The notes under the pieces: model-generated
Databases searched by the model: none
The model's input: the letters and a program-made list of their open reading frames with translations, nothing else
Told to the model about the DNA's origin: nothing
Shown here: positions 1-64,000 of the stretch, one piece after another
Numbering within the stretch: the first letter of the stretch is position 1
How the letters are laid out: the number at the start of each line of letters is the position of its first letter
NCBI RefSeq assembly: GCF_029688625.1
Contig: NZ_JARULC010000003.1
Location: 744,001 to 808,000 of the forward strand
DNA from: Qipengyuania marincola
GTDB taxonomy: Bacteria > Pseudomonadota > Alphaproteobacteria > Sphingomonadales > Sphingomonadaceae
Length of the DNA stretch: 64,000 bases
Direction: 5' to 3'
Position numbers and translations under genes: made by a program

Positions 1-519
1 TTCGATTCGAGTTACGAACCCGACCGCGTGATGGAGGATGGCGAGAAGATGACCGGCCCGGGCTGGACGCTGACCGCGGTCGCAACGCCCGGCCATGTCT
101 CCAACCACCTGTGCTTCGCACTGGAGGAAAGCGGCGCGCTGTTCACCGGCGATCATATCATGGGCTGGTCGACCAGCGTCGTGATCCCGCCCGATGGCGA
201 CATGGGCGATTACATGCTCAGCCTCGAGAAGCTGCACGCCCGCGAGGACCGCGTGTTCTATCCAGCGCATGGCGAGGCGGTGGAAAAGCCCCGCCAGCTG
301 GTGCGCGGAATGATCGGCCATCGCCGCCAGCGCGAGAACCAGATTATCCGCCTGCTGGGCGATGGTCCACATGACGCCGCCGGTTTCGTGCCGAAGATGT
401 ACAAGGGCCTCGATCGGAAGCTGCACAAGGCGGCGGAAATGTCGGTGACCGCGCATCTGATCGATCTGGAACGCCGCGGCCTCGTCGCACGTTCGGGCGA
501 TACATGGCGAACGATCTGA
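1..519 (+). CDS. MBL-fold metallo-hydrolase, C-terminal part (5' end outside window)
   Basis: The reading frame is open from base 1, so the gene starts before the window; 172 residues are present. The visible part holds the second half of a metallo-beta-lactamase fold: a metal-site histidine in TPGHVSNHLCF, the aspartate strand LFTGDHIMGW, and a late histidine in FYPAHGEAV. After these comes a helical tail with a winged-helix look, ending in HLIDLERRGLVARSGDTW. This arrangement is typical of LACTB2-like hydrolases, which have a small winged-helix domain after the MBL core. The substrate cannot be told. The stop overlaps the next gene by 16 bases, so the two are probably co-transcribed. Confidence 0.85.
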   Translation, partial: FDSSYEPDRVMEDGEKMTGPGWTLTAVATPGHVSNHLCFALEESGALFTGDHIMGWSTSVVIPPDGDMGDYMLSLEKLHAREDRVFYPAHGEAVEKPRQLVRGMIGHRRQRENQIIRLLGDGPHDAAGFVPKMYKGLDRKLHKAAEMSVTAHLIDLERRGLVARSGDTWRTI

Positions 520-1187
520 AAACCCGCGAGAATACGGTCCAGCCCGAAGTGACGCGCGACCGGCCACTCGCGCGGGTGCAGGCGGTTCCGTGGCTCATCG
601 TCATCGCTCTCCTGGCAGCGGTCGCCTGGCTCGGCTGGCGCGCTTTCGTCTACGAAGAGGAAGGCGACCCTGTGGGCAGCGCGATGCTGGCCTTCGAAAA
701 GCAGAATTCGCTGACCGTCTTTTCTTCGCGGTTCGAGGTGGTGGCGGAAAGCGTCGACAACCGGGGCCCCTTCGGCCAGATCGAATCGCGCCAGGCCGTC
801 ATTGTTCCGGCCTCGGTCGAATACCGGCTCGACCTCGGCGAGATGGATCGCGACGATTTCACCTGGAATGCGGAGACCAGTCGGCTGACGGTCACTTTAC
901 CGCAATTGCAAACGAGCCGCCCGAATCTCGACGAAGCGCGCGCGCGCGTCTATACCGAGGGGCTGTATGTGAGCCGCGATGCTAGCGCCGACCTTGCGCG
1001 GAACAACTCGCAGCAGGCGGAGCGCAAGGCCTCTGCCTTTGCCAAGAATCGCGAAATCCTGGAACTGGCACGAACCGCCGCGAAACAGGCGGTTCGCCAA
1101 AACCTTGCAATCCCGCTTCAGGTCGCCGGATATGACGAAATCACCGTCGATGTCCGCTTCGCAAACGAGCCCACGCCCGACGCCTGA
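504..1187 (+). CDS. DUF4230 family membrane-anchored protein
   Basis: A 227-residue protein of the DUF4230 family, whose function is not established. Residues about 30-48 (WLIVIALLAAVAWLGWRAF) form a single N-terminal membrane anchor; the rest is predicted to lie outside the cytoplasm. The region with SRFEVVAESVD, the central strands, and a C-terminal helix ending in ILELARTAAKQAVRQNL followed by a final strand (YDEITVDVRF) match the family layout. The ATG lies inside the end of the preceding hydrolase gene with a 16-base overlap, indicating an operon. No catalytic residues are evident. Confidence 0.8.
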   Translation: MANDLKTRENTVQPEVTRDRPLARVQAVPWLIVIALLAAVAWLGWRAFVYEEEGDPVGSAMLAFEKQNSLTVFSSRFEVVAESVDNRGPFGQIESRQAVIVPASVEYRLDLGEMDRDDFTWNAETSRLTVTLPQLQTSRPNLDEARARVYTEGLYVSRDASADLARNNSQQAERKASAFAKNREILELARTAAKQAVRQNLAIPLQVAGYDEITVDVRFANEPTPDA

Positions 1188-1267
1188 TTTGACCAGACGA
1201 CCTACCCCGCGATAAGCTTCGACGATAAAAATAGGTCGCTTGGCTCACGAGGGGGAGGTCCGGCACC

Positions 1268-2044
1268 ATGGCAACATCGGCAGCACAGTCGCGTTCGATC
1301 GAGCGTGGCAACACGCGCTTCTTCACCATCATGGCCTTCGTCATGTCGGCCATCATCGTGGCGGGCTTCAGCCTCAATATCGCAATGGGCCGGTCCAGCT
1401 TCGCCGTGCCGCTGGCCTATCACATTCATGCCGTGGTCTTCATGGCGTGGATCGGCATCTACCTCGCCCAGCACGTCACCGCCTCAGCGGGAAACTGGTC
1501 GCTGCACGCCGCTTTCGGAAAAATCGCTTGGGCCTGGGTGCCGCTGATGATGGTGTTCGGGACGGCGGTGATGATCGTGGTCGCGCGGCGTACCGGCGGG
1601 CCGTTCTTCTTCCATGTCAGCGAGTTTTTGTGGAGCAACATCATGACGCTGTGGTGCTTCGGCGGGCTCGCCTTCTGGGCGCTGGCCCGCCGGCGCTACA
1701 CCGGCTGGCATCGCCGGTTGATGCTGTGCGCCATGGCGATCCTGACCGGGCCGGGCCTCGGTCGGCTGCTCCCGCTGCCGTTGATGATCCCCAATGCGTG
1801 GACGATTACCGTCGCCGCGACGATGGTTTTCCCGGTCATCGGCATGATAGCCGACAAGCGCGCGACGGGCCGTGTGCATTCCGCATATTGGTGGGGCCTC
1901 GGTATATATGTCGCCGTGTTCCTGCTGTCGCTGGCGCTCGCCTACAGCCCCTTCGGCATGGGCGTGGCCCAGCAGCTGATCGCCGGAACGCCCGGCGCAG
2001 AACGGCCGATGGAAGCATTCCTGCCGCCCGGCTTCACAATGTAG
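1268..2044 (+). CDS. Unknown seven-helix membrane protein
   Basis: I do not recognise this 258-residue protein. It has about seven hydrophobic segments (near residues 18-41, 48-70, 84-104, 122-141, 149-168, 177-194 and 209-228), so it is an integral membrane protein. Histidines within or next to helices (YHIHAVVF, YLAQHV, the WHRR loop) are a pattern seen in haem- or metal-binding membrane proteins, but nothing proves binding here. A purine-rich GGGGGAGG lies about 10 bases before the ATG and supports this start. It is separated by 80 bases from the upstream gene and by 66 bases from nadA on the same strand. Confidence 0.6.
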   Translation: MATSAAQSRSIERGNTRFFTIMAFVMSAIIVAGFSLNIAMGRSSFAVPLAYHIHAVVFMAWIGIYLAQHVTASAGNWSLHAAFGKIAWAWVPLMMVFGTAVMIVVARRTGGPFFFHVSEFLWSNIMTLWCFGGLAFWALARRRYTGWHRRLMLCAMAILTGPGLGRLLPLPLMIPNAWTITVAATMVFPVIGMIADKRATGRVHSAYWWGLGIYVAVFLLSLALAYSPFGMGVAQQLIAGTPGAERPMEAFLPPGFTM

Positions 2045-2110
2045 GAACGCCCTCGCCTTCCCGTCCGTTCGCTTTATAAGCGACCTCAAACGCAGCAGAC
2101 GGGATCCGAC

Positions 2111-3097
2111 ATGACCGCCCAGACCGACCTACCGACCGGCGAGGACCTGCTCGTCGCTATCGATCGTCTCCGCAAGGAGAAGAACGCGATCATCCTCGCG
2201 CATTATTACCAGACCGCCGATATCCAGGACATCGCGGATTTCGTCGGTGACAGTTTGGAGCTCAGCCGCAAGGCCGCCGAAACCGATGCGGACGTCATCG
2301 TATTCTGCGGCGTGAAGTTCATGGCCGACACGGCGAAGATTCTCAGCCCGGAAAAGATCGTCGTCCTGCCCGACATGGATGCCGGCTGCAGCCTCGAAGA
2401 CAGCTGCCCGCCGGAAAAGTTCAAGGCCTTCCGCGAGGCGCATCCCGACCATATCGCGCTGACCTACATCAACTGCTCGACCGAGGTGAAGGCACTGAGC
2501 GACGTGATCGTCACCAGCTCCAGCGCAGAAACGATTATCAGCCAGATACCCGAAGACCAGAAGATCATCTTCGGCCCCGACCGGCACCTTGGCGGCTACA
2601 TGAGCCGCAAGTTCAATCGCGAGATGTTGCTATGGCCGGGCGTGTGCATCGTGCACGAGGCCTTCAGCGAGACCGAGCTGCTCAAGCTCAAAGCGCAGCA
2701 CCCCGACGCCCCCGTCGCCGCGCATCCCGAATGCCCGCCGACGATCATCGACCACGCGGATTACGTCGGCTCGACCAGCGGCATCCTGCAATTCGCCAAG
2801 ACTTTCGAAGGCGACACGCTGATCGTCGCGACAGAGCCGCACATCATCCACCAGATGGAAAAGGCGCTGCCGGAGAAGACCTTCATCGGCGCGCCCGGCG
2901 CGGACGGCAACTGCAGCTGCAATATCTGCCCTTACATGGCATTGAACACCATGGAGAAGATGTACGCCTGCCTGCGCGATCTCGAACCGCGTATCGAGAT
3001 CGAGGAGGGGCTGCGCCTGAAGGCCAAGCAAAGCCTCGATCGCATGCTTGAAATGGCCAGCGGCACTATCGGCAAGGGTGATCTGGGCAAGGTCTGA
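2111..3097 (+). CDS. nadA: Quinolinate synthase NadA
   Basis: Condenses iminoaspartate with dihydroxyacetone phosphate to quinolinate in the de novo NAD pathway, using an oxygen-sensitive [4Fe-4S] cluster. The 328 residues match the usual length of A-type NadA. Family motifs are clear: an early IILAHYYQTADIQDIADFVG, FCGVKFMADTAKIL, the cysteine in YINCSTEVKAL, the cysteine in HPECPPTI, and the C-terminal CSCNICPYM. The three cysteines that ligate the cluster in known enzymes correspond to NCST, HPEC and the CNIC region. No nadB or nadC is adjacent. The start has GGGATC about 8 bases upstream. Confidence 0.97.
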   Translation: MTAQTDLPTGEDLLVAIDRLRKEKNAIILAHYYQTADIQDIADFVGDSLELSRKAAETDADVIVFCGVKFMADTAKILSPEKIVVLPDMDAGCSLEDSCPPEKFKAFREAHPDHIALTYINCSTEVKALSDVIVTSSSAETIISQIPEDQKIIFGPDRHLGGYMSRKFNREMLLWPGVCIVHEAFSETELLKLKAQHPDAPVAAHPECPPTIIDHADYVGSTSGILQFAKTFEGDTLIVATEPHIIHQMEKALPEKTFIGAPGADGNCSCNICPYMALNTMEKMYACLRDLEPRIEIEEGLRLKAKQSLDRMLEMASGTIGKGDLGKV

Positions 3098-3107
3098 CGA
3101 TTATGCC

Positions 3108-3932
3108 CTAGTGCTCCAGCCGCTCCGTGAGCATGTGCGGCGTCGCCATGCCGAAAGCGAGCGCGACGGCGAGCTCCAGCGCCAGCCATCCCTGCCATAC
3201 AGCCATGCCGATGGCCGCCGCGCCCAGCGTCGCAATGATGGTCGGTGCAGCCACGGCTCGCACGACGCGGTCTACGCCATAGGCAGCAATCTGTCGGCGC
3301 TGGATCGGAAGGGCATGCATGACGAGGAAGATCAGCCCCACGGCGAGCACAGGGTGAAACGCCGCGCAAGCCAGCGCCGCAGCCGCCGATGATAGGGCGC
3401 CTCGCTTGCGTCCGGCGACCGCCACGGCCGCAAGGAACAGCCCGATCGCACCTGCGATCTGCAAGCCACCCATCAGAAGGTCCGGAGGGGCGCGACCCAA
3501 TATGGCCGCGAACACCGCAGAGGTCTCGTTCGCGCGCAGCAAGGCGCTGCCGCCGATCGCCAGCACCGCGATGGCGAGATTGACCAGCTGGCTCATTCCG
3601 CTTTCACTGCGCGCGAAATGCCAGGCCGACAGGGACAGGAACAGCGCCAGTCCCGCGACCGGTGCAGCCAGGAACATGGCCGCAATGGCAAGCCCGGTCG
3701 CCACATACGCCAGAATGAGCAGCGGGGAATAGCCGCGCATGGCGCCACCGTTTTCGTCTCCCGCGCCATGCCCGAGGCCCGCCACGAACATCGCAAGTCC
3801 CACCCAGATTGGCGTCGCCTCTCCCGCAACATGGGCAACGGCGGCAAAGGCGAACAATGCCGCCGAAAGCCAAGGGGCCCCGGCATCAAGCCGAGGCCCC
3901 TCGTGCGATCCGAAGATCGGCCGGGTCGTCAT
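3108..3932 (-). CDS. blh: Brp/Blh-family beta-carotene 15,15'-dioxygenase
   Basis: Membrane-embedded oxygenase that splits beta-carotene symmetrically into two retinal molecules, the chromophore of microbial rhodopsins. The 274 residues hold several hydrophobic helices with the histidine clusters expected of the iron site: AHVAGEA, GLGHGAGDENGG, AWHFARSE, and FHPVLAVGLIFLVMHALP. The ATG overlaps the rhodopsin stop as ATGA (3930-3934), so the two genes are translationally coupled and supply chromophore and apoprotein together. Its substrate would come from the crtB-crtI-crtY genes at 57.7-62.0 kb. Identification rests on motifs and on the rhodopsin neighbour. Confidence 0.92.
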   Translation of the reverse strand: MTTRPIFGSHEGPRLDAGAPWLSAALFAFAAVAHVAGEATPIWVGLAMFVAGLGHGAGDENGGAMRGYSPLLILAYVATGLAIAAMFLAAPVAGLALFLSLSAWHFARSESGMSQLVNLAIAVLAIGGSALLRANETSAVFAAILGRAPPDLLMGGLQIAGAIGLFLAAVAVAGRKRGALSSAAAALACAAFHPVLAVGLIFLVMHALPIQRRQIAAYGVDRVVRAVAAPTIIATLGAAAIGMAVWQGWLALELAVALAFGMATPHMLTERLEH

Positions 3933-4798
3933 CAGTCGCCGCGGACGGAGGCGGCCTGCGAACCCACCGGCGTGGTCGAAAGCGCCTCGGCAGACGGCAT
4001 GTAGCCTTCCAGCGCACTGCGGCGCAGCACGTAACGCGACAGGATCACCCCGTAGATCAGCTTCGAGGAGATATCCGCGATGCTGTAGAGCAGCTGGCGT
4101 ACCACCACGACATCACCGGTAAAGCCGAGCTGCGGCAGGGCGTAGGCGATGGGATAAAGACCCCAGGTCGCGAGGAAATACCACCAGATGTTCTTCGGCC
4201 ACGCCTTGAGTTCGGCGGGGCTGTTGGCGATGCCGGCGGTAATCACGCCGCGCACCTCGATGATCAGCCAGACGAAGAAGGCAGTGGAGATGATGCCCCA
4301 CAGATTCAGGCGCGACCAATCGCCGGTTTCGCCGAACTGGCCGTAGAGGCCGGTCCAGATCATCAGCAGCGCCGGGATCGCCATGCGCAGCGCGCGCTTG
4401 TGCAGATCCGGCCGGGACAGGGCGAAAGCGATGGGCAATTGCGTCAGCAGCAGCGGGACGGTGATCGTCCAGTTGCCGTAACGATAGGCGTTGGTGAAGG
4501 TCTCACCCTCGGTCAGCGGGACATACTGACCGCCGACGAACTGGTAGACGTCCTGCCAGGCCGTGAATTCGCGGAACAGGCTGAGCCCCGCACTGGCCAT
4601 TACGACCGCCGACAGGATCGGCACGATGCGATAACGTGGTGCAAGCTGCATCGACGTCATGAGAAAATAGAGAATAAAGGCGAAATGCGCGCCATAGCTG
4701 ACCATCAGGATCAGCGAACCAGTCGTGTATTGCCCAGCTGTCAGGGTGACCAGGTTCTCGATATTGTTGACGGCATTGGATGGATTAGGAACAAGCAT
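3932..4798 (-). CDS. NTQ-motif microbial rhodopsin, predicted inward light-driven chloride pump
   Basis: A 288-residue type I rhodopsin with seven helices. The retinal Schiff-base lysine is K246 in SIADISSKLIYG. Helix C reads RYGNWTITVPLLLTQ, placing N109, T113 and Q120 at the three positions that are D-T-E or D-T-D in proton pumps and N-D-Q in sodium pumps. N-T-Q is the signature of the inward chloride pumps described from Nonlabens marinus (NM-R3) and Fulvimarina. Residue L117 aligns with the position where leucine gives green absorption in proteorhodopsins. The frame stays open further upstream, but the ATG at 4798 is the natural start: it has AAGGGA 6 bases upstream, and the 100 extra residues otherwise added are arginine-rich non-homologous sequence. 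Coupled to blh by an ATGA overlap. Confidence 0.95.
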   Translation of the reverse strand: MLVPNPSNAVNNIENLVTLTAGQYTTGSLILMVSYGAHFAFILYFLMTSMQLAPRYRIVPILSAVVMASAGLSLFREFTAWQDVYQFVGGQYVPLTEGETFTNAYRYGNWTITVPLLLTQLPIAFALSRPDLHKRALRMAIPALLMIWTGLYGQFGETGDWSRLNLWGIISTAFFVWLIIEVRGVITAGIANSPAELKAWPKNIWWYFLATWGLYPIAYALPQLGFTGDVVVVRQLLYSIADISSKLIYGVILSRYVLRRSALEGYMPSAEALSTTPVGSQAASVRGD

Positions 4799-4805
4799 AA
4801 GAATT

Positions 4806-4840
4806 CCCTTTAAAAGGGTAGCCTGCCGGTAAGCCGGTAG
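4806..4840 (-). promoter_or_regulatory. Palindrome and direct repeat in the rhodopsin leader
   Basis: In the gap between the divergent rhodopsin and DUF2254 genes, bases 4806-4818 form a perfect 6-base inverted repeat around one base (on the minus strand CCCTTTTAAAGGG). It includes the purine tract that serves as the rhodopsin ribosome binding site. Immediately upstream, GCCGGTAA at 4825-4832 and GCCGGTAG at 4833-4840 form a near-perfect 8-base direct repeat. Both could be protein-binding sites controlling the rhodopsin-blh pair; no regulator is identified. Confidence 0.35.
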
Positions 4841-4926
4841 CGACCGCACACATGCTCGAACCACGCTCTGCCGTGCGCAAGCATGGCAACGAAATGAGGT
4901 GCTGGTCGTTATGTTCCCGATCCAGC

Positions 4927-6270
4927 ATGGATCGAGGTCATGTCCTGAAAGGCATCTGCTTGCTCCGACCCGCCCGTATCTCCGGCTTTCTCGGCTGGAT
5001 CTTTCATCGCCTTTTCGCCAGCTACTGGATGCTGGCCGTGCTGGCGGTAATCGCGGCCTTTCCCTGGCACTTTGCGGTTCTCTGGCTCGACCGGGCAATC
5101 GTGTCCGACTGGCTGCTGCGCCACGATCTGGTGCCGGTCGCGACAGCCGATACGGCGAAGGATTTTCTCGGCATCGCAGCCGGGATCAATGCGGCCTTCA
5201 TCACTCTCTATTTTTCCATCACGCTGATCGTTCTCAGCATGGCGGCAGGCAATCTGGGCGTGCGGCTGATCGACCGCTGGGTGGAACGCGGGCTGGTGCG
5301 GGTCAGCCTTGCCGGCCTGTCGTTTTCTCTCGTGTGCTCTCTCCTCGCCATGCTCTCGGTCGATGCCGAAGCTGCGCTGGAGGACACGCCCCTGCTGCTG
5401 GTCATCGTGGTCACGCTGCTGCAGGCTATCAATGTGGCGATGCTGTCGGTCTCGCTGCACAGCCTGGCGCGGACCATGTTCGTCGACACCTCCATCGACC
5501 GGCTGGCAAATGATGCCGACAATCGCAGCCTCGATCTGAAGGGCGGCCAGCCGGCGGACGAAGACTACCAGCACCAGCTCCGCGCCCCGCGCGAAGGCTA
5601 TATCGAGGATGTCGATATCGCGAAGCTGCGTGCGCTATTCGGCGACACGAAGCACCGGATCGTGGTCCACGGCGCGCCGGGCCAGCATGTCGTGGACGGC
5701 CAGACGCTGGTGGAAAGCGATACCCCTTTCGATGAGAAACAGATGGCGCGCGCCATTCCCATCGGTCCTTACCGCTCGGACAATCAGGGCGTGGTGTTCC
5801 GCATCCGCTTGCTGGTGGAAATCGCCGCGCGTGCCCTGTCACCGGCGGTGAACGATTTCTATACGGCGCTGACCTGTGCGGACAAACTGGCGACGATCAT
5901 GGAAGGCCAGACGGCGACCTATATTCCCGAAGGCGAAGTCCCGGTGCTGGTCGAGGCCGAGTGGCTCGTCCTCACCGGACAGGATTTTCGCGGGTTGTTC
6001 GAAGATCCGCTGAATGCATTCCGCCAGGCTGCCTGCGCCTATCCATCGGTGGCGATCCGCATGATCGGAAACTATGGCCGCATCGCATCGCGCCGCTATC
6101 ACAACGGCGCGCCCGAAGGCATGGTGGTCCTGCTCGATCGCCTTGCGCGCGAATTGCGCGACCATGCCTGTCAATCAGCGGGCTTCGACCGGGATCGCGA
6201 GGATATCCGTGCCGCCTACGACGCGGCGTTCGGCGAAGAATTGCAACAGATCGCAAGGGACGAACCCTAA
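4927..6270 (+). CDS. DUF2254 membrane protein (first of pair)
   Basis: A 447-residue DUF2254 family protein of unknown function. Four hydrophobic segments fill the first half (around ASYWMLAVLAVIAAF, GIAAGINAAFITLYFSITLI, LAGLSFSLVCSLLAML and LLLVIVVTLLQAINVAMLSV), followed by a soluble C-terminal region. That region carries the family motif ARALSPAVNDFYTAL, also present in the next gene. The frame is open from an ATG at 4852, but that would leave 53 bases for two divergent promoters. The ATG at 4927 puts a short tail before the first helix, as in the neighbour; neither start has a strong ribosome binding site. Its stop overlaps the next start (TAATG). Confidence 0.8.
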   Translation: MDRGHVLKGICLLRPARISGFLGWIFHRLFASYWMLAVLAVIAAFPWHFAVLWLDRAIVSDWLLRHDLVPVATADTAKDFLGIAAGINAAFITLYFSITLIVLSMAAGNLGVRLIDRWVERGLVRVSLAGLSFSLVCSLLAMLSVDAEAALEDTPLLLVIVVTLLQAINVAMLSVSLHSLARTMFVDTSIDRLANDADNRSLDLKGGQPADEDYQHQLRAPREGYIEDVDIAKLRALFGDTKHRIVVHGAPGQHVVDGQTLVESDTPFDEKQMARAIPIGPYRSDNQGVVFRIRLLVEIAARALSPAVNDFYTALTCADKLATIMEGQTATYIPEGEVPVLVEAEWLVLTGQDFRGLFEDPLNAFRQAACAYPSVAIRMIGNYGRIASRRYHNGAPEGMVVLLDRLARELRDHACQSAGFDRDREDIRAAYDAAFGEELQQIARDEP

Positions 6271-7580
6271 TGGCGGAGATCCGTTTTTTCTGGTCGAGGC
6301 TGAATGCCAACTACTGGTTCTATCCGGCCCTGTTCTGCATCGGTGCGGCTGCACTCGCCTTTACGATGGTGGCGATCGACCGTGCCGGTTTCGCCGAATT
6401 CCTGAACGATGTGTCATGGATTGTCCCGGCACGGCCGCAGGGCGCGGCCGATATGCTCACCGTCATGGCAGGAAGCATGATCGGGGTGGCCTCCACCGTG
6501 TTCTCCATCACCATCGCCGCGGTCGCCTATGCCAGCGGGAATTACGGACCGCGGTTGCTGACCAACTTCATGGAGGATCGCGGCAACCAGCTGAGCCTCG
6601 CCACGTTTATCGGCAGCTTCGTCTATGCCCTGATCGTGCTGCGTGCCGTGCGCGCCGAAGACGAAACCGCCACCGGCGCGGAATCGGTGGCAACGGCCCT
6701 GCCCGGCTTCGCCCCGCAATTGTCTCTGCTGGTGGCCTATGGGCTGATGGGCCTCTGCGTGGCCGTGCTCGTATTCTTCCTCAATCACGTTCCCTCCAGC
6801 ATCCGTATCAACAAGGTCCTGCAGGGCATCGGCGCACGACTGCTCGACGGGATCCGCGACACTTATCCGGTGGAAGACGAGTTCGGAGACGCCCGGCAAC
6901 CAGAGGGCGGCAAGCCGATGACCGCATGGAAGACGGGTTACGTCCAGCTGATCGATTTCGAGGACCTCGTGGAGATTGCGCGCAAGCACGATTGCACGAT
7001 CTCGCTCGATGTCCGCACCGGCGATTTCGTGCACCGGGACATGGTGTTGCTCAAGATCGATGGTTGCGACCCCGAAGACCTGATCGACAAGGTGCGCGGC
7101 TGTTTCACGCTGGGCGCGACGCGCACGCCCGATCAGGACCTGCAATTCCTGATCGATGAGCTGGTGGAGATCGGAATGCGCGCGCTGTCGCCGGGGATCA
7201 ACGACCCGTTCACGGCCGTAACGGCGCTGCACTGGCTGGGCGCCGCGACCGCCGAAATCGGCCGCCGCGACCTGCGCAAGAACATCTGCGGTTCGGAAGA
7301 GGATGAATGCCCCGTCATCCCCGTGCCGGACGATTGGGACCACTATGTGAAGCGCGGCTTCGGTTCGATCCGCAGCGCCGTGGCAAGCTCGCCCATCGCT
7401 GCCGAGGTCATGCTCGATACGCTGGCGCATGCGGCGGTGCCGATCCGCGACGAAACCCGTCAGCAATCGCTGAAGGACGAAGCGGAAAAGCTGGCCGAGC
7501 AGGCGCGGGTGCTGATGGTCGGCCCCGACCTTTCCCGGTTCGAGGACCACCTGAGGAAATTCAACCAGAACTTCTGGTAG
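6270..7580 (+). CDS. DUF2254 membrane protein (second of pair)
   Basis: A 436-residue DUF2254 paralogue of the preceding protein. It has four predicted membrane helices in the first 170 residues (YPALFCIGAAALAFTM, a MIGVASTVFSITIAAV segment, LATFIGSFVYALIVL and LSLLVAYGLMGLCVAVLVFF), then a soluble domain with the shared motif RALSPGINDPFTAVTAL. The start ATG shares one base with the previous stop codon, so the two are translationally coupled and may form a complex. An open frame extends upstream inside the previous gene but is not needed. The pair is divergent from the rhodopsin operon. Function unknown. Confidence 0.85.
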   Translation: MAEIRFFWSRLNANYWFYPALFCIGAAALAFTMVAIDRAGFAEFLNDVSWIVPARPQGAADMLTVMAGSMIGVASTVFSITIAAVAYASGNYGPRLLTNFMEDRGNQLSLATFIGSFVYALIVLRAVRAEDETATGAESVATALPGFAPQLSLLVAYGLMGLCVAVLVFFLNHVPSSIRINKVLQGIGARLLDGIRDTYPVEDEFGDARQPEGGKPMTAWKTGYVQLIDFEDLVEIARKHDCTISLDVRTGDFVHRDMVLLKIDGCDPEDLIDKVRGCFTLGATRTPDQDLQFLIDELVEIGMRALSPGINDPFTAVTALHWLGAATAEIGRRDLRKNICGSEEDECPVIPVPDDWDHYVKRGFGSIRSAVASSPIAAEVMLDTLAHAAVPIRDETRQQSLKDEAEKLAEQARVLMVGPDLSRFEDHLRKFNQNFW

Positions 7581-7587
7581 ACGCGCC

Positions 7588-8496
7588 CTATGCCGCGCGG
7601 CCGATCTTGCGAGGCGTCTTCGCCAGCACCAGCGCCGTGCCCACCAGCAGCATGCCCGCGATGTCGAGCGGCACCAGCCTTTCGCCGAAGACGAACCACC
7701 CGACGATGCCGGCGATGGCAGGCTGGGTCAGCAGGGCCAGTCCGATGACGAGCGCTGGAAAATGCCGCAGCGAGAAAACCAGCAGGCCCTGCCCGATAAT
7801 CTGGCTCGACAGCGCGAGCAGGAGGACCGGCGTCCAGCCGGCCGTGCCCGGGAGGACCGGCTCGCCCGCCAGCACGGCCATGCCCAGCAGCAGCGGCGAT
7901 GCCGCCAGGCTGACGAGCGTGAGGACCGCCCACGGGTCGAGCGTCGTGCGCGCGGCCTGTGCGGGCAGGAGATAGAAGGCATAGCAGATGCCCGCCGCAA
8001 GGCAGAACAGGTCGCCGACGAAGGTCGCCGTCGAGATGTCGAGACTGCGGCCCAGCAGGATTGCCGCGCCCGCCAGTGCCGTAAGCACCCCGCCCGCCTC
8101 GCGCAGGGATGGTGCCCGACGCAGCGCAATCAGGCCCCACGCCATCAGGATTATGCTGCCCGAATTGCCGAACAGCACTGCATTGGCGAGCCGGGTGCGT
8201 TCGATGCCGACATGCCAGCTGGCAAGGTCGAAAGCGAAGAAGGTACCCGCCGTCAGGCACAGCGCCACGACCCGCCAGTCGAGCGCCACACCCTTGCGGG
8301 CGCGCCAGGCGAGGAAAGCGAGCAGTGGCAGGGGCAGCAGTAGGCGCCAGAAGGCTGCCGATACAGGCCCGGTATCCGCCAGCCTGACCAGCCAGGGGCC
8401 GAGCGCCAGCGCGGCATTGCCGAGAATCAGGCCGGCGAAGTGCCACGCCGTGGCCTGATAGCCATTCTTGCCGTCCGCCGCGGTTGCGCCATCCAT
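7588..8496 (-). CDS. DMT superfamily (EamA) transporter
   Basis: A 302-residue inner membrane protein with about ten hydrophobic helices in two homologous halves, the layout of EamA-type drug/metabolite transporters. The first repeat includes LILGNAALALGPWLVR and AAFWRLLLPLPLLAFLAW; the second ends in the typical ALLTQPAIAGIVGWFVFGE and a final helix DIAGMLLVGTALVLA. Substrate cannot be predicted from sequence. Convergent with the DUF2254 pair, with a 7-base gap, and divergent from the flavin oxidoreductase gene. Confidence 0.88.
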   Translation of the reverse strand: MDGATAADGKNGYQATAWHFAGLILGNAALALGPWLVRLADTGPVSAAFWRLLLPLPLLAFLAWRARKGVALDWRVVALCLTAGTFFAFDLASWHVGIERTRLANAVLFGNSGSIILMAWGLIALRRAPSLREAGGVLTALAGAAILLGRSLDISTATFVGDLFCLAAGICYAFYLLPAQAARTTLDPWAVLTLVSLAASPLLLGMAVLAGEPVLPGTAGWTPVLLLALSSQIIGQGLLVFSLRHFPALVIGLALLTQPAIAGIVGWFVFGERLVPLDIAGMLLVGTALVLAKTPRKIGRAA

Positions 8497-8549
8497 CCTC
8501 GCGCCCTAGCTCAATGGCCAACCCGCGCCAGCAAAAAGGAAGCTGCCCA

Positions 8550-9656
8550 ATGCACGAAACCCTGTTCCAGCCGCTGACCTTCGGGGCCCTCGAAGCGAAA
8601 AATCGTGTTTTCATGGCCCCGCTCACGCGCGGGCGGTCGAGCCAGCCGGGCTCCGTCCCCAACGAGATGATGGCGACCTATTACCGCCAGCGAGCCGGCG
8701 CGGGGCTGATCATTTCGGAAGCGACCGGCATCAGTGTCGAAGGGCTCGGCTGGCCCGCCGCGCCCGGCATCTGGAGCGAGGAGCAGGTCGAAGGCTGGAA
8801 ACTGGTCACCGATGCAGTGCACGCCGAGGGCGGACTGATCGTCCTGCAATTGTGGCACATGGGGCGGCTGGTGCATCCGCTGTTCCTCGCCGGCGAGCCC
8901 CCGGTCTCGGCCAGCGCGACGACCGCGCCCGGCCATGCGCACACGTTCGAGGGGCGCAAGGATTACGAACAGGCGCGCGAAGCCAGCGTCGAGGATATCG
9001 CGCGGATCGTCGAGGATTATCGTCACGCCGCCGAAAACGCGAAGAAAGCGGGCTTCGACGGCGTCCAGCTGCATGGCGCGAATGGCTATCTGGTCGACCA
9101 GTTCCTGCGCGACAGCACCAATCTGCGGCAGGACGACTATGGCGGAAGCGCGCAGAATCGCGCGCGCTTCCTGAAGGAGGTCCTTACCGCCCTGGTCGAC
9201 GTTTGGGGCGCCGAGCGCGTCGGCGTCCGCCTGTCGCCCAATGGCGAAACCCAGGGCTGCGACGACAGCGATCCCGCGACGACCTTCGGCGAGGCGGCCA
9301 GGGTCTGCGAGGAGCTGGGCCTTGCTTTCGTCGAGCTGCGCGAACCCGGTCCGGACGGAACGTTCGGCGCCACCGAAGTGCCCAAGCAAAGCCCTGTCAT
9401 CCGCCAGATCTATTCAGGCGCGCTCGTACTCAACAGCGACTATTCGCCCGAACAGGCGGTTGCCGACATCGACGCCGGCCGCGCCGACGCGGTAAGCTGG
9501 GGTCGCGACTACATCTCCAACCCCGATCTGGCAGAGCGTTTCCGACTCGGCGCGGAGATCGCCCCCAATACGGACGTGCCGCGCAGCTGGTACGGCGAAG
9601 GACCGAAGGGCTATATCGACTACCCCGCCCTGACAGAGGCGGAAGCGGCGGAATAG
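8550..9656 (+). CDS. Old yellow enzyme family NADH:flavin oxidoreductase / ene-reductase
   Basis: FMN-dependent reductase of activated C=C bonds, most like the NemA/alkene reductase branch. The 368 residues form one TIM barrel. Visible signatures are LFQPLTFGALEAKNRVFMAP at the N terminus, QLWHMGR, the substrate-binding His/Asn pair and following tyrosine in LHGANGYLVDQFLRD, the DDYGGSAQNRARF segment, and the FMN phosphate region DAVSWGRDYISNPDLA. The ATG at 8550 is preceded by AAAGGAAG; an open frame upstream has no matching N-terminal homology. The physiological substrate is unknown. Confidence 0.93.
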   Translation: MHETLFQPLTFGALEAKNRVFMAPLTRGRSSQPGSVPNEMMATYYRQRAGAGLIISEATGISVEGLGWPAAPGIWSEEQVEGWKLVTDAVHAEGGLIVLQLWHMGRLVHPLFLAGEPPVSASATTAPGHAHTFEGRKDYEQAREASVEDIARIVEDYRHAAENAKKAGFDGVQLHGANGYLVDQFLRDSTNLRQDDYGGSAQNRARFLKEVLTALVDVWGAERVGVRLSPNGETQGCDDSDPATTFGEAARVCEELGLAFVELREPGPDGTFGATEVPKQSPVIRQIYSGALVLNSDYSPEQAVADIDAGRADAVSWGRDYISNPDLAERFRLGAEIAPNTDVPRSWYGEGPKGYIDYPALTEAEAAE

Positions 9657-9664
9657 GCAGCGGC

Positions 9665-10000
9665 CTATTCCGCTTCGGCGCCTTCGGCTTCGGCGTCTCC
9701 GGCTTCGCGAGGGCTTTGCGCTGCGGCGGCACCGTCCTCTGCTGATTCCGCTTCGCTGGCTTCGGCAGTAGCCCCGGCATCGTCGCCGCCATCGGCACTC
9801 CCGGTGTCGTCTGCGCCGCGCAGGGGCGGGGATTGCGATTGCAACTGGTCGAGCGGGATCATGTCGTCGCTGATCGTTCCGCCCAGAACCTCGCCCCGGG
9901 CACCGCGATCATCGCCTTGCCCGGCCGGCTCTGCGGTTTCATCGCCGCAGGCGACGAGAGCGAAGGCGAGCGGGACGGCAAGTGTCAGGGAACGGATCAT
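9665..10000 (-). CDS. Small acidic lipoprotein, hypothetical
   Basis: A 111-residue protein with a lipoprotein signal ([20 protein letters not shown]; lipobox LVAC, lipidated Cys at residue 18). After the cysteine the sequence is low-complexity, rich in Gly, Ala, Glu, Asp and Ser, with a central [18 protein letters not shown]. No fold is recognised. Its ATG overlaps the stop of lipB as ATGA, so it is translated from the lipB message. Sphingomonad genomes often carry small lipoproteins of this style; function unknown. Confidence 0.7.
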
Positions 10001-10668
10001 GGCAGCTTGCAGGCCTTTCCATCGAGAGCGGCGAGAAAATCCTCGAACCGGTCATGCAATGCCGCATCGAAGCGTTCGGGCGCAAGGTCGATTCCCAACC
10101 GCTTCAGGCTGGTGACCCCGAATTCGTCGATCCCGCAGGGCACGATGCCGGTAAAATGCGACAGGTCGGGTGCGAGATTGACGGAAAAGCCGTGCATCGT
10201 GACCCAACGCCGGACGCGTACGCCGATCGCGCCGATCTTGGCTTCCCGCCCGTCGACATCCCGCGTCCAGATGCCGATCCGCCCCTCGGCACGCCAGCAT
10301 TCGACCCCGATGTCGCCAAGGGTGGCGATGACCCACCCCTCCAGCGAATGGACGAAGCACCGCACATCGCGCCCGCGCTCCTTCAGGTCGAGCAGCACGT
10401 AGCCGATCCTCTGGCCGGGGCCGTGATAGGTGTAGCGCCCGCCCCTGCCGGCCTCGACCACCTCGAACCGGGGGTCGAGCAGTTCGGCGCCGTCCGCGCT
10501 GGTCCCGGCGGTATAGACGGGTGGATGGTCGAGCAGCCAGACCATCTCCGGCGCGCTGCCTTCCGCAATGGCGCGGTTGCGCGCGTCCATTTGCTCAAGG
10601 GCCTCGCGGTAAGGGATAGCGCCCTTTTCCGCGCGCCATTCGACAGTGGTGGAGGATTGGCTCGACAT
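9997..10668 (-). CDS. lipB: Octanoyl-[ACP]:protein N-octanoyltransferase LipB
   Basis: Transfers octanoyl groups from acyl carrier protein to lipoyl domains, the first step of protein lipoylation. The 223 residues carry the family motifs: [56 protein letters not shown] and [17 protein letters not shown], where the cysteine in PCGI is the acyl-thioester nucleophile and the lysine in AKIGA the catalytic base. The frame stays open upstream to 10905, but the region before 10668 is arginine-rich and overlaps the divergent membrane protein gene, so the ATG at 10668 is chosen. A lipoprotein gene is coupled downstream. Confidence 0.95.
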
Positions 10669-10724
10669 CGGCGATTGCGTGGCGATAGTGGGCAGGCTTA
10701 TCAAGAGGCGATGAAAGGCAATCC

Positions 10725-11558
10725 ATGAAATTCGATCTCGACATCGCCTGGCGCGACGCCGTGCGCCTAATGCGCGACAATAGCGGGATACTGTCGGCCA
10801 TCGCCGGCATTTTTGTTTTCCTGCCTTATGCGCTCGTCCTCGTCCTCCTGCCCGCCATCGCCTCGCGGCCCGAATTGCCGGAAGGCGCCAGCTTTGAAAT
10901 GGCAATGGAGGCGATGAACGCCTTCTATGCCAAGACCTGGTGGCTGTTCGTCCTGGTCGGCGCCATCGTAACCGTGGGCCAGCTGTCGATGCTCGCCCTG
11001 CTGGGTCGCCGGGCCAGTCCGACCGTGGGCGAGGCGATTTCCATCGGCGGCAAGGCGATCCTGCCCGCCTGGCTCGCGCTGATCCTGCAATCGCTGGGCA
11101 TAAATTTCATCGTTTTGCTGATCGTCTCGATTGCGAGCCTTACCGGCCTGGGCGCGCTGGCCGTCGTCGCGACGGCATTCGCCTTTGGCCTGGCGCTCTA
11201 CCTCTTCGTCCGGCTCTCGCTGGTCCTGCCGATCGTCGCCGTGGACGCCGAGACCAATCCGATCCGCGCGCTGACCGGATCCTGGGCGCTGACGAAGGGC
11301 CAGGGGGGCCGGCTGACGGCCTTCTATCTCCTGCTCGCGGCGGGAGCCATCGTCACGCTGATGGTCGCATTGCTCGTCACCGGCCTGGTGCTGTCGCTGG
11401 GCGGACCGACGGTGGCGGAGATCGGCAATTCGATCGTCACCGCTGCCTCGGTCACGCTGCTGGTCGTGCTCGCGACGAGCGTGCTGGCCGCGGTCCATCG
11501 CCAGTTCAGGCGGCTCGAACGGTCGGCGCCCAGCGTGCCCCCGACCGCCGATCCCTGA
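10725..11558 (+). CDS. Multi-pass membrane protein, hypothetical
   Basis: A 277-residue protein with about six hydrophobic stretches, for example [62 protein letters not shown] and [18 protein letters not shown]. The motif around [20 protein letters not shown], followed by [12 protein letters not shown], resembles membrane proteins with a glycerophosphoryl-diester-phosphodiesterase-type membrane domain, which is only a fold-level similarity. AAAGGC lies 6-10 bases before the ATG. It is divergent from lipB and convergent with the methyltransferase, whose stop codon is directly adjacent. Confidence 0.65.
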
Positions 11559-12194
11559 TCAGCCGCGCGGTTCCTTCCAGCCCCAGAACAGCTGGCAGGG
11601 CAGCACATTCAGCGGCTCGAAATCGCTTTCGATCCGTTCGAAATGCGGGGCCATGAAATTGCGCGCCTTCGCTGAGAACTGGTAAACGAGAAAGGCGCCG
11701 CCCGTGCGGATGATGCGATAGGTCGCCTCCGCGATGGCCGGGCCCACCCCTTCGGGAAGCGTCGAGAACGGAAGGCCTGACAGGACGTAATCCGCACGAT
11801 CGGCACCATGCGCGCGCACGATCGCCTCGACATCTGCTGCCGAGCCCAGCACCGCGTGAAAGCGAGGATCGGTGAAATGCTTGTCGAGATAGTCGATATA
11901 GAGCGGGTTCGTGTCGATCACGATCAGCTTGCCGTCGCGCGGAAGGCGATCGAGCACCGGCTGGCAGAATGTGCCGACCCCGGGGCCGTATTCGACGAAC
12001 ACCTTGCATTCGTCCCAACGCACCCGGCTCAGCATCCTGGCGATCGTGAAGCGCGAGGACGGGATGATCGAGCCGACCATACGCGGATGTTCGATGAAGC
12101 CGCGGAAAAACACGCCCCATTGACCGAATAGACGCGCGGCTCGGCGCTTGAGCGACGGGCGATCCATCACGGCTACACTTTGTTCGGAAGGCAA
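11559..12194 (-). CDS. Class I SAM methyltransferase, phospholipid N-methyltransferase-like
   Basis: A 211-residue S-adenosylmethionine-dependent methyltransferase. Motif I is VEYGPGVGTFCQPVLDRL, and the acidic strand-2 end is LIVIDTNPLYIDYLDKHF. The phrases FIEHPRMVGSIIPSS and DYVLSGLPFSTLP are characteristic of the PmtA-like phospholipid N-methyltransferase / rRNA-dimethyladenosine-like group, so phosphatidylethanolamine methylation is a plausible activity. The start is a TTG at 12194, supported by GAGG 7 bases upstream; an ATG nine codons later (12167) is the alternative. It ends one base after the convergent membrane protein gene. Confidence 0.8.
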   Translation of the reverse strand: MPSEQSVAVMDRPSLKRRAARLFGQWGVFFRGFIEHPRMVGSIIPSSRFTIARMLSRVRWDECKVFVEYGPGVGTFCQPVLDRLPRDGKLIVIDTNPLYIDYLDKHFTDPRFHAVLGSAADVEAIVRAHGADRADYVLSGLPFSTLPEGVGPAIAEATYRIIRTGGAFLVYQFSAKARNFMAPHFERIESDFEPLNVLPCQLFWGWKEPRG

Positions 12195-12292
12195 ACAGGA
12201 ACCTCGTGGGCGACCAACAAACAGGGGTTATGCTCTGGCAGCGCCTTGTTTCCATTGCAAGCACCGGGCGTGCGGCCTAGCCAAGGTTTTTC

Positions 12293-13657
12293 ATGGCCGA
12301 CATCAATCCAGCCAAGTCAGTCGCCCCTGCGAAACCGGCTATGCCGCGCACCATTTCGCGCGAGCGCATGGCCTTGCTGTTCACCGTGATGCTGGTCACG
12401 GCTGCGGGCAATACCGCCATGCAATCGGTCATGCCGTCGATCGGCACGGCGCTGAAGATCGACGACGTGTGGATCAGCCTTGCTTATAGCTGGTCGGCCT
12501 TGCTGTGGGTGATGTGCGCGCCATTCTGGGCCGAACGGTCGGACCGGCGGGGGCGCAAGGCGATGATGGCGTTGGGGCTCGGCGGCTTTATCGCCAGCTT
12601 CGCCCTGTGCGGCGCGATGCTGTGGCTGGGCCTGTCGGGCTATCTGACCGCCTTCTGGGCCCTGCTGCTTTTCGCGCTCGCCCGTAGCCTTTACGGTGGA
12701 TTCGGCAGTGCCGCACCGCCCGCGGTGCAGGCCTATGTCGCCGCCCGGACGCCTCGCTCGGAACGCACGCAGGCGCTGTCGCTGATCGCCTCCAGTTTCG
12801 GGCTCGGCACGGTGATCGGGCCGGCCCTCGCCCCATTGATGGTCCTGCCTTGGGTCGGGCTGACGGGGCCCTTCCTGATCTTCTCGCTCATCGGGATTGC
12901 GGCCTTGGTCGCGTTGCGCCTGCGCCTGCCGAATGACGAGCCGCAGTTCCCCGCGCGCGGCACGGCGTATGATGCGCCCTATTCGGGCAGCCCGACGTCG
13001 GAAGTCTCCCGCGAGACGGATGAAGAGGAGGACGACGGCGAAGTGCCGGTGGAGCCGCATAAGCTGCGCTGGTTCGAAACGCGGCTGCGCCCGTGGGTCA
13101 TCGCCGGCCTGCTGGGCGGCCACGCGCAGGCGATGGTGCTCGGTATTTCGGGCTTTCTCGTGCTCGACCGCCTCGGCCTGCGGGATACTCCGTCGGAAGG
13201 CACCGGGCCGGTCGGGCTGGTATTGATGAGCGGCGCCATCGCGACCCTGCTTGCACAGTGGGGCCTCATCCCGCGGTTCAATCTTGGCCCGCGTGCTGCA
13301 ACGCTTTCGGGCATAGCCGTCGCGGCCTGCGGGGTCGCCTTCCTTGGCGTAGCCAGCGATCTGCACTCCATCGCGCTATCCTATGCCATCGCTTCGCTCG
13401 GCTTCGGCCTGTTCCGGCCGGGCACGACCGCCGGCACGTCGCTGGCCGTCACGCGTGCCGAGCAGGGGCAAGCCTCCGGCGTCACCGCCTCGGTTGCCGG
13501 GGCGAGCTTCATCTATGCCCCGGCGCTGGGCGTGTGGCTGTATGGTCACTCGGACTGGCTAGGCTTCGGACTGATCGTGGCGCTTTGCGCTGTGGTCTTC
13601 GTCCACGGCTGGTTCAAGCTCCAGCGCGACAGCCTGCTGACGACGGACCGCCGTTAG
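12293..13657 (+). CDS. MFS transporter, DHA1-like
   Basis: A 454-residue major facilitator with two six-helix halves. The cytoplasmic loop between helices 2 and 3 has motif A as PFWAERSDRRGRKAMM. The first half includes FTVMLVTAAGNTAMQSVMPSIG and the second half FGLFRPGTTAGTSLAVTRAEQGQASG, reminiscent of tetracycline and multidrug exporters. The central loop is unusually long and acidic (a DEEEDDGE cluster near residue 245). AAGG precedes the ATG. Substrate unknown; the neighbouring arsC is convergent with a 4-base overlap and gives no hint. Confidence 0.88.
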   Translation: MADINPAKSVAPAKPAMPRTISRERMALLFTVMLVTAAGNTAMQSVMPSIGTALKIDDVWISLAYSWSALLWVMCAPFWAERSDRRGRKAMMALGLGGFIASFALCGAMLWLGLSGYLTAFWALLLFALARSLYGGFGSAAPPAVQAYVAARTPRSERTQALSLIASSFGLGTVIGPALAPLMVLPWVGLTGPFLIFSLIGIAALVALRLRLPNDEPQFPARGTAYDAPYSGSPTSEVSRETDEEEDDGEVPVEPHKLRWFETRLRPWVIAGLLGGHAQAMVLGISGFLVLDRLGLRDTPSEGTGPVGLVLMSGAIATLLAQWGLIPRFNLGPRAATLSGIAVAACGVAFLGVASDLHSIALSYAIASLGFGLFRPGTTAGTSLAVTRAEQGQASGVTASVAGASFIYAPALGVWLYGHSDWLGFGLIVALCAVVFVHGWFKLQRDSLLTTDRR

Positions 13658-13998
13658 AGGATTTCCAGCACCACGTCCTGCGGGCGGCACAGGCGCGCGC
13701 CCTTGTCGGTCTCGACCAGCGGGCGTTCGATCAGGATCGGGTCGGCCGCCATCGCTTCCAGGATTGCAGCGTCGCCCGCGTCGGGCAGGCCACGCTCCGC
13801 GGCGTCGGTACCGCGCATGCGCAGCCCCTGCGCAGGCGTGATTCCCGCGTCGCGATAGAGCTGGGCCAGCTTTTCCGTGGTGGGTGGATCCTCCAGATAT
13901 TCCACGACCGTCAGCTCGACCTCCGACAGGTTCTCCAGAATGGCGAGCGTCTTGCGCGAGGTGCCGCATTTCGGATTGTGCCAGATTGTCGCTTTCAT
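13654..13998 (-). CDS. arsC: ArsC-family arsenate reductase (glutaredoxin type)
   Basis: A 114-residue thioredoxin-fold protein. The active-site motif HNPKCGTSRKTLAIL at residues 6-20 carries the nucleophilic cysteine, and IERPLVETDKGARLCRP supplies the arginines and cis-proline expected in ArsC, which reduces arsenate to arsenite with glutaredoxin and glutathione. Proteins of this family also include Spx/YffB-like members of unclear role, and no arsB, acr3 or arsR is nearby, so arsenic detoxification is probable but not proved. The start at 13998 has GGGAG upstream; five extra codons are possible. Confidence 0.85.
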   Translation of the reverse strand: MKATIWHNPKCGTSRKTLAILENLSEVELTVVEYLEDPPTTEKLAQLYRDAGITPAQGLRMRGTDAAERGLPDAGDAAILEAMAADPILIERPLVETDKGARLCRPQDVVLEIL

Positions 13999-14015
13999 CG
14001 CGTGATCTCCCATGT

Positions 14016-14140
14016 GCGCGTGCCGTATTCATATGCGCATGCCGTATTCATGCGCGTGCCGTTTTCATATGCGCGTGCCCCGTATGTACGCGCGTGTCCC
14101 GTCCTTGTGCGCGTGCCCGTTCGGATGCGCATGCCGCATT
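14016..14140. repeat. Degenerate tandem repeat, seven copies of about 18 bases
   Basis: Seven head-to-tail units begin at 14016, 14035, 14052, 14071, 14090, 14109 and 14127, with spacings of 17-19 bases. The unit is close to GCGCGTGCCGTATTCATAT. Units 1-3 are nearly identical; units 4-7 drift at their 3' halves while keeping the GCGC(G/A)TG(C/T)C core. The array fills the space between the divergent arsC and siderophore receptor genes. It may be a clustered binding site or merely replication-slippage DNA. Confidence 0.8.
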
Positions 14141-14210
14141 AAGCGAGGGCGGCGATCAGTGAAAGCGATGCTTGCAAATTTTTCACTCGTGGATGCGCAG
14201 ATTGCCCTTG

Positions 14211-14266
14211 CGAATGCGAATGGTTCTCAATAGCACGCCGCAATCAGAAATGAGAATCATTCGCAA
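14211..14266. promoter_or_regulatory. Two Fur-box-like sites upstream of the siderophore receptor
   Basis: Bases 14211-14230 (cgaatgcgaatggttctcaa) and 14247-14265 (gaaatgagaatcattcgca) both resemble the Fur consensus made of GATAAT-type hexamers; the second contains ATGAGAATCATTCGCA. They lie 18-72 bases before the ATG at 14283, where Fur-Fe2+ would block transcription in iron-replete cells. The match is by eye only. Confidence 0.6.
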
Positions 14267-14282
14267 TATTAGAAAGACCGGA

Positions 14283-16388
14283 ATGTACTTTGCCAACATG
14301 CGTGCCGCGCTTCTTTTCGGCACCGCCTTCGCCGCGCTTCCCACAACCGCGCTCGCCGACGAGGCTCAGCCCGAGCGCGACTATCTGCCTGGCGACATCG
14401 TCGTCACCGGGAAATCCGATGGTTACGGCAATGATGACGGCTTCACCGCCGTAAAGACTCCGACCCCGCTGATCGATGTGCCGCAGGCCGTGACAGCGAT
14501 CACCCGCGACCAGATCGACGATCAGAATGCGACATCGCTCAACGAGGCACTGCGTTTCGTGCCCGGGGTCAGCCTCGAGACCGGCGAAGGCCACCGCGAC
14601 GAAGTGTTCATTCGCGGGCAGGAAACGACCGCCGACTTCTTCCTCGACGGTCTGCGTGACGATGCGCAATATTATCGCCCGCTCTACAATGTCGAACGGG
14701 TCGAGGTCCTGAAGGGCGCCAATGCGCTGATATTCGGACGCGGTGCCGGCGGGGGCGCAATCAACCGGGTCAGCAAGAAAGCAAGGCTCGGCGAGACTCT
14801 GACCGCCGGCGCTGCCAGCGTGGACAATTGGGGCGCCTTTACCCTGGCCACCGATCTTGCCGCGCCGGTCGGTAACAGTGTGGCCTTGCGGCTCAACGCG
14901 ACGTACGAAGAGTTCGACAATCATCGCGATGTCTTCGAAGGCCGCTTCATCGGGATCAGCCCCACCGCGACCGTCGCGCTCGGCGAGGTAACCGATCTCG
15001 TCCTGAGCTACACCTATGACGACGATCAGCGCGTGGTCGATCGCGGTGTACCCGCGTTTCTGGGCCGCCCGCTGACCGGCTACGACGAAACGTTCTTCGG
15101 CGATCAAGACTACAATTATTCCGATGTCGAAGCGCACATCGCGCGCGCGCGCCTCGACCACGACTTCGGCGGTGGGCTCACCGCGAATGCCGCGCTGCAA
15201 TACGCGCATTACGACAAGTTCTACTCCAATATCGTCCCCTCCGGGGCGTCGGACGCGGATGGCGATGGTGTGGCGGATACGGCCAGCCTCAGCGGCTATG
15301 AAGCCGGCACTATTCGCGAGAATCTTATCGGCCAGGCAAACCTCGTTTGGACGGGGGACACGGGCGGCATCGGCCATACGCTGCTGATCGGCACGGAATT
15401 CTCGCGGCAGGACACCGATGCCGATCGCGACCGCACATTGTTCGACGGTGAGCGCTCCTACACGACCGACCTTGCCGAAACGATCTTCGTGCCACCTTTC
15501 ACGTTCGAGTTTCAGCGGGCCTCTACTTCCGAGCTATCGACCCTGTCGTTCTACATCCAGGACCAGATCGACGTTGCCGATTGGCTGCAGCTGATCATCG
15601 GCGCGCGCTATGACGAATTCGATCTCGAAAGCTACGATATCGGCAATGACTTCTTGGGCACCCGCAAGGACGACCGGATCAGCCCGCGGCTGGGTGTCAT
15701 CGTCAAGCCACAGGACAATCTGTCGCTCTATGCAAGCTACTCGGAAAGTTTCCTTCCGGCATCGGGCGACCAGTTCACCGTGCTCAGCAGCACTTCGATC
15801 AACCTCGAACCGGAAACGTTCGAGACGCTGGAAGCGGGGATCAAATATGCGCCGCGTGAGGATCTTCTGGTCACGGCCGCCATGTTCCGTCTGGATCGCA
15901 AGGACACGCCGTTTACCGAGCCGGTGAGCAATGTCGTGCTGCAAACCGGCGCGACACGTGTGCAAGGCTTTGAGGCAAGCCTCGCCGGATCGATCACCGA
16001 GCAGCTACACGTCAACCTGGGCTACACATACCTCGACGGCGAGATTCGGTCGCAGACAAATGATGGCGGCATCGGAACCGAATTGCAGCAACTGCCAGAA
16101 CACCAGATCGGTGCCTGGGGACGGTACGACTTCACGGACAATCTTGGCGCGGGTCTTGGCCTCGTCCACCAGTCGAGCCAGTTCGCAAGCTTCAGCAACG
16201 ATGTCGTGCTGCCCGCTTACACGAGAGTGGATGCGGCGCTGTTCTATACGGTCAACGACCGGATGAGCGTGCAGCTCAATATCGAGAATTTGCTCGACGA
16301 GGATTACTATCCCAGCGCGCATGGCGACAACAACATCCAGCCGGGCAAGCCACTGACGGCGAAGCTGGGCGTGCGGTTCGAGCTCTAG
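14283..16388 (+). CDS. TonB-dependent siderophore receptor
   Basis: A 701-residue outer membrane receptor that imports ferric siderophores with energy from TonB-ExbBD. A signal peptide (about residues 1-27, cut near ALA-DEA) is followed by a TonB-box/plug region with TPLIDVPQAVTAITRDQI, LNEALRFVPGVSLETGEG, EVFIRGQETTADFFLDGL and VERVEVLKGANALIFGRG, then a beta-barrel that ends in LTAKLGVRFEL with the terminal aromatic/leucine signal for outer membrane assembly. The plug motifs fit the catecholate/ferrichrome siderophore receptor group. The frame is open from 14172, but that segment contains the two Fur-like boxes, so the start is placed at 14283. Confidence 0.93.
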   Translation: MYFANMRAALLFGTAFAALPTTALADEAQPERDYLPGDIVVTGKSDGYGNDDGFTAVKTPTPLIDVPQAVTAITRDQIDDQNATSLNEALRFVPGVSLETGEGHRDEVFIRGQETTADFFLDGLRDDAQYYRPLYNVERVEVLKGANALIFGRGAGGGAINRVSKKARLGETLTAGAASVDNWGAFTLATDLAAPVGNSVALRLNATYEEFDNHRDVFEGRFIGISPTATVALGEVTDLVLSYTYDDDQRVVDRGVPAFLGRPLTGYDETFFGDQDYNYSDVEAHIARARLDHDFGGGLTANAALQYAHYDKFYSNIVPSGASDADGDGVADTASLSGYEAGTIRENLIGQANLVWTGDTGGIGHTLLIGTEFSRQDTDADRDRTLFDGERSYTTDLAETIFVPPFTFEFQRASTSELSTLSFYIQDQIDVADWLQLIIGARYDEFDLESYDIGNDFLGTRKDDRISPRLGVIVKPQDNLSLYASYSESFLPASGDQFTVLSSTSINLEPETFETLEAGIKYAPREDLLVTAAMFRLDRKDTPFTEPVSNVVLQTGATRVQGFEASLAGSITEQLHVNLGYTYLDGEIRSQTNDGGIGTELQQLPEHQIGAWGRYDFTDNLGAGLGLVHQSSQFASFSNDVVLPAYTRVDAALFYTVNDRMSVQLNIENLLDEDYYPSAHGDNNIQPGKPLTAKLGVRFEL

Positions 16389-16936
16389 TCGCTTTCCTCG
16401 CCAGGGATGCCGAGCGCGGGTACCTCGCGCGCGGCATCCGCAGCAGAAATCCCCGGGACGGGCGCGGCGCTGATGCGCTCCTGCCGGCGCGCCACGCGCC
16501 CGGCACGCTCGATGGCGCGCGCGAGCCGGGGGTAGACACCGCAGCGACACAGGTTCGGTATTGCCGCCTTGATTTCCGCCTCGCTGGGAGAGGCGGTCTT
16601 CTCCAGAAGTGCACTGGCGGCCATGACGATGCCCGGCGTGCAAAAACCGCACTGGATCGCCTGTTCGGCAACCATTGCCTGCTGGACCGGATGCGTTCGG
16701 TCACGGCTCAGGCCTTCGATAGTGGTGATGAATCGCCCCTCGGCCTCGGCGATTGTGATGAGACAGGATCGCAGTGCTTCGCCATCCACCTGCACCATGC
16801 AGGCCCCGCAATCGCCCACGCCGCATCCGTATTTCGTACCGGTCAGATTCGCCGCATCGCGCAGGGCCCACAACAGGGGCGTTTCCGGATCCATAAGAAA
16901 ACGCACCGGGCGGCCATTGACTGTCATACTGGTCAT
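16385..16936 (-). CDS. (2Fe-2S)-binding subunit of a xanthine-oxidase-family dehydrogenase
   Basis: A 183-residue small subunit like IorA of isoquinoline 1-oxidoreductase. The N-terminal plant-type ferredoxin site is CGVGDCGACMVQVDGEALRSC; the C-terminal four-helix domain binds a second cluster through CGFCTPG and NLCRCGVYPR. In the family it passes electrons from a large molybdopterin subunit, usually encoded beside it. Here no large subunit is present on either side, so the partner must be elsewhere. About 40 residues after the second cluster form an Ala/Pro-rich tail. The ATG at 16936 fits homology; a GTG at 16987 is also in frame. Overlaps the receptor stop by 4 bases (convergent). Confidence 0.88.
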   Translation of the reverse strand: MTSMTVNGRPVRFLMDPETPLLWALRDAANLTGTKYGCGVGDCGACMVQVDGEALRSCLITIAEAEGRFITTIEGLSRDRTHPVQQAMVAEQAIQCGFCTPGIVMAASALLEKTASPSEAEIKAAIPNLCRCGVYPRLARAIERAGRVARRQERISAAPVPGISAADAAREVPALGIPGEESD

Positions 16937-17065
16937 CACACGCGCCTTATCCCGTCTCCTGTGCCTAGGCAAAGCGCGATCATGCACGCAACGCGGGCAG
17001 ACCAGCCGCCCGGCTGAATTCTTTCGCTAGGCAAGCACCCCTCCGCCCGCTAGGCGCTGGCGGCA

Positions 17066-18403
17066 ATGAGCGAGACGGCCAAACTCACGCGCGGCGGCAT
17101 TCTCGGCCATCTCGTCACGCAAACCGCCCCGATGGTCATCGGAGTGGCGGCGATCATGTCGGTTGGCCTGATCGATGCGTATTTCATCGGCCAGCTGGGC
17201 GCCAGGGAGCTGGCAGCGGTCAGCTTCATCTTTCCGATCACCATCGCACTCTCCAGCCTCGGCGTAGGGGTGATGGTAGGCATTAATTCCGTCATCGCAC
17301 GCGCGCTCGGTGCCGGAGACGTGGACCGGGCCGAGCGAAGGGCGAATTTCGGTGCGATATTCGCGCTCGCAATCGGACTGGCGATGGGGCTGATCCTCTA
17401 CCTCCTGCTCGATCCGCTGTTTCGGCTGATGCAGGCATCGGACGATCTGCTGCCGCTTATTCGCGAATACATGCGCCCTTATGCGCTGGGCCTGCCAGTC
17501 CTGCTGTTGCAGATGGGGCTGAACGGCGTGCTGCGCGGCCAGGGTGAGGCCCGCAAGACGAGCTACGTCTCGGTGACCTATTCGGCCGCGAACTGGGTGC
17601 TCGATCCTATCCTCATCACCGGGGCATTCGGTTTCGGCGGTTTTGGTATCGCGGGCGCGGCCTATGCGACCATCGCCGGTTTCTTCATCGCAATTCTTGT
17701 TGCGCTCTATCTCATCAAGGGAGCGCAACTGCCGATCAATCCGGCCACGATCCGCCGGTGCAACATCGGGGAATCGAGCAAGGCCATCCTTTCGGTCGCC
17801 GGCCCCGCCGCATTCTCCAACGCCATCAATCCGATCGGCCTGTCGGTGCTGACGGCTCTCCTCGCCAGCCAGGGCGAAGCTGCGGTCGCAGGCTTCGGCG
17901 CGGCCGGCCGCCTGCAAAGCTTTGCGACTGTCCCGCTGCTCGCCTTGTCGGGATCCATCGGCGCGATCGTGGGACAGAATTGGGGCGCGGGCCAGCCGGA
18001 GCGCTCGAGGCAGGCGATGCGCTGGTCGGCGATCTTCTGCGTTGCATACGGCCTCGCCACCGCGGTCTTGCTGTATTTCACCGGCGACTGGTTCGCGGGC
18101 TTCTTCACCGAAGACCCGCAGGTGGTCGAGGAATTCTCGCGCTATCTCGCCATCGCGGTCTGGGGGTATGCCGGGTTCGGCCTGCTCATTGTCGCGAACG
18201 GGGCGATGAACGCCATCGACCGTGCGGGGGTCGCCTTGGGCCAGAGCGCGGCGCGCGTATTTCTCGTCATGCTACCCTTCGGCTGGTTGCTGCGCGGGAG
18301 CTGGGGGTCCGATGCCATCTATGCGGCGGAGCTTGCGGCCAATCTCGCCGGCGGCCTGCTGGCTGTCGCGCTCGCATTCAAATTCCTTCGCGAACGCGGC
18401 TGA
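17066..18403 (+). CDS. MATE family efflux transporter
   Basis: A 445-residue multidrug and toxic compound extrusion protein with about 12 helices in two halves. Typical features are the N-terminal LTRGGILGHLVTQTAPMVIG, the first-half LIDAYFIGQLGARELAAVSF, and the second-half AVAGFGAAGRLQSFATVPLLALSG followed by VGQNWGAGQPERSRQAMR. Exporters of this class use a sodium or proton gradient. Substrate unknown. The gene lies alone between the divergent [2Fe-2S] subunit and the chemotaxis operon. Confidence 0.93.
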   Translation: MSETAKLTRGGILGHLVTQTAPMVIGVAAIMSVGLIDAYFIGQLGARELAAVSFIFPITIALSSLGVGVMVGINSVIARALGAGDVDRAERRANFGAIFALAIGLAMGLILYLLLDPLFRLMQASDDLLPLIREYMRPYALGLPVLLLQMGLNGVLRGQGEARKTSYVSVTYSAANWVLDPILITGAFGFGGFGIAGAAYATIAGFFIAILVALYLIKGAQLPINPATIRRCNIGESSKAILSVAGPAAFSNAINPIGLSVLTALLASQGEAAVAGFGAAGRLQSFATVPLLALSGSIGAIVGQNWGAGQPERSRQAMRWSAIFCVAYGLATAVLLYFTGDWFAGFFTEDPQVVEEFSRYLAIAVWGYAGFGLLIVANGAMNAIDRAGVALGQSAARVFLVMLPFGWLLRGSWGSDAIYAAELAANLAGGLLAVALAFKFLRERG

Positions 18404-18452
18404 CTCATCGGCGCATCGCGCCAAACCAAGTGTTAACCATCATGCGGCATAG

Positions 18453-18477
18453 CTGCCCCGGATCGGATTAGGGGCAG
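18453..18477 (+). promoter_or_regulatory. Hairpin masking the cheA ribosome binding site
   Basis: CTGCCCC at 18453-18459 pairs perfectly with GGGGCAG at 18471-18477 across an 11-base loop. The right arm is the purine-rich Shine-Dalgarno stretch (aggggcag), ending 5 bases before the cheA ATG at 18483. If formed in the mRNA, the stem would hide the ribosome binding site of the first gene of the chemotaxis operon. Role inferred. Confidence 0.5.
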
Positions 18478-18482
18478 TATCA

Positions 18483-20903
18483 ATGGATGACCTTCTGGCG
18501 GACTTTGTCGCCGAAACACGGGAAATGCTGGAGGCGAGCGGGGGCGAGATCGTCGCCTGGGAGGCCGATCCATCCGACCGCACCCGGCTGGATACGATTT
18601 TTCGCTTCGTGCACACCGTGAAGGGAAACTGCGGTTTCTTCGATTTTCCGCGCCTCGAAAGGCTGAGCCATGCGGCAGAGGACGCCTTGTCCGAATGTCG
18701 CGCAGGCCGGCGTGAGCCCGACGGCGCGCTAGTTTCTGCCGTCCTGGCGATCATCGATCGTATCAACGCGATGACCGATTCAATTGAAGCAGGTGAAGAA
18801 TTTCCTGAGGGCGGGGATGAGGAACTCATTGCGGCCCTTCAGACCGGCGAGGCTATCGAGGTAAGCAGCGCCGCGATGTCGGCGCCTGCGCCCACCCCCG
18901 GCACCGGCACCGGCACCGGCGAAGAGGATTCACCTGACGAAGCGGGCGACGACACCCCAGTTGCTGCGAAGGCACAAACTGTCCAGCGCTCCATTCGTCT
19001 TCCGGTCGATCTGCTCGACGAGGTCATGAAGGGGGTTTCGGACATGGTCCTTGCCCGCAACGACCTTGCCCGCCGACTGCGCGAGGCCGGCGACCAGCCG
19101 ACGATCGACGGACCGTTCGACCGCCTTTCGACCATCCTGGCCGATGTGCGCTCCTCTATCACCCGGATGCGCATGCAGCGCCTTGAACAGCTGTTCGGAT
19201 CGCTCCCGCGCCTCGTCCGCGATTTGTCGAACGAGCTCGGCAAACAGGTGATGGTCGATTTCGAAGGCGGCGAGGTCGAACTCGATCGCGAGATGGTCGA
19301 GATGGTACGCGATCCGCTGACTCATATCATCCGAAATGCCATCGATCACGGCATCGAAGGTCCGGGCGAGCGACTGAAGAACGGCAAACGCGAAATTGGC
19401 ATGCTGCGTTTTTCCGCGCGACAGGCCGGAAACCAGATCAGCCTTGTCGTCTCCGACGATGGCCGCGGAATCGACGTTGCGCGACTGGCCGAAAAAGCCG
19501 TGGCGGCAGGCATCTACTCCCAGGCGGAAATCGCCGCCATGTCCGAACGGCGCAAGCTTCACCTCATTTTCGAGCCGGGTCTCTCGACTGCCGACTCCGT
19601 GAGCGCGGTATCCGGACGCGGGGTGGGCATGGATGTGGTGCGCGCCAATATCGAGCGCGTCGGCGGCTCGATCGATGTCGTCAGCAAGCCGGGCGAAGGC
19701 GCGCAATTCCATCTCAAACTGCCGCTCACTCTCAGCATCATTGCTGCGCTGACGGTGGGAAGCAACGGCCAGCGCTATGCGGTGCCGCGCAGCTATGTCG
19801 AGGAAATCGTCTTCGGCGCGAGCGACAACGTCGAATTCGCCGCAGCCGGCGACCGCACACTGGTGACCTTCCGCGACCGCCGGGTGCCTTGCCTCGCCCT
19901 GGGCGAGATCCTCGGCATCGGCGAAGTGGATGAAAGTGACTGGGAGGAAAAGACGCTCGTCCTCATCCGCCTCGCCGGGGACGAGGTCTTTGCCCTCGCC
20001 GTCGATAAGGTGTTCGATCACGAAGACGTCGTGGTCAAGCCGATTGCCCCCGCCGTGATGGAAACCCGCCTTTATGCAGGCACCACTTTGCTCGACGACG
20101 GACGTCCGATGATGCTGCTCGATCTGCCCAGCATCGCCACCAGTCGAATGCAGTTGGGCGAAGGTCGCCTTGCTTCGCACCTGGTCGATGAGAAGGATGA
20201 CGAGCAGGTTCGCGAAACGATGCGGATCATGCTGTTCGTCGGTCTCGACGGACGGCGACGCGCAGTTCGGCTGGAAACGGTTCGCCGCATCGATACGGTG
20301 GCACGCGAGGCGATCGACCTCGACGGCCAGCGCGCGCAGGCTGTCATCGAGGGCGAGATACTCACCCTGCTCGGCCACGACACCGGCGAATTGCCGGCCG
20401 AGCGTTGCAGGCTGTTGCGGTTGAGCGATGGCGATCGCGAAGTCGTCTACGCTGTACGGGAGGTGCTCGACGCGACCGAAGTCGACCGCGACCTCGTGCC
20501 GGCCAGCGGCGATCCCCTGATCGAGGGTGTCACGCTTGTCGAAGGCTCGCTCGTGCCAGTCCTCGACGGGCATGCCCTGTTTGCCGGGCTTGCTGCGCCG
20601 CGTGAAGCACGCCGGACCTGGTCCTGCCGCATTCCGCGGGAAAGTGATTGGGCCCGCACCATCCTTGAACCCCTGGTCGAAGCTGCCGGCTATCGCATCG
20701 TTTCCGACGAGGCGGAGGAGGCCGATATCGCCATCGAACTCGCCGAATCCGCGCATGCAAAGACCGCCGCCGGGGCCCGTGAGGTGATCCGTCTGCGCTC
20801 GGCTCCCGATGCCGCCGGAGCCGACGACACCACCATCTATCGCTACGATCGCGACGGCTTGCTTGCTGCTCTGAAGCAAGCTCGCATCGGGAGGACCGCA
20901 TGA
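18483..20903 (+). CDS. cheA: CheA-type chemotaxis histidine kinase with extra CheW-like and receiver-like C-terminal regions
   Basis: An 806-residue kinase that would phosphorylate CheY and CheB under chemoreceptor control. Order: Hpt domain at residues 1-105 with the phospho-accepting H44 in FRFVHTVKGNCGFF; an acidic linker with no CheY-binding P2 domain; dimerisation region about 166-235; ATPase with N box HIIRNAIDHGIE (about 282-293), G1 DDGRGID (about 325) and G2 GRGVGMDVV (about 379); and a CheW-like P5 domain (about 415-545). A second CheW-like region follows (about 573-715), then about 90 residues that look like a decayed receiver domain with no clear phospho-acceptor aspartate. A GGCACC hexamer repeat at 18900-18919 encodes the Gly-Thr run in the linker. 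First gene of the operon; its stop overlaps cheW. Confidence 0.92.
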   Translation: MDDLLADFVAETREMLEASGGEIVAWEADPSDRTRLDTIFRFVHTVKGNCGFFDFPRLERLSHAAEDALSECRAGRREPDGALVSAVLAIIDRINAMTDSIEAGEEFPEGGDEELIAALQTGEAIEVSSAAMSAPAPTPGTGTGTGEEDSPDEAGDDTPVAAKAQTVQRSIRLPVDLLDEVMKGVSDMVLARNDLARRLREAGDQPTIDGPFDRLSTILADVRSSITRMRMQRLEQLFGSLPRLVRDLSNELGKQVMVDFEGGEVELDREMVEMVRDPLTHIIRNAIDHGIEGPGERLKNGKREIGMLRFSARQAGNQISLVVSDDGRGIDVARLAEKAVAAGIYSQAEIAAMSERRKLHLIFEPGLSTADSVSAVSGRGVGMDVVRANIERVGGSIDVVSKPGEGAQFHLKLPLTLSIIAALTVGSNGQRYAVPRSYVEEIVFGASDNVEFAAAGDRTLVTFRDRRVPCLALGEILGIGEVDESDWEEKTLVLIRLAGDEVFALAVDKVFDHEDVVVKPIAPAVMETRLYAGTTLLDDGRPMMLLDLPSIATSRMQLGEGRLASHLVDEKDDEQVRETMRIMLFVGLDGRRRAVRLETVRRIDTVAREAIDLDGQRAQAVIEGEILTLLGHDTGELPAERCRLLRLSDGDREVVYAVREVLDATEVDRDLVPASGDPLIEGVTLVEGSLVPVLDGHALFAGLAAPREARRTWSCRIPRESDWARTILEPLVEAAGYRIVSDEAEEADIAIELAESAHAKTAAGAREVIRLRSAPDAAGADDTTIYRYDRDGLLAALKQARIGRTA

Positions 20904-21334
20904 CCGAACTTCTGCTCCAATGCCTGATCGCAGGGCGTCCTGCGGCGATACCCGCGCGCGAAGTGCAATCGGTGATCGCGGTCGAGGACATCACGCCCAT
21001 TCCCGGTACGCCCGACTTCATTCTCGGCCTCACCGCGCTGCGCAGCCAGGCGCTGACCGTGATCGACTGCGCACGCGCTATCGGTGTGGAGAACAGCGCG
21101 CCGGTCGACGAGCGGCGCGCTGCGGTGGTCGATCTCGACGGCCATCTCTACGCGCTTCTCGTCGACGAAGCATATGATGTCGGCGAAGCGCTGAGCGAGG
21201 CCGTGGCCGTGCCCGGGGGATTCGGCGCTGGCTGGCAACGCGCGGCGCGCGGCCTGGTAGAAACCGAGCACGGTCCGACGTTGCTGCTCGACACATCTGC
21301 CCTGATCTGCACACCGCGGCAGGATGCGGCTTAA
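20900..21334 (+). CDS. cheW: CheW-like coupling protein
   Basis: A 144-residue single-domain CheW adaptor that links chemoreceptors to CheA. Recognisable segments are IPAREVQSVIAVEDITPIPG, PDFILGLTALRSQALTVIDC and LYALLVDEAYDVGE, matching the two five-stranded barrels of CheW; it is slightly short and ends soon after LLLDTSALI. The ATG overlaps the cheA stop by four bases (ATGA), so synthesis is coupled to the kinase. 57 bases separate it from cheY. Confidence 0.88.
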   Translation: MTELLLQCLIAGRPAAIPAREVQSVIAVEDITPIPGTPDFILGLTALRSQALTVIDCARAIGVENSAPVDERRAAVVDLDGHLYALLVDEAYDVGEALSEAVAVPGGFGAGWQRAARGLVETEHGPTLLLDTSALICTPRQDAA

Positions 21335-21391
21335 GCGAATAGTTACCGGTCGGCGCTTACAAGCATGCCGCAACACATGAGGTCACATACC

Positions 21392-21757
21392 ATGAAAACC
21401 TGCCTGATCGTCGATGATTCGCGCGTCATTCGCAAGGTCTCGCGCCATATTCTGGAGACGCTCGGCTTCACGGTCGACGAGGCGGAAAACGGTAAGGAAG
21501 GCCTTGATCGCTGCGCCGAAACCATGCCGGACGTGATCCTGCTCGACTGGAACATGCCGGTAATGACGGGCATCGAGTTCATCACCCAGTTGCGCCAGCG
21601 CGATGGCGGCGACAAGCCCAAAGTCGTTTTCTGCACGACCGAAAACGACGTCGCACATATTCGCGAGGCGATCAGCGCCGGTGCCGACGAATATGTCATG
21701 AAACCGTTCGATCACGAGACGCTACAGATCAAGCTCCAGCTTGTCGGAATGGCCTGA
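21392..21757 (+). CDS. cheY: CheY-like single-domain response regulator
   Basis: A 121-residue receiver domain. The acidic pocket is in CLIVDDSRVIRKV, the phospho-acceptor is D52 in VILLDWNMPVMTG, and the conserved lysine is K104 in YVMKPFDHE, with a threonine switch in VFCTTEND. It would take phosphate from CheA and act on the motility or output machinery; no flagellar switch gene is in the window, so the target is unknown. The ATG at 21392 has GAGG 8-9 bases upstream; an earlier ATG at 21365 lacks homologous sequence. Confidence 0.92.
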   Translation: MKTCLIVDDSRVIRKVSRHILETLGFTVDEAENGKEGLDRCAETMPDVILLDWNMPVMTGIEFITQLRQRDGGDKPKVVFCTTENDVAHIREAISAGADEYVMKPFDHETLQIKLQLVGMA

Positions 21758-21767
21758 GGCGCGGGCA

Positions 21768-22853
21768 ATGAGCGCGGCAGCAGAAAGAACGGGCAGGTCG
21801 TCACCTGCGGAAGACCGGCGCAAGGTCCGGGTTCTGATTGTAGACGATTCGTTGACAGTGCGGACCGTTTTCACGCGGATGTTGCAGAAAGAAGTCGACG
21901 TCCACATCGTCGCGACCGCAAATTCTGCGGAACGCGCGCTGGAAGAATTGTCAGCGAATGACGTCGACGTGGTCATGCTGGATCTCGAAATGCCCGGAAT
22001 GGGCGGGATCGAGGCGCTGCCGAAGATCCAGCGGATTGCCCCGGGGGCGCAAATCCTCGTCATCTCCTCGCTGACGTCCGACGGGGCGCAACACACGGTT
22101 CAGGCGCTCTCGCTCGGCGCTGCGGACACGATGCTGAAACCTCGGCCAGGCGGCTTCAACGACGATTATCGCGCCACCCTGCTCGAGAAAATCCGTGCGC
22201 TGGCAGGCATCGATACGCCTGCGCAAAAGCCCGTTCGCCCAATTCCGGCGATGGCCAAAGGACACAAGCGTCCCGAAGTGGTCGCAATCGGGGCCTCGAC
22301 CGGCGGCATCCATGCCCTGAATCTATTCCTGCGGGCTCTGCCGGCAAGCTTCGACTTGCCCATTCTGATCACCCAGCACCTGCCGGACAGCTTCATCCCG
22401 GTGTTTGCGAAGCAGATGGAACTGGCGTCCGGCCGCCCTGCCCTGCTCGCCAATGACGGACTCGAAATCGAGCGCGGCCACGTGATTATCGCCCCCGGTC
22501 ACGGCCACATGGTCGTCCGCAAGGATGGGTTGCGCTATGTGACGGGTCTGGCTTTTCATCCGGTTCGCAGCGGTTGTATGCCTTCCGTCGATCCCATGTT
22601 CGAAAGCGTGGCGAGCGCCTTCAACGGTCGGGCAGCCGGTGTTCTGCTATCGGGCATGGGACGAGATGGCACCGAAGGGGCAGAAGCAATCGCCAGGGCT
22701 GGCGGCACCCTGTACGCGCAGAACGCGGAAAGTTGCGCGGTCTGGGGCATGCCGCGAGCCATCACCGAAAGCGGCCTCGCCAGCGCGGTTTGTCCGCCTG
22801 AGGAACTGGCCGGAAAGGTCGTCGCCAGCGCCGGAGCGGCGGCATGGGCGTAG
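21768..22853 (+). CDS. cheB: Chemotaxis methylesterase CheB
   Basis: A 361-residue protein-glutamate methylesterase/glutamine deamidase. The receiver domain (about 25-145) has IVDDSLTVRTVFTRML and phospho-acceptor D72 in VVMLDLEMPGMGG. The catalytic domain (about 165-355) shows the Ser-His-Asp set: S177 in IGASTGGIHAL, H204 in ITQHLPDSF, and the aspartate in SGMGRDG. It demethylates the receptors methylated by CheR and so provides adaptation. The ATG at 21768 has GAGG about 10 bases upstream and follows cheY by 10 bases. The stop overlaps cheR by 10 bases. Confidence 0.95.
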   Translation: MSAAAERTGRSSPAEDRRKVRVLIVDDSLTVRTVFTRMLQKEVDVHIVATANSAERALEELSANDVDVVMLDLEMPGMGGIEALPKIQRIAPGAQILVISSLTSDGAQHTVQALSLGAADTMLKPRPGGFNDDYRATLLEKIRALAGIDTPAQKPVRPIPAMAKGHKRPEVVAIGASTGGIHALNLFLRALPASFDLPILITQHLPDSFIPVFAKQMELASGRPALLANDGLEIERGHVIIAPGHGHMVVRKDGLRYVTGLAFHPVRSGCMPSVDPMFESVASAFNGRAAGVLLSGMGRDGTEGAEAIARAGGTLYAQNAESCAVWGMPRAITESGLASAVCPPEELAGKVVASAGAAAWA

Positions 22854-23713
22854 AGGATGCTTCGCATCGCATTATCGCCGACCTGTTGGAGCGAAAGACC
22901 GGACAGCAGCTGACTGAAAGCCGAATGTGGCGCATCTCGACCGCGCTCGCAGGATTGTTCCGCGAATTGGGTATCGACAATGTCGACCAGCTCGCCTGCC
23001 TCTTGGAGCGGCCGGGAGAACAGCATCTCGCCACGAAGGTCGTCGAAGCGCTGCTCAACAATGAAACCTATTTCTTCCGCGACCACACCTATTTTGCGAC
23101 GCTGGCCGAAAAGGTCCTGCCGGATCTTGCCAGAAAGCGGGAATCCAGCCGCAAGCTGTCGATCTGGTCCGCCGGCTGTTCAACGGGTCAGGAGGCGCTG
23201 AGCCTGGCGATGCTTTTTTGCGAACAGGCCGGCCGTTGGACCGACTGGACGATCGAAATCCTGGGCACGGACATCTCCGGTAAAGCTGTCGCCGCTGCCC
23301 GAACCGGGTGCTATTCGCAGTTCGAAATTCAGCGTGGCATCAGCGTCGCCCAGATGCTCAACTTCTTCTCGGAAACGCCACGTGGCTGGCAGGCAAGCGA
23401 CCGTATCAGTTCGATGACCCGGTTCCAGCAGCACAGTATTCTCGACTACCCGCCCAGCCCCGGACAATTCGATCTCGTCTTGTGCCGCAATGTGCTCCTG
23501 TATTTCGATGCCGAGCGGCGGCGCCATGTCTTTGACCGGCTTGGCTCGGCCACGGCAAACGATGGATATCTGATGCTTGGAGCCGGCGAATCCGTTCTTG
23601 GCCAGACCGAACGGTTCGAACCCTCCGATTGGGGATCATCCGTTTACCGCCCTGCATCTGTAGTGAGTCGGCTTTCGCAGCAACAATTGCCGCTGGCCGC
23701 GCGGGCGGGATAG
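22844..23713 (+). CDS. cheR: Chemotaxis receptor methyltransferase CheR
   Basis: A 289-residue SAM-dependent methyltransferase acting on receptor glutamates. It shows the N-terminal helical domain, the hinge NNETYFFRDHTYF, the SAM motif SIWSAGCSTGQEALSLAM, the strand ILGTDISGKAVAAAR, and QFDLVLCRNVLLYFD followed by LGAGESVLGQTERFEP. The ATG lies inside the cheB gene (10-base overlap). Neither chemoreceptor downstream ends in the NWETF-type pentapeptide that tethers CheR in enterobacteria, so it probably acts without tethering. Confidence 0.95.
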   Translation: MGVEDASHRIIADLLERKTGQQLTESRMWRISTALAGLFRELGIDNVDQLACLLERPGEQHLATKVVEALLNNETYFFRDHTYFATLAEKVLPDLARKRESSRKLSIWSAGCSTGQEALSLAMLFCEQAGRWTDWTIEILGTDISGKAVAAARTGCYSQFEIQRGISVAQMLNFFSETPRGWQASDRISSMTRFQQHSILDYPPSPGQFDLVLCRNVLLYFDAERRRHVFDRLGSATANDGYLMLGAGESVLGQTERFEPSDWGSSVYRPASVVSRLSQQQLPLAARAG

Positions 23714-23849
23714 CTCCTTTCGCGCGCGCCCTTGCGGGACAGGGTGAACGCGAAGTTTACCGGACCTTAGAGATTGGCGCTTATTGCGGCACCAGACCCT
23801 GAGTGGGCGCAAAAATCGGGGGCAGTTCTTGGATCATCGGCAGGATTTC

Positions 23850-25361
23850 GTGTCGCGCGACAGCAAGGCCATCGTATTTGGTCCGCTGGTGGTACTCGCC
23901 GGGATTTTTCTCGCGACCTTCGCGCTGACCCTGGCGAGTTCTCGCCTGGGCATTGCACAACCCATGGTGGTTCTTGCGAGCGGAACGGTTCTTTTCGCGG
24001 CGGCAGTGGCCATGCTCGCCCACTCCGGCGTGCGCCATCTGCGTCAGGCCGAACAGCTGAATCTGACGGACAGCTTGACCTATCTGCCCAACCGCCGCGC
24101 CTTGCACCGCGACGTCCAGCAGGAAATGCTGAATGGCGCAGAGGTCGCCCTCGCCCTCGTTGATCTCGACGGGTTCAAACTGGTCAATGACCACTACGGC
24201 CACGGCATCGGAGACACTGCGATCCGGGAATGCTCGAAAGTGTTTTGCGATCTTACGGAAGACGAAGCGACGATCTACCGCCTGGCGGGCGACGAATTCG
24301 CCGTACTGGTGGCCGGCCCGGTGGCCGGAACGCTGCTCGAAGGGTTGTGCCGCCGCATCATCGAACGCCTGGCGAAGCCCGTGAAGGTGGAAGACCGCCG
24401 GTTGAGTCTGGGAGCCAGCATCGGCCTGGCGCGATATGCGCCCGGCGACCCAGTCGATTCGTCGGAGCTGCTGCGCCGATCAGATGTGGCGATGTCTGCA
24501 TCGAAGCGCGGCGGCCGAATGCGCTGCACCTGGTACAATCGTGCGTTCGACAAAAGCCGGGAACAGCTCAAGCAATTGGACGACGAAATGCGCGTCGCCC
24601 TGGCAAACGATGAGTTCCGCCTGGCCTACCAGCCATTGGTGGATAGCGAGAACCGCACCGTGGTAGCCGTTGAGTGCTTGCTTCGCTGGGAACGACCCGA
24701 CGGCAAACAAGTGGGGCCAAATGTCTTTATCCCCGTTGCCGAGGAAAGCGGATTGATCAATTCCATCGGGTTGTGGGTCCTGCGCCAGGCTTGCATCGAC
24801 GCGCTCGAATGGGAGGACATAACCCTGTCGGTCAACATCAGCGCTGCCCAGTTGCGCAATCCCGAATTTCCGGTGCAGCTCGGCCATATCCTCGAAGAAA
24901 CTGGCTTCGATGCCGAGCGGCTCGAGCTCGAAATCACCGAGACTTGCCTCGTGCTCGACCCGGTGGTCGCCGAACGCAGTCTCGCGCTTATTCGTGGGTT
25001 CGGAGTGAAGGTCGCGCTCGACGATTTCGGGACCGGATATGCCTCGATCGGCTTCCTGCGCCAGTTCCGGTTCGAAAAACTCAAGCTTGACCGCAGCCTG
25101 GTCGTCCAGGCGAGCGAAGATGACGGCAGTCGGGCCATGATGCTGTCCAGCATCACAGTTGCGCGCGCGATGAAGATGGGCGTCACGGCCGAGGGCGTCG
25201 AGACGCAGGAACAGGCTGACATGGTCCGCGCTGCCGGCTGCGACCAGATCCAAGGTTGGCTCTATTTCAAGGCCATGCCTGCAGCCGAGATCGGACAGCA
25301 TCTTGGCCATCCGGTCAAAGCGGACGGGAACAATATCCTCAAGGGACAGCGGGTCGCATGA
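23850..25361 (+). CDS. Membrane GGDEF-EAL protein with variant motifs (c-di-GMP turnover)
   Basis: A 503-residue protein with two N-terminal helices ([19 protein letters not shown] and [19 protein letters not shown]), then GGDEF and EAL domains. The GGDEF signature is AGDEF (residue 146 on), with [14 protein letters not shown] and [18 protein letters not shown] intact. The EAL signature is ECLLRW (residue 275 on), keeping the metal-binding glutamate, with [31 protein letters not shown] and AEGVET present. Phosphodiesterase activity is likely; cyclase activity is uncertain. The GTG at 23850 is chosen because CAGGA lies just upstream; TTG codons at 23784 and 23829 are alternatives. The stop overlaps the next start (ATGA). 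Confidence 0.85.
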
Positions 25362-27136
25362 ACGCCATAAGCAATTTGAGCGCCGAGCATGACGCCATCG
25401 CGGCGGACGTCGAGGCCATGTTGAACGAGAATCCCGCGTCGGAAATGACCGATGCAAGTGCTCCTGCTGAAAAGCCGAAAGGCGTCAAAGGCTGGATGTA
25501 TTCCAAATCGGTCAGCGAAAAGCTGCGCATCATCAGCACCATCAACATTGCCGCGGTGGGCTTCGTTCTTTTCTGCATCCTCGCCGGAGGGGCTCTCGCG
25601 CTCGACCTGCGGCATGACCGAATGGCGATCGCGGAAGCGACGCTGGCCACAGCAGACATTGTCGCGAGCACGGACGAAACCCGCCTTGCGCTCGTGACGC
25701 ACTCGCAATCCGGTGACGCAGCCTTGCTCGCCGAGGCCCGCGCTGGTTTGCGCGACGCCGCCGAAATGCTCCAAACGGTCAGGGCAGATGCAGCAGAAGT
25801 CGCGCCCCAGGTGTTGCCGGCCGTTGACGCTGTGTCGAACGATCTCGGAAATCTTCGCGACAACCTCGCCGAGACCGGCGCGCAACAGCTTGGCGATGAA
25901 CGCCTGACTGCCCTGCTCACAGGCCTCGCCGACCTCGTTGATGCAGCCGGCGCGCTTCGCACCGATCTCGATGAGGTCGCCGCGGCCAATGATGCTACAT
26001 CGCGCATGCTTATCGCGATCCTGCTGACCTGCTTCGTACTGGTCTGCGGGGTCGGCGCAACGCTCGTCTATCTCAGTCACGGCAATATCGGACGCGACAT
26101 TTCGAATTCGCTCCACCGCATGGCGGACGTATCGAAGCGCATCGCCGCCGGCGAGAAGGACATGCACATCCCAGGGACACGGCGCCCCGACGAAATCGGC
26201 GAGCTTGCCCGCAGCTTCCAGGTATTCCTGCGCGGCGCCCATGCGATCGAAAAGATGGCTTCCGAGCGTGCGAACGCGCGCGCCGAAAGGACGCGCGAGC
26301 TGTCGCAACTCGCCGATCATTTCGAAACTACCGTGGGCAAGGTGGTCGGCGGGGTCGCGTCAGCAGCTGGCCAGCTGCAGCGTACCGCCGGATCGATGAG
26401 CGACATGGCGGATCAGACCTCGACCCAGTCGCAACTGGTTTCACAGTCGATTGCCCAAGCATCGAGCGGCGCGACAGCGGCGGCGGCCGCATCTGACGAA
26501 TTTGCCATGTCGATTGGCGAGATAAGCCGACAGGCTTCGCATTCGGCCGAACTGGCGCGCGCCGCAAACGACACCGCAAAGGGTGCTGACGAGACAATTT
26601 CGGCCCTGTCGCGATCCGCGGATCAGGTCGGACAGATCGTGGAGCTGATCCAGTCGATCGCCAAACGTACCAACCTGCTGGCCCTCAATGCATCCATCGA
26701 AGCGGCGCGCGGTGGCGAAGCAGGCCGCGGTTTTGCCGTGGTGGCGAGCGAGGTCAAGGAACTTGCCGCGCAGACGAGCCGGGCAACCGAGGATGTCGCA
26801 GCACAGATCCGCACGATGCAGGGGTCGACCAACGATAGCGTCAAGGCCTTGAAAGCGGTGACGGACCAGATTGCCGAAATCGAGCTGACGGCGACTTCCA
26901 TCGCCAGCGCCGTTGACCAGCAATCGGTAGCCGGACAGGATTTGGCCCGCAGCATCGACGTGGCCGCAAAAGCCAGCGGCGAGGTCGCCCAGCACGTTTC
27001 GCAAGTCCGCGAAACCGCGCTTGAGACCGGTGCCGCCGCGAGTCAGGTCCTGAGCTCCGCGACCGAGCTCGACAGTCAGGCCGTGGAATTGCGCGAACAG
27101 GTCGCTTCTTTCCTGGCCCATGTGCGCGCGGGGTAA
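25358..27136 (+). CDS. Methyl-accepting chemotaxis protein with periplasmic sensor region
   Basis: A 592-residue chemoreceptor. After an unusually long cytoplasmic N-terminal tail of about 58 residues come TM1 (about 59-81), a helical periplasmic region of about 135 residues, TM2 (about 217-240), a HAMP domain (about 241-293, with [16 protein letters not shown]), and a signalling domain with the hairpin tip [20 protein letters not shown] and [20 protein letters not shown]. It ends without a CheR-tethering pentapeptide. The ATG overlaps the GGDEF-EAL stop (ATGA). The signalling domain is close to that of the next gene, showing a duplication. Ligand unknown. Confidence 0.9.
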
Positions 27137-27208
27137 GAACGAATTAACCACGTGCCCCTATAGCCAAGGGTGCCCAGCCGGGCGCACTCGGTCGGAACGG
27201 GGGAATAC

Positions 27209-28612
27209 GTGACTGCTCTTAGAGATCTGACAGATCAGTTCGTGAAGGACGAGGCCGCAGAGCAGCAGGTCTTCGAGAACGCGCCGGCAATGGCGGTCTC
27301 CGGATCGGCACCCGTCCGCTCGCGTAGTTCGCTGGAACGCTGGTTCAGCAATCTCGACAGCGACGACAAGCTGCGCGTCACTGCGGGTTTTCCGATACTG
27401 ATGATCGCTCTGGTGGCGCTGGTCGCCCTTTTTGGTCTGTCGCGAATCGATCCAACAAGCGGCGCGGAGAACATCGCTTCATCGCGCACCATCGTCATGA
27501 CATGCGTCGGTCTGTCGGCTGCATTCTTCGGCCTCATCATTGCCCTGTCGTCGCGCATCTTGTCGAGCGACGTCGTTGATACCGTGCGCATCCTCAACGA
27601 TGACATGCGCCGGATCGCTTCCGGTCAGACCGATTTTGCAATTTCCATCCAGGGCCGTGTCGACGAGTATGGAGAGATGTCCGAAAGTCTCGAGATATTG
27701 CGTCTCAAGATGGCCGATCTCGAGCAGCTAATGGACGAGCGGGTCAAATCCGCCGACGATCGCCATGTCATGCTCGAACGTCTGGCCACAGAGCTTGAGA
27801 ACGGGGTTGGCGAGGTGGCCGGCAGCGTTGCGGCTGCAGCGACCCAGCTTCATTCGACCGCAACCAGCATGGCGGCCTCAGCTGAGCAGGCGAGCAGTGC
27901 GACGCATCATGCGCTGGAAGCCATGGGCCGCGCATCCGAAGGTGCCATCGCAGCAGCCGCCTCATCGGACGAATTTGCCATGTCGATCGGCGAGATCAGC
28001 CGCCAGGCGGCGCATTCGGCGGACCTCGCCCGGAAAGCCAACGACGCGGCGAGCGGCGCGGATGAAACGATCATGAGTCTGGCCGAAGCAGCCGACCAAG
28101 TTGGCGCTATCGTGGAACTCATCCAGAGCATCGCCAAGCGTACCAACCTCCTCGCGCTGAATGCCTCGATCGAGGCAGCCCGCGGAGGCGAATCGGGTCG
28201 CGGTTTTGCCGTGGTGGCAAGCGAGGTGAAGGAACTCGCAGCGCAAACCAGCCGAGCGACCGACGATGTCGCCGCGCAAATCCGGGCGATGCAGGAATCC
28301 ACCGGCGCAAGCGTCTCGGCGCTGCGGGCCATTGCCGAACATATTCGCGAGATGGAAGGCACCGCGAGCTCCATCGCGAGCGCGGTCGATCAGCAATCGG
28401 TGGCAGGCCGCGACATGGCGCGCAGCATCGACATCGCTGCCCAGGGCACGGAAGAAGTGACCGCGAGCATGCAACAGGTGCGCGAGAGCGCAGTCGCTAC
28501 CGGCAGCGCCTCAAGCCAGCTCCTCGGTTCGTCGAGCGACCTCGAACAGCAGGCGAGCGAGTTGCGCCGGCAGGTCGCCACCTTCCTGTCGCGAGTCAAA
28601 TCGGCCAGATAA
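27209..28612 (+). CDS. Methyl-accepting chemotaxis protein lacking a periplasmic domain
   Basis: A 467-residue chemoreceptor. TM1 (about 61-79) and TM2 (about 94-114) are separated by only about 14 residues, so there is no room for a ligand-binding domain outside; sensing may use the roughly 60-residue N-terminal tail, the membrane or the HAMP region (about 120-170). The signalling domain has the tip [20 protein letters not shown] and is nearly the same as in the preceding receptor (shared [13 protein letters not shown]). A GTG at 27209 with GGGGGA 5-6 bases upstream is chosen; a GTG at 27170 adds 13 residues. Last gene of the chemotaxis block. Confidence 0.88.
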
Positions 28613-28631
28613 TCCTCGTTTTGGATTCGCC

Positions 28632-31600
28632 CTATTCCCACCAGTAGGGCAGGCGATTGTCCGAGCCGGTGACCACTTCGTTCATCGTGCGCGCATCGTA
28701 GAGCCTGCCGCCGAGCATCACGCGTTCGATATCGTCCGAATTGCGGATATCCTCGCTGGGGTCGGCCGAGAGGATCAGAAGATCGGCAAGCTTGCCGACT
28801 TCCAGGCTGCCGACGTCACGATCCATGCCCAGCGATTGCGCCGCCCAGATCGTACCGGCGCGCAGCGCCTCGACCGGGGTCATCCCGCCACGCACGAAGC
28901 TCCACAGCTCCCAATGCGCCGCGATGCCTGCCTGCTGACCGTGGGCTCCGATAGCGATCTTGACCCCGCGTTCGGCAAGCTTCTTCGTTTCGCGCGCCGC
29001 GTCGTCGTCGACAAACGCCCAGTCTGGTGCCGTGACGCGGCGTGCTGTGTCCGCGATCAGCTGGCGGGGCGGAGTATGCACCAGCAACGGATTGTCGAAC
29101 ACGTCGGTCGCCTGACGCCAGTATGGGTCGCCCGCAAGCCCGCCATAGGTCACCACCAGGGTCGGCGTATTATTGGTCTGGGAGCCACCCCAGAACTGCA
29201 GCACGTCCTCGTAGAAATATTCGACCGGGACATTGTGTTCGACGGTCGAATTGCCATCGGCGATCAGGTTCATGTCCATGCCGAACAACGACCCGCCCTC
29301 GGCCACCACAAGCATGTTTTCGGCCTTGGCCGCGGCGACGACCTGCTGACGTTGTTCGCGCCGGGGCTGGTTGTAATTCTTCACCGAAACACCGCCCTGC
29401 GCCTTGATGCGGCGCACATGGGCGAGCGCGTCTTCATAGCCGTCGATCCGTGCAAACACAGACGGAGCCTTGGCACCGTATATGATCTCGCCGGTCGAGA
29501 AGATTCGCGGAGCCAGCAGACTGCCCGCTCGTTGCCGTTCGGCGGCGGCGAATATCATGCTCGCCTGCGATGACGGGTCATGCAGCGTGGTCGTCCCGAG
29601 CGCCAGATTCTGCACCAGCGACCAGTTCTGCTGCGGGATGAGATCGCCCACGCCTTGCGCGCCATGTGCATGTGCATCGACGAGGCCCGGCATGATGGTT
29701 TTTCCGGCTGCATCGATCACGGTCGCGTTGCCAGGCACTGCGACCTCCGCGGCGCTGCCGATAGCCTCGATCCTGTCGCCGCGAATGACGATCGTGCCGT
29801 TCTCGACGATGCCCGCACCATCTCCCGCCATCGTCAGGATGCGCGCGCCGGTCAGCGCGACGACCCCCTGCGCCTTGTCGGCGGCGATCGTTCGCGCAAG
29901 CGATATGCCGGTTTCGGGTGGCGCGAAGGTCGGTGCATCCTCACCCTGCGGCGCGGTCGCAATCATGTCCGAAGCCATGGCGCGATACAGCGTGGGTCCC
30001 ATCGACCAGGTGAGCGTGCTGCTGCCATCGGTCCAGCCGATATAGTCCGCTCCACCCTTGCTCGCGCGCGTCACTGGAAGGGAACTCGACTTTTCGCCCA
30101 GCGTAACGGCCTGCCCGCCGGGCATCAGCGGAGTGACGAAGACTTCGTAATTCTCGCGGAAAGCGAGAAGGTCGCCGCGCGGGCTGACACTATACCCGCT
30201 GACCAGTTCGCCCTCGGCGTGCACCTGCCGCTTGTCACCATCGAGAGCGGCCGAGATCAGCTGGAGCTTGCCCTCCGACTGGCCGAGCATGAACAGCCTT
30301 TCGCTGGTCGCCCCGAACTGGGGCTCGGTCATGCCGCGCGCCACAAGGCGCGCATCGCCACCTGCAGCCGCAACCGCATAAATGCCCGGATTTTCCGAAT
30401 ATTCGGGCGAGGTGAGATAGCCCCCCTCGCGCTTTTCGAACACGATCGTGCGGCCATCGGGCGAGAACTGAGGCTTGGCATAATGGCCTGGCATTGACGT
30501 GACGGCGCGCGCACCGCGCCCGTTCGCATCGGCGACCATGACCTGGCCAAGCCCATCGTCGGTCCAGCGGACGAAGGTGACGCGGCGTCCGTCGCGCGAC
30601 CAACTGGGCCACAGCTCGAGCGCTTCCGCTTCGCCCGACGACCAGCGTCGCGGTTCCCCTCCGCCAAGCGGCTTTGCATAAAGCTTCCCAAGACTTTCGA
30701 AGATCACCGTGCGGCCATCAGGCGAAACACTGGCAAAACGCGGGATCCGCGCGGTGAAGCTGTCCTGCCCCACCGGGATCGCAGGGTGCGGGGCATCGGC
30801 CACACCCCTCGTATCGTCGATCGCAAAAGGAATGACGCTCGACCCGCTGCCATCCGCAGCGATGCGGCGGATCTTGCCGCCCGCCCAGGCAACGATGGCG
30901 CTGCCGTCCGGTGTCCAGTCCATCCGCGGATAGAAGCCGTAAACCGCCCAGGTTTCCTGCATGTCGAAATCGAGATCGCCATAGACCATCCGCTCGACAC
31001 CCGTCGCGAGGTTCTTGACCCACAATTCAGTCTGGTCCTTGTCGCGCCGGATGAAAGCGAGCGAGCGGCCGTCGGGCGATGGCGTGGGGCGAACCGCGCC
31101 GCCATAGCCGCTTGCCGCCGTCGTCACTTCGGTCGTCGTCAGGTCATACCGTTCAATCGCGAAAGTGCCCTGGGTCGAATCCTGCGCATATTCGAAGATC
31201 GGCCCGCCTGTGACGTTGCGCGTGTAGTAGACCGCATCCCCGCTCGGCGCATAGATCGGCTCACCCAGCTCTTTCTGCAGCGATTCACTGGCCCGCGCTA
31301 CCAGCTTGACGCCACCGCCGCCCGAACGGTGGTAGAGCCAGATCTCGCCAGTGCCGAGCGAGCGCTGCGTGGTAAAATGCTTCTTCGCAACGATATATTT
31401 CCCATCCGGCGACCAGTCGGGCTGGTTGAGCAGGCGAAAATCTTCCTTGGTTACTTGGCTCTTGTTCGAACCATCGGCATCCATCACCCAGATATTGTCG
31501 CCCCCGCCGCGATCCGAGGTAAATGCGATCCGCCGTCCGTCAGGCGAGAACCGGGGCTGCACTTCCCAAGCGAGACCTTCTGCGATCCGGCGCGGCTTGC

Positions 31601-31955
31601 CGCCTGCGATCGGCATCGTGTAAATGTCCCCCAGCAAGGCAAAAGCCAGCATGCGGCCGTCGGGCGACACATCAACGTCGATCCAGGTACCCTCGTCGGT
31701 GCGGATCGGGACCTGGCGGATGGTGAAGCCACGCGGATTGCTAACGTCCCACGCCTCTTCGTCGTTCGCCGCTGCAGCGCTGGTCGTCGCAGGCGCAGCG
31801 TCGATGCGCAGGCCGGTGCCTTCGGCCGGCTGAACTTCCTGCGAGGCATCGACCTCCTGCTCCTCGACCGGATTGGGCGCCGGTTCGGGGTCCTGCGCGA
31901 AGGCTGCCTGGGCCACGAACAGGGTCGCGAGGACGGATGCGATGCTCGATTTCAT
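28632..31955 (-). CDS. Secreted PD40-repeat / amidohydrolase fusion protein
   Basis: A 1107-residue exported protein with a signal peptide (residues 1-20, cut after AFA). Residues about 80-620 hold TolB-like beta-propeller PD40 repeats, seen as VSPDGRMLAF, FSPDGRRIAFTSDRGGG, WSPDGKYIVA, PSPDGRSLAFIRR and FSPDGRTIVFEKREGG. Residues about 700-1107 form an amidohydrolase, with ALTGARILTMAGDG, the metal-binding HxH in MPGLVDAHAHG, histidines in NSTVEHNVP and AIGAHGQQAG, and the C-terminal GSLEVGKLADLLIL. The propeller probably binds or gates substrate for a hydrolase of cyclic amides or peptides. The LacI regulator lies 78 bases upstream on the same strand. Confidence 0.9.
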   Translation of the reverse strand: MKSSIASVLATLFVAQAAFAQDPEPAPNPVEEQEVDASQEVQPAEGTGLRIDAAPATTSAAAANDEEAWDVSNPRGFTIRQVPIRTDEGTWIDVDVSPDGRMLAFALLGDIYTMPIAGGKPRRIAEGLAWEVQPRFSPDGRRIAFTSDRGGGDNIWVMDADGSNKSQVTKEDFRLLNQPDWSPDGKYIVAKKHFTTQRSLGTGEIWLYHRSGGGGVKLVARASESLQKELGEPIYAPSGDAVYYTRNVTGGPIFEYAQDSTQGTFAIERYDLTTTEVTTAASGYGGAVRPTPSPDGRSLAFIRRDKDQTELWVKNLATGVERMVYGDLDFDMQETWAVYGFYPRMDWTPDGSAIVAWAGGKIRRIAADGSGSSVIPFAIDDTRGVADAPHPAIPVGQDSFTARIPRFASVSPDGRTVIFESLGKLYAKPLGGGEPRRWSSGEAEALELWPSWSRDGRRVTFVRWTDDGLGQVMVADANGRGARAVTSMPGHYAKPQFSPDGRTIVFEKREGGYLTSPEYSENPGIYAVAAAGGDARLVARGMTEPQFGATSERLFMLGQSEGKLQLISAALDGDKRQVHAEGELVSGYSVSPRGDLLAFRENYEVFVTPLMPGGQAVTLGEKSSSLPVTRASKGGADYIGWTDGSSTLTWSMGPTLYRAMASDMIATAPQGEDAPTFAPPETGISLARTIAADKAQGVVALTGARILTMAGDGAGIVENGTIVIRGDRIEAIGSAAEVAVPGNATVIDAAGKTIMPGLVDAHAHGAQGVGDLIPQQNWSLVQNLALGTTTLHDPSSQASMIFAAAERQRAGSLLAPRIFSTGEIIYGAKAPSVFARIDGYEDALAHVRRIKAQGGVSVKNYNQPRREQRQQVVAAAKAENMLVVAEGGSLFGMDMNLIADGNSTVEHNVPVEYFYEDVLQFWGGSQTNNTPTLVVTYGGLAGDPYWRQATDVFDNPLLVHTPPRQLIADTARRVTAPDWAFVDDDAARETKKLAERGVKIAIGAHGQQAGIAAHWELWSFVRGGMTPVEALRAGTIWAAQSLGMDRDVGSLEVGKLADLLILSADPSEDIRNSDDIERVMLGGRLYDARTMNEVVTGSDNRLPYWWE

Positions 31956-32033
31956 GTCTCTCTCCCTTGAATGAGATAGGCCGCTTCATAGGCGGCGGAT
32001 GCCCTCGGGCAAACAGCTTCGTGAAAAGTGGGA

Positions 32034-33074
32034 TCAGCGCGCGCTGGCACGTTCCACCAGGCGCACAGGCACGCGCCGTTCGGGGCGTTCGCCATCGCGC
32101 GCAAGGGCTGTGTCGACCAACAGCTTGCCGGCAGTCGCGAAGTCCGGTTCTACAGTGGTCAGTGGCGGAGCGCTGAATTCGCCCGATCCAAGGCCGTCGA
32201 ACCCGACAACCGAGACCGCTTCGGGCACGTCGATCCCGCGCGAACCCAATTCTTCAAGCGCGCCAAGCGCCATGGCATCGCAGGCGAAAAAAAGGCCATC
32301 GAAGGGCACGCCGTTTTCTAGCAACGTGGTGATCGCGTTGCGCCCTTGCGAAACGCGGTCCTCGCCCTCGCTTACCAAAGGCTCTCGCGCAGTTAGCCCC
32401 CGCACCTCCATTGCCGCGCGATAGCCGTCGTACCGCTCGGAGAACTGGCGTTGCGAGGAGTGGGTGTCGCCCACGAAATGGATATTGCGCGCGCCGCCCT
32501 GCGCCAGCCGGTCGACTGCGATGCGCCCGCCGTCGCGATTGTCCGATCGCACCCATGTGGCATCATCGAAGGGCGAACCCCAGAAGGCCATTCCCTCGCT
32601 TTGCGCGGCGCAATCGCGGAAATAGTCCCATGCCACCTCGTTGGTCGCCGTTCCGATCACGACGACGCCATCGGCCTGCCTGCGGGCGACATAATGCCCG
32701 AACAGCTCGTCGGGTTCGGCCTGAAAGGACACGAGAGCTTCGTAGCCGCGCTCTGCCGCCGCGGCACAGGTGCTTCCGAGAAGCGAATAGTAGAAGGGGT
32801 TGATCGCGGCCGCGCCTTGCCCGGCGCGGCCGATGACGACGATGGCGATCGAGCCGGTTTCCCCTCGCCGGAGCCCGGCCGCGCGAGCATTCACGTGGTA
32901 GCCGAGATCGGCGGCAGCCTGTTCGACCCGGCGGCGGGTAGCCTCGGTTATCGTTTCGGAACCCGACAGTGCGCGGCTTACCGTGGACTGGCTCACCCCG
33001 GCCCGCTCCGCGACATCGATCGAGGTCACCCGCCTTGGCTTTTCGCTCTGACTGGTCGGCATCCCTGTTCCCAT
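32034..33074 (-). CDS. LacI family transcriptional regulator
   Basis: A 346-residue repressor. The N-terminal helix-turn-helix and hinge read TSIDVAERAGVSQSTVSRAL and RRRVEQAAADLGYHVNARA; residues about 70-340 form a periplasmic-binding-protein-like sensor domain (GSIAIVVIGRAGQGAA, DGVVVIGTATNEVAW, DGLFFACDAMALGALEELG, VVGFDGLGSGEFSAPPLTTV). Such regulators usually respond to sugars. It may control itself and the amidohydrolase gene directly downstream. The ATG at 33074 has no clear ribosome binding site; the ATG at 33062 follows GGGAACAGGG and may be the true start. A short AGCTAGCT palindrome lies at 33087-33094. Confidence 0.92.
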   Translation of the reverse strand: MGTGMPTSQSEKPRRVTSIDVAERAGVSQSTVSRALSGSETITEATRRRVEQAAADLGYHVNARAAGLRRGETGSIAIVVIGRAGQGAAAINPFYYSLLGSTCAAAAERGYEALVSFQAEPDELFGHYVARRQADGVVVIGTATNEVAWDYFRDCAAQSEGMAFWGSPFDDATWVRSDNRDGGRIAVDRLAQGGARNIHFVGDTHSSQRQFSERYDGYRAAMEVRGLTAREPLVSEGEDRVSQGRNAITTLLENGVPFDGLFFACDAMALGALEELGSRGIDVPEAVSVVGFDGLGSGEFSAPPLTTVEPDFATAGKLLVDTALARDGERPERRVPVRLVERASAR

Positions 33075-33186
33075 GCTATTTTTAAGAGCTAGCTAATCCG
33101 AAGCGGACTGGAAAGCGAGCATCGCACCGATACCATGCTTGCGCTTCTTGCAAGGCTTGGCTTAGCAGGAGGGAAAGGAGGGTCCC

Positions 33187-33495
33187 ATGTCCGAGAACAA
33201 CAGGCGGGAAGAACGTGCCGTGGTGCAAGTGGCGGGTCGCTATCGCAACCGCCATGGCCCCTCGCGCGACATCTGGATCAAGGATATTTCGGAATATGGA
33301 TGCCGCTTCTACGACAAGTTTTCGATCCTGGAAGTCGGCAGCGAAATTCTGGTCGGGCTGGGCAATATCGGACCGATCCCTGCCGAGGTGAAGTGGCGCG
33401 AGCAGAGCACCGTCGGCGCACAGTTCGAACGTCCGCTCCACCCCAGCGTGCTTGAACACATCATCCGCGAGATGGATCGCCGCGAAGAGGCGTGA
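33187..33495 (+). CDS. PilZ domain protein, putative c-di-GMP receptor
   Basis: A 102-residue single PilZ domain. The c-di-GMP-binding signatures are both present: the arginine motif near the N terminus (NRREERAVVQV) and DISEYGCRF, which fits D/NxSxxG. A very strong ribosome binding site, GGAGGG preceded by AAAGG, lies before the ATG. It overlaps the flippase gene by four bases (GTGA), tying it to a polysaccharide export block. This suggests c-di-GMP control of surface polysaccharide, perhaps made or degraded by the GGDEF-EAL protein of the chemotaxis operon. Confidence 0.88.
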   Translation: MSENNRREERAVVQVAGRYRNRHGPSRDIWIKDISEYGCRFYDKFSILEVGSEILVGLGNIGPIPAEVKWREQSTVGAQFERPLHPSVLEHIIREMDRREEA

Positions 33496-34877
33496 CAGTG
33501 GCCAGGGGCGCTCGGCAACGCCTGCTGGGCGCGGCATTCTCCTATATCGTCGGCATAGGAACACGGGTCGTGGTGCAGCTCGCGACCTTGCCGATCCTGT
33601 TTGCCAGCTGGTCGGCAGGACGGGTGGGCCTCTGGATGATCCTGTTCGCCGTACCGTCCTATTTCGCGGTCACCGGCCAGGCCTTTTCAGGGGCTGGCGG
33701 CACCGCAGCCCTTGCCGCGGCGCGTGACGGGCGCTGGTCCGACGCACGCGCTCTCTTTCGCGCAAGCTGGCTGTTCGGTGCCGGGCTTGCCATCGCGACG
33801 GTGGCGATCCTTGTCGCAGGCTCCGCGCTGGTTCCGGATGCGCGCGCGCGCGACATTGGTTTCGTCGACAGCGGCGAACTTGTCGCCAGTATCGCCTGGC
33901 TGGGGCTCTACGTCCTCGCCCTGTGCCAGGCAGCCCTGATGCTCATCCCCCTGCGGATCAGCGGCCGGTATCCGCTATCGAACATGGCGCTGAACATCGC
34001 CAGCCTGTCCGAAATCGCCGTGCTGGCGGTCTGCGTCACCATGAGCGATTCCCTAGCCCTGCTTGCCGCCGCGCTTGCCGGGGTCAGGCTCGCGACAGCG
34101 GCGGTCGTGACGGTGCTGGCCTGGAAGTTCACGCCCCGCCTGTTCGCAGCCTCGACACAATCGGCACGGATCGGCCTGACGACGATCGTTTATCCTTCGC
34201 TTGCATTCATGCTCCTTCCAATCGTGAATGCTCTGAACCTGCAAGGCTATACGCTGGTGGTTGGGTTCTTCATCGGCGTCGAGGTGGTGGCAGGCTTCGT
34301 AGCCTTGCGGGTCATCGTTCGCGCGATCGACCTCGTCACAAGCGTGGTATTCGCCATTCAGTTCTTCGAAGCTGGATATCTCGGCGACGACAAGCAGGCG
34401 ATCCAGCGTCGCCAACTTGCGACGATGACCGTGATCACACTCGCGTGCCTTGCCATGTTCTCGATCGCCCTGTTCGGATTGGGCGACTGGCTGATGAATC
34501 TTTTTACCGCCGGAAAGAGCCGGTTCGATGCGGCGCTGGCCGCTATCTTCCTCGCGGCGGGAAGTTGCCGTGCCCTCGCCACGACACCGCAATCGATGGT
34601 CGCGGCGGCGAATGCGCACGGACCGCTGGCGCGTCTGTATCTGATCGCATCGGCAGCGGCACTGGCGCTGGCCGCGGCGGCGGCAGCGCTCGGCGCGCCG
34701 CTGCTCGCGATTGCGGGGATCCTTGTCCCCGTCGAAGCGGCCGTGACCATCTATGCCTTTCATACCGTCCTGCGGCAGCTCGATTGGCGGCCACACGACT
34801 TCGCTTCCGCTCTCGCAAGTCGCGAACGCTGGCACGACATTCTGCTGACGATGCGCTTTCTGGGGCTTCGCGGCTGA
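33492..34877 (+). CDS. Polysaccharide flippase-like membrane protein (MATE/Wzx-type fold)
   Basis: A 461-residue protein with about 12 hydrophobic helices in the arrangement of oligosaccharide flippases (GAAFSYIVGIGTRVVVQLATL at the N terminus, LARLYLIASAAALALAA near the C terminus). It probably moves lipid-linked repeat units across the inner membrane. The start GTG overlaps the PilZ stop as GTGA; a second GTG six bases later is possible. Next to a putative polymerase 45 bases downstream. Family assignment rests on topology and context more than on exact motifs. Confidence 0.75.
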   Translation: MTVARGARQRLLGAAFSYIVGIGTRVVVQLATLPILFASWSAGRVGLWMILFAVPSYFAVTGQAFSGAGGTAALAAARDGRWSDARALFRASWLFGAGLAIATVAILVAGSALVPDARARDIGFVDSGELVASIAWLGLYVLALCQAALMLIPLRISGRYPLSNMALNIASLSEIAVLAVCVTMSDSLALLAAALAGVRLATAAVVTVLAWKFTPRLFAASTQSARIGLTTIVYPSLAFMLLPIVNALNLQGYTLVVGFFIGVEVVAGFVALRVIVRAIDLVTSVVFAIQFFEAGYLGDDKQAIQRRQLATMTVITLACLAMFSIALFGLGDWLMNLFTAGKSRFDAALAAIFLAAGSCRALATTPQSMVAAANAHGPLARLYLIASAAALALAAAAAALGAPLLAIAGILVPVEAAVTIYAFHTVLRQLDWRPHDFASALASRERWHDILLTMRFLGLRG

Positions 34878-34922
34878 TCGAAGCTTGCGGAACGCCTTCG
34901 GGAAGGCCACACCCTGCGGGCT

Positions 34923-36314
34923 TTGTACGAGCTTCTTCTCCTCGCCTCGCTCCTGTTGTTTATCGGGGTCTGCGCGGTCTACGCGCGGCAAGAGGCTGCA
35001 AGCCTTGTCCACCCCCTGACGATCTATCTCGCATTCCACGGCTTCATCTTCGTAATTCGTCCGCTTTTCGCGCGGTTCTATGACTTCGATCTCGTTTATC
35101 GCGTATATGATTTCCTGCCCTCGATCGACGACAAGATCACAGTCATCCTGGGGGCCAATCTGGCGATGCTGGTCTTCGCTTTCGCAAGCCTGCGCACGGC
35201 TGGCGTTCCGGTCGGGCGCACGCCGCCGCCGACGGAATTCGAGGATTTGCGGCGCCGGCTAACCGTACCGATAGTGATCACCACCGCCTTGCTGGCACCC
35301 TTCGCGATATCGTCTCAATTGTCGAACTGGTCCCGGCGTGTGGATCCTCTTGCCACCATGGCGCGCGATGCGGGCACGGGCATCATGGTCAATGTCAACG
35401 CAAACGGCTGGTACACGGACTCGGCCCTGATCCTTGCCCCCCTGGCCGTCTTCGCAGTGTGGCTGCTGCGGTATCGCGCGACGGGCTGGGTGATCTTCGC
35501 CATCGCCAGCACGCTGATGCTGGGGTCCGGAGGGCGCGGCAGCTTCATTTTCGCCGCCACCGCCATAATGATCGTCTTCCTGCTCGAGCGCGGGCGCCGT
35601 TGGTTCGACCTGCGCATCGCAGCGCTCGGCGCGATCGCATTGCTCCTGTTCAACGCGGTCGTCCTCGACCGTGGCGAGGCGGTGCGCAGCATCTTCGGCG
35701 CCGGCGACGGCTATACGGCGTCGACCGTCCACGATCTCGACCCGCTCGAGCATATGGATTTCGCCAATCTCGAATATTTCGAATTCGTCGTCTACGCAGT
35801 TCCCCAAAGGACCGGCAGTTGGGACTATTTCGCGCATAATCTGCAGATCTTTACCGAACCGGTGCCCCGCGCGCTCTGGCCCGACAAACCGGTCGGTTCG
35901 CCGGTCAAATACTTCGAACTGTGGGATTATGGTACGCCGATCGGCATGACGATATCGCTGCCGGGAGCCGGCTGGATGTCGCTCGGCTATTTCGGTATCG
36001 CAGTATACGCAGCCTTCTTTGCGCTTATCTACGGCTGGATTTATCGACGCCTGCTAGTCCACTCCGGTACGGCCATATCGATCCTCGCCTATGCCCTGCT
36101 GGCCGCGACCTCGATCGTCGTCTTCCGCGATGGCCTGCTCTTGACGCTGTTGCGCCAGCTGCCGTTTTATTTTGGACCGTTCCTGCTCGTGTTGCTCTTG
36201 GCACGGCTGATGACTGCCCGTGCGTCGACCCACTTCCAACCGGCCGAAACACCGGGCGAGACGCCCGCCGACAGGCGCCGTGCGCTTGCCGCAAGCGCAT
36301 CCGACAGACGCTAA
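34923..36314 (+). CDS. Oligosaccharide repeat-unit polymerase-like membrane protein
   Basis: A 463-residue multi-pass membrane protein with about ten or more helices and a large loop (about residues 255-340) containing GAGDGYTASTVHDLDPLEHM and NLQIFTEPVPRALWPDKPVG. Wzy- and WaaL-like O-antigen polymerases share this loop style, and EPVPRALWPDKP followed by GWMSLGYFGI is common in this group. It would join repeat units moved by the flippase encoded 45 bases upstream. The only usable start is a TTG at 34923 with a weak GCGGGC upstream. It ends in a charged Ala/Arg tail and overlaps the convergent gene by 4 bases. Confidence 0.75.
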   Translation: MYELLLLASLLLFIGVCAVYARQEAASLVHPLTIYLAFHGFIFVIRPLFARFYDFDLVYRVYDFLPSIDDKITVILGANLAMLVFAFASLRTAGVPVGRTPPPTEFEDLRRRLTVPIVITTALLAPFAISSQLSNWSRRVDPLATMARDAGTGIMVNVNANGWYTDSALILAPLAVFAVWLLRYRATGWVIFAIASTLMLGSGGRGSFIFAATAIMIVFLLERGRRWFDLRIAALGAIALLLFNAVVLDRGEAVRSIFGAGDGYTASTVHDLDPLEHMDFANLEYFEFVVYAVPQRTGSWDYFAHNLQIFTEPVPRALWPDKPVGSPVKYFELWDYGTPIGMTISLPGAGWMSLGYFGIAVYAAFFALIYGWIYRRLLVHSGTAISILAYALLAATSIVVFRDGLLLTLLRQLPFYFGPFLLVLLLARLMTARASTHFQPAETPGETPADRRRALAASASDRR

Positions 36315-37255
36315 AATCGGGGAGCGTACCGCCGCGTGCCACCCAGCAATCGTGCGCCGAGTGCCGCGGGACGGCGCATGGCGATCTTGCGCCGCAAATG
36401 CCGCTCGTATTCAGCCAGAAACTGGTCGGGCATAAAGCGACGACCGGCCCAATTGGCAATGAACGGCTTATCTGCCGGCAAATGCAGGATCGAAGCCTCG
36501 CGCGCGTTTGAAAAACGGGGAAACGGCGTCTGGGTTCGGGCCGACCAGAATCGAGCTATCGCGCCCGCCGCGCCGGCATCGCACAGCGCAATCCCCTGCG
36601 ACTCCAGCTCGATCAATGCGACCGTCAAAACCATCTCATCGCCAACATGCACCATGGCTGATCTGTTCTCGAGATAGCGCGGCCAGATCTTCTCAAGCCG
36701 CCCGCCCAGCGCTCTGAAATGCTCCCGATCCCCGAGCAGGAACTCCCCGCCCCACCAGTGCAAGTGCTTCGAAGCGATCCCAAGCTGGCGAAAGCTCGTC
36801 CGGTAGTTCTTCTCATCGGGCGAGCGCTGCACGACATCGCTTATGTCGTAGCCGCACAATGCACCGCCTTCGGTGACCGCCGGGGGCAAATCGGCGATGC
36901 AGACAGCGTCGAGGTCGACCAGGCCCACCCGCTCGCCGAAATCCCCGGTCGAGAACTGCTGCAGCAGCTCTAGTTTGTAATGCGCGGCGCGAAAGCGAAG
37001 ATCGGCGGGCACCTTCCATGCCAGATTCACCGCCCGGATCGGCGGCGCCTCGATTCCCGCCTGCGCAAACCCGGCGCGCATCAGATCCGGAGCATCGGTC
37101 ACCAGCGTCCATGCATATCCATGATAGGCGAATGAGGCATGACAGACTGCCGCACAGCGCAGATAGGCGTCGAGCGCGCTCGTCCCGCCAACGAGGTTCA
37201 CGCTCGTATCCGTATCGAGCGGGGCGACCATCAGGCCATAAAATTGCAGCGCCAT
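36311..37255 (-). CDS. Glycosyltransferase-like protein, hypothetical
   Basis: About 314 residues, soluble. The segment KLELLQQFSTGDFGERVGLV followed by DLDAVCIADLP resembles the nucleotide-sugar-binding strand and DxD motif of GT-A fold glycosyltransferases. Other recognisable stretches are YHGYAWTLVTDAP near the start and GGEFLLGDREHFRALG. No named family could be assigned with certainty. The ATG at 37255 is used; a TTG at 37300 would add 15 residues. Convergent with the polymerase gene (4-base overlap) and divergent from the monooxygenase. Context suggests a role in surface glycan synthesis. Confidence 0.6.
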   Translation of the reverse strand: MALQFYGLMVAPLDTDTSVNLVGGTSALDAYLRCAAVCHASFAYHGYAWTLVTDAPDLMRAGFAQAGIEAPPIRAVNLAWKVPADLRFRAAHYKLELLQQFSTGDFGERVGLVDLDAVCIADLPPAVTEGGALCGYDISDVVQRSPDEKNYRTSFRQLGIASKHLHWWGGEFLLGDREHFRALGGRLEKIWPRYLENRSAMVHVGDEMVLTVALIELESQGIALCDAGAAGAIARFWSARTQTPFPRFSNAREASILHLPADKPFIANWAGRRFMPDQFLAEYERHLRRKIAMRRPAALGARLLGGTRRYAPRF

Positions 37256-37362
37256 GGGCAGGCCATAAGAAAGCCTGTCCGCGGGCGAAAGGGGTTTCAA
37301 TTAAGGACTGACTGGCGCTCGCCTTCCAACTGGTCTAACTTGTATCGCCAGAGGAGAGCAAA

Positions 37363-38865
37363 ATGGCTGACATGGCGAGCGATTTCGACGTGCTGATCGT
37401 CGGAGCGGGCATTTCCGGCATCGGGATGGCCGCACATATGAAGGAAAAATCGCCCTCCCACAGCTTCGCTATCGTCGAGCGGCGCGACAATATCGGGGGG
37501 ACCTGGGACCTGTTCCGCTATCCCGGCATCCGTTCGGATAGCGACATGCATACGCTGGGTTTCGACTTCGAACCGTGGAAGCACGAGAAGTCGATCGCCG
37601 ACGGCCCCGCCATTCTCGACTATCTCGAACGCATCGCCGACGAGCGCGACATCCGCCGCCACATCCGCTTCGGCCAAAAGGTCATCGCCGCCGATTGGCG
37701 GGGCAGCGAAGCGCGCTGGCACGTCACGCTGGAATCGAAGGAAGGGGAGCGCAAGCACCTGACCGCAAACTGGCTCTACCTCGGATCGGGCTATTACGAC
37801 TATGACGAGCCGTATGATCCGGGTTTCGACTTCGGCGAATTCGAAGGCCAGGTCCTGCATCCGCAATTCTGGCCCGAAAATCTAGACTATGCGGGCAAGA
37901 ATGTTGTCGTGATCGGCTCCGGCGCTACGGCAGTGACTATCGTGCCGTCGATGGCGGACAAGGCGGCCAAGGTTACCATGCTGCAGCGCACGCCCACCTG
38001 GATGTTCAGCCGTCCGGCCAAGGATGCGCTCGCGAATTTCCTGCGCAAGATCCTGCCGGAAAAGACCGCCTACCGGATCACGCGCTGGAAGAACATCAAG
38101 CTGCAGGACTTCGGCTTCAAACGGGCGCGCACCAAGCCCGACAAGATGGCCGAGGACCTGCACAAGCGCATCCGCAAGTCGATGGGCGATGATTACGATC
38201 TCGCCGACTTCACGCCGCCCTATAATCCGTGGGAACAGCGGCTTTGCCTGGTGCCGGACGACGACCTGTTCGAGGCCATGAAGAGCGGCAAGGCAGAGGT
38301 CGTCACCGGCCATATCAAGGCGTTCGAGAAGGGCGGCGTGCGGCTTACGGACGATACCTTCCTTCCTGCAGACATCGTCGTGACTGCGACCGGGCTCAAG
38401 CTGGCCGTTGCCGGCAAGATCGCCTTGTCGAAGGAAGGCCAGCCGATCGATCTGTCGGACCATTTCTACTACAAGGGCTGCATGTTCTCCAACGTGCCGA
38501 ACCTCGCGGTGGTGTTCGGCTATCTCAATGCCAGCTGGACTCTGCGTGCGGACATCAATTCGGATTACGTCTGCCGTGTGCTCAATCACCAGAAAGAAAC
38601 GGGGACCGACATCGCGGTCCCTGTCCTTCCGGAAAACCATCGCCTCGAAGAGGACGACATTTTCGATTTCTCCAGCGGCTATATCCAGCGCGGCAAGGCA
38701 ATCATGCCCCGGAACGCGGTCTCCTATCCATGGCGGCTCAATCAGGAATATGTGATCGATCGCAAGCGCATGAAGGCCGATCCGGTCGATGACGGCATCC
38801 TCGATTTCCGGCGCCACGGTGCCAATGCGCCCATGGGCGAGGAGCGGCTCGAACCTGCAGAGTAG
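37363..38865 (+). CDS. FAD-dependent Baeyer-Villiger-type monooxygenase
   Basis: A 500-residue class B flavin monooxygenase. The FAD Rossmann motif is LIVGAGISGIGMAAHM; GGTWDLFRYPGIRSDSDMHT matches the BVMO/FMO group; the fingerprint FxGxxxHxxxWP is met by FEGQVLHPQFWPE; the NADPH Rossmann motif is VVVIGSGATAVTI. Such enzymes insert oxygen next to a ketone or oxidise N/S atoms using NADPH and O2. Substrate unknown. GAGGAGAG precedes the ATG. It stands alone between divergent and downstream housekeeping-type genes. Confidence 0.93.
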   Translation: MADMASDFDVLIVGAGISGIGMAAHMKEKSPSHSFAIVERRDNIGGTWDLFRYPGIRSDSDMHTLGFDFEPWKHEKSIADGPAILDYLERIADERDIRRHIRFGQKVIAADWRGSEARWHVTLESKEGERKHLTANWLYLGSGYYDYDEPYDPGFDFGEFEGQVLHPQFWPENLDYAGKNVVVIGSGATAVTIVPSMADKAAKVTMLQRTPTWMFSRPAKDALANFLRKILPEKTAYRITRWKNIKLQDFGFKRARTKPDKMAEDLHKRIRKSMGDDYDLADFTPPYNPWEQRLCLVPDDDLFEAMKSGKAEVVTGHIKAFEKGGVRLTDDTFLPADIVVTATGLKLAVAGKIALSKEGQPIDLSDHFYYKGCMFSNVPNLAVVFGYLNASWTLRADINSDYVCRVLNHQKETGTDIAVPVLPENHRLEEDDIFDFSSGYIQRGKAIMPRNAVSYPWRLNQEYVIDRKRMKADPVDDGILDFRRHGANAPMGEERLEPAE

Positions 38866-38898
38866 CTTTCCGCGCTCTGCCGCATTAGGCCCGGTCGC

Positions 38899-39654
38899 AT
38901 GAGCGAACGCATCTATACCGCCGGTCTGGTCGTCATCGGTGACGAAATCCTTTCCGGCCGAACGCATGACAAGAATATCGCGCAGGTTGCCAGCTGGCTG
39001 CAGGTGCAGGGAATACGTCTGGCCGAGGTTCGGGTGGTGCCCGACGTGATCGAGCGGATCGTCGAGGCGGTGAATGCGCTGCGCGAGGCGAACGACTACG
39101 TCTTCACAACCGGCGGTATAGGTCCGACGCATGACGACATCACCGTTGATGCGGTCGCCAAAGCGCTTGGCGTGCCCGTAATCGTGCATCCCAAGGCGCG
39201 GGCGATCCTCGAGACCTATTATGCCGACAAGGGCGGACTCACCGATGCTCGCCTGCGCATGGCACGCGTGCCCGAGGGGGCTGAATTGATTGCCAATCGC
39301 ATGTCTGGCGCGCCGGGGATCAGGATCGCCAATGTCCATCTCATGGCGGGCGTGCCGCACATTACCGCCGGCATGCTGGACGCGCTGACAGGCACGCTGA
39401 AGGGCGGAAAGCCCCTGATCTCCGAAACTGTCGGTTGCTGGACGCCGGAAAGCGAGGTTGCCGATATTCTGCGGCAGGTGGAGCAGGCGCATGCCTCCTG
39501 CCAGATCGGCAGCTATCCTTTTTTCCGCGACGGCCGCGTGGGCGCGAACTTCGTTGTTCGCTCCACCGACGAAGGAGAGCTAAAAAGCTGCGTCGACAGC
39601 CTGTGCGACGGACTAGCCAGCGCAGGCTTCGAGTTTACCCCCGGCGGAATCTGA
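38899..39654 (+). CDS. Molybdopterin-binding domain protein (CinA N-domain type)
   Basis: A 251-residue protein with a MoaB/Mog-like domain: AGLVVIGDEILSGRTHDKN, then VFTTGGIGPTHDDITVDAVA and NVHLMAGVPHI. It corresponds to the N-terminal half of CinA-like proteins and lacks the C-terminal nicotinamide-mononucleotide deamidase domain. Family members have been linked to molybdopterin binding or pyrophosphatase activity; the exact role is unsettled. The gene follows the monooxygenase by 33 bases and precedes the DUF2339 gene by 60, all on the plus strand. Confidence 0.88.
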   Translation: MSERIYTAGLVVIGDEILSGRTHDKNIAQVASWLQVQGIRLAEVRVVPDVIERIVEAVNALREANDYVFTTGGIGPTHDDITVDAVAKALGVPVIVHPKARAILETYYADKGGLTDARLRMARVPEGAELIANRMSGAPGIRIANVHLMAGVPHITAGMLDALTGTLKGGKPLISETVGCWTPESEVADILRQVEQAHASCQIGSYPFFRDGRVGANFVVRSTDEGELKSCVDSLCDGLASAGFEFTPGGI

Positions 39655-39714
39655 CCGGACCTTTTCCGCCGCGCGCTTCACCGATACGCAGAACACGAGG
39701 GGAAGCGGCGACGC

Positions 39715-42690
39715 ATGGAATGGCTTTTCATCCTTGTTCTGGGCGGGGTCGCCTACTTCCTGACGGAACGCCTTCGGAAGGCCGAGCGGCGCATTCAGGA
39801 GTTGAGCGATCTGCAGGACCGCATGTACGAATACATGCGGTCGATGACGCTGGGTGATCGCGCGAGGGGGGCGGCCGAACTCGCCGAACAAGGTGTGGAA
39901 GGGCCTGCTCCGACCGTGCAGGCAGAGCAAGGTCCGATTGCCACCGTCCCGAAAGTGGCGCTGCAGCGCGCCGAGGATAGCGATAGCGCTGATGCGCAGG
40001 CGCCTGCCTTCGCTGCGGAGCATGACGAGCAGCCGGAGCATGCGGGGACAGCGCAGCCGGAAGTCGAGGAGCCTGCCGCAAGCGAGCCTTTTTATGCCCG
40101 CTTCCGCTTCGATCTCGAGGACGTGTTTGGCCGTCGCCTGCCGATCTGGGCGGGCGGGGTCACACTCGCGGTCGCAGGGGTGTTCCTCGTCCGCTATTCG
40201 ATTGAGCGCGGGCTGATCACGCCTCTCCTGCGGGTTGTGATGGCGTTCCTGTTCGGCGGAGCGCTGATCGCCGGCGCCGAAGCGGCCTATCGTTTTCGTG
40301 AGAAGGTGGCCGATCCGCGCGTGGCGCAGGCGCTCGCCGGGGCGGGTCTCGCCACGCTTTATGCAGGCTTCTATCTCGCTGGCACGCAATACGGGCTGAT
40401 CGGACAGACGCTCGCCTTTCTCGGGCTTGCCGGAGTGACGGCAGGCGCCATCGCGCTGTCGTTTCGTTTCGGGCTGCCCAGTGCCGTGCTGGGCCTCGTG
40501 GGCGGCTTTGCAGCGCCGGCCCTTGTCGGCGGGGATGAGGCGAACCTGCCGCTTCTGGCGCTCTATCTCGGTCTGGTCACCGGCGGACTGGTCTATGCCG
40601 GGCGCGCGCAGCATCGCGAATGGCTCGGCATCGCCGCTATCGTCGGCGGGCTCGGCTGGGGCGCCATGCTGCTGCTAGCAGGCGATCCGGGCATACCCGA
40701 GATCCTTGCCCTCGGCCTCTATTTCGTCGTCCTCGGTGCGGTCATGCCCGCGCTGTCCGATGCAGGTCGTTTCAAACAATGGCTGCGGCTTGCCGCCGCG
40801 CTGGTCGCCAGCGTTCAGTTGGCCTTGCTCGTCCAGCAGGGCGGCTTTTCCCCGCTGGCATGGGCGCTCTACCTGCTGCTCGGCGCGACGCTGGCTTTCC
40901 TTGGCTGGAAGCGCCCCGAAACGCGGGAAGCAAACGGCATAGCGGCCCTCGTCGGCATCATCCTCTATGCCTTGTGGTCGATACCCTTCCCCCCCGATTT
41001 CACCCTCGTGGGCATCGGCCTTGCGCTGGTATTCGCAGCCGTGCCGCTGTTCCATTGCCGTGCAGGCAGCGACCGCCTGGTCGACCGGCTGCAACTGGCG
41101 CTTGTCCCGCCCCTGGTCGCGGCAGTTGCCTACGGCACCTTCGGAGACTTCGAAAGCGACGCGCTGGAGCTCCGCCTCGCCCTCGCCAGTGCAGCACTGG
41201 CGCTGCTGCCGGCGGCAGGCGCCTTTATCCTGCGCGTACGTGAAGATAGGCGCTGGTACGCCGGTCTCATTGGCTCTGCCTGCGCTCTCGCCTTCGCGGC
41301 GCTCCTGATGGTGACGCCAGGATGGAGCGCGCCCCTGATCGCCCTTCTGGTTTTGAGCGTACCCCTTGTCCTACTTTACCGCGCCCAGGACCCGGCGCTC
41401 GCCCGCCTGTGCTCGCTGGGCGCGGTGGTAGCGCTGGGCGCACTGGCCTCGACCGGAGCATTTATCGAGGAGGCGGCCCTGCTTGGCGGGGATGCGGGTG
41501 CAACGACGGTGTGGCAGGCCACACTGCGCTGGGCCGCGACTGCGACGCCTTTTGCCGCCGTGGCGCTGCTGACACGCGATGCAGCGATGCGTCACAGCGC
41601 GGAAGTCCTCGCCGCGCTGCTTGCCTATGGCACACTTGCCCAGGTTCTTCCCGTCGAAGCCCTTGCGTGGACAGCCGCGCTGGCGGCCATTGCCATTGCC
41701 CGCTTCGCGCCCGAACGGACGGCGGCCCAAGCCACGCTGATCGGCATCGCACTGCTCTGGGCTCTCAGTCCGCTCGCGATCTGGGCAGAGGCAGCACTGG
41801 CCTCGCTCGCAGGAGATCCGGTGTTCGTCGTCGATCTTCCAGGCGTGAAGGCGGTGCTGACACGCCTCCTGCCGCTCGCCGCCGCCCTGTGGCTGTCGGG
41901 TCGATTCACTCCTTTCCCAAATATCGAGAATTTCCGTCTGGCCTGGCTGGCGGCACCGGTCGGGCTGGTTGCCCTGCATGCGCTGTTCAAGCAGGTTTTC
42001 GCGATCGAGACGGAGACGCGCTTTTCTGCCTTGGGCCTGGCAGAGCGCACGGTGTGGGAAACGCTATTGCTCGGCGCTTGTTGGCTGGCAGCAGCAGGCC
42101 TGGCGCGCCTGCAGCCGCAGCGTTGGCTCGCAGTGACCTTGGCCGCGGCGGCGCTGCTTCATTTCATCCTCTACACCTTCCTGCTGCACAATCCGCTATG
42201 GGACGGGCAGGCGCTTGGACCATTGCCGCTCGCCAATCTGGCTACCGCCAGTTATGGAGTCGCGATAGCGGCTACCCTGTCGCTCCGGCGCTGGCTTGGG
42301 GAACGAATGCGGCCGGCGCTGGACGCTGGCGTGATCGCCTTCGCTTCGCTCATGACCCTCACCTTGCTGCGCCATCTGTTTGTCGGATCGGTGCCCGCAG
42401 GCATTCCGCTTTCGCAAACCGAGGACCTGATGCGCAGCCTCGCGGGCATTCTCCTGGCACTGTTCTTCCTGTTTCTCGGCAACCGACTGGGCGAGCGAAG
42501 CTGGCGGATCGGCTCGCTGGTGCTCATCCTGCTGGCGGTGGCAAAGGTCTTTATCGTCGACACTGCCGGGCTCGAAGGTCTGCTGCGCATTGCCAGTTTC
42601 ATGGCCCTCGGCTTCAGCCTGATCGGCATCGGATGGGTCTATTCGCGGCAGTTGCGCAGCCAGCCTTCGCCCTCTCCAATGCCACAATAA
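39715..42690 (+). CDS. DUF2339 giant membrane protein
   Basis: A 991-residue DUF2339 family protein. An N-terminal helix ([18 protein letters not shown]) is followed by a coiled-coil stretch ([19 protein letters not shown]) and an acidic Ala/Glu linker up to about residue 120. From there to the C terminus it is almost continuously hydrophobic, with well over twenty predicted helices, starting with [20 protein letters not shown]. No catalytic motif is visible. DUF2339 proteins are widespread in Bacteroidota and Alphaproteobacteria with no settled function; an envelope role is a guess. A strong terminator follows 5 bases after the stop. Confidence 0.88.
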
Positions 42691-42727
42691 AAAAGGGCCG
42701 GGAGTTTCCTCCCGGCCCGTTTCTTTT
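42691..42727. terminator. Bidirectional rho-independent terminator
   Basis: GGGCCGGGAG (42695-42704) pairs perfectly with CTCCCGGCCC (42709-42718) across a TTTC loop. An A-run (42688-42694) flanks one side and a T-rich run (42720-42727) the other, so it can end both the DUF2339 gene on the plus strand and rplA on the minus strand. Confidence 0.93.
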
Positions 42728-42793
42728 GGCGCTACCGCCTCAGGCTACTCGAACGCGGTCTGCCTTCAAGCGGCGCGGCGGCAGGGCTGCAAT

Positions 42794-43486
42794 TTATGCG
42801 CCTTCGACTTCGCCGAGGTCGACCTTGAGGCCGGGACCCATCGAGCTGGTCAGCGTGACCTTGCGGACATACTTGCCCTTCGCACCCGAAGGCTTCGCCT
42901 TGACGATCGCCTGGGTCAGAGCTTCAAAGTTCTTCTTCAGGTCTTCGTCCTTGAACGACAGCTTGCCGATGCCGGAGTGGATGATGCCCTGCTTCTCCAC
43001 GCGGAACTCGACCTGGCCGCCCTTGGCGTCCTTCACGGCCTGTTCCACGTTCGGGGTCACGGTGCCGAGCTTCGGGTTCGGCATCAGGCCCTTGGGGCCG
43101 AGCACCTTACCGAGACGGCCGACAACACCCATCATGTCCGGCGTGGCGATCACGCGGTCGTAATCGAGGTTGCCGTTCTGCATGTCTTCCATGAGGTCTT
43201 CGGCACCGACCTTGTCGGCACCAGCGGCCAGCGCCTTGTCGGCATTGTCGCCCTTGGCGAACACGGCGACCTTCACGTCCTTGCCGGTGCCCGAAGGCAG
43301 CGACACCATGCCGCGGACCATCTGGTCGGCGTGGCGCGGATCGACGCCGAGATTCATCGCGACTTCGACAGTCTCGTCGAACTTCGCCTTGTGCTCGCGC
43401 AGGGTGGCAATGGCTTCATCGACGCTGTAGAGCTTTTCGCTGTCCAGCTTGGCGACGGTCTGCTGCTTCTTGGTCTGCTTTGCCAT
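42794..43486 (-). CDS. rplA: 50S ribosomal protein L1
   Basis: A 230-residue large-subunit protein that forms the L1 stalk and, in E. coli, represses its own operon mRNA. Recognised from the N-terminal [51 protein letters not shown]-like [20 protein letters not shown], and the C-terminal [20 protein letters not shown]. Length and order are normal; it follows rplK by 4 bases. The usual continuation to rplJ-rplL is absent: transcription ends at the terminator 67 bases after the stop. Confidence 0.98.
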
Positions 43487-43490
43487 GGTC

Positions 43491-43922
43491 TTAGCCCTCC
43501 ACCACGTCGAGGCCCATCGAACGCGCGGAGCCTTCGATGATCTTGGTCGCCTGTTCGATGTCGTTCGCGTTCAGATCGGCCATCTTGGTCTGTGCGATTT
43601 CGGCGAGGGCCGAACGCTTGATGGTCCCGGCCGAAACCTTGCCCGGTTCCTTCGAACCCGACTTGAGCTTCGCGGCCTTCTTGATGAGGAAGCTGGCCGG
43701 CGGGCTCTTGGTGACGAAGCTGAACGAGCGGTCCGCATAGACGGTGATCGTCGTCGGGATCGGCATGCCCTTTTCGAGGCTGTCCGTCGCGGCGTTGAAC
43801 GCCTTGCAGAATTCCATGATGTTCACGCCGCGCTGGCCCAGCGCGGGGCCGATGGGCGGCGAGGGGTTGGCGGTGCCAGCGGGCACCTGCAGCTTGATAT
43901 AGCCGTCGATCTTCTTGGCCAT
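43491..43922 (-). CDS. rplK: 50S ribosomal protein L11
   Basis: A 143-residue protein of the GTPase-associated centre. Standard motifs are [58 protein letters not shown] and the C-terminal [16 protein letters not shown] perfect AAAGGAGG lies 6 bases before the ATG. In most bacteria this gene follows nusG directly; here about 5 kb of other genes separate them, and a new leader of about 250 bases precedes rplK. Confidence 0.98.
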
Positions 43923-43945
43923 GAATGGCCTCCTTTCTCACTTTC

Positions 43946-43969
43946 GCCGCGTTTCTTTCGACACGCGGC
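43946..43969 (-). promoter_or_regulatory. Leader hairpin upstream of rplKA, possible L1 autoregulation site
   Basis: Bases 43946-43952 and 43963-43969 form a perfect 7-base stem (GCCGCGT/ACGCGGC on the minus strand) with a 10-base loop, 24 bases before the rplK start and just upstream of its Shine-Dalgarno sequence. In other bacteria L1 binds a structure at this place and represses the operon. The position fits; the characteristic L1-site bases were not confirmed. Confidence 0.35.
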
Positions 43970-44173
43970 TCATGGTAAGCGGTCAAGCGGTCCGGCGAAG
44001 CGAACCTCCCGCGCGGGATTCCACAAGATGACTTGGGGAGCCGCGCACATAGCGATTTTGCGCGGGTTTGCAAGCGATTCGCCGCCCTGCTTTTTGCCAG
44101 CCGCTGTCGGCACACATGACCTGCCGGTCGATTGCCCCTGCAGTTTCACCGGCCGGGCTGATAGAGTATTTGT

Positions 44174-45214
44174 GTGCTTTTCCGATCGCTCATTTCATCG
44201 CTCGCAGCTGCAGGCTTCATCCTAACCGGCCCGCTGCTTGCTCAGGACCGCAGCGAGACAGACGAAGTCGAAGGTCGCATGCCCGACCTGCCGCCTGCGC
44301 AATTCGACGAACAATTGAGTATCGGCGGCGAGCAGATCGACGCGCGCAAACTGCGCAGCCGGATGACCGTGAATGTTGAGATCAACGGCAGGGGCCCCTA
44401 CAAATTCGTCGTCGACAGCGGCGCGGACACTTCGGCCGTCGGTTCTGCGCTCGCTGGAAAGCTGGCTCTTCCCGAGGGCGACCGCGCCCTGCTGCACGGC
44501 ATTACCGAAAGCAAGGTGGTCGATCGCGTCTGGGTCGATGAGCTGCAACTCGGCCCCACTGTGACGACCGATCTCGAGGTCCCCGTGCTCGATGAGCGCC
44601 ATATGGGCGGCGAAGGCATGATCGGTCTCGATGCGCTCGTGAACCAGCGGCTGATGATGGATTTCGAGAAGCGCGTGATTACGGTCGACGACGAAGTCGA
44701 GGAAGGCACGTTCAAGGACGGCATAATCGTCGTGACCGGGCGCCTCCAGCGTGGACAGCTCATCCTGACCGAAGTTGCCGCCAACCGGGAGAAGGTCGAG
44801 GCCGTGGTCGACACCGGATCGGAGATTACCATCGGCAACCTCGCCCTGCGCGATAAACTGCTGCGCAAGCGCATTCGGGGATTTCAGACGATAGAAGTGA
44901 CCGGCGTTACAGGCGCGACGATGGCAATCGAGTTTGCCGTTATCAGGAATCTGCGGCTCGGCCCGATTACATTACAGAACGTGCCGATCGCCTTCGCGGA
45001 CATCCCGCCTTTCGCGGTCTTCGGGCTCGATGAAAAACCGTCGCTCCTGCTCGGTACAGACCTGATGGAAACCTTCCGACGCGTGTCCCTCGATTTCAAG
45101 GACCGCAAGGTGCGCTTCCAGTTGCGCAAGTGCCACAATGCCGGCGTGATGCTGCGCACGGGCACTCGCGCGACGCGAATTCGCACTGCCGAAGAAAGCG
45201 CCTGCGCGCGCTAG
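44174..45214 (+). CDS. Exported retropepsin-like aspartyl protease with two half-domains
   Basis: A 346-residue protein with an N-terminal signal peptide (cut near PLLAQ, about residue 24). Two retropepsin-type domains follow: the first has the active-site motif FVVDSGADTSAVG (about residues 75-87), the second VVDTGSEITIG (about 215-225), each with the hydrophobic-hydrophobic-Gly strand later (GMIGLDAL, LLLGTDLM). Retropepsins usually dimerise; here both halves are in one chain, as in pepsin. The start is a GTG at 44174 with no clear ribosome binding site. It is divergent from rplK and convergent with copB. Confidence 0.82.
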   Translation: MLFRSLISSLAAAGFILTGPLLAQDRSETDEVEGRMPDLPPAQFDEQLSIGGEQIDARKLRSRMTVNVEINGRGPYKFVVDSGADTSAVGSALAGKLALPEGDRALLHGITESKVVDRVWVDELQLGPTVTTDLEVPVLDERHMGGEGMIGLDALVNQRLMMDFEKRVITVDDEVEEGTFKDGIIVVTGRLQRGQLILTEVAANREKVEAVVDTGSEITIGNLALRDKLLRKRIRGFQTIEVTGVTGATMAIEFAVIRNLRLGPITLQNVPIAFADIPPFAVFGLDEKPSLLLGTDLMETFRRVSLDFKDRKVRFQLRKCHNAGVMLRTGTRATRIRTAEESACAR

Positions 45215-45233
45215 GAAGCAGAACGCAACACGG

Positions 45234-46241
45234 TCAGAACCAGAAGCGCACGCCCGCGACGACGCTGGTGGTCGAGGTGTCCTCGCCGTCAGCTCGCGCG
45301 AAATCGGCGGTGCCGCCGACTTTCCACTCCTGCTCCACCCCGACATAGGGCGCGAATTCTGGCGTTATCTCATAGCGCAAGCGCACACCGGCCTCGACAT
45401 GGTCGAGACCCGCGCCAACCGCGAGTTCGGGAATATCCTGCGCCGATAGCGCGATTTCGGCACGCGGTTGCAGGATCAGGCGCTGCGTCAGACGCTGGTC
45501 GAGTTCGGCTTCGATCCGCGCCGTCACATCGCCTCGATTCGAGACGAAGGCCGCCGCATCGACTTCGAACAGATAGGGTGCGAGCCCCTGCGCACCGATG
45601 ACGAAATGCGTGCGCCGCGGACCCGTCAGATCCTGCCGGACCCCGGTCTGGAGGTCCCACCACGGACCGATGGCGTGGCTCCACAGTGCCTGGAGTTCGG
45701 CATCCTCGACGTCCTCTCCGAACGCGCCCTCGCCTTCGGACTTGAACCAGAACTTGTCGACATCGCCGCCGTACCAGCCCTGTACGTCCCACAGATAGCC
45801 GTCCGCGCCTTTGCGCGCGCGATATTCGACCCGGTCGCCCTGAAACCAGAACAGCGCCTGCCCGCCATGGTCGTTCTTCAAGGCTTCGCGGCTGGCGCGC
45901 ATGGCGTCTGCACCCCAGACTGCATCGGCCGCGCGCGCCGGTCCGCGACCGGCCGAGACGGGCGGCGCAGCTTCGGGCGGAGGCGGAATATCGAGCCGCA
46001 GGCCCTGTAGCACATCGCCCGAAAGGCTCGGCGTCGATTGCGGAGAATCCTTGCTGGCGGCACTGTCGACGTCTGGCATTGCGTGCCCCGCATGGGGGTG
46101 CTCCGCCTCGTCCGGCACTTCGCTTTCAGCCGGCCCTTGCTGATGGTCTGTGTGCTCGTGATGAGTGTGCTGGTGGTGGTCGTGCTGGGCAGCTGCGGGC
46201 GTCGCACCGAAGGCCAGCAGTATTGTTGACGCCAGCCTCAC
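45234..46241 (-). CDS. copB: Copper resistance protein B
   Basis: A 335-residue outer membrane protein of the CopB/PcoB family. After a signal peptide comes a histidine-rich copper-binding stretch (HDHHQHTHHEHTDHQQG), then a linker and a beta-barrel domain with VWGADAMRASREALKND, FWFQGDRVEYRARKG and the C-terminal GVEQEWKVGG followed by SVVAGVRFWF, which ends in phenylalanine. It probably binds or exports copper at the outer membrane together with CopA. The GTG start overlaps the copA stop as GTGA, so the two are coupled. Confidence 0.92.
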   Translation of the reverse strand: MRLASTILLAFGATPAAAQHDHHQHTHHEHTDHQQGPAESEVPDEAEHPHAGHAMPDVDSAASKDSPQSTPSLSGDVLQGLRLDIPPPPEAAPPVSAGRGPARAADAVWGADAMRASREALKNDHGGQALFWFQGDRVEYRARKGADGYLWDVQGWYGGDVDKFWFKSEGEGAFGEDVEDAELQALWSHAIGPWWDLQTGVRQDLTGPRRTHFVIGAQGLAPYLFEVDAAAFVSNRGDVTARIEAELDQRLTQRLILQPRAEIALSAQDIPELAVGAGLDHVEAGVRLRYEITPEFAPYVGVEQEWKVGGTADFARADGEDTSTTSVVAGVRFWF

Positions 46242-48064
46242 GCGGCACCTTCCGGACCAGCGACCGTGACCACCTGAAACATGCCGGCGTGCATGTGATA
46301 GAGCAGGTGACAGTGGAAGGCCCAGTCGCCCACCTCGTCCGCAGTGAGATCGAATGTCACAGTACCGCCCGGCTGGACGATAACGGTATGCTTTTGCGGT
46401 TGGTGCATCCGGTCAGCCCCGTTGACCAGCTCGAAAAAATGGCCGTGCAGGTGAATCGGATGCGCCATCATGGTGTCGTTGACCAGCTTCACGCGCACGC
46501 GCTCGTTGTAGGCAAATCGGACGGGCTCGTCCGAAACGGCGGAGAATTTCCGGCCGTCGAAGCTCCACATGTAGCGCTCCATATTGCCGGTCAGGTGGAT
46601 TTCCATCGAGCGGCTGGCAGGGCGCGGATCATCGTTCGGTTCCAATGCGGCGAGATCGCGATAGGTCAGGACCTTGTGCTTTACCTTGTCGAGGCCGAGG
46701 CCGGGGAAGTCCGTGCGATCGATCGGCATGGCCGCGACCATGTCGACGCCCGGCCCTGCCTTCACGTCCGGCGGGAGCCTGGAGGTGTCGCGCATTTTCA
46801 TCTCGCCATGATTCATCGCCGAGGAACCCGCGTTTGCGGCAGGCCGATTACCGTGCCCCATCGCCGCGTGATCCATGCCAGCGTGTCCCGTCGCGGCGTG
46901 ATCGACCTCGCCGCCGCCGTGATCCATGCCGGAATGATCCATGCCGCCATGACCCATGTCAGTCATGGTCAGGAGCACCGGATCGCGCAGCGGCGGCACC
47001 GGCGCGCGCGCGCCGGGACGCGTGGCAAGCGTCGCTACACCCATGCCGGAACGGTCCATTGCCTCGGCCACGATGGTGTGTGCCTCGCCCGTTGGCTCGA
47101 CAACAACATCGTAGGTTTCCGCCGTGCCAATCTGGAACTCGTCAACCTCGACCGGACGCACGTTCAGCCCATCGGCGGCAACGACGGTCATCCGCACGCC
47201 GGGAATGCGAATATTGAAGAAACTCATCGCGCTGCCGTTGATGACTCGCAGACGCACGCGTTCGCCCGGGCGGAAAAGATACTCCAGGCCATCTGCCGGG
47301 CCGTGCCCGTTGATCAGATAGGTGTAGGTAGAACCCGTCACATCGGCGATGTCGGTCGGCATCATTCGCATGCGCGCCCACATGCGCCGTTCTTCGGCGG
47401 TCAGCGGATAATCATCGCTCGCGGTCGTCTTCTGGCGATTGAAATATTCTTCGCCCTTCTTGAGCTTGGCCATGATCGTGTGCGGATGCAGCGGCGTGAA
47501 CTCGCTCAACAGCAGTACATAGTCGCGGTCCGCCTGCACCGGGTCCGCGCCTGCGGGATCGACGATGATCGGGCCGTAGTGTCCCGCCTGCTCTTGCAAC
47601 CCCGAATGGCTGTGCCACCAATATGTGCCCGCTTGCCGCAAGGCGGGAATGTCATAGGTGAAGGTTTCGCCGGGCTTGATGCCGGGAAAGCTGACGCCGG
47701 GCACACCGTCGAACTGGAACGGCAGCAGCAGGCCATGCCAGTGGATCGAGGTGTCCTCGTCCAGCGTGTTGGTGACATTGAGGCGCACCGGCTCGCCCTC
47801 TTTCAGGCGCACGAGCGGACCGGGTACGCTACCGTTGACGGCAATCGCATGGCCACTGCGCCCGCCGGTCGCGAAGCGGCCAGTTCCGACCGTCAGGTCG
47901 ATCGAGCGGCCCGATACCTCGTCGAAACCTTGGCGCACCGGCCCATGCGGCATGCCGCGCGCCCAGGCCGGCATGGCGACCACCCCGGCGCCGATCGCCG
48001 AACCCTGGATGAAATGACGCCGCGACACATGCATGCCGCGGCTGCTCTTGAAAATCCCGGTCAT
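46238..48064 (-). CDS. copA: Copper resistance multicopper oxidase CopA
   Basis: About 608 residues. A Tat signal (SRRHFIQGSAIGAGVVAMP) sends the folded enzyme to the periplasm, where it oxidises Cu(I) to less toxic Cu(II). The copper ligands are in HWHGLLLP, WWHSHSG, HPIHLHGHFFEL and HCHLLYHMHAGMF (type 1, 2 and 3 sites). The middle carries a Met/His-rich copper-loading loop (GMDHSGMDHGGG, GHAGMDHAAMGHG). The ATG at 48064 or a GTG directly before it (48067) can start it; both lie within 13 bases of the operator-like palindrome. First gene of copA-copB. Confidence 0.95.
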   Translation of the reverse strand: MTGIFKSSRGMHVSRRHFIQGSAIGAGVVAMPAWARGMPHGPVRQGFDEVSGRSIDLTVGTGRFATGGRSGHAIAVNGSVPGPLVRLKEGEPVRLNVTNTLDEDTSIHWHGLLLPFQFDGVPGVSFPGIKPGETFTYDIPALRQAGTYWWHSHSGLQEQAGHYGPIIVDPAGADPVQADRDYVLLLSEFTPLHPHTIMAKLKKGEEYFNRQKTTASDDYPLTAEERRMWARMRMMPTDIADVTGSTYTYLINGHGPADGLEYLFRPGERVRLRVINGSAMSFFNIRIPGVRMTVVAADGLNVRPVEVDEFQIGTAETYDVVVEPTGEAHTIVAEAMDRSGMGVATLATRPGARAPVPPLRDPVLLTMTDMGHGGMDHSGMDHGGGEVDHAATGHAGMDHAAMGHGNRPAANAGSSAMNHGEMKMRDTSRLPPDVKAGPGVDMVAAMPIDRTDFPGLGLDKVKHKVLTYRDLAALEPNDDPRPASRSMEIHLTGNMERYMWSFDGRKFSAVSDEPVRFAYNERVRVKLVNDTMMAHPIHLHGHFFELVNGADRMHQPQKHTVIVQPGGTVTFDLTADEVGDWAFHCHLLYHMHAGMFQVVTVAGPEGAA

Positions 48065-48076
48065 CACGCGCTACAT

Positions 48077-48093
48077 ATACCCCCTGGGGGTAT
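48077..48093. promoter_or_regulatory. CsoR-type operator between copA and csoR
   Basis: ATACCCCCTGGGGGTAT is a perfect inverted repeat (8+1+8) with the A/T-flanked C/G tract typical of CsoR/RcnR-family operators. It lies 10-13 bases from the copA start and 17 bases from the csoR start, so one bound repressor could control both directions. Being this close, it must overlap core promoter or leader sequence. Confidence 0.85.
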
Positions 48094-48110
48094 TGTTTCA
48101 AGAGATTGAC

Positions 48111-48380
48111 ATGGCAGAGAGCAGCAAAATCGTTACCCGTCTGCGACGGATAGAGGGTCAGGTGCGCGGCATCGCCAGCATGGTCGAAAACGAGCGCTAT
48201 TGCATCGACATCCTGACCCAACTGCAGGCGGTGAAAGCAGCAATCGCACGCGCCGAGGACGAAATTCTCAAGGGCCACGCTGCCCATTGCGTCGCGGAAG
48301 CCATCCAGTCCGGAAACGCTGCCGAGCAGCGCGAGAAGTTTGACGAGCTCGTCGAACTTTTCAGCAAGGCAAAACGCTAG
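48111..48380 (+). CDS. csoR: CsoR-family copper-sensing repressor
   Basis: An 89-residue all-helical repressor of the CsoR/RcnR/FrmR family (RLRRIEGQVRGIASMVENER). The metal-site residues fit the Cu(I) pattern Cys-His-Cys: the cysteine in RYCIDILTQLQAVKAA and the HxxxC in GHAAHCVAEAIQ. Cu(I) binding would release it from DNA and turn on copA-copB. The operator-like palindrome lies directly upstream. The frame is open from 48033, but the ATG at 48111 gives the normal family length. A DUF305 protein gene follows 15 bases later. Confidence 0.93.
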   Translation: MAESSKIVTRLRRIEGQVRGIASMVENERYCIDILTQLQAVKAAIARAEDEILKGHAAHCVAEAIQSGNAAEQREKFDELVELFSKAKR

Positions 48381-48395
48381 ATAACAGGGAGCCCA

Positions 48396-48962
48396 ATGTT
48401 GGCTGATCACAACGCGAAGAATGACGGCAATTACGGCCGCTTCATGGCGATGGTGGGCACTTCCACCGTCATCATGCTCGGCCTCATGTATCTCAACACC
48501 TATGCCCTCGCGCATGTCTTCTGGAGCGAGACGCGCTTCTGGATGATGTTCGTTATGGGCGCGGTGATGGCGGTGGTCATGCTCGCCTTCATGTGGGGGA
48601 TGTATCGCAACACAGCCAAGAACATCGTTATCATCGCCGTCGCCGCGATTACCTTCGGCCTTTCGCTCTTCCTAGTGCGCAGTCAGGTCACGGTGGACGA
48701 CAGCGATTACATGTCGGCCATGATACCGCACCACTCGATCGCCATTATGACCAGCGAGAGAGCCGGCATCGAAGACGTCCGCGTTCGCAAACTCGCCAAT
48801 GACATCATTCGCGCGCAGCGAAGAGAGATCGACGAGATGCGCTGGCTGCTGGAGGACATCGAAGCCAATGGCATCGCCGCGAGCGAGGCTGAAGCGGCCG
48901 CGAGGCCGGTCCCGCCGTTCGAAGGCGAGGTGAACCCCGGCACGCCGACGCCAGGCGAATAG
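48396..48962 (+). CDS. Membrane protein with C-terminal DUF305 domain
   Basis: A 188-residue protein. Three hydrophobic segments fill the first 100 residues (FMAMVGTSTVIMLGLMYLNT, FWMMFVMGAVMAVVMLAFMW and IVIIAVAAITFGLSLFLV); then comes a ferritin-like DUF305 stretch with YMSAMIPHHSIAIMTSERA and ANDIIRAQRREIDEMRWLL. DUF305 histidines and methionines are associated with copper handling, which agrees with its place after csoR. It ends in a Pro/Glu tail. A terminator follows 25 bases later. Confidence 0.85.
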   Translation: MLADHNAKNDGNYGRFMAMVGTSTVIMLGLMYLNTYALAHVFWSETRFWMMFVMGAVMAVVMLAFMWGMYRNTAKNIVIIAVAAITFGLSLFLVRSQVTVDDSDYMSAMIPHHSIAIMTSERAGIEDVRVRKLANDIIRAQRREIDEMRWLLEDIEANGIAASEAEAAARPVPPFEGEVNPGTPTPGE

Positions 48963-48986
48963 CTCGCAAGCTGTCCCTGATAACGA

Positions 48987-49020
48987 AAGCCCCGCCAGGA
49001 TCTCTCCCGGCGGGGCTTTT
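48987..49020. terminator. Bidirectional rho-independent terminator
   Basis: AAGCCCCGCC (48987-48996) pairs with GGCGGGGCTT (49009-49018) across a 12-base loop, followed by TTTT. It can end the csoR-DUF305 transcript on the plus strand and the secE-nusG transcript on the minus strand. Confidence 0.9.
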
Positions 49021-49040
49021 CGCCTGGCCTGCCGAAAGGC

Positions 49041-49577
49041 CTACTTGACCAGTTCGACCTGCTCGAAATCGAGTTCGACCGGGGTCGCGCGGCCGAAGAT
49101 CGAGACCGAGACCTTGACCTTCTGCTTGTCGAAATCGAGCTCTTCCACAAGGCCATTGAAGCTGGCGAAGGGGCCGTCGAGCACCTTGACCTGGTCGCCG
49201 ATCTCGTAATCGACGCTGACCTGCTTCTTGGGCGCGGCCTTGGCTTCTTCCACGCCGCCGAAATAGCGCGCGGCTTCCTTGTCGGAAATCGCCTGCGGCT
49301 TGTTGTTGGTGCCGAGGAAGCCGGTTACCTTGGGTGTGTTCTTGACGAGGTGATAGACATCGTCGGTCATGTTCAGCTTGGCCAGCACGTAGCCGGGCAT
49401 GAATTTGCGCTCGACCTGCACCTTCTTGCCACGCTTGACTTCGGTAACCGTCTCGGTCGGGACTTCGACCTCCTCGACACCTTCGGACAGGCCCAGCCGC
49501 TCGGCCTCGGCGATGATCGAATCGCGAACCTTGTTCTCGAAGCCGGAATAGGCGTGGATGATGTACCAGCGTGCCAT
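49041..49577 (-). CDS. nusG: Transcription termination/antitermination protein NusG
   Basis: A 178-residue RNA polymerase-associated elongation factor. The NGN domain begins MARWYIIHAYSGFENKVRDS and includes KFMPGYVLAKLNMTDDVYHL; the C-terminal KOW domain reads EIGDQVKVLDGPFASFNGLV and VSIFGRATPVELDFEQVELV. It couples polymerase to ribosomes and Rho. It follows secE by 31 bases; downstream transcription stops at the terminator at 48987-49020 instead of running into rplK. Confidence 0.98.
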   Translation of the reverse strand: MARWYIIHAYSGFENKVRDSIIAEAERLGLSEGVEEVEVPTETVTEVKRGKKVQVERKFMPGYVLAKLNMTDDVYHLVKNTPKVTGFLGTNNKPQAISDKEAARYFGGVEEAKAAPKKQVSVDYEIGDQVKVLDGPFASFNGLVEELDFDKQKVKVSVSIFGRATPVELDFEQVELVK

Positions 49578-49608
49578 GTGTCGGATACCCTGTCGGAAAG
49601 TGGCTAGG

Positions 49609-49812
49609 TCAGGCGAGCGTCAGCAGCCAGCGCACAACCGCGCCGAACAACGAATCGATGCCGAGGAAGAACAGCGAGAGGATCAGCGTCAGAATGCCGA
49701 CGAAGATCGCGGTGCGCACGGTTTCCTCGCGCGTCGGCCATACGACCTTCTTGCCTTCGGTCTGCACCTGCCGGAGGAATTCCGCCGGGCTGGTCTTCTG
49801 CTTGTCTGCCAT
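49609..49812 (-). CDS. secE: Preprotein translocase subunit SecE
   Basis: A 67-residue single-helix subunit of the SecYEG channel. The amphipathic stretch SPAEFLRQVQTEGKKVVWPT, the conserved WPTREETVRTAIFV, and one transmembrane helix (IFVGILTLILSLFFLGIDSL) are standard for short alphaproteobacterial SecE. The ATG at 49812 is used; three more codons are open upstream. In related genomes a tRNA-Trp gene commonly sits just before secE; none is visible here. Confidence 0.96.
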   Translation of the reverse strand: MADKQKTSPAEFLRQVQTEGKKVVWPTREETVRTAIFVGILTLILSLFFLGIDSLFGAVVRWLLTLA

Positions 49813-49879
49813 CACTCGCACTCTCGCGTAAGATTAGTCGCGCCGTCCGCCACTCCTGTAACAGGTAGGGCTCTTCGCC

Positions 49880-49910
49880 GCCCCGGTTCAAGTCCGGGAG
49901 GGGCTTTTTT
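49880..49910 (+). other. tRNA T-arm-like hairpin with T-run
   Basis: CCCGG (49882-49886) and CCGGG (49894-49898) form a 5-base stem around TTCAAGT, an exact TPsiC-type loop. A 7-base AGGGGCT follows where a 3' acceptor strand would be, and then a run of T. No matching 5' acceptor, D-arm or anticodon arm is found in the 90 bases before it. It may be a tRNA 3' remnant, a small RNA terminator or coincidence. Confidence 0.4.
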
Positions 49911-50063
49911 GATCCCAATGTCGGAAGACGGCGCTGCATCTAGGCCGTGATTTGCGAAAAGGCAAGCGGTGGGCGGGGCGCAAATGCGGCCTTTTCAAGT
50001 CGGCGCGCTGCCACTAGCGTCCGCGCTTTCACCCGACAGGGTCGTATGAGGGGAATTTCCGCA

Positions 50064-51587
50064 ATGGCAACCAGCCAGGCACCAAGTCTGGGCGAGCGGC
50101 TGATCGAGCCGGTCACCAATGTTTCCGATTTCATCTGGGGCGGCACTTGGAACGGGGCCGAAGTGCTCCCCTTCCCGCCGATGACCATCATTCTGCTCGG
50201 CATCGGCCTGTGGATCATGGTCGGCCTCAAGTTCTACCCGATCATCAAGCTCGGCAGCGCCTTCAAGGGCCTGTTCGCCGGCCGCAAGAGTCAGGGTGCG
50301 GGCGAGATTTCGCCGTTCGCGGCGCTTTCGACGGCCCTGTCCGGACAGGTCGGCACCGGCAACCTTGCCGGCGTCGCCACGGCCATCGCGCTGGGGGGCC
50401 CCGGGGCGATCTTCTGGATGTGGATCACTGCCCTGTTCGGCATGGCGCTGGCCTTTGCGGAAGGCTCGCTCGCCATCCGCTATCGCGAGACCACCAGCGA
50501 CGGCGTGAAGCGCGGCGGCCCGATGAGCTACATCATGATGGGTCTCGGCCCGAAGTTCACGTGGCTGGCCGTGATCTTCTGCCTCGGCACGCTGTTTTCC
50601 GCACTGGTGACGGGCAATTCGATCCAGGCGAACGCCGTCGCCGACGGCCTGAACGAGCTGTTCGGGATCGAGGAATGGCTCGGCGGGCTGATCGTCGCGA
50701 TCCTCGTCTTCATCGTCATCATCGGCGGCATCAAGTCGATCGGTAACGTGGCCGAGAAGGTCGTGCCGTTCATGGCCGCGACCTATATCCTAATGGCGAT
50801 TATCGCGCTGATCCTGAACTTCGGCGACCTGCCGGAGACCTTCGGCCTGATCTTCTACGGTGCCTTCAATGCGCAGGCGGCAAGCGGTGGCTTTGTCGGC
50901 GCGGCGATCATCCTCGCGATCCGCGCAGGTGTCGCCCGCGGCCTGTTCTCGAACGAGGCGGGTCAGGGTTCGACCGCCATCGCCCATGCCGTAGCGCAGA
51001 CCGACGATCCCGAAACGCAGGGCCGCATGGCAATGCTCGGGACGTTCATCGACACGATTGTGATCTGCACGATGACCGCGCTTGTCATCCTGACCGTGCG
51101 GGGCGATTTCACCGCCAATGGCGAACCGGTGCTGCACGCCTGGCAATCCGACCGCGTCGGCTTCGAGATGACCAGCGGCGCATTTGCCGCCGCCTTCCCG
51201 GTCGAGATTGCCAGCATTCCGATCGGGACGCTGGTGGCATCGATCGCGCTGATCCTGTTCGTCTTCACAACGCTGCTGACCTGGAGCTATTACGGCGAGC
51301 GGGCGATCACCTTCCTCTACGACCGGATGAAGGGCTCTACCCGGTCGGGCGAAAAGAAGCTGCACATGGCCTGGCGCGTGCTGTGGTGCGTGGTCATCTG
51401 GCTGGGCGCGGCGCAGCCGAGCGAGCTGGTCTGGCGCTTGGGCGACATCTCGAATGCCGCAATGGCCCTGCCCAACCTTCTGGCGCTCGCCCTGCTGTCG
51501 GGTGTCGTGTTCAAGCTCGCCAAGGGCGAACGGACAGCCGGCAAGGATCATCACGTCGCGACGCCGGAAGAGCCGGAGGAATACTGA
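50064..51587 (+). CDS. Alanine/glycine:cation symporter (AGCS family)
   Basis: A 507-residue inner membrane sodium- or proton-coupled amino acid transporter with about eleven helices. Clear motifs are ALSTALSGQVGTGNLAGVAT, FWMWITALFGMALAFAEGSLA, GGPMSYIMMGLG, and VARGLFSNEAGQGSTAIAHA, which is diagnostic of AGCS. It normally imports alanine, glycine or serine. The frame stays open from 49947, but the ATG at 50064 has GAGGGGA about 10 bases upstream and gives the normal N terminus. A strong terminator follows. Confidence 0.94.
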   Translation: MATSQAPSLGERLIEPVTNVSDFIWGGTWNGAEVLPFPPMTIILLGIGLWIMVGLKFYPIIKLGSAFKGLFAGRKSQGAGEISPFAALSTALSGQVGTGNLAGVATAIALGGPGAIFWMWITALFGMALAFAEGSLAIRYRETTSDGVKRGGPMSYIMMGLGPKFTWLAVIFCLGTLFSALVTGNSIQANAVADGLNELFGIEEWLGGLIVAILVFIVIIGGIKSIGNVAEKVVPFMAATYILMAIIALILNFGDLPETFGLIFYGAFNAQAASGGFVGAAIILAIRAGVARGLFSNEAGQGSTAIAHAVAQTDDPETQGRMAMLGTFIDTIVICTMTALVILTVRGDFTANGEPVLHAWQSDRVGFEMTSGAFAAAFPVEIASIPIGTLVASIALILFVFTTLLTWSYYGERAITFLYDRMKGSTRSGEKKLHMAWRVLWCVVIWLGAAQPSELVWRLGDISNAAMALPNLLALALLSGVVFKLAKGERTAGKDHHVATPEEPEEY

Positions 51588-51616
51588 TCGCCGCCAAATT
51601 GCGGCGGACATGAAAA

Positions 51617-51652
51617 AGGGGCCGGGAGTGGACGTTACTCCCGGCCCCTTAT
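51617..51652. terminator. Bidirectional rho-independent terminator
   Basis: AGGGGCCGGGAGT (51617-51629) pairs perfectly with ACTCCCGGCCCCT (51637-51649) across a 7-base loop, with an A-run before it. It ends the symporter transcript and probably also the small minus-strand gene at 51667. Confidence 0.93.
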
Positions 51653-51666
51653 CCTTCGACTGAACC

Positions 51667-51822
51667 TCAGCGCCGTCCGAACAGGCGGGCGAAGAAGCCC
51701 GGTTCTTCGCTCTCCATCGGCAGGATCTTGCCGTGGACCTTATAGCGCAGCGAGCTGTCGCTATACGGCTTGGGCTTCACCCACCTGTCGGGGCGGCTGC
51801 TATGGAAGGACATGCTCGACAT
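51667..51822 (-). CDS. Small basic protein of 51 residues, hypothetical
   Basis: A short gene with a clear ribosome binding site (GAGG, 7 bases before the ATG) between two rho-independent-style boundaries. The product begins MSSMSFHSSRPDRWVKPKPY, contains SSLRYKVHGKILPMESEEPG and ends FFARLFGRR. It is basic, has no membrane helix or signal peptide, and ends in an amphipathic FFARLFGRR that could touch a membrane. Function unknown. Codon use looks like the neighbouring genes, supporting a real gene. Confidence 0.6.
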   Translation of the reverse strand: MSSMSFHSSRPDRWVKPKPYSDSSLRYKVHGKILPMESEEPGFFARLFGRR

Positions 51823-51912
51823 GGGCTAACCTCATGAAATGCTTTCCCTCCGTCCTGGTGGGTAAGAACCCTTAAGGGCGCCATCGGGTTCCCGAAGCTG
51901 CCTCCGGAGGGT

Positions 51913-53733
51913 TCAGGCTCCCCCGTCAGCGATCCAGCGATCGATCTTCGCTTCGAGAACCGGAAGCGGCAGCCCGCCCGTATTCAGCACCTGCGCATGA
52001 AACGCCTTGATGTCGAAATCATCGCCCAGCCTGGCCTTAGCGCGATCGCGCAATTCCTGGATCTTGAGCGCGCCGATCTTGTAGGCCAGCGCCTGGCTCG
52101 GGATGGCGATGTACCGGTCCACCTCGTTCTCGACCTCGGTCCGCGTCATGCCAGAATTCTCCAGCATGAAGTCGATCGCCTGGTCTCGGGTCCAGCCCTT
52201 GGCGTGGATGCCGGTGTCGACCACCAGCCGCATGGCGCGCAGCTGTTCGTCCTGCAACGTGCCGTAGCGCGCCCAGGGATCATCGAACAGGCCCATGTCG
52301 TAGCCAAGCGTCTCCGAATAGAGCGCCCAGCCCTCAACGAAGGCGGTGGTGCCGCCGAACCGCATGAAGGCCGGCAAATCGGTATTCTCCTGCGCGAGGC
52401 TGATCTGGAAATGGTGACCTGGCGCACCCTCGTGCAGATAGAGCGTGACATTGCCCGTCGTCAGGCGACTGGGAAGGTCATAGGCGTTGAAATAGAAGGT
52501 CCCGGGTCGCGAACCGTCGGGCGCGCCCGACTGATAGGAACCGCCAGCCGAAAAGCGTTCGATCGAAACATCATAGGGTTCGATCTTCAGTTCCGATTTG
52601 GGCAGCAGCGAGAAGTAGTCGCCAATCTTCTCGTCGACTTCCTCGCCAATACGGTAATAGTCCTGTGTCAGCCATTCCCGGCTCTCGGGCTTGAACTGCG
52701 GATCGGTGCGGACATAGTCGAAAAACTCGTTGAGCGTCCCGTCATAGCCGACCTCGGCTTTGAGCGCTTCCAGATCGGTCTTGATGCGCGCTACTTCGCC
52801 AAGGCCCAGCTGGTGCACTTCCTCGGCTTCGAGCGGCAGGGTCGTAGTGCTTTCGATCAGCTGCTTGTAGAGTTCCTCGCCGCCTTTCATTTCACTGAGG
52901 CCGATGCTTTCGCGGGCGGCGGGGAGGTATTCCTCGCGCAGGAAATCGCGCAGCCGTTCATGGGCGGCGTAGATGTCCTTCGTCTTCGCTTCGTAGGCGG
53001 TAGTCAGGCGTGCCTTGTCGGCATCCGAGAAGTCTTCGGGGAACATGCCCACCGGACCCATGAACTGCGATTCGGCCACCGGCACGGCCAGCAGCGTATC
53101 GAGCTGCTCGATGACGCGGCCGATGGTCAGCTTCGTCTCGAGCACGCCTGACTCCATCCCCTCGCGCGAACGTTCGATGGCGCGGTCGGTGATGGCGATG
53201 TAATCGTCATGGCGGCTGAGGTTGTCCTCGTAATTCTCCAGCGTCTTGAAGGGCGCAGCGCCCTTGCCGCTGGCGAAGTTCGGATAGAAGGTGTGGAAGC
53301 CGAAGAAGTGGTTCACCGGCCGCACCTCGGTCAGGGCGCGAATTTCGTCGGTCTGGCCACGCAGCGCATCTTGCTGCTGATACTTGAAGACATCGTACGC
53401 AAGCTGGTCCGTCGGGCTGAGCTTGCTGCGATCGATCTGCGAGAGCAGGGCGAGATTCAGTTTGGTGTCCAGCCGCGAGGCGTAGAAACTCGCATCGGTC
53501 AGGAAATCGCCCAGCCGGTCGGCATTCTCCGTATCGCCCCGGAACAGCCGGCCGAGCGGATTGAGCTCGAGCGAACGAGCGTCGGATTCCTCGAACAGCG
53601 CGAACAGCCGATCGCGCTCGCTCTGCGGTGCTTCCATTGCCGCATCATCCTGCGCAGCGGCGACACCCGGCGTGCCCAATGTTACGATGGAGGCGGCAGC
53701 AGCGCAAAGGATCGCGCGGCGGAGTTTGGTCAT
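51913..53733 (-). CDS. DUF885 family exported metallopeptidase-like protein
   Basis: A 606-residue DUF885 protein with a signal peptide (cut after GVAAA, about residue 27). The putative metal site HEGAPGHHFQ (around residue 434) is the hallmark of the family, with a downstream glutamate in FVEGWALYSE. The rest is helical (GLGEVARIKTDLEALKAEVG, AIPSQALAYKIGALKIQELR). Family members are thought to be zinc-dependent carboxypeptidase-like enzymes; the substrate is unknown. The ATG at 53733 fits the signal peptide; twelve more codons are open upstream. Divergent from the S9 peptidase. Confidence 0.88.
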   Translation of the reverse strand: MTKLRRAILCAAAASIVTLGTPGVAAAQDDAAMEAPQSERDRLFALFEESDARSLELNPLGRLFRGDTENADRLGDFLTDASFYASRLDTKLNLALLSQIDRSKLSPTDQLAYDVFKYQQQDALRGQTDEIRALTEVRPVNHFFGFHTFYPNFASGKGAAPFKTLENYEDNLSRHDDYIAITDRAIERSREGMESGVLETKLTIGRVIEQLDTLLAVPVAESQFMGPVGMFPEDFSDADKARLTTAYEAKTKDIYAAHERLRDFLREEYLPAARESIGLSEMKGGEELYKQLIESTTTLPLEAEEVHQLGLGEVARIKTDLEALKAEVGYDGTLNEFFDYVRTDPQFKPESREWLTQDYYRIGEEVDEKIGDYFSLLPKSELKIEPYDVSIERFSAGGSYQSGAPDGSRPGTFYFNAYDLPSRLTTGNVTLYLHEGAPGHHFQISLAQENTDLPAFMRFGGTTAFVEGWALYSETLGYDMGLFDDPWARYGTLQDEQLRAMRLVVDTGIHAKGWTRDQAIDFMLENSGMTRTEVENEVDRYIAIPSQALAYKIGALKIQELRDRAKARLGDDFDIKAFHAQVLNTGGLPLPVLEAKIDRWIADGGA

Positions 53734-54015
53734 GATGGTTCCCAGTCGGTTCGTGTATTGCCGCGGCATGACACGCTATGAAGGCAAGAACACGCCAAAT
53801 TGACGATTGCCCCTATGCGCTCGACGAACGTCGAGCATCATGCGGAGACGCATGACGGACCATGTCGCGAAGAAGCTGCGCGATGACGAGCTGGAGATCG
53901 AATAGCTCCAGCTGGCCGCGCCGGGCCCTGCATACCTCTCGCAACAGCGCGATTTGCCCTTCGCGCCGTGGTCGCTATGAAGCGGCCAAACGTTCACCAC
54001 GAGAGAGGAATTTCG

Positions 54016-56070
54016 ATGACACTTCGCGCCGCGACTACTGCCGCAGCCCTCCTTGCCACTGCCTCGATTGCCGCGCAGGCGCAGGCCCGTCCGATGACAC
54101 CGGAAGACGTGGCGAAGCTCGAAAGCGTCGGCACGGTCGCCGTCTCGCCCGATGGCAGCCGCGTGGCATTCACCACTGCCAGCCTGCCCGACGTAACCGA
54201 GGGCGAGGACAACGGCTCGACCAGCCTGCAGCTCAACATGGCTTTTGGCCCGAACAATGTTCGCGAGTTCTTGCCCGAGGACATCAACGCCTCGTCCATC
54301 GCCTTTTCGCCCGACGGCCGCATGATCAGCTTCCTGTGGGCCGACGAGGACGAGGACCGCGCAGTCTATGGCATCCCGGTCGATGGCGGCGCACAGCGCA
54401 AGCTTGCCGCAGTCGAGGACGCCGCGGTGCGCTCCTACGCCTGGTCGGCCGATGGTTCGACCATCTGGATGCTGGCCGCCGCCGAGAAAGACGAGGCGCG
54501 CGAGAAGCAGGCGAAAGCCGGCTTCGATGCGATTGTTTACGAAGAGGAAGCCCGGCTGAACCGCCTGTTCGCCGCGCGGGTCGGCACAGAGGTTGACGGC
54601 GATCCTCGCGAAGTCACCATTCCGGGCTATGTCAGCGGCTTTCACGTCGCGGCCGACGGGCGCACCGGCGTGGTCGAGAGCGCTCCGACGCCGCAGATCG
54701 ACGATGCATACACCTCCAAGCGGGCGCACATCATCGACCTGCAGACCGGCACTGTCCGCTCGATCGTCGAAACGCCGGGCAAGCTCGGCGATATCGAGAT
54801 TTCGCCCGACGGCCGTCAGCTTTCCATGATCGCCGGCGTCGACATGAACGACCCGGCGGAAACGACGCTGCATCTCGTCGATGTTTCGAATGGCAGCTAT
54901 CGCGCACTTAACGCCGGCGCCCCCGAAGCCGCCATCGATGCCGAATGGCTTGCCGACGGCCGCCTCGCTGCAGTGGTCCACAAGGGTGCGGAGAGCGCGC
55001 TGCGGATCTACAACGCCGATGGCAGCGTGGCTGAGGAACATGAAGGCGGTGACCTGCTGCTGGCTAGCGTGGAAAGCGGCGGCGGGACGATCGCAGTCGA
55101 GGCCAGCAGCGCGACGCACCCGACCGAGCTGTTCGTCTGGTCGAATGGCGCCTTTCAGCGATGGACTTCGCATAACCCATGGCTGTCCGAAATCGACTTC
55201 GGCACTCAGCGCACGCTGACCTACACCGCACGCGATGGCCAGCAGGTCGAAGGAATCCTGATCGAACCGGTTGGCGGCGTTCCGCGCGGCGGCGCCCCGC
55301 TGATTCTCGACGTACACGGCGGGCCCGAGGCACATGAATCGGACGGCTGGAACACCGCCTATGGCGCGCCGGGCCAGGTCGCTGCGGGACAGGGCTATGC
55401 CGTTTTCCTGCCCAACTACCGCGGCTCGACTGCTTACGGCACGGCCTTCTCCAAGCAGCACCAGGGCAATTACACCGATCCCGAATTCACCGATCTGGTC
55501 GATGCGAAGCGTGCACTGGTCGAGATGGGCGTGGCCGATGCGGATCGCGTCGGCGTGACCGGTGGCTCCTATGGCGGCTACGCCACGGCGTGGAGCTCGA
55601 CCTATTTCAGCGACGAATTCGCGGCGGGAGTCATGTTCGTGGGCATCTCCAACCAGATCAGCAAGTTCGGCACCACCGACATCCCGTACGAGATGTACAA
55701 TGTTCACAGCCGCGCCTGGCCGTGGGACGACTGGCAGAAGATGCTGGAGGTCTCGCCGATCTACCATGTCGACAAGGCCAACACCCCGCTGCTGATCCTC
55801 CACGGCGAGGAGGATACGCGCGTGTCGCCAAGCCAGAGCTACGAGCTCTACCGCTCGATCAAGGTGCGCAAGCCCGAAGTCCCGGTACGCCTCGTGCTCT
55901 ATCCCGGCGAAGGCCATGGCAACAGCAAAGCGGCCGCGCGATATGACTACAACAAGCGGATGATGCGCTGGTTCGACACCTACCTGAAGAGCGGCGACCG
56001 CGACGCACCGCTGCCCGATCCGCGACCCGAGCTGGATCTTTCGAGCGACGACGAGGGCACAGAAAACTAA
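54016..56070 (+). CDS. S9 family (prolyl oligopeptidase-like) exported peptidase
   Basis: A 684-residue serine peptidase with a signal peptide (cut near AQAQA). The N-terminal half is a beta-propeller with TolB-like repeats (AVSPDGSRVAFTT, AFSPDGRMISFLW, EISPDGRQLSMIA). The C-terminal alpha/beta hydrolase has S518 in GVTGGSYGGYATAW, D600 in LHGEEDTRVS and H634 in GEGHGN, with the oxyanion-region HGGPEAHESDGW. It resembles dipeptidyl/acylaminoacyl peptidases that trim peptides in the periplasm. GAGAGAGG precedes the ATG; an earlier ATG at 53968 would disrupt the signal peptide. Confidence 0.94.
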   Translation: MTLRAATTAAALLATASIAAQAQARPMTPEDVAKLESVGTVAVSPDGSRVAFTTASLPDVTEGEDNGSTSLQLNMAFGPNNVREFLPEDINASSIAFSPDGRMISFLWADEDEDRAVYGIPVDGGAQRKLAAVEDAAVRSYAWSADGSTIWMLAAAEKDEAREKQAKAGFDAIVYEEEARLNRLFAARVGTEVDGDPREVTIPGYVSGFHVAADGRTGVVESAPTPQIDDAYTSKRAHIIDLQTGTVRSIVETPGKLGDIEISPDGRQLSMIAGVDMNDPAETTLHLVDVSNGSYRALNAGAPEAAIDAEWLADGRLAAVVHKGAESALRIYNADGSVAEEHEGGDLLLASVESGGGTIAVEASSATHPTELFVWSNGAFQRWTSHNPWLSEIDFGTQRTLTYTARDGQQVEGILIEPVGGVPRGGAPLILDVHGGPEAHESDGWNTAYGAPGQVAAGQGYAVFLPNYRGSTAYGTAFSKQHQGNYTDPEFTDLVDAKRALVEMGVADADRVGVTGGSYGGYATAWSSTYFSDEFAAGVMFVGISNQISKFGTTDIPYEMYNVHSRAWPWDDWQKMLEVSPIYHVDKANTPLLILHGEEDTRVSPSQSYELYRSIKVRKPEVPVRLVLYPGEGHGNSKAAARYDYNKRMMRWFDTYLKSGDRDAPLPDPRPELDLSSDDEGTEN

Positions 56071-56137
56071 GGTAACCTCGCGCTTACCAGTGCCGTGCTA
56101 GTGCCCGCCGCCATCACCTGGTGAAAGGCGGCGGGCC

Positions 56138-56653
56138 GTGCGGGCAGTGTTGGGAATAGCGGCGGGCGCAGTCATGATTGCGGCAGGCCTCGGATATTTT
56201 CCGGACCTCGAAGGCTTGCCGCTCGCCATGGCCGTCATCTTCACGCTTTTCGGCGCGTTGCTGATCTATGCCGCGGCCTATCATGGCGTGCTCCGCATGC
56301 GCCGGCGCCGCGCCTATGACGGTGGCCGCGAACGCCGAGGCACTGCGCGTCTGCTCAAACCCGCTGACGAGGACGATGCTACGGCTTACCTGCTGTTCGC
56401 GAACAGCCATTCCGAATGGCTCATGTCGGTCGAGATGCGCAGTATCAGCTCGAAGTGCGATGCGCTGGTCGAAGGTACCGCCGCCAAGGCCTATCTGGGC
56501 GAGGACGACAGAATCTATGCGCTCGAAATCGGCGATGCCCGGGCCCTGCCGATCTCGCCCGGGGTCCCGTTTGAAGGAAAGTTGCGCGAGCGGATAGAAC
56601 GCGTCGGTCGCAAGGAGGCGGAATGGGTCGCCTGGACAGGGAGCAGCGGCTGA
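56138..56653 (+). CDS. Two-helix membrane protein, hypothetical
   Basis: A 171-residue protein. Residues about 2-20 and 28-48 (VLGIAAGAVMIAAGLGYF and LAMAVIFTLFGALLIYAAAY) are membrane helices, followed by a basic stretch (RMRRRRAYDGGRERRG) and a soluble C-terminal domain of about 110 residues with beta-rich character (AYLGEDDRIYALEIGDARAL). I do not recognise the family. It starts at a GTG and stands alone, 67 bases after the S9 peptidase; it may share that transcript. Confidence 0.55.
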   Translation: MRAVLGIAAGAVMIAAGLGYFPDLEGLPLAMAVIFTLFGALLIYAAAYHGVLRMRRRRAYDGGRERRGTARLLKPADEDDATAYLLFANSHSEWLMSVEMRSISSKCDALVEGTAAKAYLGEDDRIYALEIGDARALPISPGVPFEGKLRERIERVGRKEAEWVAWTGSSG

Positions 56654-56687
56654 GCCAATGCACCGCGCCTATCCGGAGGGGGTACGC

Positions 56688-57557
56688 CTAGAAGGTGTAG
56701 CCGATCCCCAGCGCCGCGCTCCATTGATCTGCATCGCCGCGAATGCTCGTGAAAGGCGTTTCCTTGGCATCGCCGAGCAGCCGCGAATAGCCGCCGAAGG
56801 CGATCAGCGCGAGCCCACCATTGGTCGCGTCGCCGTCGAGATCGTAGCCCAGCAGCAGGTTCACCCCCGCCCGGTCGAAGCCGCCATCGGCATCGAAGGC
56901 CGGCAGGGCCACGCCAGGTTGTACGAAATTGATCTGCGGGACCGAATAGTAATACTCCGCATAGTCATCGTTCACCCAGTTTGTGCTGAGCGAGATCGAG
57001 GCGATAGCCGCGCGGCTGAGCGGCGTGAAATAGGTGACGCTGGGGCTGACGGTGAAGCCACTGTGCGCGCCCGCGACATCGAAGAGCACATCGGTGCTGA
57101 CTGTCAGGCTGTCGAAGGGATTTAGCAAGCCGGGAAAGCTCAGCCCGACCGTCGGACCGACCTCGATCGCAGTGTCGAGTTCGCCATATTGCTCGACCAC
57201 CTCGTCCTTGATGCGGTCGGCGCGATTATTGCGGATGCGTGCGGAAATGCCGGCGGAGATATCCACGCCACTCTCGGCATCCGGCAGGAAATCGAGAGCG
57301 AGACCGGCTGGCCGGGGATCGATGCCGATCCCGCCAAGCCGGCCCTGCACGATCGGGATTGGCGTAAACACGTAGTCGTCGGATCCATCGTAGCTGGGCG
57401 AATATACACCGCCAACACCGATGCTGATCCAGTTGTCGTCGAACACGCTGTCCTCGGCGAAGGGATCGCCGGTCGGAGGCTCCTGCTCCTGCGCGGAGAG
57501 CTGGGTCGCCGATACGAGTGCAAGGGCAGCGATCGCCGTGGAAACTGTGGTTTTCAT
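56688..57557 (-). CDS. MipA/OmpV family outer membrane protein
   Basis: A 289-residue protein with a signal peptide (MKTTVSTAIAALALVSATQL, cut after LSA). The mature part has ISIGVGGVYSPSYDGSDDYV and PIPIVQGRLGGIGIDPRPAG, both typical of the MipA/OmpV beta-barrel family, and ends in WSAALGIGYTF with the terminal phenylalanine needed for outer membrane insertion. MipA scaffolds peptidoglycan enzymes in E. coli; OmpV relatives have other roles, so function is uncertain. GAGAAAG precedes the ATG. Divergent from crtY. Confidence 0.9.
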   Translation of the reverse strand: MKTTVSTAIAALALVSATQLSAQEQEPPTGDPFAEDSVFDDNWISIGVGGVYSPSYDGSDDYVFTPIPIVQGRLGGIGIDPRPAGLALDFLPDAESGVDISAGISARIRNNRADRIKDEVVEQYGELDTAIEVGPTVGLSFPGLLNPFDSLTVSTDVLFDVAGAHSGFTVSPSVTYFTPLSRAAIASISLSTNWVNDDYAEYYYSVPQINFVQPGVALPAFDADGGFDRAGVNLLLGYDLDGDATNGGLALIAFGGYSRLLGDAKETPFTSIRGDADQWSAALGIGYTF

Positions 57558-57628
57558 GAAGTGCTTTCTCATTTTCCCCCGTGCCGTTCCCGGCGTCCGT
57601 GTCAGCCTTTTCAATTCGCAGTGCGGCG

Positions 57629-57651
57629 TTGCGTTCCCCCGGATAACGCAA
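57629..57651. promoter_or_regulatory. Inverted repeat upstream of crtY
   Basis: TTGCGTT (57629-57635) and AACGCAA (57645-57651) are perfect inverted repeats around 9 bases, 42 bases before the crtY start in the crtY / mipA-like divergent gap. It could be a regulator site or an mRNA hairpin. It does not match the TGT-N12-ACA pattern bound by PpsR/CrtJ. Confidence 0.4.
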
Positions 57652-57693
57652 GGCGATTGCCCGGCGCGCCCGCATTGCCTAAGCCCCTGCGCG

Positions 57694-58881
57694 ATGACCG
57701 GGCGCGCAATCGACATGGCGATAGTAGGTGGCGGCCTTGCCGGTGGCCTCGCTGCCCTTGCCGTGCATCGTGCGCATCCAGCCCTCGAAATCGCCCTGTT
57801 CGAAAGCGGCGACGTGTACGGCGGCAACCATCGCTGGAGCTGGTTCGACAGCGATCTTGCACCGGCGGGCGAGGACTTGCTCGCTGCGTTTCCCCAGACA
57901 CGCTGGGACGTCGGGTACGATGTCCGCTTTCCGGGACTGGAGCGCACCCTCGCATCGACCTATCGCTCGCTCGCCAGTCGCGATTTCGACGCGACCCTGC
58001 GCCGCCTGCTTCCACAAGCCGCGCTCCGGCTGAACTCGCCCGTCGCGGAGGTCGCGGCGGATAGCGTGCAGCTTGCGACGGGCGAGAAGGTGCGCGCGCA
58101 AATCGTTGTCGATTGCCGCGATGCGCTGCCTACGCCGCACTTGCGCGGTGGCTGGCAACTGTTTTTGGGGCGTCACTTGCGGCTCTCCTCCCCGCATGGG
58201 ATCACGCGACCCATCGTGATGGACGCGCAGGTCGAACAGCACGATGCCTATCGCTTTGTCTATACGCTGCCGCTCGGCACTGACGAGTTGTTCGTCGAGG
58301 ACACCTATTACGCTGACAGCCCGGTGCTCGATCGCGAAAGCCTCTCGCGCCGCATCGACCGCTATTGCGCAGCCAATGGGTGGAGCGGCGAGACGGTGGG
58401 CGAGGAAACCGGCGTTCTGCCGGTCATTACCGGTGGGGATTTTGCTGCCCAGCGCCAGTCCCTCGCCACGCCCGGTGTCGTCGCGATCGGCGCGCGCGGT
58501 GGGTTCACCCATCCCCTCACCAGCTATACCGTCCCGTTCGCAGTGGACAACGCCCTGACCTTGGCACGCCATGCCGCATCTCCGGCGCAAAAGCTGTCCG
58601 CCCGGTTCGAAAGGCGCGCGCATGACCATTGGCGCGACACGGCATTCTACCGCCATCTGGGCCGGATGCTGTTTCTCGGAGGCGAGCCGGAGGAACGCTA
58701 TCGCATCTTCGCGCATTTCTATCGGCTGCCCGAACCGTTGGTGGAACGCTTCTATGCCGGGCGGTCCACCCTTCCGGACAAGGGCCGCATTCTGATCGGC
58801 AAACCGCCGATCCCGATACCCGCGGCAATCCGGGCCCTGCTTGGCAAGGGCGCGCCGCTCGTCCATGAAGGAAGACCATGA
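57694..58881 (+). CDS. crtY: Lycopene beta-cyclase CrtY
   Basis: A 395-residue flavoprotein that cyclises both ends of lycopene to give beta-carotene. The N-terminal dinucleotide motif is DMAIVGGGLAGGLAALAVHR; other family features are NHRWSWFDSDL, VVDCRDALPTPHLRGGWQLF, FVYTLPLGTDELFVEDTYY and the C-terminal ARGGFTHPLTSYTVPFAVDN. The ATG at 57694 gives a normal length; an earlier open frame is not homologous. First gene of crtY-crtI-LOG-crtB; its stop overlaps crtI as ATGA. Confidence 0.95.
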   Translation: MTGRAIDMAIVGGGLAGGLAALAVHRAHPALEIALFESGDVYGGNHRWSWFDSDLAPAGEDLLAAFPQTRWDVGYDVRFPGLERTLASTYRSLASRDFDATLRRLLPQAALRLNSPVAEVAADSVQLATGEKVRAQIVVDCRDALPTPHLRGGWQLFLGRHLRLSSPHGITRPIVMDAQVEQHDAYRFVYTLPLGTDELFVEDTYYADSPVLDRESLSRRIDRYCAANGWSGETVGEETGVLPVITGGDFAAQRQSLATPGVVAIGARGGFTHPLTSYTVPFAVDNALTLARHAASPAQKLSARFERRAHDHWRDTAFYRHLGRMLFLGGEPEERYRIFAHFYRLPEPLVERFYAGRSTLPDKGRILIGKPPIPIPAAIRALLGKGAPLVHEGRP

Positions 58882-60428
58882 ACGCCGAGACGAAAACGCC
58901 GCCCACCGCCGCGGGCGAAGCCCAGACTGCCGAGATTGTACCCACCGGGAAAACGGCCTGCGTCATCGGGGCGGGATTCGGCGGGCTGGCGCTCGCCATC
59001 CGGCTGCAATCCGCCGGCATCCAGACCACTTTGGTCGAGGGACGCGACAAGCCCGGCGGCCGGGCTTATTATTGGGAAAAAGACGGTTTCACCTTCGATG
59101 CCGGCCCGACCGTTATCACCGATCCCGATTGCCTGCGCGAGCTCTGGGAACTGACCGGACACGACATGGCCGAGGATGTCGAGATCGTGCCGGTGATGCC
59201 CTTCTATCGCCTCAACTGGCCCGACGGCACCAATTTCGACTATTCCAACGATGAAGAGCAGCTCTTCAGCGAAATCGCGGCGCTCAATCCTTCGGACGTG
59301 GCTGGCTATCAGCGCTTCCTCGACTATTCCGAGGCGGTTTATCGCGAAGGCTACGTAAAGCTGGGGCACAAGCCCTTTCTGGACTTCAAGTCGATGCTCA
59401 AGGCCGCGCCGGCCCTTGCCAAGCAACAGGCCTGGCGCAGCGTCTACTCGATGGTGTCGAGCTACGTCGAGAACGAGAAACTGCGCGAGGCGCTGAGTTT
59501 CCATACCCTGCTGGTGGGCGGCAATCCGATGAAGACCAGCAGCATCTACGCGCTGATTCACAAGCTGGAGAAAGACGGCGGCGTGTGGTGGGCGAAGGGG
59601 GGCACCAATCGCCTCGTCGCCGGCATGATCCGCCATTTCGAGCGCATTGGCGGGACGGTCCGGATTGGCGATCCGGTGCTGCAGGTCCACACGCTGGGCA
59701 CGAAGGCGACGGAGGTCGAGTGTGCTTCGGGCTGGCGCGAGCGGTTCAATGCCGTCGCCAGCAATGCCGACATCATGCACAGCTATCGCAACCTGCTGTC
59801 CGATTCCAAGCGGGGCAAGAGCTATGCCCGGGGGCTGTCTCGCAAGAAATTCAGCCCCAGCCTGTTTGTCGTCCATTTCGGGATCGAGGGAACCTGGCCG
59901 GGCATCCCGCACCACATGATCCTGTTCGGGCCGCGCTACAAAGGCCTGCTGGAAGATATTTACGACAATGGCGTGCTGCCGGAAGACTTCTCGATCTACC
60001 TGCACCATCCCTCGGTGACCGATCCCGACATGGCGCCCGAGGGCAAGAGCACCTTCTACGCGCTGGTCCCGGTCGCCCATATGGGCAAGCTGGCAGTCGA
60101 CTGGGACGAGATGGGCCCGATCCTGGAAAAACGCATTCTCGACGAGATCGAGCGGCGGCTGATCCCCGACCTGCACGACCGGATCGTGACCAAGTTCCAT
60201 TATGCGCCGAGCGATTTCGCGACTGACCTCAACGCCCATATGGGCAGTGCCTTCAGCCTCGAGCCGGTGTTAACCCAAAGCGCATTCTTCCGGGGGCATA
60301 ATCGCGACGACGTGATCGACAATTTCTATCTCGTAGGCGCGGGCACGCATCCTGGCGCAGGCATCCCCGGCGTGGTCGGCAGCGCCAAGGCGACCGCCGG
60401 CCTGATGGTGGAGGATCTGGTCGAGTGA
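58878..60428 (+). CDS. crtI: Phytoene desaturase CrtI
   Basis: A 516-residue FAD enzyme that converts phytoene to lycopene by four desaturations. The FAD motif is CVIGAGFGGLALAIRLQSAG; other diagnostic parts are GGRAYYWEKDGFTFDAGPTV near the N terminus, GIPHHMILFGPRYKGLL, PEGKSTFYALVPVAHMG, and the C-terminal LVGAGTHPGAGIPGVVGSAK. The start overlaps crtY (ATGA) and the stop overlaps the LOG gene (GTGA). About 25 N-terminal residues before the FAD motif are longer than in many CrtI proteins. Confidence 0.97.
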   Translation: MNAETKTPPTAAGEAQTAEIVPTGKTACVIGAGFGGLALAIRLQSAGIQTTLVEGRDKPGGRAYYWEKDGFTFDAGPTVITDPDCLRELWELTGHDMAEDVEIVPVMPFYRLNWPDGTNFDYSNDEEQLFSEIAALNPSDVAGYQRFLDYSEAVYREGYVKLGHKPFLDFKSMLKAAPALAKQQAWRSVYSMVSSYVENEKLREALSFHTLLVGGNPMKTSSIYALIHKLEKDGGVWWAKGGTNRLVAGMIRHFERIGGTVRIGDPVLQVHTLGTKATEVECASGWRERFNAVASNADIMHSYRNLLSDSKRGKSYARGLSRKKFSPSLFVVHFGIEGTWPGIPHHMILFGPRYKGLLEDIYDNGVLPEDFSIYLHHPSVTDPDMAPEGKSTFYALVPVAHMGKLAVDWDEMGPILEKRILDEIERRLIPDLHDRIVTKFHYAPSDFATDLNAHMGSAFSLEPVLTQSAFFRGHNRDDVIDNFYLVGAGTHPGAGIPGVVGSAKATAGLMVEDLVE

Positions 60429-61006
60429 ACCGCCTGGCCGTCTATTGCGGCTCGGCCTCGCCCGAGGATCCGCGCTATATCCAGCTGGCCTACGATGTCG
60501 GCGCGGGGCTGGCCGAACGCGATATCGGCCTCGTCTACGGCGGCGGCCGGCTCGGGTTGATGGGGGCGGTTGCGCGCGGCGCGCTCGATGCGGGGGGCGA
60601 AGTGATCGGCGTTATTCCCGATGCCCTCGCCAATTCCGAAGTTGCCAATCACGATTGCACCGAGCTCTACACGGTGGGCGGCATGCACGAACGCAAGCAG
60701 CGCTTCACCGACCTCAGCGACGGTTTCGTGACCATTCCCGGCGGTGTCGGCACGATGGACGAATTGTGGGAAGCGATGAGCTGGGCACAGCTGGGCTATC
60801 ATGACAATCCGGTCGGCCTGCTCAATGCCTTCGGCTTTTATGACGAATTGATCACCTTCAATCGCAAGATGGCAGAGGTCGGTTTCGTTCGCCCGGTGCA
60901 CCAGAACATCCTTGTCCACGATACGACGCTGGGCGGCCTGCTCGACAAAATGCGCAGTTACGAACCGCACACGCCGATCTTCCAGATGAAGGCTGACGAC
61001 CTCTGA
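60425..61006 (+). CDS. LOG family nucleoside-5'-monophosphate phosphoribohydrolase
   Basis: A 193-residue Rossmann-fold protein with the LOG signatures GGGRLGLMGAVARGAL and PGGVGTMDELWEAMSWAQLG, preceded by HERKQRFTDLSDGFVTI. LOG enzymes remove ribose phosphate from cytokinin nucleotides or other nucleoside monophosphates and were formerly called lysine decarboxylases. The gene sits inside the carotenoid operon, starting at a GTG that overlaps the crtI stop (GTGA). Its role next to crt genes is unknown; it may clean up nucleotides or merely share the transcript. Confidence 0.9.
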   Translation: MNRLAVYCGSASPEDPRYIQLAYDVGAGLAERDIGLVYGGGRLGLMGAVARGALDAGGEVIGVIPDALANSEVANHDCTELYTVGGMHERKQRFTDLSDGFVTIPGGVGTMDELWEAMSWAQLGYHDNPVGLLNAFGFYDELITFNRKMAEVGFVRPVHQNILVHDTTLGGLLDKMRSYEPHTPIFQMKADDL

Positions 61007-62022
61007 ATACCCCCCGCCCCCTGACGACCAGCAAGATTCGGGCGACCCCCGCGCGCGCCGGTGGCGGGCGCGAGCGGGCCAATCTCGTCGCCAAGGCGCG
61101 CGAGGCGATCGAGGATGGATCGCAGAGTTTCGCTGCAGCAAGCAAGCTGTTCGACCGCCGCACGCGCGAGCGCAGCTGGCTACTCTATGCCTGGTGTCGC
61201 CGCTGCGACGATATTGCCGACAATCAGGACAAGGGCGGCCCGCTGGGCGACCAGGGCGACCTGAAAAGCGCGGAAGACCGCGTGCAGGCGATCCGGGTGT
61301 TGACGAAGCGGGCGCTGGATGAACAGCCGACCGCCGATTTCGCTTTCGATGCCTTCGGTCAGGTCGCCGATGAAACCGGCCTTACATGGGACCTCGCCAA
61401 CGACATGATCGGCGGCTTCGCGCTCGATGCCACGCGCTGGCAGCCGGCGACCGAAGCCGACATGTTGCGCTATTGCTACCACGTGGCGGGATCAGTCGGG
61501 ATCATGATGGCGGTCGTAATGGGGGTTAACAAGGACGACGGCGAAACGCTGGACCGGGCCTGCGATCTCGGCCTCGCCTTTCAGATTGCCAATATCGCGC
61601 GCGACATCGTGGAAGATGCGGAAGCGGGCCGATGCTACCTGCCGAAGACCTGGCTCGACGAGATGGGTTGGCAGGCGGGCGAACATGCTCTGCCGGAAAA
61701 CCGCTTTGCACTTGCCGGCCTGATGCCGCGCCTGATCGCGCTGATGGAAAAGCACGAAGAGGCCTCGAAGCTTGGGGCGAGAAAGCTGCGGTTTCGCCAG
61801 CGCTGGGCCGTGCTGGCAGCGGCCAATATTTATGGCGCGATCGGGCGCAAGGTGCTGGAACGTGGCCAGCTGGCCTGGGACAAGCGCACGCGCGTCGGCG
61901 GGCTGGAAAAGTCGTGGCATGTCGCGACGGCTTTCGTCGAAGCCCTGTGGAACCGCCCGGCCGGACCGCGCGAGCCGATTTTGTGGAGCCGCCACGATTT
62001 CCGCCCCGTCGCCGGGTGGTAG
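61003..62022 (+). CDS. crtB: Phytoene synthase CrtB, apparent CTG start
   Basis: Joins two geranylgeranyl diphosphates into phytoene. The family core begins RANLVAKAREAIEDGSQSFA, with the first aspartate motif DDIAD (residues 69-73) and the second, DIVED (201-205), inside IARDIVEDAEAGRCYLPKTW. No ATG, GTG or TTG exists in frame between the upstream in-frame stop (60994-60996) and a GTG at 61282, which would delete the first aspartate motif. The CTG at 61003 overlaps the LOG stop as CTGA, the same 4-base coupling as the two upstream junctions, and gives 339 residues beginning with a Thr/Arg-rich tail. I infer CTG as the start; other non-standard starts are possible. Confidence 0.88.
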   Translation: MNTPRPLTTSKIRATPARAGGGRERANLVAKAREAIEDGSQSFAAASKLFDRRTRERSWLLYAWCRRCDDIADNQDKGGPLGDQGDLKSAEDRVQAIRVLTKRALDEQPTADFAFDAFGQVADETGLTWDLANDMIGGFALDATRWQPATEADMLRYCYHVAGSVGIMMAVVMGVNKDDGETLDRACDLGLAFQIANIARDIVEDAEAGRCYLPKTWLDEMGWQAGEHALPENRFALAGLMPRLIALMEKHEEASKLGARKLRFRQRWAVLAAANIYGAIGRKVLERGQLAWDKRTRVGGLEKSWHVATAFVEALWNRPAGPREPILWSRHDFRPVAGW

Positions 62023-62058
62023 CTTGAACGGCCGCGACGCTACGGCTAGCGCACGCTG

Positions 62059-63939
62059 ATGATTTCAAAGCTCCTCATCGCCAATCGCGGCGAGATCGCC
62101 TGCCGCATCATCCGCACTGCGCGCGAGATGGGGATCGCCACGGTGGCGGTCTATTCGGATGCCGATGCCAAGGCGCTGCATGTGCGGCAGGCAGACGAGG
62201 CGGTGCACATCGGCCCCTCGCCCGCTGCCGAGAGCTATCTCGTGGGCGAGAGGATCATCGCGGCGGCCAAGGAGACGGGCGCCGAGGCGATCCATCCGGG
62301 CTACGGCTTCCTCTCGGAGAATGCGGATTTCGCGCAGGCGGTGATGGATGCCGGAATTATTTGGGTTGGCGCGCCGCCGTCCTCGATCCGCGCGATGGGG
62401 CTGAAGGATGCCGCCAAGAAGCTGATGCGCGAGGCGGGCGTGCCCGTCACTCCCGGCTATGACGGCGACGACCAGTCGGCGGAACGCCTGAAGCAGGAAG
62501 CCGACGCGATCGGCTATCCCGTGCTGATCAAGGCAGTCGCAGGCGGCGGCGGCAAGGGCATGCGCAAGGTCGATGCGGCCGAGGACTTCCTCTCCGCGCT
62601 CGAAAGCTGCCGGCGCGAGGCCAAGGCGAGCTTCGGCAATGACGATGTGATCCTCGAAAAGTGGATCACATCGCCCCGCCATCTCGAAGTGCAGGTGTTC
62701 GGCGACAGCCACGGCAATGTCGTCCACCTGTTCGAGCGCGACTGCTCATTGCAGCGCCGCCACCAGAAGGTGATCGAGGAAGCCCCCGCCCCCGGCATGG
62801 ACGAGGCGACGCGCGAGGAAATCTGCGCCGCCGCCGTGCGCGCCGCCAAGGCCGTCGATTACGAGGGCGCGGGCACGATCGAATTCATCGCCGACGCCAG
62901 CGAAGGCCTGCGCGCCGATCGCATCTTCTTCATGGAGATGAATACGCGGCTTCAGGTGGAACACCCGGTGACGGAGGAAATCACCGGGGTCGATCTGGTG
63001 GAATGGCAGCTGCGGGTGGCGAGTGGCGAGCCGATCCCGCTGAAGCAGGAGGAGCTTAGCATCGATGGCTGGGCCATCGAGGCGCGGCTCTATGCGGAAG
63101 ACCCGATCACCTTTCTGCCCAGCACAGGCCGGTTGGAGGTTCTTCGCTTCCCTAAAGACAAGGACTTGTTCGCAGAATTACGCATCGAAACGGGCGTGGA
63201 AGAAGGCGATTCAGTTTCGCCATTTTACGATCCGATGATCGCCAAAATCGTCGTTTCCGGCGGCGACCGGGATACCGCACGATTAGAACTTGCAAAGGCT
63301 CTCGAACACTTGGCCGTTTGGCCAGTGGTGTCGAACGCGCCATTCCTGCTCAAATGTCTCATTCATCCAGAGTTTGCCGAGTTTGCTGTTACCACGGGTT
63401 TCATTGCTGCGAATGAAGACGCGCTCCTCCAGCCGGTTGAACCCGATAAAGCTACGCTGCAGCTTGCTGCCGAAAACGTGGTTGGCAAGTTTGTCTCAAA
63501 TCGATCAAACGTTGGCTTGCTCGGTTTTCGCCTAAATTCTGGGCCACGAACAAAGGTTCACGTTTCGGTTGATCGTAAGGTTCATGAAGTTGAATTGGCG
63601 GCGTTCGATGAAGTCCAACCGCAATCCGCAGGCGGTGTAATAACACTTGATGGTCGAACCTTTCGTTATGAGGACGCGCCCGAACGCGGCACTGGAGCAG
63701 CCTCCACCGCCGACGGCGCCATCCTCGCGCCAATGCCAGGCAAGGTCATCGCGGTTGATGTGGCCGAGGGCCAAGCCGTCACGGCCGGACAGCGGCTGAT
63801 GGTGCTTGAGGCGATGAAGATGGAACACGCGCTCACCGCACCCTTCGACGGGACGGTCACCGAACTCTCCGCCAGCGAAGGCGGGCAGGTTCAGGTCGAG
63901 GCGGTGCTGTGCGTGGTGGAGCCTACGGAAGAGGGCTGA
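62059..63939 (+). CDS. Biotin-dependent acyl-CoA carboxylase alpha subunit
   Basis: A 626-residue fused biotin carboxylase and biotin carrier protein. The ATP-grasp carboxylase begins KLLIANRGEIACRIIRTARE, with VLIKAVAGGGGKGMRKVD, ERDCSLQRRHQKVIEEAPAP and EMNTRLQVEHPVTEEITG; the C terminus has MVLEAMKMEHAL, in which K587 is biotinylated. The size fits methylcrotonyl-, geranyl- or propionyl-CoA carboxylase alpha; no beta subunit is in the window, so the substrate stays open. The segment 63125-63665 has much lower G+C and different codon use than the rest, suggesting recombination. It starts 36 bases after crtB. Confidence 0.92.
   Translation: MISKLLIANRGEIACRIIRTAREMGIATVAVYSDADAKALHVRQADEAVHIGPSPAAESYLVGERIIAAAKETGAEAIHPGYGFLSENADFAQAVMDAGIIWVGAPPSSIRAMGLKDAAKKLMREAGVPVTPGYDGDDQSAERLKQEADAIGYPVLIKAVAGGGGKGMRKVDAAEDFLSALESCRREAKASFGNDDVILEKWITSPRHLEVQVFGDSHGNVVHLFERDCSLQRRHQKVIEEAPAPGMDEATREEICAAAVRAAKAVDYEGAGTIEFIADASEGLRADRIFFMEMNTRLQVEHPVTEEITGVDLVEWQLRVASGEPIPLKQEELSIDGWAIEARLYAEDPITFLPSTGRLEVLRFPKDKDLFAELRIETGVEEGDSVSPFYDPMIAKIVVSGGDRDTARLELAKALEHLAVWPVVSNAPFLLKCLIHPEFAEFAVTTGFIAANEDALLQPVEPDKATLQLAAENVVGKFVSNRSNVGLLGFRLNSGPRTKVHVSVDRKVHEVELAAFDEVQPQSAGGVITLDGRTFRYEDAPERGTGAASTADGAILAPMPGKVIAVDVAEGQAVTAGQRLMVLEAMKMEHALTAPFDGTVTELSASEGGQVQVEAVLCVVEPTEEG
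63125..63665. other. Low-G+C patch inside the carboxylase gene
   Basis: Counting G+C in 60-base lines: 63361-63420 has 28, 63481-63540 has 26 and 63541-63600 has 29 (43-48 per cent), against 42 at 62521-62580 and 39 at 63721-63780 (65-70 per cent). Third positions switch from G/C to A/T while the frame stays open. The edges are approximate. This looks like a gene-conversion or transfer segment covering the end of the biotin carboxylase domain and the middle domain. Confidence 0.75.
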
Positions 63940-63948
63940 TCTCTCGAT

Positions 63949-63976
63949 CCGTTCGTGCTGAGCTTGTCGAAGCACC
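63949..63976. repeat. Short palindromic repeat of REP-like type
   Basis: Bases 63951-63975 hold GTTCGTGCTGAGCTTGTCGA followed by AGCAC, in which GTGCT and AGCAC form stem ends. The sequence is close to a dispersed intergenic repeat common in sphingomonads and other Proteobacteria (CCTTCGACAGGCTCAGGACG-like). It lies just after the carboxylase stop; only one copy is seen in the window. Confidence 0.55.
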
Positions 63977-64000
63977 GCTCTTTCTTCTAGCTCAGGTCCC

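Follow-up and report, generated by a model that had tools for sequence, protein, structure and literature searches.

An NTQ rhodopsin gene with an adjoining blh-like gene and a divergent DUF2254 gene in Qipengyuania marincola

Genes at the locus

The window, a stretch of 64,000 nucleotides from Qipengyuania marincola, contains a microbial rhodopsin gene followed directly by a blh-like gene and, divergently oriented, two consecutive DUF2254 genes (DUF2254a and DUF2254b). The coordinates are listed in Table 1. The rhodopsin matched the Pfam family Bac_rhodopsin with 113.4 bits (cut-off 24.6), the blh product matched BCD (PF15461; beta-carotene 15,15'-dioxygenase) with 48.2 bits (cut-off 28), and DUF2254a matched DUF2254 (PF10011), the sole Pfam family found for it, with 186.7 bits (cut-off 28.8). 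DUF2254b occupies the same site in congeners that have no rhodopsin. The frames of DUF2254a and DUF2254b seem, from ORF coordinates and translation, to share one base at 6268-6272, in the TGATG style of the rhodopsin/blh junction.

Table 1. Features of the rhodopsin locus and carotenoid genes in the window
Feature	Positions	Strand	Remarks
nadA, quinolinate synthase	2111..3097	+	flank on the blh side; boundary of the putative cassette
Brp/Blh-like beta-carotene 15,15'-dioxygenase (blh)	3108..3932	-	274 aa; Pfam BCD
NTQ microbial rhodopsin	3932..4798	-	288 aa; ATG at 4798, stop at 3932
Bipartite element GGAAC-N22-GTTGC	4886..4917	-	starts 119 bases ahead of the rhodopsin start codon
DUF2254a, divergent predicted membrane protein	4927..6270	+	start uncertain: in-frame ATGs at 4852, 4894 and 4927
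DUF2254b, second DUF2254 protein	6270..7580	+	flank; boundary of the putative cassette
crtY, lycopene beta-cyclase	57421..58881	+	true start probably internal; family match from residue 98 of the ORF
crtI, phytoene desaturase family protein	58878..60428	+	
crtB, phytoene synthase	61114..61896	+	extent is that of the Pfam match

The product of blh is called Blh-like here because its score against NCBIfam TIGR03753 (66.2) is below the cut-off of 95.25, which is a naming threshold and not a structural feature. In an alignment of 26 Blh-like rows, H55, H105 and H206 were present in all and H266 in 25; these four are presumably the metal-site histidines of Brp/Blh. The stop codon of the rhodopsin gene (TGA) and the start codon of blh (ATG) share one A, so that the frames overlap at base 3932 alone; there is no four-base ATGA overlap, and the ATGA coupling given in the initial annotation is corrected to this TGATG junction. 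Loci L002-L004 share the junction; in the remaining loci with blh, other bases follow the rhodopsin stop codon.

The crtY-crtI-crtB genes lie about 53 kb from the rhodopsin-blh pair on the opposite strand and therefore fall outside its message. Three polyprenyl synthase genes, one of which could be crtE, were found in the genome, all of them outside the window. The proposal that pump and chromophore are made from one message, with the crt genes completing the pathway, was thus borne out in part: the pairing with the adjacent blh is real and crtB, crtI and crtY are present in the window, but the crt genes do not belong to the same message. Encoded directly after the pump, the Blh-like enzyme should cleave beta-carotene to the pump's retinal, and the genome can plausibly make retinal, though not from a single transcript.

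The rhodopsin and its assignment

Helix C of the rhodopsin carries N109, T113 and Q120 at the positions of BR D85, T89 and D96, and the retinal lysine is K246; R106, D242 and, in helix B, E77 are also present. Translation and alignment agreed with the residue numbers of the initial annotation (N109, T113, Q120 and K246). The position of KR2 D116 is occupied by T113 and not by Asp, with Thr in all rows of the NTQ clade, and the DTE (or DTx) motif of xanthorhodopsin-type proton pumps was not found, the corresponding residues being NTQ.

The comparison with NM-R3 and the Fulvimarina rhodopsin suggested in the initial annotation was carried out, and the NTQ motif proved common to all three proteins. 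The best PDB matches were entries of the chloride pumping rhodopsin of Nonlabens marinus (ClR, NM-R3), with E-values down to 1.3e-55. NM-R3, whose structures have been solved, also shares the R/D pair and the retinal lysine, but it is 40.4% identical over 275 aligned positions and has S-Q in helix B where the window protein has R76-E77 and its clade R-E or Q-E. The rhodopsin of Fulvimarina pelagi (FR, locus L015) is much closer, with 78% identity over residues 7-278 (75.9% across the 282 positions aligned by MAFFT). The sequence directly shows membership of the rhodopsin family, an NTQ motif, the Arg/Asp pair, the retinal lysine and the close kinship with FR, which also has E77 and a blh gene directly downstream; the two Blh-like proteins are 41% identical. 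Close rhodopsin relatives were sought in the genome collection, which yielded 23 loci, F. pelagi among them; together with the window these make 24. NTQ, R106, D242 and K246 are kept at the aligned positions in all 24 and also in every NTQ-clade row of the wider alignment, and blh adjoins the rhodopsin in 18 of the 24, the window and FR included. E77 is likewise common to 24/24 loci, including FR, and is therefore by itself no argument against chloride, even though NM-R3 differs there. The NTQ rows shown in the wider alignment also have the helix-E WG pair that includes G168; we take this glycine to be the one that permits carotenoid antenna binding in xanthorhodopsins.

The rhodopsin tree comprised 51 different rows: 36 alphaproteobacterial NTQ rhodopsins, NM-R3, one NDQ and 13 DTE pumps. 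FR and the window protein were placed within one branch holding all 36 NTQ rows with support of 93/92, the first value being just under the tree tool's mark of 95 for firm support. The 13 DTE pumps formed a separate branch (100/100), and NM-R3 and the NDQ pump (L059) stood beside the 36-row branch at positions that are unsure because both of their branches are long. The NTQ rhodopsins of Citromicrobium and Sphingopyxis baekryungensis, which appear as ClRs in the accessible text of PMC4585134, belong to the window's clade with 64-70% identity. Citromicrobium-type genes occupy the same nadA site; unlike the window, these loci (L016, L017 and L019-L021) have neither blh nor DUF2254a.

The available portions of PMC4585134 and PMC9728251 present FR as a Cl- pump with the NTQ motif. 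For NM-R3, the excerpts of PMC4999514 report that N98 and T102 contact Cl- and that most of the mutants tested at these two residues lose or more than halve their activity, T102N retaining about 70%. N98 and T102 correspond to the conserved N109 and T113 of the window protein. Given the kinship with FR, the published status of FR as a pump, the placement in the NTQ branch and the Cl- contacts of NM-R3, we consider it highly probable that the window rhodopsin is an NTQ pump of the FR/NM-R3 type that uses light to bring chloride into the cell. The initial annotation had read the NTQ motif in this way, and the 78% identity to FR, the branch composed entirely of NTQ rows, the retention of N109 and T113 and the absence of NDQ and DTE motifs all support that reading. 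The pump is a fresh member of an already known family, which it extends.

By analogy with its relatives, N109 and T113 would hold Cl- next to the protonated Schiff base, where it would take the place of the missing carboxylate counterion. Isomerisation of retinal would shift the ion toward the cytoplasm, so that each cycle would carry a negative charge inward, increasing both the inside-negative membrane potential and the chloride content of the cell.

An outward sodium pump of the NDQ kind, related to the ErNaR of an Erythrobacter, was weighed against this assignment. Such a function would fit the next-best PDB matches after the first ClR entries, 8qle and its relatives (E 9.3e-54; deposited as bacteriorhodopsin-like protein), which are presumably ErNaR, and the family does hold one NDQ pump, L059 of genome G285. 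Position 113, however, is Thr instead of Asp throughout the NTQ-clade rows, and the NDQ row has Glu at the position of S73, which is taken as ErNaR E64 on the basis of the accessible text of PMC11006869; we regard sodium pumping as extremely improbable. E77 was also considered as an ErNaR-type extra counterion and ruled out: the position of KR2 L74/ErNaR E64 appears to align with S73, and E77 is a different residue from ErNaR E64 because the Glu of L059 falls at the S73 position.

The divergent DUF2254 gene and the intergenic element

A PDB sequence search with DUF2254a gave no relative at E up to 1. Its AlphaFold model had a mean pLDDT of 85.9, and a Foldseek search of the PDB with this model returned no match at E<=0.001, the membrane part being barely covered. 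The looser Foldseek list consisted mostly of designed helical repeats and other helical proteins matched to the C-terminal part, which is read as a common helical arrangement. A literature search on DUF2254 and COG4325, which we take to be the COG of DUF2254, found no paper on a link with rhodopsins. In the accessible text of the literature searched, DUF2254 was named by a study of predicted protein knots and a machine-learning study of Salmonella, and by no others.

Neighbourhoods were counted over the 24 loci with L005 left out, where the contig ends on the DUF2254 side, which gave 23 assessable loci, 17 of them with blh. DUF2254a divergently adjoins the rhodopsin in 15 of these 17 (the L002 copy is shortened) and in none of the six loci that have no blh (L016, L017, L019, L020, L021 and L024); in the first five of the latter, the divergent neighbour is DUF2254b. 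The usual gene order is nadA, blh, rhodopsin, DUF2254a, DUF2254b, and several loci have about 2 kb of other sequence by nadA. The trio was also found at other sites: beside an mfd-like gene in Sphingomonas baiyangensis (L013), between LOG-like and Crp-like genes in genome G184 (L080), between LysR and glutamate dehydrogenase genes in G100 (L085) and, in another family, in Hellea (L022); there blh lies at the contig end, and the next gene found on the DUF2254 side encodes GAPDH. Locus L014 of isolate NP26 resembles L085, with no nadA or DUF2254b within 4 kb. The two exceptions among the blh-bearing loci are FR and L018. In the F. pelagi genome, unlike the window, a DUF2254 gene was not found to a distance of about 4 kb from FR, and matches further away were only weak (best E 4.9e-11). 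The Novosphingopyxis locus L018 sits between ribosomal protein genes, and its nearest DUF2254a-like gene (36%) lies elsewhere. None of the 12 DTE rhodopsin loci (L045-L056) had a DUF2254 match within flanks of about 1.5 kb (355 bases on one side of L050).

DUF2254a at 43% identity or more was present in 20 of the 298 sampled genomes of the family: in 11 it lies by a rhodopsin of intact length (the one in G100, counted here, has one in-frame TAG), in one by a decayed rhodopsin (G026), and eight have no rhodopsin match. In these eight (G283, G009, G146, G131, G032, G059, G251 and G115), the nadA site holds both DUF2254 genes, and G146, G131 and G059 have a gap of about 2.2 kb between nadA and DUF2254a. 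In the DUF2254a tree, the rhodopsin-less rows are interleaved with the others, and well-supported branches force at least two changes. This pattern fits repeated loss of rhodopsin-blh that left DUF2254a behind, though gains may also have occurred. Distant DUF2254a-like genes (34-37%) occur in four genomes with no known rhodopsin linkage, the NTQ gene of one of them, G051, being on another contig.

In genome G026 (L075, 6997-8184), matches to the decayed rhodopsin are limited to residues 10-73 and 227-287, the blh match is in two pieces, and DUF2254a is retained between the same flanking genes. NP26 (L014/L019) and G100 (L085/L083) each have two different NTQ rhodopsins in one genome. The trio-type gene lies at one site, and the nadA site holds a Citromicrobium-type gene that has no blh.

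The bipartite element in the intergenic region recurs in related loci. Among the 23 different rhodopsins that have blh and DUF2254a alongside, 18 are preceded by GGAAC and GTTGC with a spacer of 22 or 23 bases, the element starting 95 to 134 bases ahead of the aligned start of the rhodopsin. No such element was found upstream of L028, L008, L011, L013 and L022, the last having one on the other strand. L005 also carries it, and a form with a 21-base spacer occurs in L039. It was found in none of seven Citromicrobium-type rows, none of 13 DTE rows, the NDQ row or 17 more distant rows scanned, nor in FR, L018, L024, L044 or the remnant L075. Over 74 upstream stretches, seven same-genome repeats included, there were 25 matches against 0.18 expected from letter shuffles, a count that is a description and no independent test because the pattern was drawn from some of the same sequences and the rows are related. 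An AAC and a T-rich stretch recur inside the spacer, and a tighter pattern had a single match in the 2.99 Mb genome, the one upstream of the window rhodopsin. The EcfG promoter of Sphingomonas melonis, given as GGAAC-N17-20-GTT in the accessible text of PMC6599016, is similar, but the spacer of the element is too long for this general-stress promoter (22 bases in the window, 22-23 in other rows, 21 in L039), and that identification was rejected. GGAAC-N16/17-CGTT had two matches in the window, at 468 and 2044, which is near chance (mean 0.76).

The role of DUF2254a was judged from these distributions. We lean slightly towards the view that it is a bystander, long established in tandem at the nadA site and next to the pump by chance; a functional partnership with rhodopsin-blh is conceivable, though we think it rather unlikely. 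This ordering follows from the genomes that have DUF2254a without a rhodopsin (8 of 298), the interleaved tree and the distant copies with no known linkage, and FR and Novosphingopyxis, with rhodopsin-blh and no DUF2254a alongside, point the same way. Chance adjacency is less easily squared with DUF2254a keeping its divergent position beside rhodopsin-blh at four more sites where the outer genes differ (L013, L085, L080 and L022), or with the absence of DUF2254 matches from the DTE loci. A reading in which the rhodopsin is a light sensor or other non-pumping protein signalling via DUF2254a would agree with the frequent adjacency, and net transport is not proved by a motif alone. FR, however, is described as a pump in the available text of the papers cited above, with no DUF2254 gene found in the roughly 4 kb around it, and DUF2254a itself matches no Pfam family besides DUF2254, so that we hold a signalling role to be very unlikely.

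On a tentative and rather unlikely reading, the chloride pump preferred here would be part of a three-gene chloride cassette in which the NTQ pump and the retinal enzyme cooperate with DUF2254a and one intergenic element sets both arms. DUF2254a could then be a membrane protein that partners the pump, perhaps by conducting ions or by sensing, for example as a controlled way out for the chloride or membrane potential accumulated through pumping or as a sensor of either, and the element might link expression of the rhodopsin-blh and DUF2254a arms. If this were true, this branch of DUF2254 would gain a function. The linkage of DUF2254a and the intergenic element, neither of which appears in the initial annotation, are what is new here, leads worth an experiment; the neighbour gene is the useful part, since its recurrence beside a light-driven ion pump suggests a concrete role that can be tested.

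Occurrence and a second photosystem

Two adjacent Photo_RC genes were found in the window's genome outside the window (G000:C3:581416-583079) and, by family and arrangement, are probably pufL and pufM. The NTQ gene is the sole rhodopsin match in this genome, and the four sampled genomes of the genus had neither rhodopsin nor Photo_RC. The recurrent linkage of DUF2254a to the pump also offers a way to ask what leads a bacterium equipped with bacteriochlorophyll genes to retain a chloride pump. Dual genotypes with rhodopsin and bacteriochlorophyll are published, as the accessible text of PMC7762795, PMC13043013 and PMC12654162 indicates. The genome of F. pelagi, like that of the window, has two Photo_RC matches, and its dual genotype is noted in the available part of PMC7762795. 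Sphingomonas sp. AAP5 likewise combines a rhodopsin with reaction-centre genes, but its rhodopsin is a xanthorhodopsin according to the excerpts of PMC7762795 and PMC13043013, whereas the window's genome has the NTQ gene as its only rhodopsin match.

An NTQ gene of intact length (at least 64% identity) was present in 18 of the 298 sampled family genomes. Among family genomes, Photo_RC above the cut-off was not enriched with the NTQ gene (5/18 versus 50/280 others; Fisher p=0.34), and four of the five genomes with both came from one genus (g7). In the selected set of 22 genomes with named NTQ loci, eight had Photo_RC matches; these genomes represent 22 of the 23 relative loci, L019 being in the same isolate as L014. 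A class-wide sample of 385 genomes contained a close rhodopsin relative in one, the window's own. Genome G285 holds the NDQ rhodopsin L059, with Glu at the S73 position, together with the NTQ rhodopsin L033. Among 72,556 plasmid records, four matched the NTQ rhodopsin, none at 60% identity or more. A plasmid of Jannaschia sp. M317 (L123, 5001-5376) carries a fragmentary match to the NTQ rhodopsin in three pieces, which cover 43% of the query at about 51% identity; it is annotated as a hypothetical protein.
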